Below are positions 1 to 35,426 of a DNA stretch of 35,426 nt, one piece after another; position 1 is the stretch's first letter; the number at the start of each line of letters is the position of its first letter. Source of the DNA: a virus. A model generated the notes under the pieces. It saw only the letters and a program-made list of their open reading frames with translations, was not told the origin of the DNA and did not search any database. The stretch is taken from positions 1-35,426 of IMG/VR virus record IMGVR_UViG_3300047163_000050, one strand, 5' to 3'. Made by a program: the position numbers and the translations under genes.

Positions 1-87
1 TCCCATATGTGGACTTGGTGCCGGGGGTGAAGATAGATGTGGACCGGCATCAGCCATCAATCCATGGGCGGAACCAAGGCGCACGCA

Positions 88-3000
88 TTAAAGCTCCGAG
101 CTCGCGGTGTAGTGGATGCAGTACGCGCCGCCGGAGCTGCTATTCCAAGTTGCCATAAAACCGTTTTGACCGGCGTTTCCTGTCGTTAAAGTTCCCAGAT
201 TATCCGAAAAGTTGGGAAGGCCGCCCGTCGTCGTTGCGCTATATTTGTTTGCGTTTCCGGCGCCGTCCCAAATGCTTAATGTCCCTGGGGCGGCGCGCAT
301 TTGCGTAAAAAACGCCCAAAAAGTGCCGGAATAAACGACAGCCGGATACCCACTGCAAGCCATTCCGAGTCTAGTCGCGGTGCCGGGAGTAACGTTGTTT
401 CCGTAGGTACTGAAAAAATACCTCTGCGACAGCGAAAGCTCCGACCAAATAGGGCGCAACTCTGGCGGTGCGACGACCGAGGGGATTGCATTGTTGGTCG
501 CCCCCGGCGTCACGCGAATATCCGCTGCCGCGATGTAACAATACTGCGATGACGTCAGCGCCGTGTTGCAATCGAACGTGACCTGATACCCATTCGATGC
601 GCTGGACGACGGTGTGAAAGTGTACGCTTCGAGGCACCATGACCCGCTGGCGCAGCTCGTTAGGCTGGTCGCGGAAAGGTCTGAGGTGCAAGTGCCGAAA
701 TTGTCCTGCGCCGAAGCGTAGCATGTCGAGATTTTCGGCGTGACAGCCGATCCGCTCGTCTGCTGATAATAGAATTGTACGGTGACCGTTTGGCTCGTCG
801 CCAGCGGCGCGGCGATGTAGCTCTCGATGCGCTCATAGACGATCGTGTCGGTATTGCTGGTCCCGCCCACGCATTGCAGCGAGTAGAGCACGCCCACGGT
901 TGAAGTCGGTCCGCTCGCTCGAGCGCACGTGAACGCGGCGCCCGTCTGTTTGACGATCCAGCCATCCGCCGTATAAGCGCCCGAGGTCGAGGCAGAAAGC
1001 GAGGATGTCCCGCGCTGCCAGACGTCAAACGTGCCGTTGCGAAACTTATTGAGGAGGCCGCCTGGCTCGCCGATCGTGACCGTCGTCCCGCTCGACGTAA
1101 TCGTCGCGCCGCCGGTGGCCTTGAGGTTCATCGCGCCCGTGAGACCGTTCAGCGAAGAGACGCCTGCAGTGGCGGACGACGCGATGGTGGACGGGTTGAT
1201 CTTTTTGAACGTGCCTGCGGTGTGATCCCAGATCAGCAGGTAATCGTTAGCGGTATCCGGGGTCGTCGATTGCGTAAGACCCGAAATCGTGAAATCCGAC
1301 GCGTTGGCCGTCGAAGCCGTCGGATTGCCCTTCAAAGTGGCTGCGGCGCTTTGGGCAAGGTTCGAATTCGCGACCGTGTTCGACGCGATATACGTGCCCG
1401 TTATGGGGGTGCCTTGCCATGTGCCGGAACCGATTGTCCCGACACCCGTCAACGACGAACTGACTACGGTGCTGGCGAGAGTCGTTCCCGTAAGGCCGCT
1501 TGCCGGAACCGCCGCCGCCGTGATGGAGGTGTTGCAGCCAAAGCCTGTGTTCGTCGTCCACTGCAAAGCGCTTGAGGCTGTCGAACAGCTCCCGACGGAA
1601 AGCGCGGTCGGTGATGCCGACGAGGCGGTCGCGTTGCCGAGCACCGTGTTGGTGGCCTGGCTCGCCAAATCGCCGGTTGTAACAAGCCCCGTGGCAGTGA
1701 ACGCCGTCGTCACGTTCAGGCTAGGCGCCGTCAAGCCGCTGGGCAGCGTCGTCGATAGAGACGGGACACCGGTGCCAGACGTGACAAGCACGCTGTTGTT
1801 ACCGGTCGCAAGACCCGCGACCGTGTTGCTTGAAGAGGAGTAAAGGAGCTGGTTTGCCGTGGTCGTCGCGGGCCACGTCGCCGTTGACCAGGATGGCGCG
1901 CCGGTGGCACCGGACTGCAGCATTTGCCCGGCCGTTGCCGTGCCCGCCAGGATGGCAAGCGCAGAGCCGGTCGAATAAGCGATGCCGCCATTGGAAGCGG
2001 TAAGACTTGCTCCCGTGCCGCCGTTCGTCAGGGAAACGGGCGTCGAAAGGGCAAGGGTGCCCCCGCTGAGCGACAGGCCCGTCCCAATGCTTGCGTTTCC
2101 GAGCGTGCCGCCGTTGTCATAGAGTATATAGCCGCTCGTGCCGCTGTTGACGCTGGTGGTGCCGACGGTGATCGAGTTGGCCGACGCCGAAATGGTGCAA
2201 CTTGATCCGAGCGTGCAGTTCGTGCTGTTGACGGAAATGGTTGGGCTTGTCCACGTCATCGGCGAAGTCGCCCCGCCTGCCGACGTCAAGACGTAAGTGG
2301 ATGTACCCGCAGTCGCTGGAAGATTGAAATTATAGGCCGACGTGGCGGATGGATTTGCCACGGTGACCACGGCGCCGCCGGTGCCAGAATTGGCAAGCCC
2401 CAGCGTTCCCGCCGTCGATCCGCCTACCCCAAGCACCGGCGCCGTCGTGATTGACGGCACCCCGGAACTAGACGTCGCTAGAACCCCGTCGTTGGCGGTG
2501 GAGAGGTTGCCAAGCACGCCGGCGTTATCATAAAGCAGGCCGTTGTTGGTGCCGCTGCTGATGGTCGAGGTTCCGACACCGAGCGACGCGATGACCGAGC
2601 AGGTCGATGCCAGCGTGCAGTTGGTTCCGTTAATGGTGACCGTGGGACTGGTCCAGGTCATGGGCGACGCACCGCCCGCAGCAGACGTCAGCAGATAGCC
2701 GTTTGTTCCTGCCGTCGCGGGCAGGTTGAAATTGTACGCCGAGGCCGCCGAAGGGTTGTCAATGGTTGCCGTCCCGCCGCTCACGCTTGCGAGGCCGACC
2801 GAGCCGTTGGTTACCGAAGCGACGCCAAGGACAGGCGAGGCCGTGGCGCTCCACGTGTTAAGCGTGCCTGCGTTGAGCAGCGTGCCCTGCGCGGCCGTCG
2901 AGGGCCACGTCGCCGTTGACCACGAAGGTGCTGCAGAACTGCCGGACAGCAGCATCTGGTTTGCGGTCGAGGTGCCGGCAAGGATCGCAAGAGACGAAGC

Positions 3001-3273
3001 GCCGGAATAAACAATCCCGCCCGCCGATGCCGTCAGCGCCGCGTTGGTGCCGCCGCGGTTCAGCGCAAGCGGGTTAGCGAGCGTTGTGTAGATGGCATTG
3101 ATGTCGTTATAGGCGGCCTGAAAATTGGCGCGGACGGGTGCGGAGCTAAGGCTCGAATTGGCGGCCGGAATATTGGGATTGATGGTGCTTTGCGCCTGCG
3201 CGAAGTCGCACGCACCCAAAAGCACGCCGATCATCGCCAGCGCGGCGAACAATGTTTTCATACGTGGTCTCAT
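88..3273 (-). CDS. Phage tail fibre with signal-peptide-like N-terminus
   Basis: This is probably a receptor-binding fibre at the distal end of the tail, and it is the last gene of the tail operon. A hydrophobic segment (residues 5-28) resembles a Sec signal peptide, with LGAC at 19-22 fitting a lipobox. The centre (about 30-735) is rich in Ser, Thr, Gly and Ala and is built of duplicated modules. The C-terminal domain (about 739-1061) opens with NKFRNGTFDVWQRGTSS (742-758) and contains LSQRYFF (948-954), both common in phage receptor-binding domains. It is unusually rich in cysteine for a fibre. Translation could start at Met1 or at Met5 (base 3261), which sits directly before the hydrophobic stretch. 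Neither has a strong ribosome site. A role in attachment is inferred; the receptor is unknown. Confidence 0.8.
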   Translation of the reverse strand: MRPRMKTLFAALAMIGVLLGACDFAQAQSTINPNIPAANSSLSSAPVRANFQAAYNDINAIYTTLANPLALNRGGTNAALTASAGGIVYSGASSLAILAGTSTANQMLLSGSSAAPSWSTATWPSTAAQGTLLNAGTLNTWSATASPVLGVASVTNGSVGLASVSGGTATIDNPSAASAYNFNLPATAGTNGYLLTSAAGGASPMTWTSPTVTINGTNCTLASTCSVIASLGVGTSTISSGTNNGLLYDNAGVLGNLSTANDGVLATSSSGVPSITTAPVLGVGGSTAGTLGLANSGTGGAVVTVANPSATSAYNFNLPATAGTSTYVLTSAGGATSPMTWTSPTISVNSTNCTLGSSCTISASANSITVGTTSVNSGTSGYILYDNGGTLGNASIGTGLSLSGGTLALSTPVSLTNGGTGASLTASNGGIAYSTGSALAILAGTATAGQMLQSGATGAPSWSTATWPATTTANQLLYSSSSNTVAGLATGNNSVLVTSGTGVPSLSTTLPSGLTAPSLNVTTAFTATGLVTTGDLASQATNTVLGNATASSASPTALSVGSCSTASSALQWTTNTGFGCNTSITAAAVPASGLTGTTLASTVVSSSLTGVGTIGSGTWQGTPITGTYIASNTVANSNLAQSAAATLKGNPTASTANASDFTISGLTQSTTPDTANDYLLIWDHTAGTFKKINPSTIASSATAGVSSLNGLTGAMNLKATGGATITSSGTTVTIGEPGGLLNKFRNGTFDVWQRGTSSLSASTSGAYTADGWIVKQTGAAFTCARASGPTSTVGVLYSLQCVGGTSNTDTIVYERIESYIAAPLATSQTVTVQFYYQQTSGSAVTPKISTCYASAQDNFGTCTSDLSATSLTSCASGSWCLEAYTFTPSSSASNGYQVTFDCNTALTSSQYCYIAAADIRVTPGATNNAIPSVVAPPELRPIWSELSLSQRYFFSTYGNNVTPGTATRLGMACSGYPAVVYSGTFWAFFTQMRAAPGTLSIWDGAGNANKYSATTTGGLPNFSDNLGTLTTGNAGQNGFMATWNSSSGGAYCIHYTASSEL
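1870..3057 (-). repeat. Two interleaved duplicated modules inside the tail fibre gene
   Basis: Module A occurs at 2902-3057 (residues 73-124) and 1870-2025 (417-468); both copies share GGT..LTAS.GGI.YS, LAILAG and APSWSTATWP. Module B occurs at 2506-2757 (173-256) and 2095-2355 (307-393); both share SAYNFNLPATAGT, SPMTWTSPT and a paired-cysteine TNCTL..(S)C motif, and end in LYDN.G.LGN. The order A-B-B-A suggests tandem or segmental duplication during fibre growth. Repeats like this are expected in trimeric fibre shafts. Confidence 0.8.
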
Positions 3274-3297
3274 TAAAGCGAACGAACCGGCCTTGCG

Positions 3298-4533
3298 TCA
3301 GCCGAGGTAGGAAACCGACATTTGCATGCCGCCTTGCGTGCCAATAAATAAAGGCGCGTCACTGCTGCCTTCTTCGATCATGTTGATTTGAGTGATCCCA
3401 AGCGCCGGCGGATTTGCCAGCAAAACTGTAAGCTCTGTCTGCATATCAGAGCCGGTAGCATTTACGGTCATCCCGACGGTGGAATATTTGCCGGATGGCG
3501 ACGTGGTTGAATTAACCCCAATCCCAATAGACGATTCCTGCAACCCAAGGTTTGTCATTTGAACACGCTGCCTGAAATCGGCGATAATTGTTTCTTCGGC
3601 GAGGCCAGCAAACGCTTGGATCGTGTTGGCAGAGTTATTGTTCGAGCTTCGCCACGTACCCGTTCCATAGGTCCACGAGGACGTGCTGTCGCCGCCGAGC
3701 ATCACGATGGGCTTACGGTTCCATGCATTCCAGACGCCCCATTTTCGGCTCTGCCCAAAGGATACCCGGCATGTCACCTGACCCGCCGTGGAATCGATAT
3801 AAAGCGAACCAAGATAGGTGGCCTCGTTGGCGGGCACCGCCGTGTAAGTCGTCGCGCCGTTGTAAAGCGTAATGGCGACGGCGTTGGTCCAGATGCCGTT
3901 GAGGCGTGCCAACTGCGACGTTCCAGCACCCGAGCCTCGCGCGCAGCTGCCGGGCGTGGAGTTCGCCCATACCGGCCCGAACCCAAGCGCCAACGATCCA
4001 GAATTGTTGATGGCGAACACATCGACGATGCCGCTTGCGGATGCCGCCGTCGTCAGCGACAGCGTGAGGTCGGACGAGAACGCCAGATTGACGAACTGCG
4101 AGCCGTTATAAACGGGGATTTGGTTCCCTTCGAACGCGGTGTAATAGACGACCGTCGCGCCGGCTACATCGGCGGCAAGGACAGGCGTGCCCGTCGTCAG
4201 CGTCAAACGCCCCTGAGGTTTCAGAGGCGGCGCCGACGAGGCGCTTGCGACTTGGAAGAGAGCGAGCAACTGGGTGGCGATCGCCGTAACGCTGGAAGAG
4301 CCGCCGGAATCTGTGATGCTTTGGTTCAGCTGGCTGACGACGAGGCTTGCCAGCGCCGCCGTCATGACGCTCGACTGCCGCCAGACTTTATTGAGCTGCG
4401 CGGATTGCGCCGTGCCGCTGGAAAAGCCTTCCTGCACATAGCCGCCGCCAGATGACGCCGCCAGATAAGCGCTCTGCGTGACGACGTTTGCGGAAGGATC
4501 GTTTGCGAAGGCGAGGAAATCGCTGGATGCCAT
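3298..4533 (-). CDS. Putative tail fibre or baseplate-attached virion protein
   Basis: This is a 411-residue protein between the DUF2612 baseplate gene and the large fibre. The N-terminus (FLAFANDPSANVVTQSAY, residues 6-23) resembles the opening of phage tail fibre proteins that dock on the baseplate. The next part (about 70-110) has helix-forming sequence and then PLKPQGRLTLTTGTPVL (103-119), a motif often seen in phage fibre or side-tail proteins. The rest is rich in Ser, Thr, Gly and Asn with aromatic residues, typical of beta-structured virion proteins. No enzymatic motif is seen. A 47-base gap separates it from the gene before it. Its fibre role rests on position and composition. Confidence 0.6.
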   Translation of the reverse strand: MASSDFLAFANDPSANVVTQSAYLAASSGGGYVQEGFSSGTAQSAQLNKVWRQSSVMTAALASLVVSQLNQSITDSGGSSSVTAIATQLLALFQVASASSAPPLKPQGRLTLTTGTPVLAADVAGATVVYYTAFEGNQIPVYNGSQFVNLAFSSDLTLSLTTAASASGIVDVFAINNSGSLALGFGPVWANSTPGSCARGSGAGTSQLARLNGIWTNAVAITLYNGATTYTAVPANEATYLGSLYIDSTAGQVTCRVSFGQSRKWGVWNAWNRKPIVMLGGDSTSSWTYGTGTWRSSNNNSANTIQAFAGLAEETIIADFRQRVQMTNLGLQESSIGIGVNSTTSPSGKYSTVGMTVNATGSDMQTELTVLLANPPALGITQINMIEEGSSDAPLFIGTQGGMQMSVSYLG

Positions 4534-4580
4534 TCATGCGCGGTCATCCCTGTTGGAATGAGCCGTCCCTGATGAGCGGA

Positions 4581-5357
4581 TTAAAAACCGGGGTTGAGGG
4601 TTGCCCACGCCCCGACATCAAAGCCGGAGATGGCCGACGTTTCGGCATCGAAGCCAAAATAAGGAGCGCCGGAAACGCTGGGTGTCAGAAAGGCGTCAAT
4701 CTGCACGCCCGCAGGTTTCGCGGTAAGCAATCCCGCCAGAAACATCGCCTTGATAAGCGCGTCAGGCGTGTTTCCTGTGAGCCCATAGAGCATGTGCATC
4801 GCGCCAAAGTCCTGCACGATCAGCCCGATGCCGAGGCTTTCGAAGACGCTGTTCCAAATCGCATAGGCGCCGGGGATGGTGCCATCCCAAGCGTTCCAAC
4901 CGATGGTGAGTTGGATCAACCGCCGATAGGCATCATCGGGAAGGGCCGTCAGCTGCGTGGTCCCCGAGAATGTGTTGAACCACGTCCCCTGATCGAAACC
5001 GACGCCTGTGGTGTCTAATGCGAAGTAAACGCCGGTAATTGCGGTCGGGATGTATCGCGACGCGTTGACCCATTGCCCCACCGCATTGAGCTGCGCGCCC
5101 ACGGCGGTCTCGACATTAAAAGCCCCCGGCATCGACTGCAGCAGCGACACCATGTCGGCAAAAGGCTGCAGGACGTTGGAGAGCGTCGCGATAAAGTTCG
5201 GTTTGCTGGCATGCTCGGACGTGACGAGCGACAGCCAGAACGCGATGCTTCCCGGCACGAAGCCGGGCGGGGTGACGTTGGTGTCCCAATCGAGGCCTTC
5301 GTCCCAGAAGCCCGCAGGGCCACCGGAATCCCAGGTCGAAATAAACGGGTTGACCAT
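4581..5357 (-). CDS. DUF2612 baseplate wedge protein
   Basis: The protein has 258 residues, the usual size for DUF2612, a family that follows baseplate J in many myophages and is thought to fill the role of gpI or gp53 in closing the baseplate wedge. Features include an aromatic, proline-rich N-terminus (WDSGGPAGFWDEGLDWDTN, residues 9-27) and the core pattern AVGAQLNAVGQWV (86-98), followed by LPDDAYRRLIQLTI (139-152). The start overlaps the baseplate J stop as TGATG, so the two are probably translationally coupled. The family call is fairly secure; the precise place in the baseplate is inferred from gene order. Confidence 0.8.
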   Translation of the reverse strand: MVNPFISTWDSGGPAGFWDEGLDWDTNVTPPGFVPGSIAFWLSLVTSEHASKPNFIATLSNVLQPFADMVSLLQSMPGAFNVETAVGAQLNAVGQWVNASRYIPTAITGVYFALDTTGVGFDQGTWFNTFSGTTQLTALPDDAYRRLIQLTIGWNAWDGTIPGAYAIWNSVFESLGIGLIVQDFGAMHMLYGLTGNTPDALIKAMFLAGLLTAKPAGVQIDAFLTPSVSGAPYFGFDAETSAISGFDVGAWATLNPGF

Positions 5358-6574
5358 CAGGTGATGACGTTGATGTCGGCCACTGCGGAGATGGCGGCCT
5401 GATAAAAGGCGATCGTCAGATCTGATGTGCCGAGCGAACCTGACGAGAGGCCGATCTCGATGCCGGTGACATTATAGGTCGCCGCAAAGGCGTCGAGTTG
5501 CGCCTGGCCGTAGCCTGTGGCCGCCACCGCGACGTCGCCGCTGAGATTGGCGGGGGCGAACAGTTTGTTAAGGTACACATTGCCGCCGATGCCGAGCTGG
5601 GAAATCCAGGCCGCGATGGCCTGTTGGATCAATGCGGTTGTGGTCGAGACGAACCCAGTGAGCGGGGTCAGCGTCACCTGCACATAGATCGGGATTTCGG
5701 CGAGCTGATAGAAGTTGATGAGGTCCGGCACCCCGTTCTGATCGATGACGGTCTTGCTCGTCGTCCCATAGGTCGAGGTGCCTGGGCTCTTCTTCGCGGC
5801 TATTGCTGCAGCAACGGCAGCGATGGTGCCCCCTTGCACCACGCAACTGATGCAGTGCGGCGGGATGGTGAGAGCGTTCGTCGAATCGGTGTCGTTCTCG
5901 AAGATCGCAAGCTGGCCGACACCGGCAACGGCAGCGATGGCGGCGTAGATGCCCTCAAGGGGTGTGAGGTTGGGCAGACCTGCCGACGAGGCTTGGCGGA
6001 TGCGAAGGGCGGCATCGCTCTCCTGCGGCTGACCAACGGTCGCAGCCGAAGGATTGGTGACGCTTTGCCAGCCGAGCGTCGGGGTCAGAATGTTGACAAG
6101 GGTTCCCGCGGCCGCCGACACGTTTCCTAGTGTCGTCGATGTCGCGGTGGCGCTGACCGTGCCGCCACTGCCGATCGTCACCGACGAGGGAAGCGCCCAA
6201 ACCGTGTTAAGGTTCTGGTTGTCGCCCACCATGCCATTTGTGATGACGGTGCCGGCAACGCCGGTGATGGTCAGCGTGACGGTGCTGTTTGAGGCCGCTT
6301 TGCGGGTCAGGCCGTTGATGGACACCATCGACGACAGGCCGGTGCCCTGCGCCGTCGAGGGCGCGAAAGCGTTATAGGTGGCGATGCACGCCTGGCCGGT
6401 ATCGTAGATCGCCTGCGCGACAATGGCGAGGAATTGCCCATCCTGGGTGTCGGGCGTGATGATAGCGTCGGAGCCGTAGATCGAATAATAGGCGTTCTGA
6501 AGTTCGGCCAGAATGTCGGCATAACTCGGCGCGGAAATCCCAGTCGCGCTGATCTGCGGAGCGAGCGTCGTCAC
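5357..6574 (-). CDS. Baseplate J-like protein
   Basis: This is the wedge protein of a contractile tail (P2 gpJ / Mu gp47 family), which together with W and the DUF2612 protein forms the baseplate ring. The N-terminus (SYADILAELQNAYYSIYG, residues 17-34) and the TPDTQDGQFLAIVAQAIYD stretch (41-59) fit the family opening. Near residue 185 lies ESDAALRIRQ, matching the family's 'tDeelRqRi' signature. Its 405 residues are in the range for this family. Translation starts at a GTG that overlaps the stop of the gp25-like gene as GTGA. Gene order W-J-DUF2612-fibre is canonical. Confidence 0.9.
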   Translation of the reverse strand: MTTLAPQISATGISAPSYADILAELQNAYYSIYGSDAIITPDTQDGQFLAIVAQAIYDTGQACIATYNAFAPSTAQGTGLSSMVSINGLTRKAASNSTVTLTITGVAGTVITNGMVGDNQNLNTVWALPSSVTIGSGGTVSATATSTTLGNVSAAAGTLVNILTPTLGWQSVTNPSAATVGQPQESDAALRIRQASSAGLPNLTPLEGIYAAIAAVAGVGQLAIFENDTDSTNALTIPPHCISCVVQGGTIAAVAAAIAAKKSPGTSTYGTTSKTVIDQNGVPDLINFYQLAEIPIYVQVTLTPLTGFVSTTTALIQQAIAAWISQLGIGGNVYLNKLFAPANLSGDVAVAATGYGQAQLDAFAATYNVTGIEIGLSSGSLGTSDLTIAFYQAAISAVADINVIT

Positions 6575-6927
6575 AGCGTCACGTTTACCGAGGCCGTCGT
6601 ATCATAAATCGTGGTCACCGTGACGCTTACGGACAGGGCCCGCGTTTTTGTGTTCAGGTTGCTCGAATAGCTCTGGATCGACGCCACGCCCGGCACGCCG
6701 AGGATCACTTGCTGGATGGCGATGTCGTAAAGCGGCGCGGTGTCGTAGCCGAGGATGTCGGTGCTCCATGGCGTGCCCACGGTGCTGTCGAGAAACCATT
6801 CGCCCTGCTGAAGCAGGAGCGCGGTCTGGATGAGCTGCGCAACGGCGGCGTTATTGTCGACGAGGAAGTTTCCGGCTCCGCGACCGAAAGTGTAGTCGCC
6901 GTTCTGATCCTGGGCGCGGACTCGCAT
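6571..6927 (-). CDS. Baseplate wedge protein W (gp25-like)
   Basis: The product is a 118-residue protein of the GPW/gp25 family, which initiates sheath assembly at the baseplate. It shows the family's pattern: an LVDNNAAVAQLIQTALLLQQ helix (22-41), then the GEWFLDSTVGTPWSTDILG motif (42-60) and a C-terminal beta segment (RALSVSVTVTTIYD, 96-109). The reading frame stays open far upstream, but the start at 6927 is preferred: it gives the family length, and its ATG overlaps the spike gene's stop as TGATG. Gene order spike-W-J supports the call. Confidence 0.9.
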   Translation of the reverse strand: MRVRAQDQNGDYTFGRGAGNFLVDNNAAVAQLIQTALLLQQGEWFLDSTVGTPWSTDILGYDTAPLYDIAIQQVILGVPGVASIQSYSSNLNTKTRALSVSVTVTTIYDTTASVNVTL

Positions 6928-7610
6928 CAGGTGCCCGCAGTCGGTTTCGACGTCTGCGAACCGCCCGTCTGGACGCCGCCATGGGTGTGGTTCTGCATAT
7001 CGACCTGATCTCCGCCGCCCGACCCTGCCGTGATGTTGCCCGTGGCCGTGATGGCGCCCGTGACCGAAAGAGTGCCTGAAATGTTGACGCCCCCCGGCGC
7101 CACGATATTGGCGACGTGGCCGCTCGCGAGTTCGATGTAGAGTTCGCCGTCGAGGCTCGTCAGCCGCGTCGTCGATGTGCTGAAGCTTGCCGGCACTTTG
7201 GGTTGACTGAGCTGGCCCGGAAGAAAAAATCCGTCCGACAGATCGTGCATCCGGATCTCGGCTTGCGCCTGGACTCCACCGGATTGCCACCAGGCGTCGA
7301 TGCAACGGGACGCGAACACGAGAAGACCTTCGTCGCCTTGGCTGAGCGGAAAGGTGAGCTGAAAACCGCCGCCGCCTGGGAAAAGAATGGGGCAATCGAC
7401 GCACAGCGGCATAGTGACCGGCGACCAGACGCCCTGCTCGTTTTGCACGAGCGCTTGAATCGCGGGTTGGACATTGGCGGTTTGCTTCCCGCCGGCGCTT
7501 CCGGGCCCTTGATAGATCCCGGGTATCGCGGTCCAGAGTTGAGCCTGCCACCCCCGGAGCGCAGCGCGAAAAGCAACCGTGGAGTTTTCGAAGCGTTCTC
7601 GGCGGTCCAA
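6927..7610 (-). CDS. Baseplate spike protein, Gp138 family
   Basis: This 227-residue protein matches the Gp138-type spike: an N-terminal domain typical of central spikes (MDRRERFEN..AFRAALRGWQAQLWTAIPG, about 1-31), an OB-fold-like middle (CVDCPILFPGGGGFQLTFPL, 69-88), and a C-terminal repetitive beta region (about 145-205). It ends near QNHTHGGVQTGG (206-217); histidines of this kind bind metal in tail-spike tips. The spike sits under the hub and pierces the outer membrane. A stop codon lies just upstream, so TTG at 7610 is the first possible start, and it gives the family's usual MDRRER opening. No clear ribosome site is seen. Confidence 0.85.
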   Translation of the reverse strand: MDRRERFENSTVAFRAALRGWQAQLWTAIPGIYQGPGSAGGKQTANVQPAIQALVQNEQGVWSPVTMPLCVDCPILFPGGGGFQLTFPLSQGDEGLLVFASRCIDAWWQSGGVQAQAEIRMHDLSDGFFLPGQLSQPKVPASFSTSTTRLTSLDGELYIELASGHVANIVAPGGVNISGTLSVTGAITATGNITAGSGGGDQVDMQNHTHGGVQTGGSQTSKPTAGT

Positions 7611-7701
7611 GGCTTACGAAAAGCTTGTGAAAAACATGTGCAGCACACTAGACATTGCTTTTGGCAAGGCGCAATCACCGTTCGGCGTTGAGGAGTTATG
7701 C

Positions 7702-7779
7702 ATGCGTTTGTTGATCACTGTTTTAATTTTCATTTGCTGCGACGCGCTGCAAATCCTTAAGGGTCCGATTTACCCGTAG
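7702..7779 (+). CDS. Possible 25-residue hydrophobic peptide on the opposite strand
   Basis: A 160-bp spacer interrupts the otherwise gap-free baseplate genes. On its plus strand, AGGAG (7691-7695) stands six bases before an ATG that opens a 25-codon frame. The peptide begins MRLLITVLIFICC, enough to span a membrane, and ends LKGPIYP. The frame overlaps the end of the hub gene by ten bases. A competing 20-codon frame starts at 7698. I see only a weak promoter candidate upstream (TTGTGA near 7625), so expression is unproven. It may be a moron-type membrane peptide or chance. Confidence 0.3.
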   Translation: MRLLITVLIFICCDALQILKGPIYP

Positions 7780-8726
7780 GCTTGCACTGCCGTATTGACG
7801 GGCGCGGAGCCATCGACCGACAGACAGATGAGTTCCGAGTACCACGGCTGCCCGCGGCTATCTCCGTCGAACTCGTGAACGAGAACGCGATAGAAGCCGT
7901 CGGCGGTGACGTCGGCGACAAAATTGATGTCGGAATAGCGCGGGAAGCCTTGCTGCGTGATCGTGGTCTGATTGATGTCGGCGTTGTTGATCTCAACGCG
8001 CTGCCCGACTTTTATGAAGGGGTTCAGCAGCGCCCTCACCCTGATGCCCTGATCGGTCGCTTCTGGTGTCCCCACAAGCCCTGTGCGTGCGTTGAGCTGC
8101 ACCGCCTCGCCCGGCAGATAGCCCGTCAGCGAAATGAAGGTCAGGACACCGTTCTGAATACTCCAGGTCGTGTTCGTCGATGCGGCGACATCATCAAGAT
8201 GATCGCGGGCCATCCCGAACAGAACCTTACCTCGAGGAAGGATGCCGCCCGTCGGCGCCGTGCTTGACGACAGCTGCGTGATATTGGCCTGACTGACGCC
8301 GTTCGCAGCAAGGCCCGATTGGATCGCCTGCGCTCGTTGCGTCGGCGTCGAACCCGCAGCCAGCGTTTTGTTCAGCACACCGAAGTTATAAGCGGGATCG
8401 CCGTCGGCGCACAGCAGCTCGACGTAGGAATCGACGCTGCCACCACCGCCGATCTCCTTGCCGCGTTTCACCTGTTTGATGGTGCCGCTGAAAATGACCC
8501 CATAGGGACCGTTCTGATAGCCGGCCTGCAGGGTGACGGCTTGATATTCCTTCTGGATGGACCGCGCCGTCGATGTGGCGAGGTTATAGATTTTGATGTG
8601 CGCCGTGCTCGGCGCTTCCGCGTCGGCGGCCTGGATGCGAAACACGATCCTGAATTGTGAAAGGTCGAGCCCTTTTGAGCCGGACAGGACGACAAGCCCG
8701 ACCTGCCGGAGATAAAGGTCGCTCAA
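7770..8726 (-). CDS. Baseplate hub protein (gp27-like)
   Basis: This 318-residue protein has the size and gene position of the hub of small myophage baseplates, between the plug/Dit-like genes and the Gp138 spike. The N-terminal half has the hub's beta-rich pattern: LRQVGLVVLSG (6-16), then DLSQFRIVFRIQAAD (21-35), the AHIKIYNLA strand (42-50) and the AGYQNGPYGVIFSGTIKQV stretch (68-86), which matches 'y.G..g.iF.G.I'. It would form a trimeric adaptor between tube and spike. Translation probably starts at a TTG whose bases overlap the preceding stop as TTGA. The ribosome site is weak. Confidence 0.8.
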   Translation of the reverse strand: MSDLYLRQVGLVVLSGSKGLDLSQFRIVFRIQAADAEAPSTAHIKIYNLATSTARSIQKEYQAVTLQAGYQNGPYGVIFSGTIKQVKRGKEIGGGGSVDSYVELLCADGDPAYNFGVLNKTLAAGSTPTQRAQAIQSGLAANGVSQANITQLSSSTAPTGGILPRGKVLFGMARDHLDDVAASTNTTWSIQNGVLTFISLTGYLPGEAVQLNARTGLVGTPEATDQGIRVRALLNPFIKVGQRVEINNADINQTTITQQGFPRYSDINFVADVTADGFYRVLVHEFDGDSRGQPWYSELICLSVDGSAPVNTAVQAYG

Positions 8727-9052
8727 AGCTTTTCTTTAAGACCCGCGATCGATTCGAATTGGTCCATCATGTCGCTCAATTCGTCGGACTGGATCGGCCG
8801 TTGCGTCGCGAGTTCGACGCGATCATGCAGCGCGCGGCGCTTGTTGATGCGGCACAGCCCTGAAATGAGGATTTGATAATCGCTGAGTGCGGCCTGCTCA
8901 ACGTCCAGCATCGCTTGCGTAATCGCCTTCATGGCGGTCGCCTGGTTCTTCCAGCCGACCACGCCGTTCTCCTCGACGATGTGGTCTTTCAGAAGGGCAT
9001 CCATGAGCGTCAAAGCTCGGATCGCGCACGCGTTTTCGCGGATATTTTCCAT
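8723..9052 (-). CDS. Small tail/baseplate-cluster protein, unknown
   Basis: A 109-residue protein, predicted to be mostly helical and mixed-charge, with no recognised domain. Stretches such as ALTLMDALLKDHIVEENG (13-30) and DELSDMMDQFESIAGLKEKL (90-109) look amphipathic. The start overlaps the plug gene's stop as TGATG, and its own stop overlaps the hub start, so it is translated with the baseplate genes. Its place between plug and hub suggests a small assembly factor or minor baseplate component, but nothing in the sequence proves that. Confidence 0.7.
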   Translation of the reverse strand: MENIRENACAIRALTLMDALLKDHIVEENGVVGWKNQATAMKAITQAMLDVEQAALSDYQILISGLCRINKRRALHDRVELATQRPIQSDELSDMMDQFESIAGLKEKL

Positions 9053-9366
9053 CAGGGGTTTGTCACGAAATAGAGGTTTCCGGTCGAGCCCAGATTGTCA
9101 TAGGTGGGCGGTGCATAGGTGTCGTTGGTGGTCTGCGCGACGAGCTCGCCGCCAAACCCAAGGTAGTCGTATTGCGCTAACAGATCGATACCGGTGACGA
9201 GCGGGATGCCTTGCACGAGCGGGTTGCCGTTGACATCGGAGATGTCGAGGATCCACGTCTGGTTCGGATCGCACCAAATCAGCTGCATGCCGTAGGTGAC
9301 GCCTGCGAGCGTGATGGTAAAGCTTTGCGCGTTGGCCTGCAGAGGAATTTCGTAAACGGTCGCCAT
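9052..9366 (-). CDS. Baseplate plug protein (Pam3 gp18-like)
   Basis: The protein has 104 residues and the pattern of the phage baseplate plug family: a start of the form YEIPLQANAQSFTITLAG (5-22), then YGMQLIWCDPNQTWILDISD (25-44) and a central PLVQGIPLVTGIDLLAQYDYL stretch (49-69). In the cyanophage Pam3 baseplate such a protein closes the central channel. It lies between the Dit-like gene and a small unknown gene, the expected neighbourhood. The start overlaps the previous stop as TGATG. Confidence 0.8.
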   Translation of the reverse strand: MATVYEIPLQANAQSFTITLAGVTYGMQLIWCDPNQTWILDISDVNGNPLVQGIPLVTGIDLLAQYDYLGFGGELVAQTTNDTYAPPTYDNLGSTGNLYFVTNP

Positions 9367-9947
9367 CAGAACGCCGGAGGAGAGGCGTTGTAGCCGTTGG
9401 CATTCGCGGGCCCCAGGGCGTTCGACCCTGTGTTTTGCACCGCGCCGTTCAGCTGCGGGTTTGCCATGTTGGACGTCGAGCCGACCGTGACCACTTGGGT
9501 TTGCGCGATGATAATCTCATGGCATTCCGCCACCATCATCAGCGCGTTTTCGGACTTCTCGTCGGTCGTCACCTGCAACATGGCGAGCAGCATGTTGGTG
9601 TAGGCGCGCTTGCCGGTCAGGATGTCGAACACCGTCCGCCCCGCCTGCAGGGCGAGAAACTGTTGGTAAATCAACTGAACGTAATTGGGGTTGCCGAGCG
9701 CGGCAACGCTCGAATTGGAAAAGCCGCAGCGGATCGTGACTTCGGCGGGCTCCTTGTAGGAATGGTCGGTGATCGCGGCGCCCTGTTCGACCGGATGGCG
9801 CGTGATCGCGAGCCGGTCCCGGTGGATTTCCTCGATGGTGACGTCGGCGACGAAGCCCGCGATATTGCGCGGCAGGATCAAGACAGGCCCAAGCAGCGAT
9901 TCGGCGGCCGCCACGGCCAGCGGCAGGCCGGCTGGGATGAGCGCCAC
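9366..9947 (-). CDS. Dit-like baseplate/tail protein
   Basis: This 193-residue protein resembles the Dit-like N-terminal domain family that forms the ring joining tube to baseplate in simple myophages. The segment VADVTIEEIHRDRLAITRHP (33-52), followed by VEQGAAITDHSYKEPAEVTI (53-72), is characteristic. The C-terminal part is Asn/Ala/Gly-rich and low in complexity. Translation starts at GTG; GGGAAG seven bases upstream, inside the end of the previous gene, is a good ribosome site. The family call is reasonably secure; the structural role is taken from relatives. Confidence 0.8.
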   Translation of the reverse strand: MALIPAGLPLAVAAAESLLGPVLILPRNIAGFVADVTIEEIHRDRLAITRHPVEQGAAITDHSYKEPAEVTIRCGFSNSSVAALGNPNYVQLIYQQFLALQAGRTVFDILTGKRAYTNMLLAMLQVTTDEKSENALMMVAECHEIIIAQTQVVTVGSTSNMANPQLNGAVQNTGSNALGPANANGYNASPPAF

Positions 9948-9948
9948 G

Positions 9949-10257
9949 TCAGGACTTCCCGGACAGCTTCGCCGATAGCGCTTTCAGCTTATCGAGCTCT
10001 TCCAATTTCAGTTTCGGAACATGCGATCTGATTTTGGCCGCAGGCACTTCGCCGCCATGCTTCGTCAGCCATTCGTGCGCCGCAGGCGTTCCGTGGACGG
10101 TCTGCCGGTCCTCCTTATTGAGGATGGACGACGGGTCCATGCCAGTTTTCTTGGCCTGCTTGCCGCTTGGCGCCGACGCGAACTTGCCGCCTTCGGCGCG
10201 CGGGTGCTTGTCCTCTTCCCAGGCGTCCTTGAGCCAAATGTGATGCACTGTCTTCAT
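9949..10257 (-). CDS. Unknown protein with HPR/GGKF motif
   Basis: This is a 102-residue, lysine-rich protein. Residues 12-27 (AWEEDKHPRAEGGKFA) carry the 'HPR..GG+F' signature often seen in phage head or structural polypeptides, sometimes as a short tail on larger proteins. The C-terminal half (about 65-102) is predicted to be helical and basic. The ATG overlaps the tape measure stop as ATGA, so the two are likely coupled. Its location right after the tape measure suggests a tail-related role, which I cannot confirm. Confidence 0.7.
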   Translation of the reverse strand: MKTVHHIWLKDAWEEDKHPRAEGGKFASAPSGKQAKKTGMDPSSILNKEDRQTVHGTPAAHEWLTKHGGEVPAAKIRSHVPKLKLEELDKLKALSAKLSGKS

Positions 10258-11654
10258 TGCACCGCACCTCTCAAATTGCGCACCAGATCGCCGTTGACAC
10301 GGGTTTGTTCCTGAGCCACCGCTGCGGCCGTGGCGTTGGGCGAGCCGGCACCCTGAACGTTGATGGTCGTCGTGTTCTGAACGAGAAGCCGTTCGGCGAG
10401 CGCCGCTCGTGCGGCGTCTTGGGACGCGATGCCGTGACGCTCGAAATCGCGGCTAAACATGGCGGCGCCTTGGCCCGCCATATCGGCCAGCGGCCCGCGC
10501 AACACGCGCCCGACGCCCGAATAGTCGCCCTGGGTGAGTTCCCACTGCGCAAATGTAAGCTGTTCGTCAGCCGTGGACTGTTCGAGGGGATGGCCGAACA
10601 TCCTCGCAAAGTCGTGTTGTCTCGTGCCGCGCCATTGGAAAAGACCGCGAGCCCCTTTGCCGCCGCCGGCTGCATTGTAAGAATTCGGATCGAAACCGCT
10701 TTCCTTGGCGACGTTGGCCGCGATCGCGGCGGCCGCCGCAGGCGAATAACCCTGCGCCTGAAAGTATTTCATCACGTAGGCAGCATTCACCTTGCCGGGT
10801 TGACCTGCCTCAGCTGCGGGTTTGGACGCATCCGGGCCCTCAAGCTCGTCGACGTCTTTCTGATCGATGAGACCAAGGCCCGCAGCCGCGCGGGTGAAGA
10901 ATTGCGCGACGCCGGCCTGGAAATTCCTCGACCCTTGGATCTTGTTCACCGCGCCCACAAAGTCGGTCATCTTGTCGATGGCGCGGGTGAGCGGGCCGAT
11001 GAAACGCGAGGCGATAGCTTCGCCCAAAATTTCGAAACTGATCTCAAGCCTGTTCAGCGAACGGCCAAGAGCCGTCGATTCGCTTGCAAGTTTTCCAGCA
11101 TCGACGCCCGCCTCGCGCTGCCGCTTCGAGAAATCGTCCTCTTCTGCTTTAAGGCGTTCGAGATCGAGAGTCAGCATCTGAAAGGTGCGCTCGTCGATGC
11201 CGAACAGGTCGGCGTAACGCTGGGCGATGTAGTACGGCTGCGATCTCAGGTTTTCGACGAGTTGCTGGATCTGATGCAGCGGCGTGCCGGGACCGACGCC
11301 GAGTTGCCTGGCCAAACCCTGAAGCCCGGGATTTGTGCGCATCGCCAGCGCAAAGCGCTCAATGGCCCCTTGTGCCTGCTCCGTGGTCAGCCCGATCTGA
11401 CGGGCGGCAAAACCGATGGACTGCAGGCCTGCGACGGTCTCTCCGGTTCTGAGCGACGCGTAATAAAGCCCTTCGAACTGCCGCGCGACGCGGACGACCG
11501 ACTCTTCGATGGCAATCGTGGTCTTTGCCGCGACCGCACCGAGCGCCCCGAATTCCGTGGTCGATTTGCCGATCGCAAGACTGAATTTCGACAGCCCGGC
11601 ATCGTCGACGTTGAAACCGAGGCCGATCAAATATTCCTTGATATTGTCAGGCAT
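10254..11654 (-). CDS. Tail tape measure protein with C-terminal phage lysozyme domain
   Basis: The protein has 466 residues, short for a tape measure. The first part (about 1-285) is helical and Ala/Leu/Gln-rich. Residues 290-380 match a tail-lysozyme domain: YVMKYFQAQGYSPAAAAAI (293-311), then AKESGFDPNSYN (316-327) with Glu318 as likely catalytic acid, and ARGLFQWRGTRQHDF (335-349). Tape measures set tail length and enter the cell with the DNA; the lysozyme would cut peptidoglycan locally. At roughly 0.15 nm per residue the length predicts a tail of some 70 nm or less. It starts eight bases inside the end of the preceding small gene. Confidence 0.88.
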   Translation of the reverse strand: MPDNIKEYLIGLGFNVDDAGLSKFSLAIGKSTTEFGALGAVAAKTTIAIEESVVRVARQFEGLYYASLRTGETVAGLQSIGFAARQIGLTTEQAQGAIERFALAMRTNPGLQGLARQLGVGPGTPLHQIQQLVENLRSQPYYIAQRYADLFGIDERTFQMLTLDLERLKAEEDDFSKRQREAGVDAGKLASESTALGRSLNRLEISFEILGEAIASRFIGPLTRAIDKMTDFVGAVNKIQGSRNFQAGVAQFFTRAAAGLGLIDQKDVDELEGPDASKPAAEAGQPGKVNAAYVMKYFQAQGYSPAAAAAIAANVAKESGFDPNSYNAAGGGKGARGLFQWRGTRQHDFARMFGHPLEQSTADEQLTFAQWELTQGDYSGVGRVLRGPLADMAGQGAAMFSRDFERHGIASQDAARAALAERLLVQNTTTINVQGAGSPNATAAAVAQEQTRVNGDLVRNLRGAVQ

Positions 11655-11772
11655 CGGGCCTCAGCGCGCGGGCCCGCCGCGTGTTCTCGATCTCAATGTC
11701 GATGAAATCGTTCATCAGCGCGACGTGCTCAAGGTCGAGCGTGCCGTCCACAAGCGATTCAAACTTGCACAT
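11647..11772 (-). CDS. Tail-chaperone-linked small protein (DUF6889-like), start uncertain
   Basis: The C-terminal segment MCKFESLVDGTLDLEHVALM (from base 11772) followed by NDFIDIEIENTRRA resembles the small DUF6889-type proteins that follow tail assembly chaperones. The family's conserved opening (here DGEDFLLRPVRAG) lies upstream of that ATG in the same frame, up to about 11838, but has no ATG, GTG or TTG before it; the only alternative is a GTG at 11784, inside the motif. Either the protein is made from a start that truncates the motif, or it is made as a fusion by frameshifting from the chaperone gene. It overlaps the tape measure start by eight bases. Confidence 0.6.
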   Translation of the reverse strand: MCKFESLVDGTLDLEHVALMNDFIDIEIENTRRARALRPDA

Positions 11773-11789
11773 GCCGGCGCGCACCGGCC

Positions 11790-12263
11790 TTAAGAGGAAG
11801 TCTTCTCCGTCGGGGAGCGTGAGCCAGTCGCCGCTGCCACCTCGGGCGTCTCCGCGGCGGAGAGGGCGCCGAAGGAAAAAGGCTTTAAGTTGGCCTGCAG
11901 GACATGCCAAACCATGGTCAGCATGTCCGCCATCTCAATATCGTCATAAGCAAGCGCCCCGTTCGGGGCCTGAATGCGAAACCAATTCCGCTGCCCCGAC
12001 CCGTCCCGCCGCTCTACGACGGCGAGACAGGCGTCGATGATATAATCGGCGGTCTCGTCCGGCATGTCGCCGAGCGCTTTTAGAAAGGGCTCCGCAACGG
12101 ACAGCGGCGCGCTCTTGAAGTCTTTGGCGTGGGCCAGCAACAGCCCAAAAGCCGGCGCTATAGTGCCAAGCCTTCGAACGATGTGAAATTGCGTGCGTGC
12201 GATGAGCCGCCCGGCGCGATAGGTATGCCCCCCGACGTCAAATTCGTTGAGCGGATTAAACAT
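11790..12263 (-). CDS. Tail assembly chaperone
   Basis: This is a 157-residue protein between the tail tube and tape measure genes, the fixed position of tail assembly chaperones, which coat the tape measure during tube polymerisation. It begins MFNPLNEFDVGGHTYRAGRL and contains ADYIIDACLAVVERRDGSG and ADMLTMVWHVLQANLKPF, helical stretches of the usual sort. The last 14 residues (AATGSRSPTEKTSS) look unlike a natural protein end, while the -1 frame over the same bases does, pointing to frameshifting. The ATG at 12263 is chosen because it overlaps the tail tube stop by eight bases; the frame is open further upstream. Confidence 0.75.
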   Translation of the reverse strand: MFNPLNEFDVGGHTYRAGRLIARTQFHIVRRLGTIAPAFGLLLAHAKDFKSAPLSVAEPFLKALGDMPDETADYIIDACLAVVERRDGSGQRNWFRIQAPNGALAYDDIEMADMLTMVWHVLQANLKPFSFGALSAAETPEVAAATGSRSPTEKTSS

Positions 12264-12720
12264 TGACGTCCGCCACGCCCGCACCAAGCTCCATGATGAC
12301 CTTGCCCCGGAACGCCCATTCGTTGACGTTGCCGTCGGTGGCGTAAACGAGCGAGGGCGCTTTCACGAAGGCCATTTGCGAGCCGAGAATGACGTCGCCG
12401 CGATTGATGTCCTGAATGCGGATGACGTTTTGACCCCAGAGCGAGGCGATGCCCCGCTGGGCATTGTACAACGTACTCAGCGAATAATTCACGGGCGAGG
12501 TCTTGAGCAGGCGAAAGGTGATAGTGCCAGTGTTGCTCGCATGCAGGCTTTGCATGATCGACCCGTCGGCGCCGGTCGTCGTGGTCGTCTTGTCGGCGGA
12601 CATGTCCACATGGATGGCGTCCTCGGCGTTTCCGGCGCCGTAGCCGAGATTGTAGGAGCCGCCCGGACCCGTGATCGAGGCCACGATCGCGGAAAATGCA
12701 TAAGCTATGGGTACATTCAC
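12256..12720 (-). CDS. Tail tube protein, DUF3277 family
   Basis: The 154-residue product matches the DUF3277 tail tube family closely: AYAFSAIVASITGPGGSYNL near the N-terminus, then GAGNAEDAIHVDMSADK, TTGADGSIMQSLHAS and the hallmark ITFRLLKTSP. It polymerises into the inner tube within the sheath. The open frame extends far upstream into the sheath gene, but the GTG at 12720 has AAGGAG seven bases before it and gives the family's normal start, so I use it. It follows the sheath gene and precedes the chaperone, the standard order. Confidence 0.92.
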   Translation of the reverse strand: MNVPIAYAFSAIVASITGPGGSYNLGYGAGNAEDAIHVDMSADKTTTTTGADGSIMQSLHASNTGTITFRLLKTSPVNYSLSTLYNAQRGIASLWGQNVIRIQDINRGDVILGSQMAFVKAPSLVYATDGNVNEWAFRGKVIMELGAGVADVNV

Positions 12721-12731
12721 GGATCGTCTCC

Positions 12732-14222
12732 TTAAGCGACGTTGACGGCGACGCTGGCGGTATGAACCGCGCCTGCGAGATGGGCGGCAACCTGGAAAGG
12801 CACCGATACGCGGGCCGAGCGCGGCCCCGCCGCCTGCGAACTGAGGGGCGGGGTATAGATGTAATAGCCCTTGGACAGATAGCTGCCGGTCGAGATTTGA
12901 CCGAACCCGGAGCCGCCCCACGTGCCTGCGGCGAGAAGGCCGTCGCGCGCCGATTGATCGCACGCCGCTTCGATGGCGGTCGCGATCTGCTGCATGCCGG
13001 CATCGGTTTGCGGGATCTTGGTGGGCGAGGTGTAGAGGAGATTGTAGACGTTGGTCTGGATGTTCGCGCGCAAACTGTCGACGCCGACGATGGTGTCGGT
13101 GAACTGACCTGACGAAGAAACGCCCATCTCAATGATGGCGGTTCCGTTGTTATAGTTTACGAAGACGTTGCAGTTTTTCGCTTCCAGCGCCGCAATTTGC
13201 GTGGCGTTCAGGTTCTCCGCGACGATGCCGGGCTCCGTTTTGTACATCATGGTGATGGCGGAGTTGTTGTCCGACCAGTTGGTCGTTAGCATCCGGGCGA
13301 GATAGCTTACGACCGCATACGCGTTGGAGCTTGAGTATTGAACGCAAGTATGGTTCAGCCCGAGCTGCTGCAGAAGGTAAGCCGTCGTCGACGTATCGCC
13401 CGGCACGAGGACCGCGGCTTCCTGGTCGGTGACGCCGTAATAATGAAGGTTGCTTGAGGCCTCGATATAGGACGCGATCGCGAGGTGATCGGCCTGCGCG
13501 GCCCCAGGCACGACGAGCCCGTACCATTGCGAGGAAAAGTTCGTGTCGAACAAAGTGACGGCGGCAAGGGCGGTTTCTGCGGCGATGCCGCCCGCCTGGT
13601 AGGCACCGGTCGCCGCCGTGAGGGCCGCCTGTGCCGAGATGTCGGTCCCAGACCCGGCCGTCTGCGCAAACGAGATTTGAGACGACGTGCCCGTCGTGTT
13701 TGAGGTGATGACAAAGTTCTGGTAGGTCGCGTTCCAGACGCACGACGCCGACGGCGACAACCCTTCAAGCGCGGTGTTGATCACCGAGGCGACGCCGTTC
13801 ATGTTGGTCACGGCGGAGAAGTTCAGCCCCGTCACCGTCGTCAAAGACCCCGAGTCGATCTGGATTTTGAACGATCCGTTGGTGATGGAGGTCCAAGCGC
13901 TTGCCGCCTGGTTCGCGGCGGAAACCGCGCCGCCGATGAGCTGGCCTGCGCTTGCCGTTTTCGCCCAGCGACCGATCAGCAGAGACGTCGGTTGCGGGTT
14001 CTGCTCGAACCACAGGACGGCCGCGAGATATTCTGGCGCCGAGGTGCCGAAATCCGTCGCAACGGCAGCAAGGCTCGCGTAGCTGCGAATGCGCGTCACG
14101 ACGTCGATCACGGCGGATGTGCCGAGAATCAGACAGCTGTTGAAGTTCTGCGCCTGGGTCGGGAGCGCAGAAAGATTTACGCTCACGCTTATAAGGCGCG
14201 AGACCGGCAAGCCCGAGGCCAT
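12732..14222 (-). CDS. Tail sheath protein, DUF3383 family
   Basis: A 496-residue contractile sheath protein of the DUF3383 type. Residues near the start (PVSRLISVSVNLSALPTQAQ) and the SYASLAAVATDFGTSAPEYL block followed by LWFEQNPQPTSLLIGRW are typical of this family. A variable Ser/Thr-rich insertion lies in the middle, and the C-terminal third (PTKIPQTDAGMQQIATAIEA onward) returns to the conserved sheath fold. Six of these would form each ring around the tube. A GTG at 14228 is also in frame, but the ATG at 14222 has GGAG five bases upstream and is the better start. Confidence 0.92.
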   Translation of the reverse strand: MASGLPVSRLISVSVNLSALPTQAQNFNSCLILGTSAVIDVVTRIRSYASLAAVATDFGTSAPEYLAAVLWFEQNPQPTSLLIGRWAKTASAGQLIGGAVSAANQAASAWTSITNGSFKIQIDSGSLTTVTGLNFSAVTNMNGVASVINTALEGLSPSASCVWNATYQNFVITSNTTGTSSQISFAQTAGSGTDISAQAALTAATGAYQAGGIAAETALAAVTLFDTNFSSQWYGLVVPGAAQADHLAIASYIEASSNLHYYGVTDQEAAVLVPGDTSTTAYLLQQLGLNHTCVQYSSSNAYAVVSYLARMLTTNWSDNNSAITMMYKTEPGIVAENLNATQIAALEAKNCNVFVNYNNGTAIIEMGVSSSGQFTDTIVGVDSLRANIQTNVYNLLYTSPTKIPQTDAGMQQIATAIEAACDQSARDGLLAAGTWGGSGFGQISTGSYLSKGYYIYTPPLSSQAAGPRSARVSVPFQVAAHLAGAVHTASVAVNVA

Positions 14223-14240
14223 CGGCACTCCACTGTCAGG

Positions 14241-14834
14241 TTATGTGAGGGTTTCCGAAAGAGGTGGCTCCGCATCGGTCACGATGGTGCCGCCGAGGCT
14301 TTCGACATTCAGGACTGCGTAGTCGCGCGCGATGACGCGGCGCAGCACGAAGGGCAGGTCGACGCGATACATCCAGCGCTGTTTGAGCAGTACGGGGACT
14401 GCAATCAATTCCCCAACGCTGACGAGGACGAGCCCATTCGAGAGGAGCGCTTCGCGGTTTTGTGCGATTGCGAGACCGTCGCGCAACAGAGCGGCATTGG
14501 CGTCGGCTTGGCCGGTGGTGCCTTGGTCGTAGAAGGTCGCCAGCACGTCGATGGCTTCATGCCTTTGAAGCTGATCCTGGCCGTTTCCTGCAGACTGATG
14601 CACGATGGCGGGAAAGACATCCGACGGCCTTGTTCGATACCGGAACGCGCACCAGGCTTGTCCTGCATCGGGGCTGTCGGGCGGCTCGGCTTGAAACGAC
14701 GGCCGCACGTAATTGCCGGCGAGGCCCGTGACGCCGACGATGGCCTGCTGGATGACGATATTGAGGGCGCCTCCTTCAACAGGCGCAGGGCTTGCGGCGG
14801 GGGAAAGATAACCGCCGGTCGAGGAGTCGGTCAC
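14241..14834 (-). CDS. Neck/tail terminator protein (gp12-like)
   Basis: This 197-residue protein matches the phage neck terminator gp12-like family, which caps the tube and binds the head connector. Recognisable blocks are LNIVIQQAIVGVTGLAGNYV, then WCAFRYRTRPSDVFPAIVH, the EAIDVLATFYDQGTTGQADA block and, near the C-terminus, WMYRVDLPFVLRRVIARDY. It stands directly before the sheath, as expected. Translation probably begins at the GTG three bases after the previous stop codon, with little of a ribosome site, so coupling to the upstream gene is likely. Confidence 0.85.
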   Translation of the reverse strand: MTDSSTGGYLSPAASPAPVEGGALNIVIQQAIVGVTGLAGNYVRPSFQAEPPDSPDAGQAWCAFRYRTRPSDVFPAIVHQSAGNGQDQLQRHEAIDVLATFYDQGTTGQADANAALLRDGLAIAQNREALLSNGLVLVSVGELIAVPVLLKQRWMYRVDLPFVLRRVIARDYAVLNVESLGGTIVTDAEPPLSETLT

Positions 14835-14837
14835 CCG

Positions 14838-15167
14838 TCACCATTCCCGGGCGACGAAAGTGTCTCCGGCCTGGCCTGCGATGGTAATCGCGCCCTGGGT
14901 GATAGGGTAGCGCGGCGGCGGGAAGCTTTGACCGGGCGCCAGAATGAAACTGTTTGGCTGCGTTGCGTCGGTGCCAAGATCGTTAAGCGTCATGGCATCG
15001 GCCGAGGTGTTCTGCACAAGCCAGCCCGATCGAAGACTGTTCGCCGCCATCAGCGTTTGTGAGACGGCCGTTGCAGCAATAGACCCCGACCGATCTGTCG
15101 GCGTTGCGACGCTTTGCACTGCGACATATTGCGGGTTGCCCGCAGCGTCTCGCACTTCGATCAGCAT
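14838..15167 (-). CDS. Unknown virion-cluster protein
   Basis: A 109-residue protein, rich in Ala, Thr and Ser, with a predicted beta-sandwich-like pattern (GWLVQNTSADAMTLNDLG, 48-65, and AITIAGQAGDTFVAREW at the C-terminus). Small proteins with this composition occur among decoration or capsid-associated proteins, but I do not recognise a family. Its ATG overlaps the preceding stop as TGATG. It lies between head-completion genes and the tail terminator, so a minor virion component is likely. Confidence 0.65.
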   Translation of the reverse strand: MLIEVRDAAGNPQYVAVQSVATPTDRSGSIAATAVSQTLMAANSLRSGWLVQNTSADAMTLNDLGTDATQPNSFILAPGQSFPPPRYPITQGAITIAGQAGDTFVAREW

Positions 15168-15646
15168 CAGTCGTCACCGTCCAAGGCCGGGATTTGGTCG
15201 GAAAGCCTCGAATTGGTGAAATCGAGGTCTATGGGTGCGGCGGTCGTGTGCGACGGCGGCTGATCGACAAGGTCGATCGACGTACAATCCGCTTGCACCA
15301 TTCCAGCGCCATATTGCGAGAAATCGCTGACGCTTCGCACGATGAAATTGTCGCCCTTCCAGGCGACAAGATCGGGTTGATAGGTGTTGCCAAAACCGTC
15401 TTTCGCAGGACCGCGCAACTGAAACGTTGTCGTTACCGTGATAGATTTGGCCTGCGTTTGAAAGGCCTCTTCGCGCACGAGGCTGTTGTCGCCAGCAGGC
15501 GTGATCGAACCAAATGCCGCGAAGCTTTGGGTCGTGACCTGCGACTGGCCGTAAGGATCGACAACCTCAAGGCGGCGAATGACGGTAAACGTTTCACCGG
15601 CGATGAACGGGTCGGCGAGAATATCGGTGACGTCGATCTGCGGCAT
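15167..15646 (-). CDS. Head-tail joining region protein, unknown
   Basis: A 159-residue, mostly beta-predicted protein located where myophages keep head-tail connector proteins. It contains ETFTVIRRLEVVDPYGQSQV (18-37), a FGSITPAG segment (45-52) and WKGDNFIVRSVSDFSQYGAG (95-114), the last resembling the 'y.V..v.d.s.yG.G' pattern common in head-tail joining proteins and small neck subunits. Its ATG follows the preceding stop codon directly, and its own stop overlaps the next start as TGATG. I assign only a general connector role. Confidence 0.65.
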   Translation of the reverse strand: MPQIDVTDILADPFIAGETFTVIRRLEVVDPYGQSQVTTQSFAAFGSITPAGDNSLVREEAFQTQAKSITVTTTFQLRGPAKDGFGNTYQPDLVAWKGDNFIVRSVSDFSQYGAGMVQADCTSIDLVDQPPSHTTAAPIDLDFTNSRLSDQIPALDGDD

Positions 15647-16153
15647 CTAAGCCGGACGCACCATGCGGATGACGTATGTGATCGCATTGCGAAGCTGACC
15701 GGTGTCGATGAGGGGCTTCGTTCCCGTCCGACCTTTGGCGAGCCGTCTTTTAATCGTGACCGGCGAGAGCGGTGGCGGAACGCCCTCGTTGATCTTGTTG
15801 CGCACTGCGGCCTGCGCCCGAAGTCCGAGCGCGTGAAAACCTTTCGACACCGCCTCGGGACGACCGTTTAGCGCGGCGTCGGCTATGGTATTGAGGCGTG
15901 AGGCGATCTCGTCGCTCATCCCGGCGACCGCAGGTTTCAAAAACGGGCGCGGTGGGATCTTGGCTTCCGGAGCGCCGTTTTCGTGAATGTATGCCAGCGC
16001 AGCATTGTTGATCGGTGTCGACTTCTCCCCGGGCTCCGGCTGCCGCAACGCCTCTTCGGCCGGCACGCCCACCATGACGCGGGTATTGGCAAGCAGCTCG
16101 ATCGCCTTCATGACCTCGGCGGTATTGTCTTTGATGACACGTGCGGTCGTCAT
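15647..16153 (-). CDS. Tail completion / HK97 gp10-like protein
   Basis: A 168-residue protein with the hallmarks of HK97 gp10-like neck or tail-completion proteins: a helical N-terminus, the VMVGVPAEEALRQPE strand and loop, NNAALAYIHENGAPEAKIPP followed by RPFLKPAVAGM, and a C-terminal GTKPLIDTGQLRNAITYVIR. The 'IP.RPFL.P' and 'LiDTGqLr.sIt' motifs define the group. These proteins join head and tail. The frame runs 51 codons further upstream, but the ATG at 16153 overlaps the previous stop as TAATG and gives the family length. Confidence 0.85.
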   Translation of the reverse strand: MTTARVIKDNTAEVMKAIELLANTRVMVGVPAEEALRQPEPGEKSTPINNAALAYIHENGAPEAKIPPRPFLKPAVAGMSDEIASRLNTIADAALNGRPEAVSKGFHALGLRAQAAVRNKINEGVPPPLSPVTIKRRLAKGRTGTKPLIDTGQLRNAITYVIRMVRPA

Positions 16154-16662
16154 TACCACGCCCAGCCTTGGTCGATAACGGGACCATACCACGGCGACCC
16201 GTAGCCCGGCCCGCAAGGCCCAGGCGCTCCCGTGATCTGCACGGGACCGGCGCCAAACTTCATCATCAGATCCCACAGCCTCGTGCCATAGGTCGTCAAA
16301 TTCCAATGCCCGGCATTAGGATCAAGACCGGCCTGGGTGTCATAGGACACGCTGACGGGACCGACGCCTTTGCTTGCCACGGGCCCCTGCGAGACGCCCG
16401 GCGCTGCGTTATTGGCTGCGGCATCCTGCGCCTGCTTTTCGAGCACCAGATTATGGGCCACGAACAGCTCAAGCGCGATGTCGAAGATGGTCGTCGGCGG
16501 GGCCGAAGGCGTTATGGCCCCCGGACCCCAAACCTCGGTTGTCAGCAAAATCGTGCCGAGGCTCGCCCAATACGCGACGGCGCTCGGCGGGTAATTCGTC
16601 TCGTTCGCAAATTCAGGATAGTCCTGAACGAAGGTCGCTTGACTGATCGTCACTTCTCGCAC
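16153..16662 (-). CDS. Head completion protein, DUF4054 family
   Basis: The 169-residue product fits DUF4054: ATFVQDYPEFANETNYPPSA near the N-terminus, VAYWASLGTILLTTEVWG, FDIALELFVAHNLVLEKQAQ, and after a variable loop GPVSVSYDTQAG with LTTYGTRLWDLMMKFG. The family sits beneath the portal as an adaptor. It is downstream of the capsid genes and upstream of the gp10-like gene, as usual. The start is probably GTG at 16662, overlapping the preceding gene by 13 bases; a second GTG nine bases further in is possible. The C-terminus is rich in Gly and Pro and ends in WAW. Confidence 0.85.
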   Translation of the reverse strand: MREVTISQATFVQDYPEFANETNYPPSAVAYWASLGTILLTTEVWGPGAITPSAPPTTIFDIALELFVAHNLVLEKQAQDAAANNAAPGVSQGPVASKGVGPVSVSYDTQAGLDPNAGHWNLTTYGTRLWDLMMKFGAGPVQITGAPGPCGPGYGSPWYGPVIDQGWAW

Positions 16663-16865
16663 TTCATCCAGATCGGCGGCGGCAGGCTATAGTCTCGTGA
16701 CGCTTCGGTATTGTCGAGCGTGGCATCCGCAGCGCATGGAGCGGCGTCGACGCCTTTGATGGTGCCCGCGTTCTTCGAGGCGTAAAACACGCGCTCGCCT
16801 TCTTGGGAGCCGTATTCTTGCTCCATATTGGCTTTGATCTCTTCGCCTTTGGATGTCAGTGGCAT
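16650..16865 (-). CDS. Small conserved phage protein (KGEEIKANM type)
   Basis: A 71-residue protein starting MPLTSKGEEIKANMEQEYGS and continuing QEGERVFYASKNAGTIKGVD. This 'KG..I...M...YG...G..VFYAS.N.G.I.GV' pattern is very common in small phage proteins encoded near capsid genes; its function is not known to me. The ATG overlaps the preceding stop as TGATG. A C-terminal tail of about 30 residues with two cysteines is not part of the conserved pattern. Confidence 0.8.
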   Translation of the reverse strand: MPLTSKGEEIKANMEQEYGSQEGERVFYASKNAGTIKGVDAAPCAADATLDNTEASRDYSLPPPIWMKCEK

Positions 16866-17257
16866 CAGCTGGGCCTCTTCTTAGGTTTGGCGGGCTGCTC
16901 CTCGCCAAATTGCGGCTCGCCCGGCGCGAACGGCGCGGCAAGCGCTTTCTGAGCGGCCTGCTCGACGATATCAATGCGCTTCACGCCATTCGCCTTGAAC
17001 CACCAGTGGTCGGCGCAATGCTCGGGGATCTCCTGGTGACCGGCATGGACGACGACGACGCCATGATGATCGGGGCGATAGGTGAATTGCTTCGGCACCG
17101 TCACGGGCACCAAGGGTTCACTGCCCTTGCGCAAGTGTTTCACGTGGCTCGGCGTCGCGGGTTTGCTGCCAATCTGAGACAATAGATCGGCGTTCATCTT
17201 GGCGGCTTTTTCGATAGCCGCCAGTTCTTCGTCGTTAAGCTTTTGCTCTTCTTCCAT
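16865..17257 (-). CDS. Unknown capsid-adjacent protein
   Basis: A 130-residue protein with an acidic helical N-terminus (EEEQKLNDEELAAIEKAAKM, 2-21), a central folded part with HHGVVVVHAGHQEIPEHCAD (64-83) and a Pro/Lys-rich C-terminal tail. No catalytic motif is evident. It directly follows the major capsid gene with a three-base gap, and its stop overlaps the next start as TGATG. A head-associated role is suggested by position alone. Confidence 0.7.
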   Translation of the reverse strand: MEEEQKLNDEELAAIEKAAKMNADLLSQIGSKPATPSHVKHLRKGSEPLVPVTVPKQFTYRPDHHGVVVVHAGHQEIPEHCADHWWFKANGVKRIDIVEQAAQKALAAPFAPGEPQFGEEQPAKPKKRPS

Positions 17258-17260
17258 GGA

Positions 17261-18478
17261 TCAAATGCCGTCCATATATCCGACTGTTTCAGGGTACGGC
17301 ATTTCTATGACACCAAGCTTACAATAGTATGTGCGCTTGTGGTAAATGCCCTGATACTGGATCGGAGTATTGGCCATTAGGGTCATCGGGAAGCGAACGT
17401 ACTCCTGCTCGTTGGTGTAAGCCACCATGCGGTCGACCGTCCCGGTCGTGCCGATCGTGCCACCGACACCGGCGCCGATGCACCACTTCAGCGGCTTGAT
17501 ATCAAGGTTGCCTTCACCGGCTGCGGTAAGCACGTTGTTTTCCATGACGTATTTCAGGATCGACATATTGCCGGCCTGAGATACCTTTGCCGTGGAGAGG
17601 TAGCCGAACTGTGCGGGCGGGATGCGAATGTTGCGCGGAATAACCGCCCACGCCGCCGCCTGCCATGTGGAGCTGATCAGCGTGTTGAAGTCGGTGAGGA
17701 TTTCGTCCGCCGTTTTATTGGCCCACTGCGAGGAACCCTGAGCGCCGTTCGGAGCGTTCGAGTAATTGCTCACAAACGCGTTGCTATAGCTCGTCGCCGT
17801 CTCGCATTTCACAAGACCGCCGACGCCGAGCGTGGTGTCGCCGTAATAGACCTGCTCGTCGATTTCCATCTGGTGCTGAAGCTTGATGAAATCGAACTTC
17901 TGCCGATCAACGGGACGTCCGGTTTTCGCCGCCGATTCCAGTTCGAAGATCGTATACTGCAGCTCCATATCCCACGGCGTCAGCGGGAAGGTCTTTTTGG
18001 CGATATCGAGCGAGACGCCCGCGATCTCCGTCGAGTTCTTGCCCGACCAGTGCTTGCCGTTGCCGATGCCCGAACCGGTACCGAGGTTGCCCGGCGTCCC
18101 GAAGGTCGACAGCGTGAAGGACGAAATCTCGTCGGCAAGCGTGACGTCCTGCCGAAGTTTGATGTCCCGCTGCCACGATACCGCGACGAGCGGCATGTGG
18201 AAGGTTTGGTCGAGACGCTCAAGCTCGCCGACAAGAAAGGCGCCGGTCGAGTCGAAGGTCATGACGCGAGTTTGCCACGCTCCGTTGGCGTCGCGGATTT
18301 TGACCCGTCGCGAATAAGTTCCGCCCAGCGAATGGCCCGGCACATAGGCGGTGCCGCTCGAATCGTGGACGCGCCAGGCGTTTTGGGAAACCGCGCCGTC
18401 GAAAGTCAGCGCGTTGTCGATGGTGCGGGCGCGCCCTGCCAAACGCGGAACCGCATACTCGTTAGGGAGAGCACGCAT
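17261..18478 (-). CDS. Major capsid protein, DUF2184 family
   Basis: The 405-residue protein is the shell subunit. It has the DUF2184 / HK97-like pattern: an N-terminal arm, then DQTFHMPLVAVSWQRDIKLR (90-109), the long spine helix region WDMELQYTIFELESAAKTGR (168-187) followed by the KFDFIKLQHQMEIDEQVYYG block, and the conserved C-terminal run MVAYTNEQEYVRFPMTLMAN and a HKRTYYCKLGVIEMPYPETV ending. Position after protease and cement genes agrees. AAGGAT stands about ten bases before the ATG. Confidence 0.9.
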   Translation of the reverse strand: MRALPNEYAVPRLAGRARTIDNALTFDGAVSQNAWRVHDSSGTAYVPGHSLGGTYSRRVKIRDANGAWQTRVMTFDSTGAFLVGELERLDQTFHMPLVAVSWQRDIKLRQDVTLADEISSFTLSTFGTPGNLGTGSGIGNGKHWSGKNSTEIAGVSLDIAKKTFPLTPWDMELQYTIFELESAAKTGRPVDRQKFDFIKLQHQMEIDEQVYYGDTTLGVGGLVKCETATSYSNAFVSNYSNAPNGAQGSSQWANKTADEILTDFNTLISSTWQAAAWAVIPRNIRIPPAQFGYLSTAKVSQAGNMSILKYVMENNVLTAAGEGNLDIKPLKWCIGAGVGGTIGTTGTVDRMVAYTNEQEYVRFPMTLMANTPIQYQGIYHKRTYYCKLGVIEMPYPETVGYMDGI

Positions 18479-18492
18479 TAGGGTTTCTATCC

Positions 18493-19179
18493 TTAGATGT
18501 TGAGCGCGAGTTCGACGTTGCCGTTCACGTCGGCGGGACCGTTGTAGGTCGTCTTCGCCGAGGCGATGCTGATGGTGTTGCCGGAGCTAGCCGCAGCTTC
18601 GAAGGCTCCCTGCACGTGGGGCGAGGACGATGCCGCACACCACACATAGACGGGGCTGCCCTTATAGACAGAGCCGTTCAGGGGCACGATGATGTAGCCC
18701 GCACGAAGGATGTCGATGGTGCCCTTGGTCGGCGGTGAACCGGCGTTGAAGCCGAGCGCACCGTAGGCGCCGGCGACGCCCGGATCCTGGCCTGGGAAGG
18801 AGCGGACCACAACGCCGTAGATGTCGGTGAGGCTTGAGTCACCCGATGCGACTTGACGAACGCCTTCCGTCGAAGAAATGTCCGCGATCACGGCATATCC
18901 GAACCCGAGTGGCGGCGCCGCGCTGTCGACGAGGGCGGGCTCGATGGTGGCCGGGTTCATGCGCGTCACGGAGCCCGGAAAACCTGCCGACGCTCTAAAC
19001 TGAAGCGCCATGGGGTCGAAGGCATCCTTCGTGTAGAAACGCCCGACAAAACGGCCCTTGCGATAGGCGATGTCGGTTTGCCCGACGAAAGCGCCGTCGC
19101 GGGTGAAATGCTGGACGATGCCCTCCTTGCCGGGGGACAGGATGCCGCCGGCGAGCCAGCGGAAAGGATTGATGAGCAT
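18493..19179 (-). CDS. Structural cement (decoration) protein, Gp24-like
   Basis: The protein has 228 residues and lies between the protease/scaffold and the major capsid gene, the normal place of capsid cement proteins. It contains DPMALQFRASAGFPGSVTRM, a GVVVRSFPGQDPG turn, PTKGTIDILRAGYIIVPLNG and GSPVYVWCAASSSPHVQGAF, matching the beta-rich 'structural cement' family that staples capsomers. AGGAG lies nine bases before the ATG. Start, size and gene order agree well; the function is inferred from family members. Confidence 0.82.
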   Translation of the reverse strand: MLINPFRWLAGGILSPGKEGIVQHFTRDGAFVGQTDIAYRKGRFVGRFYTKDAFDPMALQFRASAGFPGSVTRMNPATIEPALVDSAAPPLGFGYAVIADISSTEGVRQVASGDSSLTDIYGVVVRSFPGQDPGVAGAYGALGFNAGSPPTKGTIDILRAGYIIVPLNGSVYKGSPVYVWCAASSSPHVQGAFEAAASSGNTISIASAKTTYNGPADVNGNVELALNI

Positions 19180-19203
19180 GGGTTTAAACTCCTTTCCTCA
19201 AGC

Positions 19204-20685
19204 TCACTGCTTCGGCTGATAGAATTTGTCGTTGATCTCCTGCAGCTCCGCCAAAGAATGGAGCCCGGAAGGTTCGGTGAAGCCGCCCGAAAGCGGATCG
19301 ATGGAACTGCGCATCGAAAGATTGGATGCGTTCTCATTCTTCTTGAGAGCGGCCGCGGCAAGAAACACGGTGCGAACTTTGTCGCAGGTCATTGCCGACG
19401 CCTTGAGAGGCCTGCCGTTGTTCACCGCCTCGATAATGCTGCGGGTGGCGGGCTGATGATAGGCGAGGTCGAGGGCCTGCTTCCTCAGCGCGCAGATTGT
19501 CTTGTAGCCGTCAACGGGCTTTGCGGCGCGGTCGAATGCGGGGATCCGGATGCCCGGGGCGAGGATCTCGGCAAGCGCCACGGTTTCCTTGAAGCTGTCG
19601 ACCAGATAGGCGCTGTCGCGGGCTTTCTTGGCCTTTTCCTCGGAGCCGGGAGGGGCTTCTTCCTCAAGACGGCCCTCGATCTCTTTATTGCCTTCTTCGT
19701 CGGAGTCGCGGCCTTTGCGTTTGCCTTTGCCGCTGTCGGCCATCTCCTCCTCTTCGCCTTCCATGGCGTCGTCGCCAGACTTGCCCTCTGCGCCTTTGCC
19801 AGCGGCGCCTTCGAGCATGGCGATGATTTTGGAAACGGCTTCGGCAAGACCGCCGACGGTTTCTTCGAGCTTTGCGACCTTGGCGTCGATGGAGTGTTCG
19901 GCTTCGTTGCCGCCCTTCCCTTCGTTTTCGTCGGCGTCGTCGCCCATGCGGCCGCCGCGGCCGATGTGGATGTGGGTGTGGTGTTCGTTCATGGCGTTTT
20001 CATCCGAATCCGTAGCAGTTTCAACTTCAGGCCCTTCCTTCAACATCTTGACCGCCGCCTGCTCGTCGCCGATGAGCGCATGCCCTCTGGCTTTGTCGAG
20101 CCAGCGCTGAAAACGGCTGCGATGGGGTGCGGGCATGGAAGCGCCTTTCGGTTTGGCATCGCCGATGGAGCAGCGGGGGCCGCAGCGGCCTTGCTCGACG
20201 AGCGCGACGTGATTGATGATGATGTTGCGTTGACGGCCGCGGCCTGGCGCGGTCTCGTCGTAATCGGCGGTATAGCCGCAGGAGAGTTCGCGTTTGCCGT
20301 CGCGAATCGCCGCGATGGCGTCCTTGTCGGTGACGAAGAGATCGCCCAGCAAAAGATCGCCTTCCGGCCCCTCTCCGCGGCGCACGTTCATGACGTGGCC
20401 CAGGGCAAGTTCTTTCCAGGTCTCCGGCGTCACGTCGCTCGACGGGTGTTCGTTTACGATCGGCTTGCCTTCGGCGCTGGCCATGGCTTCCTGCGCAAAC
20501 ACCTCATCGGATGTCCGCTCAATACGCGTGATGCCATCGGGGCCTGGCTCGATGGGCGTCTCACCGGGCCCGTAAATCAACTCGCCGGTACGGGCAAGCG
20601 CGGTGCCTTTGCAGACGAGGAACCCTTCGGGCGTGAGATGTTGCCGAGGGCTGAGCTGCTCGGTGGTGTAGTAACGGTCGGTCAC
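19204..20685 (-). CDS. Prohead protease fused to scaffold, DUF2213 family
   Basis: The 493-residue protein combines an N-terminal DUF2213 protease (about 1-170) with a C-terminal scaffolding region. The protease part shows KPIVNEHP (74-81), whose histidine is the likely catalytic His, then GDLFVTDKDAIAAIRDGKRE (114-133), ELSCGY (133-138) holding the probable catalytic Ser, and NHVALVEQGR (158-167). The scaffold is strongly acidic and Lys/Glu-rich with a helical stretch around residues 250-310, and the C-terminal 120 residues fold separately. It would cleave itself and capsid parts during maturation. Translation starts at a GTG that follows the previous stop with no clear ribosome site. Confidence 0.88.
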   Translation of the reverse strand: MTDRYYTTEQLSPRQHLTPEGFLVCKGTALARTGELIYGPGETPIEPGPDGITRIERTSDEVFAQEAMASAEGKPIVNEHPSSDVTPETWKELALGHVMNVRRGEGPEGDLLLGDLFVTDKDAIAAIRDGKRELSCGYTADYDETAPGRGRQRNIIINHVALVEQGRCGPRCSIGDAKPKGASMPAPHRSRFQRWLDKARGHALIGDEQAAVKMLKEGPEVETATDSDENAMNEHHTHIHIGRGGRMGDDADENEGKGGNEAEHSIDAKVAKLEETVGGLAEAVSKIIAMLEGAAGKGAEGKSGDDAMEGEEEEMADSGKGKRKGRDSDEEGNKEIEGRLEEEAPPGSEEKAKKARDSAYLVDSFKETVALAEILAPGIRIPAFDRAAKPVDGYKTICALRKQALDLAYHQPATRSIIEAVNNGRPLKASAMTCDKVRTVFLAAAALKKNENASNLSMRSSIDPLSGGFTEPSGLHSLAELQEINDKFYQPKQ

Positions 20686-20696
20686 GCGAGCGGGGC

Positions 20697-21101
20697 TTAA
20701 AAATAACCGATTGAGCAGTTCAGCGCAGTGCCGGGCGCCGTCGATCCCGTGGGCGTGGTCGTGGCTGCGATCTTAATGCCGTTCAAGAAATTCGAGCCGA
20801 TTGGGATCGCAAGGGCGGTTACGCCAGACGGGCCGATGGGCAACGCGAGTTTGGGCGTGGTCGTGCCGAGCGTTACGCTCGACGTGGTATCGAACACCTG
20901 CACGAACTCGGCGCTGGCATTGGAATTCGAGCACGCAAACCACGACAGCATGCCGGCGCTTGTTTTGACCGTGGTCACGGTCGTCGTCAGCCCGCTTGCG
21001 ACGAAGCTTGCGGAGCCTTCGGTGGAAAGATTCTGCGCCGCCGCTTGTCCCGCCGCGAGTGCGGCAAGACACAGCGCGGCGAGACCGGCAGCAAAACGCA
21101 T
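20697..21101 (-). CDS. Small protein with signal peptide, unknown
   Basis: A 134-residue protein that begins MRFAAGLAALCLAALAAGQA followed by AAQN, a textbook Sec signal peptide with an AxA cleavage site. The mature part is beta-rich with two cysteines (FACSN and a C-terminal LNCSIGYF). The ATG at 21101 shares bases with the preceding stop (GTGATG) and has AGGA five bases upstream, so it is preferred to the GTG at 21104. It is one of three consecutive genes for predicted exported proteins inside the head cluster. No known family is recognised. Confidence 0.75.
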   Translation of the reverse strand: MRFAAGLAALCLAALAAGQAAAQNLSTEGSASFVASGLTTTVTTVKTSAGMLSWFACSNSNASAEFVQVFDTTSSVTLGTTTPKLALPIGPSGVTALAIPIGSNFLNGIKIAATTTPTGSTAPGTALNCSIGYF

Positions 21102-21277
21102 CACGATCCTCGAAACAGCTTTTTCAGCCGCTTGTGGCTTGGGGCAAGAAACGTGACACGCGCAGCGTGAGGTGCGCTCAAAGCGATCCCGGCTGTCGGT
21201 GCCGCGTCAGCCGGCACGTGCAAGGCGGCGATCTGAATGAACAGACCGGCCACCAAAGACCATTTCAGCGCTCGCAT
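21101..21277 (-). CDS. 58-residue protein with signal peptide or membrane anchor
   Basis: A short protein starting MRALKWSLVAGLFIQIAALH and then VPADAAP, so a hydrophobic core with a possible AxA-type cleavage site; the remainder is basic (SHKRLKKLFRGS at the end). Its ATG overlaps the stop of the preceding gene as TAATG, and its stop overlaps the next start, so it is embedded in one translational unit with two other predicted exported proteins. A longer frame from 21292 exists but lacks reason. Function unknown. Confidence 0.65.
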   Translation of the reverse strand: MRALKWSLVAGLFIQIAALHVPADAAPTAGIALSAPHAARVTFLAPSHKRLKKLFRGS

Positions 21278-22230
21278 TATTCTTCGGTCCATGTCAGTGA
21301 GCAGGTCGGAAGCGTCGAGGCCGCGAAACTGCCGCTGCCGTTGACCGCAAAGACCTGCGAGGTGCCACGCAGCACGACTTCCTGTTCGCCCGGGTGTATG
21401 CCGAAATCCCAGGAGACCTCCTGCGCGCCGACCGTTGTGGACGACGCAGGCGTGACCGTGAGAACCCCGGCGCGAACGGTGCCGACGGCGGTGCCAAGCG
21501 AGGACGGATTTACGGTGTAGGATTTGACGACGGCTTGCGCTGCCGCATCGTTTTGATCGTTGGCGACTGCCGTCACCGTCGAGGATGTGCCGCCGCTGTC
21601 GGCGCTGCTGCGGACTATGCCCACCAAGGGAACGGCACCAAGAGTGCCGGTGGCCGAGCAGGTAACGTTCAGCAAACGAACGGTCGTCGAGGCGTTGCCC
21701 GTTATGGTCAGAAAATCCGTGGCGCTGGTCGCCGCCGCAAGGGCGACGACGGTTGCAGAATAGGTCTGCCTTTGAGTTGACAACGTGGAGACGAAGTGAT
21801 CGCCAGAGCCTGCCGCCGCGCTAAAAATAACGTTGGTGCCAGTCAGCGACGAGACGTTCACTCGCACCTGTTTTGCGCCTGCAACGTTGAGGCGATAGAG
21901 CCCGGTTGCGGTAATAGTGCCGACGCGGGGACCGCCGACCGTCTCGACCGGCACTGCCGTCCACGTCGGGCTTGCCGTGGTCGCGGGTTGTTCCGTGACC
22001 TGCACCTGCGCCGCCAGCACCGAAAACGTGCCTGCGACACGGATGAGCATGGTTCCGGAGCCATTCACGACGAAGTTCGTCGTGACGCCCGTCCCCGTCA
22101 GCGTCGACCAGGACGCAAGCACGGCCTGCGGGATATAGACGGGCGACGTCGTCGGATAGGTCTGCGCAAGCGCGGCAAGCGCCTGCACGCCAAGCAGCAG
22201 CGCTGCCAGCGCAAGCTTCAGAAAGCGCAT
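21277..22230 (-). CDS. Exported beta-rich protein, unknown
   Basis: A 317-residue protein with a clear Sec signal peptide (MRFLKLALAALLLGVQALAA then LAQTYP). The mature chain is Ser/Thr/Val-rich and looks like beta-sandwich repeats: GTMLIRVAGTFSVLAAQVQV, then GTITATGLYRLNVAGAKQVR and a C-terminal WDFGIHPGEQEVVLRG segment. Composition is like decoration, fibre or adhesin-type proteins. The ATG at 22230 has GGAG seven bases upstream and is preferred to the TTG one codon earlier. It sits between the MuF gene and the protease, where phages usually carry head accessory genes. Confidence 0.75.
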   Translation of the reverse strand: MRFLKLALAALLLGVQALAALAQTYPTTSPVYIPQAVLASWSTLTGTGVTTNFVVNGSGTMLIRVAGTFSVLAAQVQVTEQPATTASPTWTAVPVETVGGPRVGTITATGLYRLNVAGAKQVRVNVSSLTGTNVIFSAAAGSGDHFVSTLSTQRQTYSATVVALAAATSATDFLTITGNASTTVRLLNVTCSATGTLGAVPLVGIVRSSADSGGTSSTVTAVANDQNDAAAQAVVKSYTVNPSSLGTAVGTVRAGVLTVTPASSTTVGAQEVSWDFGIHPGEQEVVLRGTSQVFAVNGSGSFAASTLPTCSLTWTEE

Positions 22231-22346
22231 CAAGGGTCTCCGGGTTTTAAGGAATTGGTGCCGCTGTAAGGCGGGCTATCTCGGCGAACGCCGCTTCACG
22301 GTGCGATCGTGGGCTTCGGGCCGATAGGCTTTGCGCGGCTCTCCGT

Positions 22347-22454
22347 TCAGTAGTAACGGGCGATGACGAGGCAGGTGATTTCGCTTTTCTTGAGCGCGTT
22401 CATTCCTAGATCCTCCCAAGCATCCCAGAATTCGCGGAACGAAGGCACACGCAT
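22347..22454 (-). CDS. Possible 35-residue peptide in a 226-bp gap
   Basis: The gap between the MuF gene and the exported protein holds a 35-codon frame starting two bases after the MuF stop. It begins MRVPSFREFWDAWEDLG and ends ITCLVIARYY. A second ATG at codon 18 has GGAGG seven bases upstream, so an 18-residue form is also possible. The sequence looks natural but is too short for a family call. Nothing else supported is seen in the remaining 115 bases before the next gene. Confidence 0.4.
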   Translation of the reverse strand: MRVPSFREFWDAWEDLGMNALKKSEITCLVIARYY

Positions 22455-22456
22455 TT

Positions 22457-23242
22457 TTAGAGCTGTTCCGGGATAACTGGATCGGCAAAGCATCTGCATG
22501 AATAGATGCAGCCTGGATGTGCTCGCTCTCCGCGCTCCCCGGCAATCGGCGGGTCGTCCCAACGGAATACATGGCCATTGAGCTTGCGATGGAGCGGCCG
22601 GACGTCGCTGTCGCCGCTCGTCCGCCAAATATAGGCCGTCGAGCCCACATGCTGAGCGCGAACCTGCACAAGCGTCGATGCCGCTCGAGCTGTCTCGGTG
22701 CGCGCGATGAGGTTTGCGCGAGATACCGTCACGCTTCCCGTCTCAAGAATGCGAGCGGCAAGCTCTTTTGCTCGATCGCCGGTCTGCAAACCTTCGACGG
22801 CGAGGTCGTGGACACGTTTTGCGGCGTTGATCGGCAGCGACGTGATCAATTGCACCTGCAGGTCGAGGAGCTGCTTCAAGGCCGCACCCGTGGGCGCGGT
22901 TTCGATCTCCTGCCGAAGGCTGCGGCGCATCGTCCGGCTGATCCGGTTCCATTGCGCCTGGTCCCGCCGCGACACGTCCGCAAGCATGCGCGCCGCCGTG
23001 GTTTGCGCCCAAGGGCCAATCAGTTCGGCATAGGCCATCAAAGCTGCAGCGATCCTGCCTTCCGGCTCCTCGGGCCACATGCCCGTGACGATGAGACCAA
23101 TCTGTTTTGCGAGGCTTCTGAGCTGAATGGCGTATTGCGTTTCGGCGCGTCGAACGCGCGCCCAACCGAGGCGCTCTTCGCGGGTTTCCCGTCGGGCGAG
23201 GTCGCGGGTTTGCTGAGGGCTTAAAGTCGCGATGCGCATCAT
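22457..23242 (-). CDS. Head morphogenesis protein, MuF domain
   Basis: The 261-residue protein is a minor head component of the SPP1 gp7 / Mu gpF family, which binds the portal and is packaged in the head. The C-terminal domain is diagnostic: NLIARTETARAASTLVQVRA (177-196), then RPLHRKLNGHVFRW (215-228) and HPGCIYSCRCFADPV (242-256) with the conserved PG..y.CRC signature. The N-terminal 170 residues are helical. Its ATG overlaps the portal stop as ATGA, so translation is coupled. Confidence 0.9.
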   Translation of the reverse strand: MMRIATLSPQQTRDLARRETREERLGWARVRRAETQYAIQLRSLAKQIGLIVTGMWPEEPEGRIAAALMAYAELIGPWAQTTAARMLADVSRRDQAQWNRISRTMRRSLRQEIETAPTGAALKQLLDLQVQLITSLPINAAKRVHDLAVEGLQTGDRAKELAARILETGSVTVSRANLIARTETARAASTLVQVRAQHVGSTAYIWRTSGDSDVRPLHRKLNGHVFRWDDPPIAGERGERAHPGCIYSCRCFADPVIPEQL

Positions 23243-24774
23243 TCCGCCCCGGATTTTTGCGGGATCGCAGAGGTCAGCCGTTCCTTGGGCAGCAAATCAG
23301 GTTCGGCTTTGGCACCGCCCTCGCCACCTTGTGCCGCCGGAGCGCCGGGCAAACCATTCCCCTGCTCCTGCATCTCGGCGGCGCTTGGAGCCGGATTCTC
23401 TTCGGCTTGTTTGATCAGCTCGTCGGTAATGTTGTCCCAGTACCCGATCTTGCGCCCGCGCTCCCGCATCTCTTTCAATGCGGTGGCGTGATCGATGATG
23501 CCGCGCTCGTGGGCATCAAGGACCGTTGCGGTATCCTTGGCGTCGATGTCGGACTTCTCGGTGTCCTTCAACTGCCACAGCGGCTTAAACTTGAAATCGA
23601 ATTCGTCGGGAAGCGCGATGCCCTCGGACTGCGCGATCATGCGGCAAATCTTCGTAAGCGGTACCCGAAGATCGTTCTCCTGGCTTTCCCAAATACCGTC
23701 GTAATAGGTGCGCAGATCGCTTTCGCCGGTCGAGTTCAGGCCCGCCGGGGATTGCCCGAAAAGCCGCACAAGCGGGATCTGCAACGCGCCTGAGATTTGC
23801 TGCCCAAACTGAATCAGGGCGCTTGAGAAGCCCTCGCCGATGTTGATCTGGTTTGGGACGTATTCATCCTCGCCGTCGAGGATGGTAATGCCCTCATTGG
23901 TCTGGAACCGCCGCATCATGGAGACCTGCTGCAGCACCGCCTGATAAGCAGGTCCGCCGGCAGCGATGAGCTTGCGCAAGCCGTTGAGCTTGATGATGCG
24001 CAGGTGCATCTTGTGCATCGCCTGCGCCATCCCGGACGAGGCACTGTCGAACGCAACAAGCCGGTCGTAAAGGCGCTCAAGAACAGAAATGCCCCAAAGG
24101 TTTTCGGAGATCCGCTGCCAGTACGGCAACTTGATCCCGTCAAGTCTGATGACGCGGCTGTGGTGGATTTTCGCCCGCATCAACGCAGGGGCATCCGCGA
24201 CCACCGTGTAAAATTTCGGCATGCCGATCTCGGGGCCGATGTCGGTCACGAGGTTTTCAAGGCTTGGCTGCACCATCCAGCGGTCGAAAACGCAAAGCCC
24301 TTTGAACTGCCCTTTGGCGACGGTCTCGACACGAAGCGGCGTCGCAGGATCCTGGCCGTCAATGAGAAACACCGCAATGGCGCCGCCATACAGCCTCGCC
24401 CATTTCACGGTCTCGTTCATTGCTTGCCAAATTTTGCAACGCACGAACGCGCGTTGCAGATTCTCGATGTTTTCCGGCGGAACGCTCGACTGGATATCAA
24501 TGCCGCCCCGGGTCATGTCGTCGGCGAACAGATCGACGGCAAGGCCACCGATCCACGAACCGCGATGAATCCACTCAAGCAGGATTCGGTTGCGGGAAAT
24601 CGGGTTGAAGCCGTAGGTCGACGCCGACATGGCATTGTCGGTACCGAGCCCCACCTGCAACGCGAAGTTCTGAAACGAATCGGCGACGCGGGCGTCCGCC
24701 GTCTCGAACTGCTTCTTCAGGTCTTGTTCGGCTTTGGCGGCGGCCTTCTGCGCCCGCTTGGTAATGCGTGCCAC
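23239..24774 (-). CDS. Portal protein, DUF1073 family
   Basis: The 511-residue protein forms the dodecameric portal through which DNA enters. It matches DUF1073-type portals: NPISRNRILLEWIHRGSWIG, then GLAVDLFADDMTRGGIDIQS, VKWARLYGGAIAVFLIDGQD and, in the core, SVLERLYDRLVAFDSASSGM. Near residue 355, IPLVRLFGQSPAGLNSTGES and DLRTYYDGIWESQEN are strongly characteristic. Many DUF1073 proteins carry a fused C-terminal Acb1 anti-CBASS phosphodiesterase domain; this one ends with a disordered Ala/Glu/Gly-rich tail and has no room for it. Translation starts at GTG five bases after the large terminase stop. Confidence 0.9.
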   Translation of the reverse strand: MARITKRAQKAAAKAEQDLKKQFETADARVADSFQNFALQVGLGTDNAMSASTYGFNPISRNRILLEWIHRGSWIGGLAVDLFADDMTRGGIDIQSSVPPENIENLQRAFVRCKIWQAMNETVKWARLYGGAIAVFLIDGQDPATPLRVETVAKGQFKGLCVFDRWMVQPSLENLVTDIGPEIGMPKFYTVVADAPALMRAKIHHSRVIRLDGIKLPYWQRISENLWGISVLERLYDRLVAFDSASSGMAQAMHKMHLRIIKLNGLRKLIAAGGPAYQAVLQQVSMMRRFQTNEGITILDGEDEYVPNQINIGEGFSSALIQFGQQISGALQIPLVRLFGQSPAGLNSTGESDLRTYYDGIWESQENDLRVPLTKICRMIAQSEGIALPDEFDFKFKPLWQLKDTEKSDIDAKDTATVLDAHERGIIDHATALKEMRERGRKIGYWDNITDELIKQAEENPAPSAAEMQEQGNGLPGAPAAQGGEGGAKAEPDLLPKERLTSAIPQKSGAE

Positions 24775-24778
24775 GATG

Positions 24779-26386
24779 TCAGGTGTTGCTTGCGAGTTGC
24801 ATCCAGACCTCCACGGCCGAATATCCGGTGAATGTCAGGACGAGCGCGTCGGCGTAGTCGGGGCTAGCGATGCCGCGGCGGGCAAGGCGATCTTTCGATT
24901 CGATGGCGATCCTGCCCTTCTCGTTCCGCGTCCATTTGACAAGACTGATCTGGCTTGCAAGCGCAGTCGCATCTGGGCCTTCGGTATCGTCGGGCAAAAC
25001 GATCAATTCGGAGACGGGGTGATCCTGGCCGCCGTCTCTGCCTTCAAGAAAAAACAGCTTCTCGTGAGACGCCTTGAAGCGTTCCCGCATCAGCCACCAG
25101 GCTTCCGCCTTAAGGTTCGCGAACTTGTCGGCGCTGGTCTCGCCGTCGGGCCAGTCCATATCGGTCGGCGGCATGCCGACATTGACACCGATGGTCGTTA
25201 GAAACGAACGCTGGGCATGGGCAAGCGCCGCCTCGACACCTTGGCCGACCCCCACGTTGTCGAAGCGCAGCGATCGAACTTTGCATGCGACGCCGTTGGA
25301 TTTGACCATCTGGGCCGCTTGGCACGCATCCAGCATCCTGTGCGCGGTTTCGATGGTGTCGGGCTCGCCCCAGGATTTCGGTATCCCGACCACAGGCCCG
25401 AACCTCGGCACGAGCACCGATTTCGCTTTGCCGGCACCCACGTCGCCACCGGCAATCCCTTCGATGGCAGGTTCGATCTTCACAAGCTTGCCGATGCGTT
25501 TGGCGCTTTCGACCCAGCTCGACGGGATGCAGATGCCTTCCACGGAGGCCGCATAGTCGATTTCGTATTCGCTCGCCCATTTGAACGGCTCGGTCTTCGC
25601 CCTCATTTTGGCAATGAGCTCGGGCGTCATGAGCGGGTTGTCGGAGTAGTGGAAGCGGAAAATCTGGCGCGGCGCCAGCGTTCCTCCGAAACGCTTGCGA
25701 TAGAACAGATTTCCGGGTCCGTTGACCGTGGACCCCCAAATCCTCGTATAGGTGTTTGCCGTCGTTGCGGCATCGATCAGATCGGCGCGGTCGATGAACG
25801 CGGCCTCGTCGATCACGTAGAGCGAGGAGCGTCCGCCGCGACCTGCGTTATCGCCCGTCTCGCCAGCAATGATGCCTTGATGCGAAGGGTGGATGATCCG
25901 CATGTAATTGAAATGCTTCCGCTCGCTGAAACCGTGCGGCAACATCCAATGGGGCAAGCCCAGAATGAGCATGCGAATTTTCTGGAAAATCGAATCCGGG
26001 TCGTTGGCTCGATCGACAAGCGTTTCGACGCGGCTCGCAAATGTGGTCTTGAACCCCGGATGAAACAGCCAGCGATGCGCGGCATAGCCGCCGACGACCC
26101 AGGTGAAACCAATCTCTCGGCTTTTCTCGACCAGGCCGTCTTCGCGGTTAACGATGCGCTCGTCGAGCCAATTCACGAGTTCGACTTGGCGCGGGAACAG
26201 ATCAAGCGGCAGCCACGAAATGTCGCCGCCCTCGGTGCGCCTTGGATCGTAGGTCCAAACCCACCAATGAAACCAGTGCAGGATGTCGCGCCTGCACATC
26301 TCAATCTCGATCGGGATTAGCTCCGGTCTAGTGGACAGAAGCCGCTGGCGCAGCAATCTCCTCTCGATAGAGTCGCGCAAGTTCAT
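24779..26386 (-). CDS. Terminase large subunit
   Basis: The 535-residue DNA packaging motor has an ATPase and a nuclease half. Visible motifs: FPRQVELVNWL (64-74), a Walker A variant EKSREIGFTW (87-96), Walker B LYVIDEAAF (189-197) and coupling motif STVNGPGN (219-226). The RNase H-like nuclease has GGDVG (313-317), RFDNVG (374-379) and SPDYADAL (508-515), supplying acidic residues for metal binding. The R/K-S-R-x-x-G form of Walker A is usual in T4-like terminases. It begins 59 bases inside the small subunit gene, with a weak ribosome site, so coupling is likely. Confidence 0.95.
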   Translation of the reverse strand: MNLRDSIERRLLRQRLLSTRPELIPIEIEMCRRDILHWFHWWVWTYDPRRTEGGDISWLPLDLFPRQVELVNWLDERIVNREDGLVEKSREIGFTWVVGGYAAHRWLFHPGFKTTFASRVETLVDRANDPDSIFQKIRMLILGLPHWMLPHGFSERKHFNYMRIIHPSHQGIIAGETGDNAGRGGRSSLYVIDEAAFIDRADLIDAATTANTYTRIWGSTVNGPGNLFYRKRFGGTLAPRQIFRFHYSDNPLMTPELIAKMRAKTEPFKWASEYEIDYAASVEGICIPSSWVESAKRIGKLVKIEPAIEGIAGGDVGAGKAKSVLVPRFGPVVGIPKSWGEPDTIETAHRMLDACQAAQMVKSNGVACKVRSLRFDNVGVGQGVEAALAHAQRSFLTTIGVNVGMPPTDMDWPDGETSADKFANLKAEAWWLMRERFKASHEKLFFLEGRDGGQDHPVSELIVLPDDTEGPDATALASQISLVKWTRNEKGRIAIESKDRLARRGIASPDYADALVLTFTGYSAVEVWMQLASNT

Positions 26387-26927
26387 CCAGAGGCAACGCT
26401 TTCAGCTGATCGGTGTCGAGTAAAACTTTGTGGGAATGGTTGACTTCAACGGGCGTCGAGGTATGAGCGACCGCCACCTTGTCGGAATAGTCTTCAAGCA
26501 ATTTCGACAGCATCCATTTGCGGCTGTCGACCCTGAGCCGGGATCGGGCAACGGCTTCCTTGTTGAGAACGACCTGGCTCTCGCCGTTTTTCAACTCGAT
26601 CTCCATCCAGTCGTTGCGGGCGTCGTCGGCGATGTCGATGATCTCGTCGGCCATCAGGTCTAGCCTGATCCGCCGCGCCCTGTCGTAGCGAGCCGCGAAT
26701 CCATCGACGTCGCGGTTTGCCCAACGCACAATCGTGACCCTGTTGGGCATCTCGTCGTCGCGCTCGATCTGACGCAGGGTCTCGCCACAGGCGATGCGGT
26801 CGCAAATCTTCAAACCGAGCGCTCGGCTATAGCGGACGGTCTTGCGCCGGGTTTTCTGCTCCATGCGGGCGGTGATTTTGACGCTCGGCTCCGCGCCGTC
26901 CTCTGTCGTTGAATGATCGTTGTCCAC
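26328..26927 (-). CDS. Terminase small subunit
   Basis: The 199-residue protein recognises the packaging site and loads the large subunit. It has a helix-turn-helix-like segment, IACGETLRQIERDDEMPNRV (45-64) with TIVRWANRD after it, the typical 'G.Sl..I......P...Tv..W' DNA-binding pattern of small terminases, then a long helical oligomerisation region containing MADEIIDIADDARNDW and RKWMLSKLLEDYSDKV. It is the first gene of the late operon, downstream of a promoter and terminator. Translation starts at GTG with GGAG four bases upstream; an ATG at 26864 is an alternative. Confidence 0.88.
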   Translation of the reverse strand: MDNDHSTTEDGAEPSVKITARMEQKTRRKTVRYSRALGLKICDRIACGETLRQIERDDEMPNRVTIVRWANRDVDGFAARYDRARRIRLDLMADEIIDIADDARNDWMEIELKNGESQVVLNKEAVARSRLRVDSRKWMLSKLLEDYSDKVAVAHTSTPVEVNHSHKVLLDTDQLKALPLDELARLYREEIAAPAASVH

Positions 26928-26935
26928 GTCACTCC

Positions 26936-26966
26936 GGGCAAAATAAAACCCGCCAGAAGCGGGTTT
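26936..26966 (-). terminator. Intrinsic terminator just upstream of the terminase genes
   Basis: Read on the minus strand, AAACCCGC and GCGGGTTT form a perfect eight-pair stem around the five-base loop TTCTG, followed directly by TATTTTG to give a U-rich tail. It stands between the promoter at 26993-27037 and the small terminase start. On the plus strand the stem is followed by G-rich sequence, so it should act mainly on leftward transcripts. It would stop early transcripts and also those from the adjacent promoter unless antiterminated. Confidence 0.8.
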
Positions 26967-26992
26967 GGGGCGTATTTTTGGATCCTGCCTAG

Positions 26993-27037
26993 ATTAACGA
27001 CATAGACGCATATATTTGTCAACAGGAAAAATATGCG
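26993..27037 (-). promoter_or_regulatory. Candidate late promoter with dyad operator
   Basis: On the minus strand, a consensus -35 TTGACA (27022-27017) is followed after 18 bases by GTTAAT (26998-26993), four of six matches to the -10 consensus with the key TAAT end. The -35 lies in the centre of an imperfect inverted repeat, CGCATATATTT (27007-27017) against AAAAATATGCG (27027-27037), and another CGCATA half-site lies at 27041-27046. This looks like a repressor or activator site over the promoter that drives the packaging and structural genes. Confidence 0.6.
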
Positions 27038-27065
27038 ACCCGCATAAGGCGTCGTGGCGTCTGCT

Positions 27066-27200
27066 TTAGCTGACGGAAAAATGCGCGCCCTTTCTTTGGT
27101 CTTCAACATATTGCCGCACGATGGTCAGCGGCGCTCCGCCGCACGAAGCGGCGAAGTAGGAGTCGCCGCACTTGCGTTGGTGATCCATTTCGTCGCCCAT
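27066..27200 (-). pseudogene. Remnant of an IS200/IS605-type transposase (TnpA C-terminus)
   Basis: A 44-codon frame encodes the C-terminal piece CGDSYFAASCGGAPLTIVRQ followed by YVEDQRKG. This matches the end of IS200/IS605 TnpA proteins, where a Trp/Cys-x-x-SYF-A-S-x-GGAPL-x-x-x-x-QYI-E-Q pattern follows the catalytic tyrosine helix. The HUH motif and the rest of the gene are absent, so it cannot be active. It lies in the otherwise gene-free 376-bp region between the accessory cassette and the late promoter, suggesting an old insertion at the junction. Confidence 0.7.
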
Positions 27201-27201
27201 A

Positions 27202-27233
27202 AAAAAGGGACTTATATACTTGACTCCCTTTTT
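27202..27233. terminator. Symmetric hairpin, possible bidirectional terminator
   Basis: AAAAAGGGA (27202-27210) and TCCCTTTTT (27225-27233) are perfect nine-base inverted arms around a 14-base AT-rich loop. Runs of T follow the stem on both strands, so it may end leftward transcription of the accessory cassette. The stem has only three strong G-C pairs plus flanking A-T pairs, so its strength is uncertain. It could instead be a leftover end structure of the transposon remnant beside it. Confidence 0.45.
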
Positions 27234-27303
27234 GTACCGTAGATGCCGCCAAGAGCATCGCGGGGCGTTTGAGCGTCCTTCGAGACGCCACTTATGTTCG
27301 TAG

Positions 27304-27729
27304 CTAGAGATCCTCTAAGCATGGCAGGCTCTTAACGCGCCGGTATGCGGCCGGGAGAGAAAGGGCTTTGACAGGGCTAGGCCCGTTGCTCCATACTGAG
27401 CATTCCAAACCACGTCTTCCCTCGTCAGCCACGCTAGGCATTCTATCGATCTGCTCCGTTCCAAAAAGCAGAGCGAATGGTTTATCGCTGCCATCCTCGA
27501 ACAGCACCTCAATGGCGTCAGCGCGGTTTTTATCCGGCCACGGTCCCCGCGATATGATCGCTTCTCGTGCGGTTTTCATGTCGGAAAGCGCGATCTCAAG
27601 GATTTTAGGCAGCAATAACCGGAAAGCTCCAGAATTGACGCTCAGATATAGTATTCCACGCCTGGCATATTCAGATTGCCAATAGTTCGTTGATGCGATC
27701 TCTCTGCCGTTGTTCGAGATTACGAGCAT
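27304..27729 (-). CDS. Unknown protein, last gene of the accessory cassette
   Basis: This 141-residue protein is not recognised. It begins MLVISNNGREIASTNYWQSE, then YARRGILYLSVNSGAFRLLL, and has a likely alpha/beta fold (AIEVLFEDGSDKPFALLFG, 72-90). The ATG lies ten bases inside the IbrB-like gene, with GGGAG upstream, so it is translated with the IbrA/IbrB pair and may work with it. The C-terminal 40 residues are less ordered. No catalytic motif is evident. Confidence 0.75.
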   Translation of the reverse strand: MLVISNNGREIASTNYWQSEYARRGILYLSVNSGAFRLLLPKILEIALSDMKTAREAIISRGPWPDKNRADAIEVLFEDGSDKPFALLFGTEQIDRMPSVADEGRRGLECSVWSNGPSPVKALSLPAAYRRVKSLPCLEDL

Positions 27730-28406
27730 TCTATAATCGACTCCCTAGAACACAGTTCGCGCTCATCAATGTCCCAAGCCATGCTAAAATTCCGGTCTGC
27801 GAATAGCTCGGCTAGGCCGGTGATCTGTTTTAGGCGCAAAACCTCATCCTGATCCATTCCGAGTTCCTTGGCAATTTTCTCGTCCGGCCATGCTTTCTTG
27901 GTGAGTTCCGACACGATCTTCGACATCTCGTCGACGCCATGGCGCCCGCGGGCTCGATTATGACGTATCGTGGAAGCCATCCGGTCTGTTTCGCCGTGAC
28001 GCTCGGCCCGGATGCGAACGACCGGCAAGTGCCCCTTCACGCGGCTCCGGATTGCTTTGTTTTCGCGGGCGATCCGGCTACGGTGGAAGCCGTCAACGAC
28101 GGTGAGGTGGTCATTCTCCGGAAAGGTCACCACGGGCTGCGTATAGCCGTCCGCGTCGATCGAGAGACCAAGAAGGCGCATCTCAGGCGGTGCGACCGTG
28201 TTCGGATTGTAATGGTTGGCCTGCACCTCTTCGATCGGAACCCACTCGACGCAATCGACGGGCTCATTTTTAAATGGCGAGACCTCATGGAGGGCACGCT
28301 TGACCTGATTGAGTGTGTCGATCCGGTCAATTTCAGGAAGTTCGCCAATGCGCCGCGCTAATTCCCTCGCCTCAACAATAAGAGCGTGCTGCACTAAAGA
28401 CCCCAT
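27720..28406 (-). CDS. IbrB-like ParB-fold protein
   Basis: A 228-residue protein of the ParB/sulfiredoxin-fold group. WVPIEEVQANHYNPNTVAPP (55-74) is the ParB-type opening, then VVDGFHRSRIARE (103-115) is the nucleotide-binding box, with DGFHR echoing the DGQHR motif of DndB-type proteins. IRHNRARGRH (147-156) matches the 'N..R..h' box, and a helix-turn-helix follows (WPDEKIAKELGMDQDEVLRL, 173-192). In E. coli, IbrB acts with IbrA to raise expression of eib genes. Here it follows the IbrA-like gene with a 13-base overlap and has AGGAGG five bases before its ATG. Direct DNA targets are unknown. Confidence 0.85.
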   Translation of the reverse strand: MGSLVQHALIVEARELARRIGELPEIDRIDTLNQVKRALHEVSPFKNEPVDCVEWVPIEEVQANHYNPNTVAPPEMRLLGLSIDADGYTQPVVTFPENDHLTVVDGFHRSRIARENKAIRSRVKGHLPVVRIRAERHGETDRMASTIRHNRARGRHGVDEMSKIVSELTKKAWPDEKIAKELGMDQDEVLRLKQITGLAELFADRNFSMAWDIDERELCSRESIIECS

Positions 28407-29698
28407 TCAGCCCTCCTCTTTTTCATAATCTTGAGATAGCGCTCATAGCTGCCGCTTGCGTGCTGGCCAAAACCAAGGCTTTTGCACCACCAATCGTTCT
28501 TGAGTAGCGCCTTGCAAAGCCGCCGCCAGGATGGAACACGCCGGGCAGCCTCCTCTTTCGGGTCGGCCTCATCGGGGATGCCGTGCGGATAGCCGCGCAG
28601 CCGATACCATTGGATGAACACGGCAAATTTGTTCTCGAAATGGAGTCGGGTCTTTTCCGGCATGCTGGCGAGCAGGAGTTTTGCGAAACTCTCCCAGCTA
28701 TGGCCTGGCGGCCGCTTGATCCGGATATTGCCGAGAATGTTCCCGGAATCTCGCGCATAAAGTGCGCCGCTATTCGCCCCGGCAACGCGGGCGATCACGG
28801 CCGGCCATGTGCGCGGTTCGAGGATATGAAACAACCATAGCCCCTTGCGCTGGTCATCGCCATACGGCTGGCAAATCCGCATCTGATGAATACTAAGCCC
28901 GGCCCGGTGCATTAAATTATAAATATCGTTATAGGGCGCACCGGATCGCGCGAAATAGGTCCAGATATCGTCCGCGCGCCAATCGTAGATCGGATAGACG
29001 TTAAAGACGCTCCCGCGCTTCCAAACAGTCCAGCGATGCCCCTCAAATCGCGTGGCCCTGCCCATAAGAACCCTGAACCGATTAAGGCTCTCGTCGCAAC
29101 GGATGCCGACAAGGCAAGCCGTTAGTTCCCCGTTCGAATGCCAGTGAGCAAAGTCACAAATGAAATCCTCGAACTCCATCCCGATTTCGAAAAACGGGAA
29201 CTGCTTGGGATCGGTAATCGCGCCTTTTGGCGGTTGCCTGACCCATAAGTCGCGCTGATCCGGGTCCCAACACAACCACTGTGGCTGATAGGCGCTCACG
29301 GCGTTTCTGAGGCTCAATGGCAGCGCTACCCAATATGGCCTGGCGACATCAGCATGCCGCGCAAACATCTCCTCGACGTGGTTGATCGTTGCTGCATACT
29401 GCGCCTCAAGATCAACAAAGAGCACGCCGAACGTTCGGCCAGTGCGCCGCGCTTCCGCCGCGCAAAGATCGAACATAACCGAGCTGTCCTTGCCGCCGGA
29501 AAACGAGATGTAAACGTTTGTGAACCGTTGAAATACTAGCGCGATCCGTTCGCTCGCAGCCGTAAAAACATCGATATCTAGTGGTTTTTTGAGAGCCAGC
29601 TTCTGGCTTCTGTCTCCGATATTTCGATCAAATCCCCGTCCTCCACGATCGCATAGAACTCCCTGGACTTGCTCCAGGATATCGGTTGCCTGATCCAA
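28394..29698 (-). CDS. IbrA-like PP-loop protein (PAPS reductase type, DUF3440)
   Basis: The 434-residue protein has a PAPS-reductase/ATP-pyrophosphatase domain. SFSGGKDSS (65-73) is the PP-loop that binds ATP pyrophosphate. FVDLEAQY (94-101), GIRCDESLNR (198-207) and VYPIYDWRADDIWTYF (233-248) are the further core motifs of IbrA/DUF3440. Such enzymes activate a substrate by adenylation; DndC and SspD use related domains in DNA phosphorothioation, but the IbrA reaction is not known. The start is a TTG with AGGAG six bases upstream, 120 bases inside the previous gene; homologues usually begin near residue 35, where no standard start codon exists. Confidence 0.88.
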   Translation of the reverse strand: MDQATDILEQVQGVLCDRGGRGFDRNIGDRSQKLALKKPLDIDVFTAASERIALVFQRFTNVYISFSGGKDSSVMFDLCAAEARRTGRTFGVLFVDLEAQYAATINHVEEMFARHADVARPYWVALPLSLRNAVSAYQPQWLCWDPDQRDLWVRQPPKGAITDPKQFPFFEIGMEFEDFICDFAHWHSNGELTACLVGIRCDESLNRFRVLMGRATRFEGHRWTVWKRGSVFNVYPIYDWRADDIWTYFARSGAPYNDIYNLMHRAGLSIHQMRICQPYGDDQRKGLWLFHILEPRTWPAVIARVAGANSGALYARDSGNILGNIRIKRPPGHSWESFAKLLLASMPEKTRLHFENKFAVFIQWYRLRGYPHGIPDEADPKEEAARRVPSWRRLCKALLKNDWWCKSLGFGQHASGSYERYLKIMKKRRAEWGL

Positions 29699-29976
29699 TA
29701 GATGCTCCTGTTTTCCAAAAGATAAACCTGTTTGATCCCGCGGCTCCCAACGGAATTTGCCTCTGTGTGGTCTCGGCCAAACGCAACAAGCTGGCCCATG
29801 ACTTGGCTGCCGTTAAAACCCGTAACCTCCTTGACCATGGCCTTTAGGCCATCGCGTCTTAGGAGCTCCATGCGCTTGCGTTGGCTTACCGGTGCCCGGA
29901 TCCGGGTGGCGCGGGCTGTTGCCCAAACGTAATTGTCACCGATTGCTTCAAGGGTTAGGACATGCGTCTTATTCAT
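29578..29976 (-). CDS. Unknown protein upstream of the IbrA-like gene
   Basis: A 132-residue protein starting MNKTHVLTLEAIGDNYVWAT, with RKRMELLRRDGLKAMVKEVT in the middle and IYWIRQPISWSKSREFYAIV further on, which suggests a small alpha/beta domain. I do not recognise it. The frame extends to 30039, but the ATG at 29976, which overlaps the DUF1456 gene by eight bases, is the better start. Its last 120 bases also encode the N-terminus of the IbrA-like gene in another frame. Confidence 0.7.
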   Translation of the reverse strand: MNKTHVLTLEAIGDNYVWATARATRIRAPVSQRKRMELLRRDGLKAMVKEVTGFNGSQVMGQLVAFGRDHTEANSVGSRGIKQVYLLENRSIYWIRQPISWSKSREFYAIVEDGDLIEISETEARSWLSKNH

Positions 29977-30211
29977 CGGTAGCGATCTCGTTTTTTGCCC
30001 ATTTGGTGAGGCCATCTGTAAAAACATCGAACTCGTCATGGGTCATCAATGCTGCACGGTTTTTATCGTCTGAACGGCGAAACCAGCCATCAGCACGAGA
30101 TGAGCTTACTGGCGCACCCGCGAGATCCATAATTTTGACGATATCGTGCCGCTTTAGCCGCATGGCGATACTTATCCGCTTGAACCAAGTGTTGTAATTC
30201 ATGGTTTTCAT
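29969..30211 (-). CDS. Single-repeat DUF1456 protein (YehS-like)
   Basis: The 80-residue protein matches one repeat of DUF1456: NTWFKRISIAMRLKRHDIVK (7-26) then IMDLAGAPVSSSRADGWFRR (27-46), DDKNRAALMTHDEFDVFTDG (48-67), and a LTKWAKN end. E. coli YehS holds two such repeats, so this is half length. The fold is helical; the function of the family is unknown. The ATG overlaps the VWA gene's stop as ATGA. Finding it beside VWA and IbrA/IbrB genes in a phage suggests a role in the cassette's regulation or target recognition. Confidence 0.82.
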   Translation of the reverse strand: MKTMNYNTWFKRISIAMRLKRHDIVKIMDLAGAPVSSSRADGWFRRSDDKNRAALMTHDEFDVFTDGLTKWAKNEIATDE

Positions 30212-30783
30212 GCCTTGGGAAGGGCTAGCCTTTTGATATCCCCGGCTAGTGCTGTCGCGCCTATGGAAAATGGCCGGACAACCACCGATCCAAGCCCAGC
30301 GCGCGCTAGCGCCTGCATGAACAGGATCGCTTCTTGATCACCATCTGGGCCACAATAAAGCACATTGATGATGCCGGTCAGAGCCCGCGCAGCCGCAAGA
30401 GCCATGGCCTTATCATCTGGCTGGCCATCTGAAATCACAAGCGTTGTGGCGGGCTTGTAACGCGCCGCTAATTCGAGCGCGAGATGAAGCGCTGTGCCGC
30501 CGTTGGGGTCTGGAAGCTCGCTTACCTCATGGGCCATAGCCGAGAACGCGATCAGCCTGGCATTCTCCGGCTTTTGGCTCACGGCCTCGCGAAGGATATC
30601 GATTTTTCGCCGCGTTCCGGTGCTTTCGCTCATGCTGCCGGATACATCGGCGACAATGAGGATCGCCCCACTACTTCCGGTCATCCGCGAGCTAACCTTT
30701 TGGGTTGCCCCCGTATGTGCCGGAAGGGTGGTTGCCGCCCGCTTGATAAGCGAGGCGAGAGGATTTGCAGGCAGGGTTGTCAT
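30208..30783 (-). CDS. VWA domain protein with complete MIDAS motif
   Basis: The 191-residue protein is almost entirely a von Willebrand factor A domain. The MIDAS site is complete: DVSGSMS (46-52, DxSxS), GGTALH (95-100, the Thr) and ISDGQPDD (117-124, the Asp), so it should bind a divalent metal and a protein ligand. A basic/Thr-rich N-terminal 35 residues precede the domain. No MoxR-type AAA ATPase, the frequent partner of small VWA proteins, is present here. It is linked to both neighbours by ATGA overlaps, so it is made in fixed proportion with them. Confidence 0.88.
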   Translation of the reverse strand: MTTLPANPLASLIKRAATTLPAHTGATQKVSSRMTGSSGAILIVADVSGSMSESTGTRRKIDILREAVSQKPENARLIAFSAMAHEVSELPDPNGGTALHLALELAARYKPATTLVISDGQPDDKAMALAAARALTGIINVLYCGPDGDQEAILFMQALARAGLGSVVVRPFSIGATALAGDIKRLALPKA

Positions 30784-31439
30784 GCGGATTGCCTCATTTT
30801 AAGGTATTCCTCAGGAAATGGCAGTTCAGGCACTTCGGCGGATTTGGCCTCGTCGCAAACGACGGTGACGGAGCTCCAGTTTTTCGCCGTGTGCCTAGCT
30901 ATCGTGAGCAAAACCGGCTTGATCTTGGAATCAATTTGCGATGTGGTAAGTTTCCCCGGCGCATTTTTGCTATTGCCGGTGTGATAATAGATCGCGTGAG
31001 GCCCTTCTTTTCCACCATAGCGGTTTGTGCGTAGACCAGGGCCGTCGAAATAAACACGCCTCTCGGTTTTTTCCTTATTCTGCCAGACGGTTAGCGTCCA
31101 GCCGGAGCCAAGTGTTTCGTCTATCATTCTGGCATCGCGTTTTTTTTTTGCCCAAAGGCGCTCTTGTGGATTTAATGGCGGCGGTGGTGGAGGGTTGGCG
31201 GCGCGCGCGGCTGCACGGGCTTCCTCTTCAATCCTCTTGCGCTGCGCATCTCGAATAGCCGCGAGCTCGGCGTCATTCGAGAGTGCTGCAATGCGCATAG
31301 CCTCACTCTCTTCCAGGACCGCAGATTTCATGGCGACCTGGAGATCATATTTCCGGCGTCCTGCCTCAGCGGCAATCAGGCGAGCCAGCCCTACCAATTG
31401 ATCATCCGTGAGGATTGACAGGTCCAACGGGTCGCTCAT
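30780..31439 (-). CDS. Unknown protein with coiled N-terminus and Pro-rich linker
   Basis: A 219-residue protein. Residues about 8-80 are helical and charged (EEARAAARAAN at the end), followed by a poly-Pro linker (PPPPPPL, 82-88), then a folded C-terminal part with WTLTVWQNKEKTERRVYFDG (113-132) and PGLRTNRYGGKEGPHAIYYH (133-152). The last segment resembles nothing I recognise. ATGA overlaps bind it to both neighbours, so it is an integral member of the cassette. A DNA- or protein-binding scaffold is possible but unproven. Confidence 0.75.
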   Translation of the reverse strand: MSDPLDLSILTDDQLVGLARLIAAEAGRRKYDLQVAMKSAVLEESEAMRIAALSNDAELAAIRDAQRKRIEEEARAAARAANPPPPPPLNPQERLWAKKKRDARMIDETLGSGWTLTVWQNKEKTERRVYFDGPGLRTNRYGGKEGPHAIYYHTGNSKNAPGKLTTSQIDSKIKPVLLTIARHTAKNWSSVTVVCDEAKSAEVPELPFPEEYLKMRQSA

Positions 31440-31981
31440 TGGGCTTCCCGCGTTTTCTTGGCGGCATTGAGCATGCGCTCGTAATGTATCTTGACTTTCT
31501 CAGCAGCGTCGCGAGCATAAGAATCGACACGATGGTTATTATCGATCCACCATTTCGCATCGTCCTGCTTTAGGAGCGCGCCGCGGGCCGCGTGTGCCGC
31601 GTCATAGATAGCTTTGCAAGCGATCTTGAAATCTTCGACATCCCATCCAAAGCGTTTTGCGGCTTCCTCATTTGAGCCATAAAACTCTTCATCTGAAACG
31701 ATAGGATTGTTGTCTTTCGAGGCTAAGGCTTTCGCGCGGATAGATTCAGCCCATGCGATTTGCTTTGGCGATCCCTGAAGGATCGGAAGTCCCGTTGCTT
31801 TGGCTTTTTCTGCCGCCTCTGCGCTTTCAGCGGCTCGCTTAACTGCTAGATCAGCCTCGTAGCATTCGCGGCATGGCCGTTCGGCGAGCCACTTGACTTT
31901 GCGATCACGCTGCTGGCGATTGCCAAACACAACGACAATGCCTTCGTGGCCGCAGGAAAAAGTAACGTGTTCTTTCGACAT
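31436..31981 (-). CDS. CGH/CxxC protein, first gene of the accessory cassette
   Basis: The 181-residue protein opens with MSKEHVTFSCGHEGIVVVFG, and RPCRECYEAD lies at 36-45; the CGH and CxxC groups could form a zinc site. The segment GLPILQGSPKQIAWAESIR (64-82) resembles the 'LxGSxKQIxWAExIR' motif of small phage and bacterial proteins of unknown function. Helical residues follow, with WDVEDFKIACKAIYDAAHAA near the end. GGAG lies close before the ATG, and a promoter with operator stands just upstream, so it is the first gene of the transcript. Confidence 0.8.
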   Translation of the reverse strand: MSKEHVTFSCGHEGIVVVFGNRQQRDRKVKWLAERPCRECYEADLAVKRAAESAEAAEKAKATGLPILQGSPKQIAWAESIRAKALASKDNNPIVSDEEFYGSNEEAAKRFGWDVEDFKIACKAIYDAAHAARGALLKQDDAKWWIDNNHRVDSYARDAAEKVKIHYERMLNAAKKTREAQ

Positions 31982-32020
31982 TTTGCTCTCCGTGCTTACG
32001 GTGATTAATTTGATATCTAT

Positions 32021-32049
32021 CTAATATAGGCCACTGGCCTATGTGTCAA
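32021..32049 (-). promoter_or_regulatory. Cassette promoter with palindromic operator
   Basis: On the minus strand, a perfect -35 TTGACA (32049-32044) is followed by two possible -10 elements: TATATT after 15 bases (32028-32023) or TATTAG after 17 (32026-32021). Between them sits a perfect 17-bp palindrome, ATAGGCCA-C-TGGCCTAT (32026-32042). A protein bound there would cover the spacer, so it is probably a repressor operator. It controls the eight-gene cassette. Confidence 0.65.
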
Positions 32050-32061
32050 GCATTTTTTTCA

Positions 32062-32313
32062 TCAATAAGCGTCATGTGCGTTTTGCACAGCTTCAATCGC
32101 GCTCGCCGCATCGTCGTCCTCGTTCCCTTCCTGCAAGGCCCGATAGGCGATCTGGCCGATCTTTTCGAGTTTCCGCAGCACCTTCACGGGCACGCCGTCG
32201 AAGATCGTCACCATCTCCTCGGCCTGTTTGAGAGCCGCCGATTGCGGCATCACGAAGCCTTTCACAAGCTCCTGAATTTCGAGGAGGGCGGCATAATACT
32301 TGTCGTCGCGCAT
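32062..32313 (-). CDS. Small unknown helical protein
   Basis: An 83-residue protein, predicted mostly helical, with MRDDKYYAALLEIQELVKGF at its N-terminus, VKVLRKLEKIGQIAYRALQE further on and an acidic C-terminus. No domain is recognised. AAGGG stands about eight bases before the ATG. It is the last gene before the cassette promoter and follows the 205-residue unknown gene by 17 bases. Confidence 0.65.
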   Translation of the reverse strand: MRDDKYYAALLEIQELVKGFVMPQSAALKQAEEMVTIFDGVPVKVLRKLEKIGQIAYRALQEGNEDDDAASAIEAVQNAHDAY

Positions 32314-32330
32314 CAGAAAAACCCTTGCGA

Positions 32331-32948
32331 TTATTGATCCATTACGATGTGAGAGCGGTTTGGATTGCGCTGCCCGTAGACCACGGCGAGCTCACGAATG
32401 ACGAGCACGAGGCAGGCCTTTCCAGCGGCGCGCTGCTCTTGCACGGAGGCGTCCGGCAGCATTTCGCGCCCGATCCCGGTGTAGGTTGCCTCAATTCCGG
32501 AATCGGGCAATTCAAGGATAGCGGCCTCGGCGACGCGGTACATTTCGCTGCGGAGATGGGCACGGGCTTTGCGATACCGCTGAGCATGTTCAAGCCGCCT
32601 GTTCGCAGCACCCGTGCCGTCCCCACTGCCGCCATCCACGAATACCGCGCTCAACGGATTTACGCAAGATGCATAGGCTGCATCAAAATCGAATTTGAAT
32701 GCCTGCGCCGCCCACGCCTCGCCAAGCGTAATCGCTTTCTGCATGAGCAGCTTTCGGACCGGTGTGTTGACGATCTCTCCGGTGACGAGCGCGTTGCCGG
32801 CATCCGACAGTGCGCGGGTCTCAAGGTCGATGTCGTCGCGCTTGGCGCGATGGGCGTTGACGGCTCCTCCTGGGATGAGAGCGCGCAACTGCGCATGGGT
32901 CAGCGCCTGCTTATTGTGCTGGTTGCGCTTGCGTCTGCGCTTAGCCAT
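32331..32948 (-). CDS. Unknown early-region protein, possibly regulatory
   Basis: A 205-residue protein with a strongly basic N-terminus (MAKRRRKRNQHNKQALTHAQ), a helical middle, and a C-terminal part YRVAEAAILELPDSGIEATY then RAAGKACLVLVIRELAVVYG. The last block resembles the end of Q-like or DUF6456-type phage regulators ('r...a..lL..gL..La..Yg'), but similarity is faint. Given that the late operon appears to be under antitermination control, this gene is a candidate regulator, with low confidence. The ATG overlaps the preceding stop by eight bases. Confidence 0.6.
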   Translation of the reverse strand: MAKRRRKRNQHNKQALTHAQLRALIPGGAVNAHRAKRDDIDLETRALSDAGNALVTGEIVNTPVRKLLMQKAITLGEAWAAQAFKFDFDAAYASCVNPLSAVFVDGGSGDGTGAANRRLEHAQRYRKARAHLRSEMYRVAEAAILELPDSGIEATYTGIGREMLPDASVQEQRAAGKACLVLVIRELAVVYGQRNPNRSHIVMDQ

Positions 32949-33090
32949 CGCGGTGTCCTTTCGTGTAACGCATAAGCAAATCGTTGACCCACCACACGGC
33001 CATCGTCACGGCGGCGCCCATGAGATAGCCTGCGGCAAACGCCGCAAGCAGGGTGCCGAACGTCATGCCGGTGTTGATCGTCACGTCCAT
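32941..33090 (-). CDS. 49-residue membrane protein
   Basis: A short frame starting MDVTINTGMTFGTLLAAFAA and continuing with GYLMGAAVTMAVWWVN, a single transmembrane segment of about 20-25 residues, then a basic tail (RYTKGHRDG). The ATG overlaps the preceding gene's stop as TGATG, which decides the start over a longer frame from 33216. Small membrane proteins of this sort can act as phage holins, spanins or superinfection factors; nothing here identifies which. Confidence 0.6.
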   Translation of the reverse strand: MDVTINTGMTFGTLLAAFAAGYLMGAAVTMAVWWVNDLLMRYTKGHRDG

Positions 33091-33515
33091 CAGCGAGCGG
33101 CCTGCGGTATCGGGGCGCGGTCGCCCGCCACGAGTTTGCAGACGATGCTGAGTTCGGCCACGATCATGGCGACGCCTGCCGCGAGATCGTCGTCGTCGCC
33201 CACGGTGACGAGCCACTGGTCCTGCCGGTCGCGGATCAAATCAAGGATGCGGCGACGTTCGGTTTCTGCGGCATCGGCGACGCGAGAATTGCACTGCCGA
33301 GTGAACTGTTCGTGCGCTCCCATCATGGCGAGCCATCGTCTCGCATCCGGCAAATACGCCATCCAGCGCGGCACACCGAATTCCGGCGGCAGCGTCTCGG
33401 GCATGGGCTGTTCCTTGCCGTTCACGATGCGGATCGTCTCGTCTGCGTCTTTGCCGTCGTTCAGGCACGCGGCGCGGGCGCAGGCTTCGCTGGCGGCGTC
33501 GAACTCTGTGGTCAT
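33090..33515 (-). CDS. Unknown 141-residue protein
   Basis: The protein is helical and acidic, with DETIRIVNGKEQPMPETLPP (25-44) and EFGVPRWMAYLPDARRWLAM (45-64), and near the C-terminus ELSIVCKLVAGDRAP. I recognise no domain. Its ATG overlaps the stop of the out-of-frame reading frame in the methyltransferase gene (ATGA), not the methyltransferase stop, which lies 24 bases upstream. AAAGGA stands between that stop and the ATG. Confidence 0.7.
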   Translation of the reverse strand: MTTEFDAASEACARAACLNDGKDADETIRIVNGKEQPMPETLPPEFGVPRWMAYLPDARRWLAMMGAHEQFTRQCNSRVADAAETERRRILDLIRDRQDQWLVTVGDDDDLAAGVAMIVAELSIVCKLVAGDRAPIPQAAR

Positions 33516-34513
33516 GAGCGGCGTTCCTTTCGAGATTTACGGCTTGCAGTCTTGCGCGGCTTTGATGAATTCGGCGGCGAGGACCGCGTTGATCGCGTTG
33601 CCGTAGGCGCGTAATCGTCCCATTCGGCCCTTAACCCCTGTAGCCAGAGGGAATGAATTGGGTTGAGCTGATACCCGCCGCGCTCCATCTGAGCATTGAA
33701 CGGCGATTGTGGGTCCATTCCATTGCGGCACACCAGCTTGCATTGCGTATCCAACGAGTCCGCGATGCCTTTCGCCGCGCGGGCGATAGAGACGCCATTG
33801 CCCTTGTGATCTCGCGCTTTCGGCGTCGCCCAGCCCTTCAATGTCTGCGCTTGATCTTGGAGCGTTACCTGATGACCGCCTGCTTTGCGCTTCGCTGGGT
33901 CTTGCGGACCGCCCCGTATGTTCGTGTCCGGCGTCGGCCAGCCCACTAGAGCTATTCGAGATTGAGCTGAAAGACCCATGTTCACTTTCCGGCCATCGCC
34001 TCGGCTGTAAGTGTAGCCGCTCCCCGTCGCATCGTTCACGATCGGCGTAGGCCACCCAATAAAGGCGCTGGCGGATGTTCGGTGCGCCGACGCCCGCAGA
34101 GCACAGATCGGCAGCCCCGCAGGCATATCCCACTGCTTCCAGATCAGCGCGTACTCCGGCGAGCCATTCACGTCCATCCTTGCTCGCAGACTGTTCTCCA
34201 AAGACGACTGGAGGGCGGCACTCTTCGATGAGACGGTGAAAAGCGGGCCAGAGGTGTCGTTCGTCAAGATGGGCTTTTCGCTGTCCAGCGACCGAAAGCG
34301 GCTGACAGGGACATGATCCGGTCCAGACGGGCCGTTCATCCGGCCAGCCCGCGCGGCGAAGCGCATCCGACCAGATTCCGATACCGGCGAAGAAGTGGCA
34401 TTGGGTATAGCCTTCGAGGTCTTCAGGCTGGACTTCGATAATGCTTCGCTGGTCAACGTCTCCTGGGGCAATAAGCCCGGCAGAAATAAGGTTTCGGAGC
34501 CACTGTGCGGCAT
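33512..34513 (-). CDS. Out-of-frame reading frame overlapping the cytosine methyltransferase
   Basis: A 333-codon frame lies almost wholly inside the methyltransferase gene in another phase. It has no stop for 1 kb and carries repeated motifs: FIGWPTPIVNDATGSGYTYS, LVGWPTPDTN and KGWATPKARDHKGNG, with LNPIHSLWLQG and WDDYAPTATRS near the end. Protein predictions with this GWPTP pattern are familiar to me from other phage cytosine-methyltransferase loci, which suggests that the second frame is conserved. Its stop overlaps the next gene's ATG as ATGA, the joint used throughout this operon. The product may be real, or the pattern may only mirror conserved methyltransferase codons. Confidence 0.45.
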   Translation of the reverse strand: MPHSGSETLFLPGLLPQETLTSEALSKSSLKTSKAIPNATSSPVSESGRMRFAARAGRMNGPSGPDHVPVSRFRSLDSEKPILTNDTSGPLFTVSSKSAALQSSLENSLRARMDVNGSPEYALIWKQWDMPAGLPICALRASAHRTSASAFIGWPTPIVNDATGSGYTYSRGDGRKVNMGLSAQSRIALVGWPTPDTNIRGGPQDPAKRKAGGHQVTLQDQAQTLKGWATPKARDHKGNGVSIARAAKGIADSLDTQCKLVCRNGMDPQSPFNAQMERGGYQLNPIHSLWLQGLRAEWDDYAPTATRSTRSSPPNSSKPRKTASRKSRKERRS

Positions 34514-34544
34514 AGGGGTCGACCTCGTTGTAATAGGCGGTCAT
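33537..34544 (-). CDS. DNA cytosine-5 methyltransferase
   Basis: A 335-residue phage C5-methyltransferase. Motif I is CHFFAGIGIW (49-58), motif IV SCPCQPLSVAG (77-87) with catalytic Cys80, motif VI FGEQSAS (115-121) in which the Glu is kept although the usual ENV is EQS, motif VIII NIRQRLYWVA (156-165), and motif X MGRLRAYGNAIN near the C-terminus. The long low-complexity middle is the variable target-recognition region, so the sequence recognised cannot be read. It would protect phage DNA from restriction. The ATG at 34544 overlaps the leader peptide's stop as ATGA with GGGAG eleven bases before it; a longer frame from 34610 is unlikely. Confidence 0.92.
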   Translation of the reverse strand: MTAYYNEVDPYAAQWLRNLISAGLIAPGDVDQRSIIEVQPEDLEGYTQCHFFAGIGIWSDALRRAGWPDERPVWTGSCPCQPLSVAGQRKAHLDERHLWPAFHRLIEECRPPVVFGEQSASKDGREWLAGVRADLEAVGYACGAADLCSAGVGAPNIRQRLYWVAYADRERCDGERLHLQPRRWPESEHGSFSSISNSSSGLADAGHEHTGRSARPSEAQSRRSSGNAPRSSADIEGLGDAESARSQGQWRLYRPRGERHRGLVGYAMQAGVPQWNGPTIAVQCSDGARRVSAQPNSFPLATGVKGRMGRLRAYGNAINAVLAAEFIKAAQDCKP

Positions 34545-34603
34545 TGGGCAGGCAACTCCCGCAAAGCATCGAACACGTCGGCGGTGATAATCTGCACCGT
34601 CAT
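34541..34603 (-). CDS. 20-codon leader, remnant of a DNA methyltransferase start
   Basis: The frame encodes a peptide beginning MTVQIITADVFDALRELPA. This closely follows the opening of phage N6-adenine methyltransferases, which start '...IITGDxxDVLRxLPDxSV' just before their catalytic region. AAGGGGG about six bases upstream gives it a strong ribosome site, and its stop overlaps the cytosine methyltransferase start as ATGA. The likeliest reading is a deletion that removed an adenine methyltransferase and left its start as a coupling leader for the next gene. The peptide itself probably has no catalytic role. Confidence 0.6.
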   Translation of the reverse strand: MTVQIITADVFDALRELPAQ

Positions 34604-34632
34604 GCCGCACCCCCTTCGACCCGTCGCGGCGC

Positions 34633-34690
34633 GCGCAACATTTGGGGGCTCCCCCCTAGAGGGGGGAGAGCACCCCAAAGGATGTTGCGC
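34633..34690. repeat. Nested inverted repeat between helicase-type gene and methyltransferase
   Basis: Three nested arms are perfect: GCGCAACAT (34633-34641) with ATGTTGCGC (34682-34690), TTTGGGG (34641-34647) with CCCCAAA (34673-34679), and at the core CTCCCCCC-TAGA-GGGGGGAG (34649-34668). No run of T follows on either strand, so it is not an ordinary intrinsic terminator. It lies in the untranslated stretch before the methyltransferase leader and shares its outer arms with the TGTTGCG repeats. Confidence 0.7.
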
Positions 34691-35065
34691 TTGTTGCGCC
34701 CGCTCCTAACACGGGTTTGGCCGCAACGTTTTTGGATGTTGCGCGATGTTGCGGATGTTGCGCTTATGGGATCCATATCCATTCGCTCCATTGTCCAAGA
34801 CGACGATTTCCGGCGAGGTCGGCGATGTGGCGAGACATCATGGCGCGCTGCGCATTGTCCGCCTTACCCTCGAAAAACCCTAGATTTTCCACGTATCTCC
34901 GCAGTTTATGGCGCGTTACGCCGCGTACCCCTTTGGGCGTCCGGCCGATCCCAGGCATCGGTTCGCCCGCTTCCTCAATGGCCCATTTCACAGCTTTCAG
35001 AAACTCGGCGCGCTGTCCTTTTAGAGGGACAGGCGCAACATTTTCGTGTTGCGATTTATGTTGCG
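34634..35065. repeat. Iteron-like TGTTGCG array
   Basis: The heptamer TGTTGCG occurs directly at 34683, 34692, 34737, 34747, 34756, 35047 and 35059, and in reverse (CGCAACA) at 34634 and 35034; a variant CGCAACG lies near 34721. Several copies are preceded by GA or GGA, giving GGATGTTGCGC. The cluster begins inside the 3' part of the replicative ATPase gene and continues past its stop codon. Repeats of this kind beside a replication gene resemble iterons of an origin or binding sites for a regulator. Confidence 0.65.
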
Positions 35066-35426
35066 GCTCGCCTTCGATCTCGACGATGCACGTCGTCACC
35101 GGCGCGCCGTCCTCGTCGACCCCGATGTCGACGGAGCGGAGCGCAAAATCCCAAGTCAGACCGTCGGGGCCATCCTTCATTTTCGGGATGACGACGGAGT
35201 GCTTGCCGTTGTCCTCGACGACCTCCCATTCGCAATCGCACGCGCCGTGCAGCCCGGACCAGCCCCGCATACCTCGAGCCTCGTCCTTGCCCTTATGGTG
35301 AATCGCAACGACCAGGGAATCGAAGGCGTCGGCAATCAATCCCGCATTGGCGATAAATGACCCCATGCCTTCGGGCGCGCTTTCGTCGGCCCCGAACATC
35401 GTTCTTGAGAGCGTATCGATGACGAT
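34764..35426 (-). CDS. RepA/DnaB-like ATPase (AAA_25), C-terminal part, cut by window edge
   Basis: Only the C-terminal 220 residues are present; the frame runs off the right edge. The first residues read IVIDTLSRTMFGADES, the Walker B strand and following loop of RecA-like phage replication helicases of the AAA_25/RepA group. VVAIHHKGKDEARGMRGWSG, with its HH.GKD..RG.RG pattern, is the next conserved block. A winged-helix-like tail follows the Gly/Pro linker (AEFLKAVKWAIEEAGEPMPG and later YVENLGFFEG). Such proteins unwind DNA at the phage origin, often with a fused primase domain upstream, which is not visible here. Confidence 0.85.
   Translation of the reverse strand: MVIDTLSRTMFGADESAPEGMGSFIANAGLIADAFDSLVVAIHHKGKDEARGMRGWSGLHGACDCEWEVVEDNGKHSVVIPKMKDGPDGLTWDFALRSVDIGVDEDGAPVTTCIVEIEGEPQHKSQHENVAPVPLKGQRAEFLKAVKWAIEEAGEPMPGIGRTPKGVRGVTRHKLRRYVENLGFFEGKADNAQRAMMSRHIADLAGNRRLGQWSEWIWIP

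Follow-up and report, generated by a model that had tools for sequence, protein, structure and literature searches.

A phage cassette that appears to join an IbrAB unit to a VWA core shared with plasmids

What do the eight overlapping minus-strand genes at 27304-31981 of virus record IMGVR_UViG_3300047163_000050 do together, and are they one system? A preliminary description of this record (the whole stretch of 35,426 nucleotides is called the window here) had treated them as a single transferable system with its own promoter. All eight open reading frames are present as placed (Table 1), and the coordinates bear out the tight joints described before. Three ATGA joints of 4 bases each (31439/31436, 30783/30780, 30211/30208) are followed by overlaps of 8 bases (29976/29969), 121 bases (29698/29578, given earlier as 120), 13 bases (28406/28394) and 10 bases (27729/27720). 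The 121-base overlap of g5 and IbrA is credible because a good AGGAG site accompanies the IbrA TTG start at 29698.

Table 1. Genes of the cassette and predicted signals at its edges
Feature	Position in window	Strand	Description
Promoter	32021..32049	-	sigma-70-like, TTGACA-17-TATTAG; read by eye
Palindrome	32026..32042	.	perfect 8+1+8, ATAGGCCACTGGCCTAT, operator-like; fills the promoter spacer
g1	31436..31981	-	181-aa Zn-ribbon-like protein; phrog_16123
g2	30780..31439	-	219-aa protein with coiled coil; adjoins the VWA gene
g3 (VWA)	30208..30783	-	complete MIDAS (DxSxS...T...D)
g4	29969..30211	-	single DUF1456 domain (E 1.5e-8)
g5	29578..29976	-	132-aa protein, ATG at 29976; directly before IbrA
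g6 (IbrA)	28394..29698	-	PP-loop ATP pyrophosphatase (SFSGGKDSS) + DUF3440; TTG start with Shine-Dalgarno
g7 (IbrB)	27720..28406	-	ParB/sulfiredoxin fold; DGFHR and TIRHNRARG boxes
g8	27304..27729	-	141-aa YedA-family protein; closes the cassette here
Terminator-like repeat	27202..27233	-	inverted repeat AAAAAGGGA/TCCCTTTTT, then T; loop of 14
Transposase remnant	27066..27200	-	C-terminus of IS200-type TnpA; PF01797, E 9e-4, below Pfam cut-off

The signals reported at the edges were also recovered. The putative promoter is missed by our consensus scan, which requires a T at the last -10 position, and the palindrome in its spacer, operator-like by sequence, is unique in the window even with up to 3 mismatches. 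The terminator-like repeat was not called by the terminator scan since its loop exceeds the limit of that scan. The transposase remnant lies at the junction, as had been noted.

Five of the genes belong to families that we group around the VWA protein. The g1 protein has a Zn-ribbon-like CGH...CxxC pattern and a conserved LP-L-GS-KQ--WA--IR motif, and its homologues adjoin g2/VWA genes in unrelated phages and on Pectobacterium plasmids. The g2 protein is predicted to have an N-terminal LDxSxLTDDQL helix, a long coiled coil and a C-terminal alpha/beta domain (AF2 pLDDT 88.8); its gene adjoins a VWA gene in all 18 other non-redundant loci, and g1 or g8 often accompany the pair. The VWA domain of g3 falls below the Pfam cut-off (E 2e-4), and its MIDAS is complete in the window protein (D46, S48, S50, T97, D119) and kept in relatives. 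T97 and D119 are invariant in the alignment, and the first MIDAS part is absent only in a truncated reading (L026). The DUF1456 domain of g4, which together with the MIDAS protein had been named before, scores above the Pfam cut-off (35.1 vs 27 bits). This protein is probably a regulatory or binding partner, and DUF1456 is an optional partner of the g1-g2-VWA(-g8) operon. The g8 protein (AF2 pLDDT 85.9) is encoded by the final cassette gene both here and in the two sister phages described below. Its relatives occur on over 1,100 plasmid records, and a narrower alignment scan of viral contigs returned two loci, one of them the contig of locus L054 itself.

Comparison of g2 and g8 with solved structures (Foldseek, VIA-align) gave no significant or convincing fold match. 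The C-terminal domain of g2 aligned to the DUF600/EsaG-like structure 8gup (Z 5.4, rmsd 3.6, 86 aligned residues) in a tie with unrelated rows, too weak to call g2 EsaG-like, and a ribosomal eL38-like match of g8 (Z 3.3) was likewise too weak to use. Genes that recur beside members of the g2-linked VWA clade are g1, g2, g8, an HTH protein and two further families, p112 and p146. We found no detectable relationship among g8, p146 and p352 (a plasmid partner discussed below), or between g1 and p112. Distant phage VWA proteins were set aside as another group, with neighbours that resemble replication and recombination genes.

The other three genes form a phage IbrAB unit with g5 in front. Domain and motif matches agree with the earlier assignment of IbrA as a PP-loop enzyme and IbrB as a ParB-fold protein with a DGFHR box. 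IbrA contains PAPS_reduct and DUF3440 domains (DUF3440 111.7 bits, cut-off 25) and an invariant PP-loop, and the adjacent IbrB is ParB_N-like (phrog_2159, E 1e-74), with DGFHR invariant in 10 sequences. These are the features of phage IbrAB units: SGGKDS and DUF3440 in IbrA, beside a ParB/Srx-fold IbrB with a DG-HR box. In some phages g5 is the gene immediately before IbrA. Single-protein pattern scans recovered few relatives (g5 0, IbrA 2, g8 1), and relatives were collected by profile and tblastn searches instead. The resulting g5-IbrA-IbrB unit is common in phages and mostly found without the VWA group: among 80 loci found by IbrA, g1, g2 and g8 occur in none and a weak VWA-like match in one. 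Nearly all IbrAB units therefore lack the core, and IbrAB does not need it. A literature search combining DUF3440, DUF1456, IbrA/IbrB and VWA, with most subscription papers outside its scope, returned no functional study of the cassette.

The conserved synteny in unrelated phages that the preliminary description had proposed to look for does exist. In two other virus records g1-g2-g5-IbrA-IbrB-VWA-g8 form one contiguous run, which keeps seven of the eight families in a gene order unlike that of the window. The cassette genes are the only proteins that each record detectably shares with the window (20 kb of each compared), and the linkage is therefore not accidental; because the gene order differs among the linked cassettes, it has survived rearrangement. 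The set thus behaves as a transferable unit, as had been suggested. The idea of one single system was not upheld. Comparison with related loci shows the cassette to be a composite of two modules, A (a core of g2 and the MIDAS VWA protein) and B (g5-IbrA-IbrB), the first corresponding to a separate g1-g2-VWA(-g8) operon of plasmids and phages. The core was absent from the 752 other alpha- and gammaproteobacterial genomes sampled and present only in the two seed genomes (754 in total).

A low GC content had also been put forward. The contrast is real but smaller than described, 55.0% for the cassette block against 60.6% for the rest of the record, with single genes at 46.9-58.9% rather than 47-52% throughout; the block is nearly the lowest-GC 4.7 kb in the record. 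Both sister cassettes have a GC content near that of their remaining phage sequence. Low GC is therefore not a property of the system, and we did not keep it as proof of acquisition.

On Pectobacterium plasmids (pLPa1526 and relatives) the operon reads g1-p112-g2-VWA-g8-AcrVA2like-HTH/DUF1456, ending in an HTH+DUF1456 protein, and neither IbrA nor IbrB was found in the plasmid versions of the core. Downstream of the core, the plasmid slot is taken by an AcrVA2/FinQ-family protein or by some other small protein. Even between close relatives the gene after VWA differs, being AcrVA2-like in Vulcaniibacterium (L033) and p146 in Xanthomonas (L024). The plasmid partner p352 (locus L025) is homologous to the AcrVA2 structure 7CI1 (E 7e-17) and also matches plasmid FinQ proteins. 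AcrVA2 causes cas12a mRNA to be lost in a translation-coupled manner (PMC13131331), and FinQ terminates F tra transcription (PMC8744291). The window itself has no AcrVA2/FinQ-family gene. Close to the Pectobacterium copies are ardA, ardK and mqsRA. The anti-defence role raised earlier gains circumstantial support because the plasmid version has this AcrVA2/FinQ-family gene, with ArdA and ArdK nearby.

We tentatively lean towards reading the cassette as a mobile-element conflict set (host takeover or counter-defence) on an undescribed VWA core. Across the compared loci the constant pair is g2 and the MIDAS VWA protein, with g1 and g8 as frequent partners and exchangeable adjoining slots, filled here by g5-IbrA-IbrB and DUF1456 and elsewhere by an AcrVA2/FinQ-family protein or p146. 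It is possible, if doubtful, that g2-VWA, joined by g1/p112 and g8, serves phages and plasmids as the chassis of a counter-defence or gene-interference system not described before, into which interchangeable effectors plug; these would be IbrAB in phages and, on plasmids and prophages, p146 or mRNA silencers of the AcrVA2/FinQ type. The g2 and VWA proteins would form a metal-dependent scaffold that binds a client through the MIDAS site, and g1 (Zn ribbon), g8 and DUF1456 may add contacts to nucleic acid or host machinery. IbrA would activate a substrate with ATP consumed at its PP-loop, and IbrB (ParB/Srx NTPase-like, DGFHR) together with g5 would bring this chemistry to its target, either nucleic acid or transcription. 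Overall, gene expression or the state of nucleic acids in infected cells would shift in the phage's favour, perhaps by silencing defence or host genes or by activating phage genes; AcrVA2, FinQ and IbrAB each have such effects by other routes. The putative operator in the cassette promoter may switch the operon. Linkage to the core was seen in just two independent loci for the AcrVA2-like gene and in three for IbrAB, and the cargo may thus be carried along with no functional tie to the VWA protein.

A rather unlikely alternative is that IbrA (DndC-like) and IbrB (DndB-like) with g5 mark phage DNA, with sulfur or otherwise, against restriction, with the VWA core as loader or regulator of the modifier. 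The invariant PP-loop and DGFHR box, the position of IbrAB units among replication and recombination genes, and a DNA methyltransferase-like gene 1.5 kb upstream of the cassette are consistent with this, as are the low-scoring hits of IbrA against DndC and BrxP models. These hits reach 20-23 bits for DndC models (20.2 bits for the equivalog TIGR03183, NCBIfam cut-off 290.4) and 32 bits over 68 residues for BrxP, in line with the earlier statement that this is not a standard Dnd or Ssp system. A partner search of ten genes, the eight of the cassette and two upstream, found no cysteine desulfurase (DndA/IscS), DndD, DndE, Ssp partner or further BREX gene, and the plasmid version keeps the core without IbrAB.

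We consider it unlikely that IbrAB, the VWA core and DUF1456 simply co-activate late or lysogeny genes of the phage, with no role in conflict, as IbrAB does for eib genes. Annotations describe IbrA and IbrB as co-activators of prophage gene expression (for example in Escherichia phage PhiR5_2), and ibrB raises Eib expression (PMC7649339). HTH/DUF1456 partners occur in several cassette versions, the cassette has its own predicted promoter with a palindrome, and it lies just upstream of terS here and in locus L059. However, a conserved enzyme such as IbrA exceeds the needs of a simple regulator, and on plasmids the core carries an AcrVA2/FinQ relative.

That two accessory blocks with no relation to each other were inserted at one early/late boundary by chance seems improbable. 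Each block also occurs alone, and the two independent IbrAB recruitments hinted at by the IbrA tree were dropped because a single origin of the three linked IbrA genes is not rejected by the AU test (p 0.57), so the linkage may rest on one event. Against this, three phages that are otherwise unrelated keep the seven families together, in two different orders, and IbrAB lies inside the core, not beside it. IbrA occurs in two of 14 other viral loci (P 0.0016 at its prevalence of 0.43% in phage records, rising to 0.15 at an assumed prevalence of 5%). It is very improbable that IbrA acts as a CysH-type PAPS reductase supplying host sulfur assimilation: IbrA matches the PAPS_reduct domain and PHROG 2302 is named PAPS reductase, but the models for CysH, APS reductase and PAPS reductase give it 14-25 bits, with cut-offs of 154-254, the ECGLH catalytic motif is absent by reading, and IbrA is constantly paired with a ParB-fold protein.

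If our preferred reading of a conflict set on a VWA core is correct, phage IbrAB, a common unit with no established mechanism, would gain defined partners and a testable setting, and the shared core would link it to the AcrVA2/FinQ family. The unannotated families g2, g5, g8, p112 and p146 can be named as parts of mobile-element operons, and the swap slot beside VWA would be a practical handle on new anti-defence or fertility-inhibition genes.

Several known systems resemble parts of the cassette. MoxR-vWA counter-invader systems also place a VWA protein in a mobile-element conflict setting, whereas the cassette has no MoxR AAA+ ATPase among its genes and no peptidase fusion. Dnd/Ssp and type-4 BREX (DndC, BrxP) share a PP-loop sulfurtransferase-type enzyme and a ParB/Srx relative with a DndB-like box; the cassette differs in lacking desulfurase, DndD/E, SspA-D and PglZ, with scores far below the cut-offs. 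IbrAB loci of phages and prophages are closer, with IbrA 49% identical to that of PhiR5_2, the same A-B order, overlapping genes, and DUF3440 and ParB-fold domains. The families g1, g2, VWA, g8 and DUF1456 are missing from PhiR5_2 and from most other IbrAB loci, whereas here IbrAB is placed within a g1-g2-VWA operon. The Pectobacterium plasmid operon, which has an AcrVA2/FinQ-family gene and p112 instead of IbrA, IbrB and g5, carries five of the eight cassette families in one operon.

The window is a fragment of a contractile-tailed phage (the whole virus record, 35,426 bases). Its minus strand encodes baseplate, sheath-like, head, portal and terminase proteins. The cassette is genuine, mobile and composite. 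As in the preliminary description, there are eight open reading frames that overlap by four bases or more, a promoter containing a palindrome, and a terminator-like repeat. What remains of the transposase is the C-terminus of an IS200-type TnpA, with a score slightly under the Pfam cut-off. The low GC content seen by eye is real but less extreme: 55.0% versus 60.6%, near the minimum for such a length (54.5%). Between the transposase remnant and terS there is another terminator-like hairpin, with 9 pairs and a U-rich tail.

Positions of features in the window and in related loci
Feature	Record	Position	Remark
terS	window	26328-26927	read by eye; flanks cassette on one side
Second terminator-like hairpin	window	26946-26966	
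Early genes including a methyltransferase-like and a helicase/primase-like gene	window	33512-35399	flank cassette on other side
DNA methyltransferase-like phage gene	window	33512-34513	upstream of cassette; phrog_1008, E 1e-23
Two tandem g1 homologues	L226	852-2115	upstream of g2
GNAT-like acetyltransferase	L059	4297-4710	by eye; between IbrA and IbrB
finQ, plasmid pEC_Bactec	L228	3540-4319	
g8 and g1 homologue, plasmid pPNAP02	L030	2924-9751	0.8 kb apart

Pfam matches among the cassette proteins are to DUF1456 and IbrA (PAPS_reduct and DUF3440) and, weakly, to VWA and ParB_N, with no others. The Zn-ribbon-like g1 matches phrog_16123; family-profile searches gave no confident match for g2, g5 or g8. 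AlphaFold models of g2 (an N-terminal helix, a long helix and an alpha/beta domain) and g8 are confident (pLDDT 88.8 and 85.9); neither significantly matched solved structures, nor did g8 match a viral structure library.

It had been suggested that conserved synteny of the eight families in unrelated phages would support a single system. Seven are contiguous in two sister virus records (L054/L227 and L059/L226, found via VWA and not via IbrA) that are otherwise unlike the window over the 20 kb compared, but the g2-VWA core and IbrAB also exist as separate modules. Both records hold g1-g2-g5-IbrA-IbrB-VWA-g8; the window differs in placing VWA and DUF1456 before g5-IbrA-IbrB. When all window ORFs were compared with 20 kb from the start of each record, the cassette genes alone matched: IbrA (57-64% identity), IbrB (55-57%), VWA (44-48%), g8 (39-48%), and also g1, g5 and g2 (g2 by tblastn to L227, by profile to L226). 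By eye, the L059 cassette end adjoins a P27-type-like terminase small subunit. The chance of IbrA in at least 2 of 14 viral loci is P 0.0016 at 0.43% prevalence (the rate in phage records) and P 0.15 if prevalence is 5%, both leaving out the position of IbrAB inside the operon. Linkage of IbrAB with the core is well supported. The window IbrA stands apart from the two sister genes in the IbrA tree, which is insufficient to argue for repeated assembly, since a tree test did not reject a single origin of the linked genes. The L059 phage also carries tandem g1 homologues and, at the edge of its contig, a fragment that looks ParB-like by eye (L226).

Throughout the VWA clade g2 adjoins VWA, in 18 of 18 other non-redundant loci. 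Among these loci are phages, plasmids of Pectobacterium, Delftia and Xanthomonas, prophage-like contigs and a contig from Rhodomicrobium (g1-g2-VWA-g8, VWA 61% identical; L032). When 385 alphaproteobacterial and 369 gammaproteobacterial genomes were searched with a g2 profile, the two seed genomes alone matched. A separate large phage VWA group (L005-L014, L034-L040, L073-L132; E 1e-6 to 1e-12 to the cassette VWA) has recurrent primase-, RecT-like and nuclease-looking neighbours unrelated to the cassette.

The cargo beside this core is exchanged. On Pectobacterium plasmids the operon is g1-p112-g2-VWA-g8-p352-HTH/DUF1456 and thus shares five of eight families with the window, but not IbrAB; ardA, ardK and mqsRA lie nearby. 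The p352 protein is an AcrVA2 homologue (7ci1, E 7e-17) and shares its family with FinQ, the IncI-plasmid fertility inhibitor (FinQ to AcrVA2, E 6e-12). The slot downstream of VWA holds an AcrVA2-like gene in Vulcaniibacterium (L033), and p146 takes that slot in the closely related Xanthomonas plasmid and phage L057. The Pectobacterium protein p352 matches 549 plasmid records, many annotated finQ. For FinQ of E. coli plasmid pEC_Bactec, phmmer gives E 5.6e-12 to 7ci1, which makes it homologous in sequence to the anti-CRISPR protein AcrVA2. Homologues of g8 (YedA family) are present in 1,152 plasmid records; in the three E. coli plasmids examined (L028, L029, L031) g8 precedes resD or a different site-specific integrase gene by 1-2 bases. 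On Polaromonas plasmid pPNAP02 an ABC-three-component system lies about 2 kb upstream of the g8/g1 pair, and no VWA gene was detected between g8 and g1.

IbrA relatives occur in 216 of 50,697 phage records (tblastn), and IbrA and IbrB adjoin without VWA in named phages. A set of 80 IMG/VR loci retrieved with IbrA contains no g1, g2 or g8; one locus has a weak VWA-like match and nine have g5. Across 87 IbrA loci (L016, L133-L212 and others), the slot directly upstream of IbrA holds g5 in 13 cases and a protein of about 131 aa, unrelated to g5, in 54, so the small partner of IbrA is of at least two unrelated types. Because IbrA loci mostly lack the core and this slot is variable, g5-IbrA-IbrB represents one form of a phage unit that is independent of the core. 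In 10 of the 87 loci a GNAT-like acetyltransferase (by eye) is near IbrA.

The comparison establishes gene content, linkage, swapping, and metal-site and PP-loop conservation. Beyond this, we propose that the VWA-g2 pair may act as a scaffold and that IbrA-IbrB-g5 would contribute chemistry driven by ATP, aimed at nucleic acid or transcription, with an outcome that could favour the element against host defences or rivals. AcrVA2 reduces cas12a mRNA during translation (PMC13131331), FinQ terminates tra transcription (PMC8744291) and ibrB raises Eib expression (PMC7649339). Since each alters expression, what the swapped cargo has in common is gene-expression interference, and this shared effect circumstantially favours it over DNA modification as the possible function. 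Compared with known systems, IbrA matches DndC/BrxP only weakly in PADLOC, and the cassette did not qualify as Dnd, type-4 BREX or MoxR-vWA, nor was CysH membership borne out; on the sequence features tested, its IbrA-IbrB pair belongs with the phage IbrAB units.
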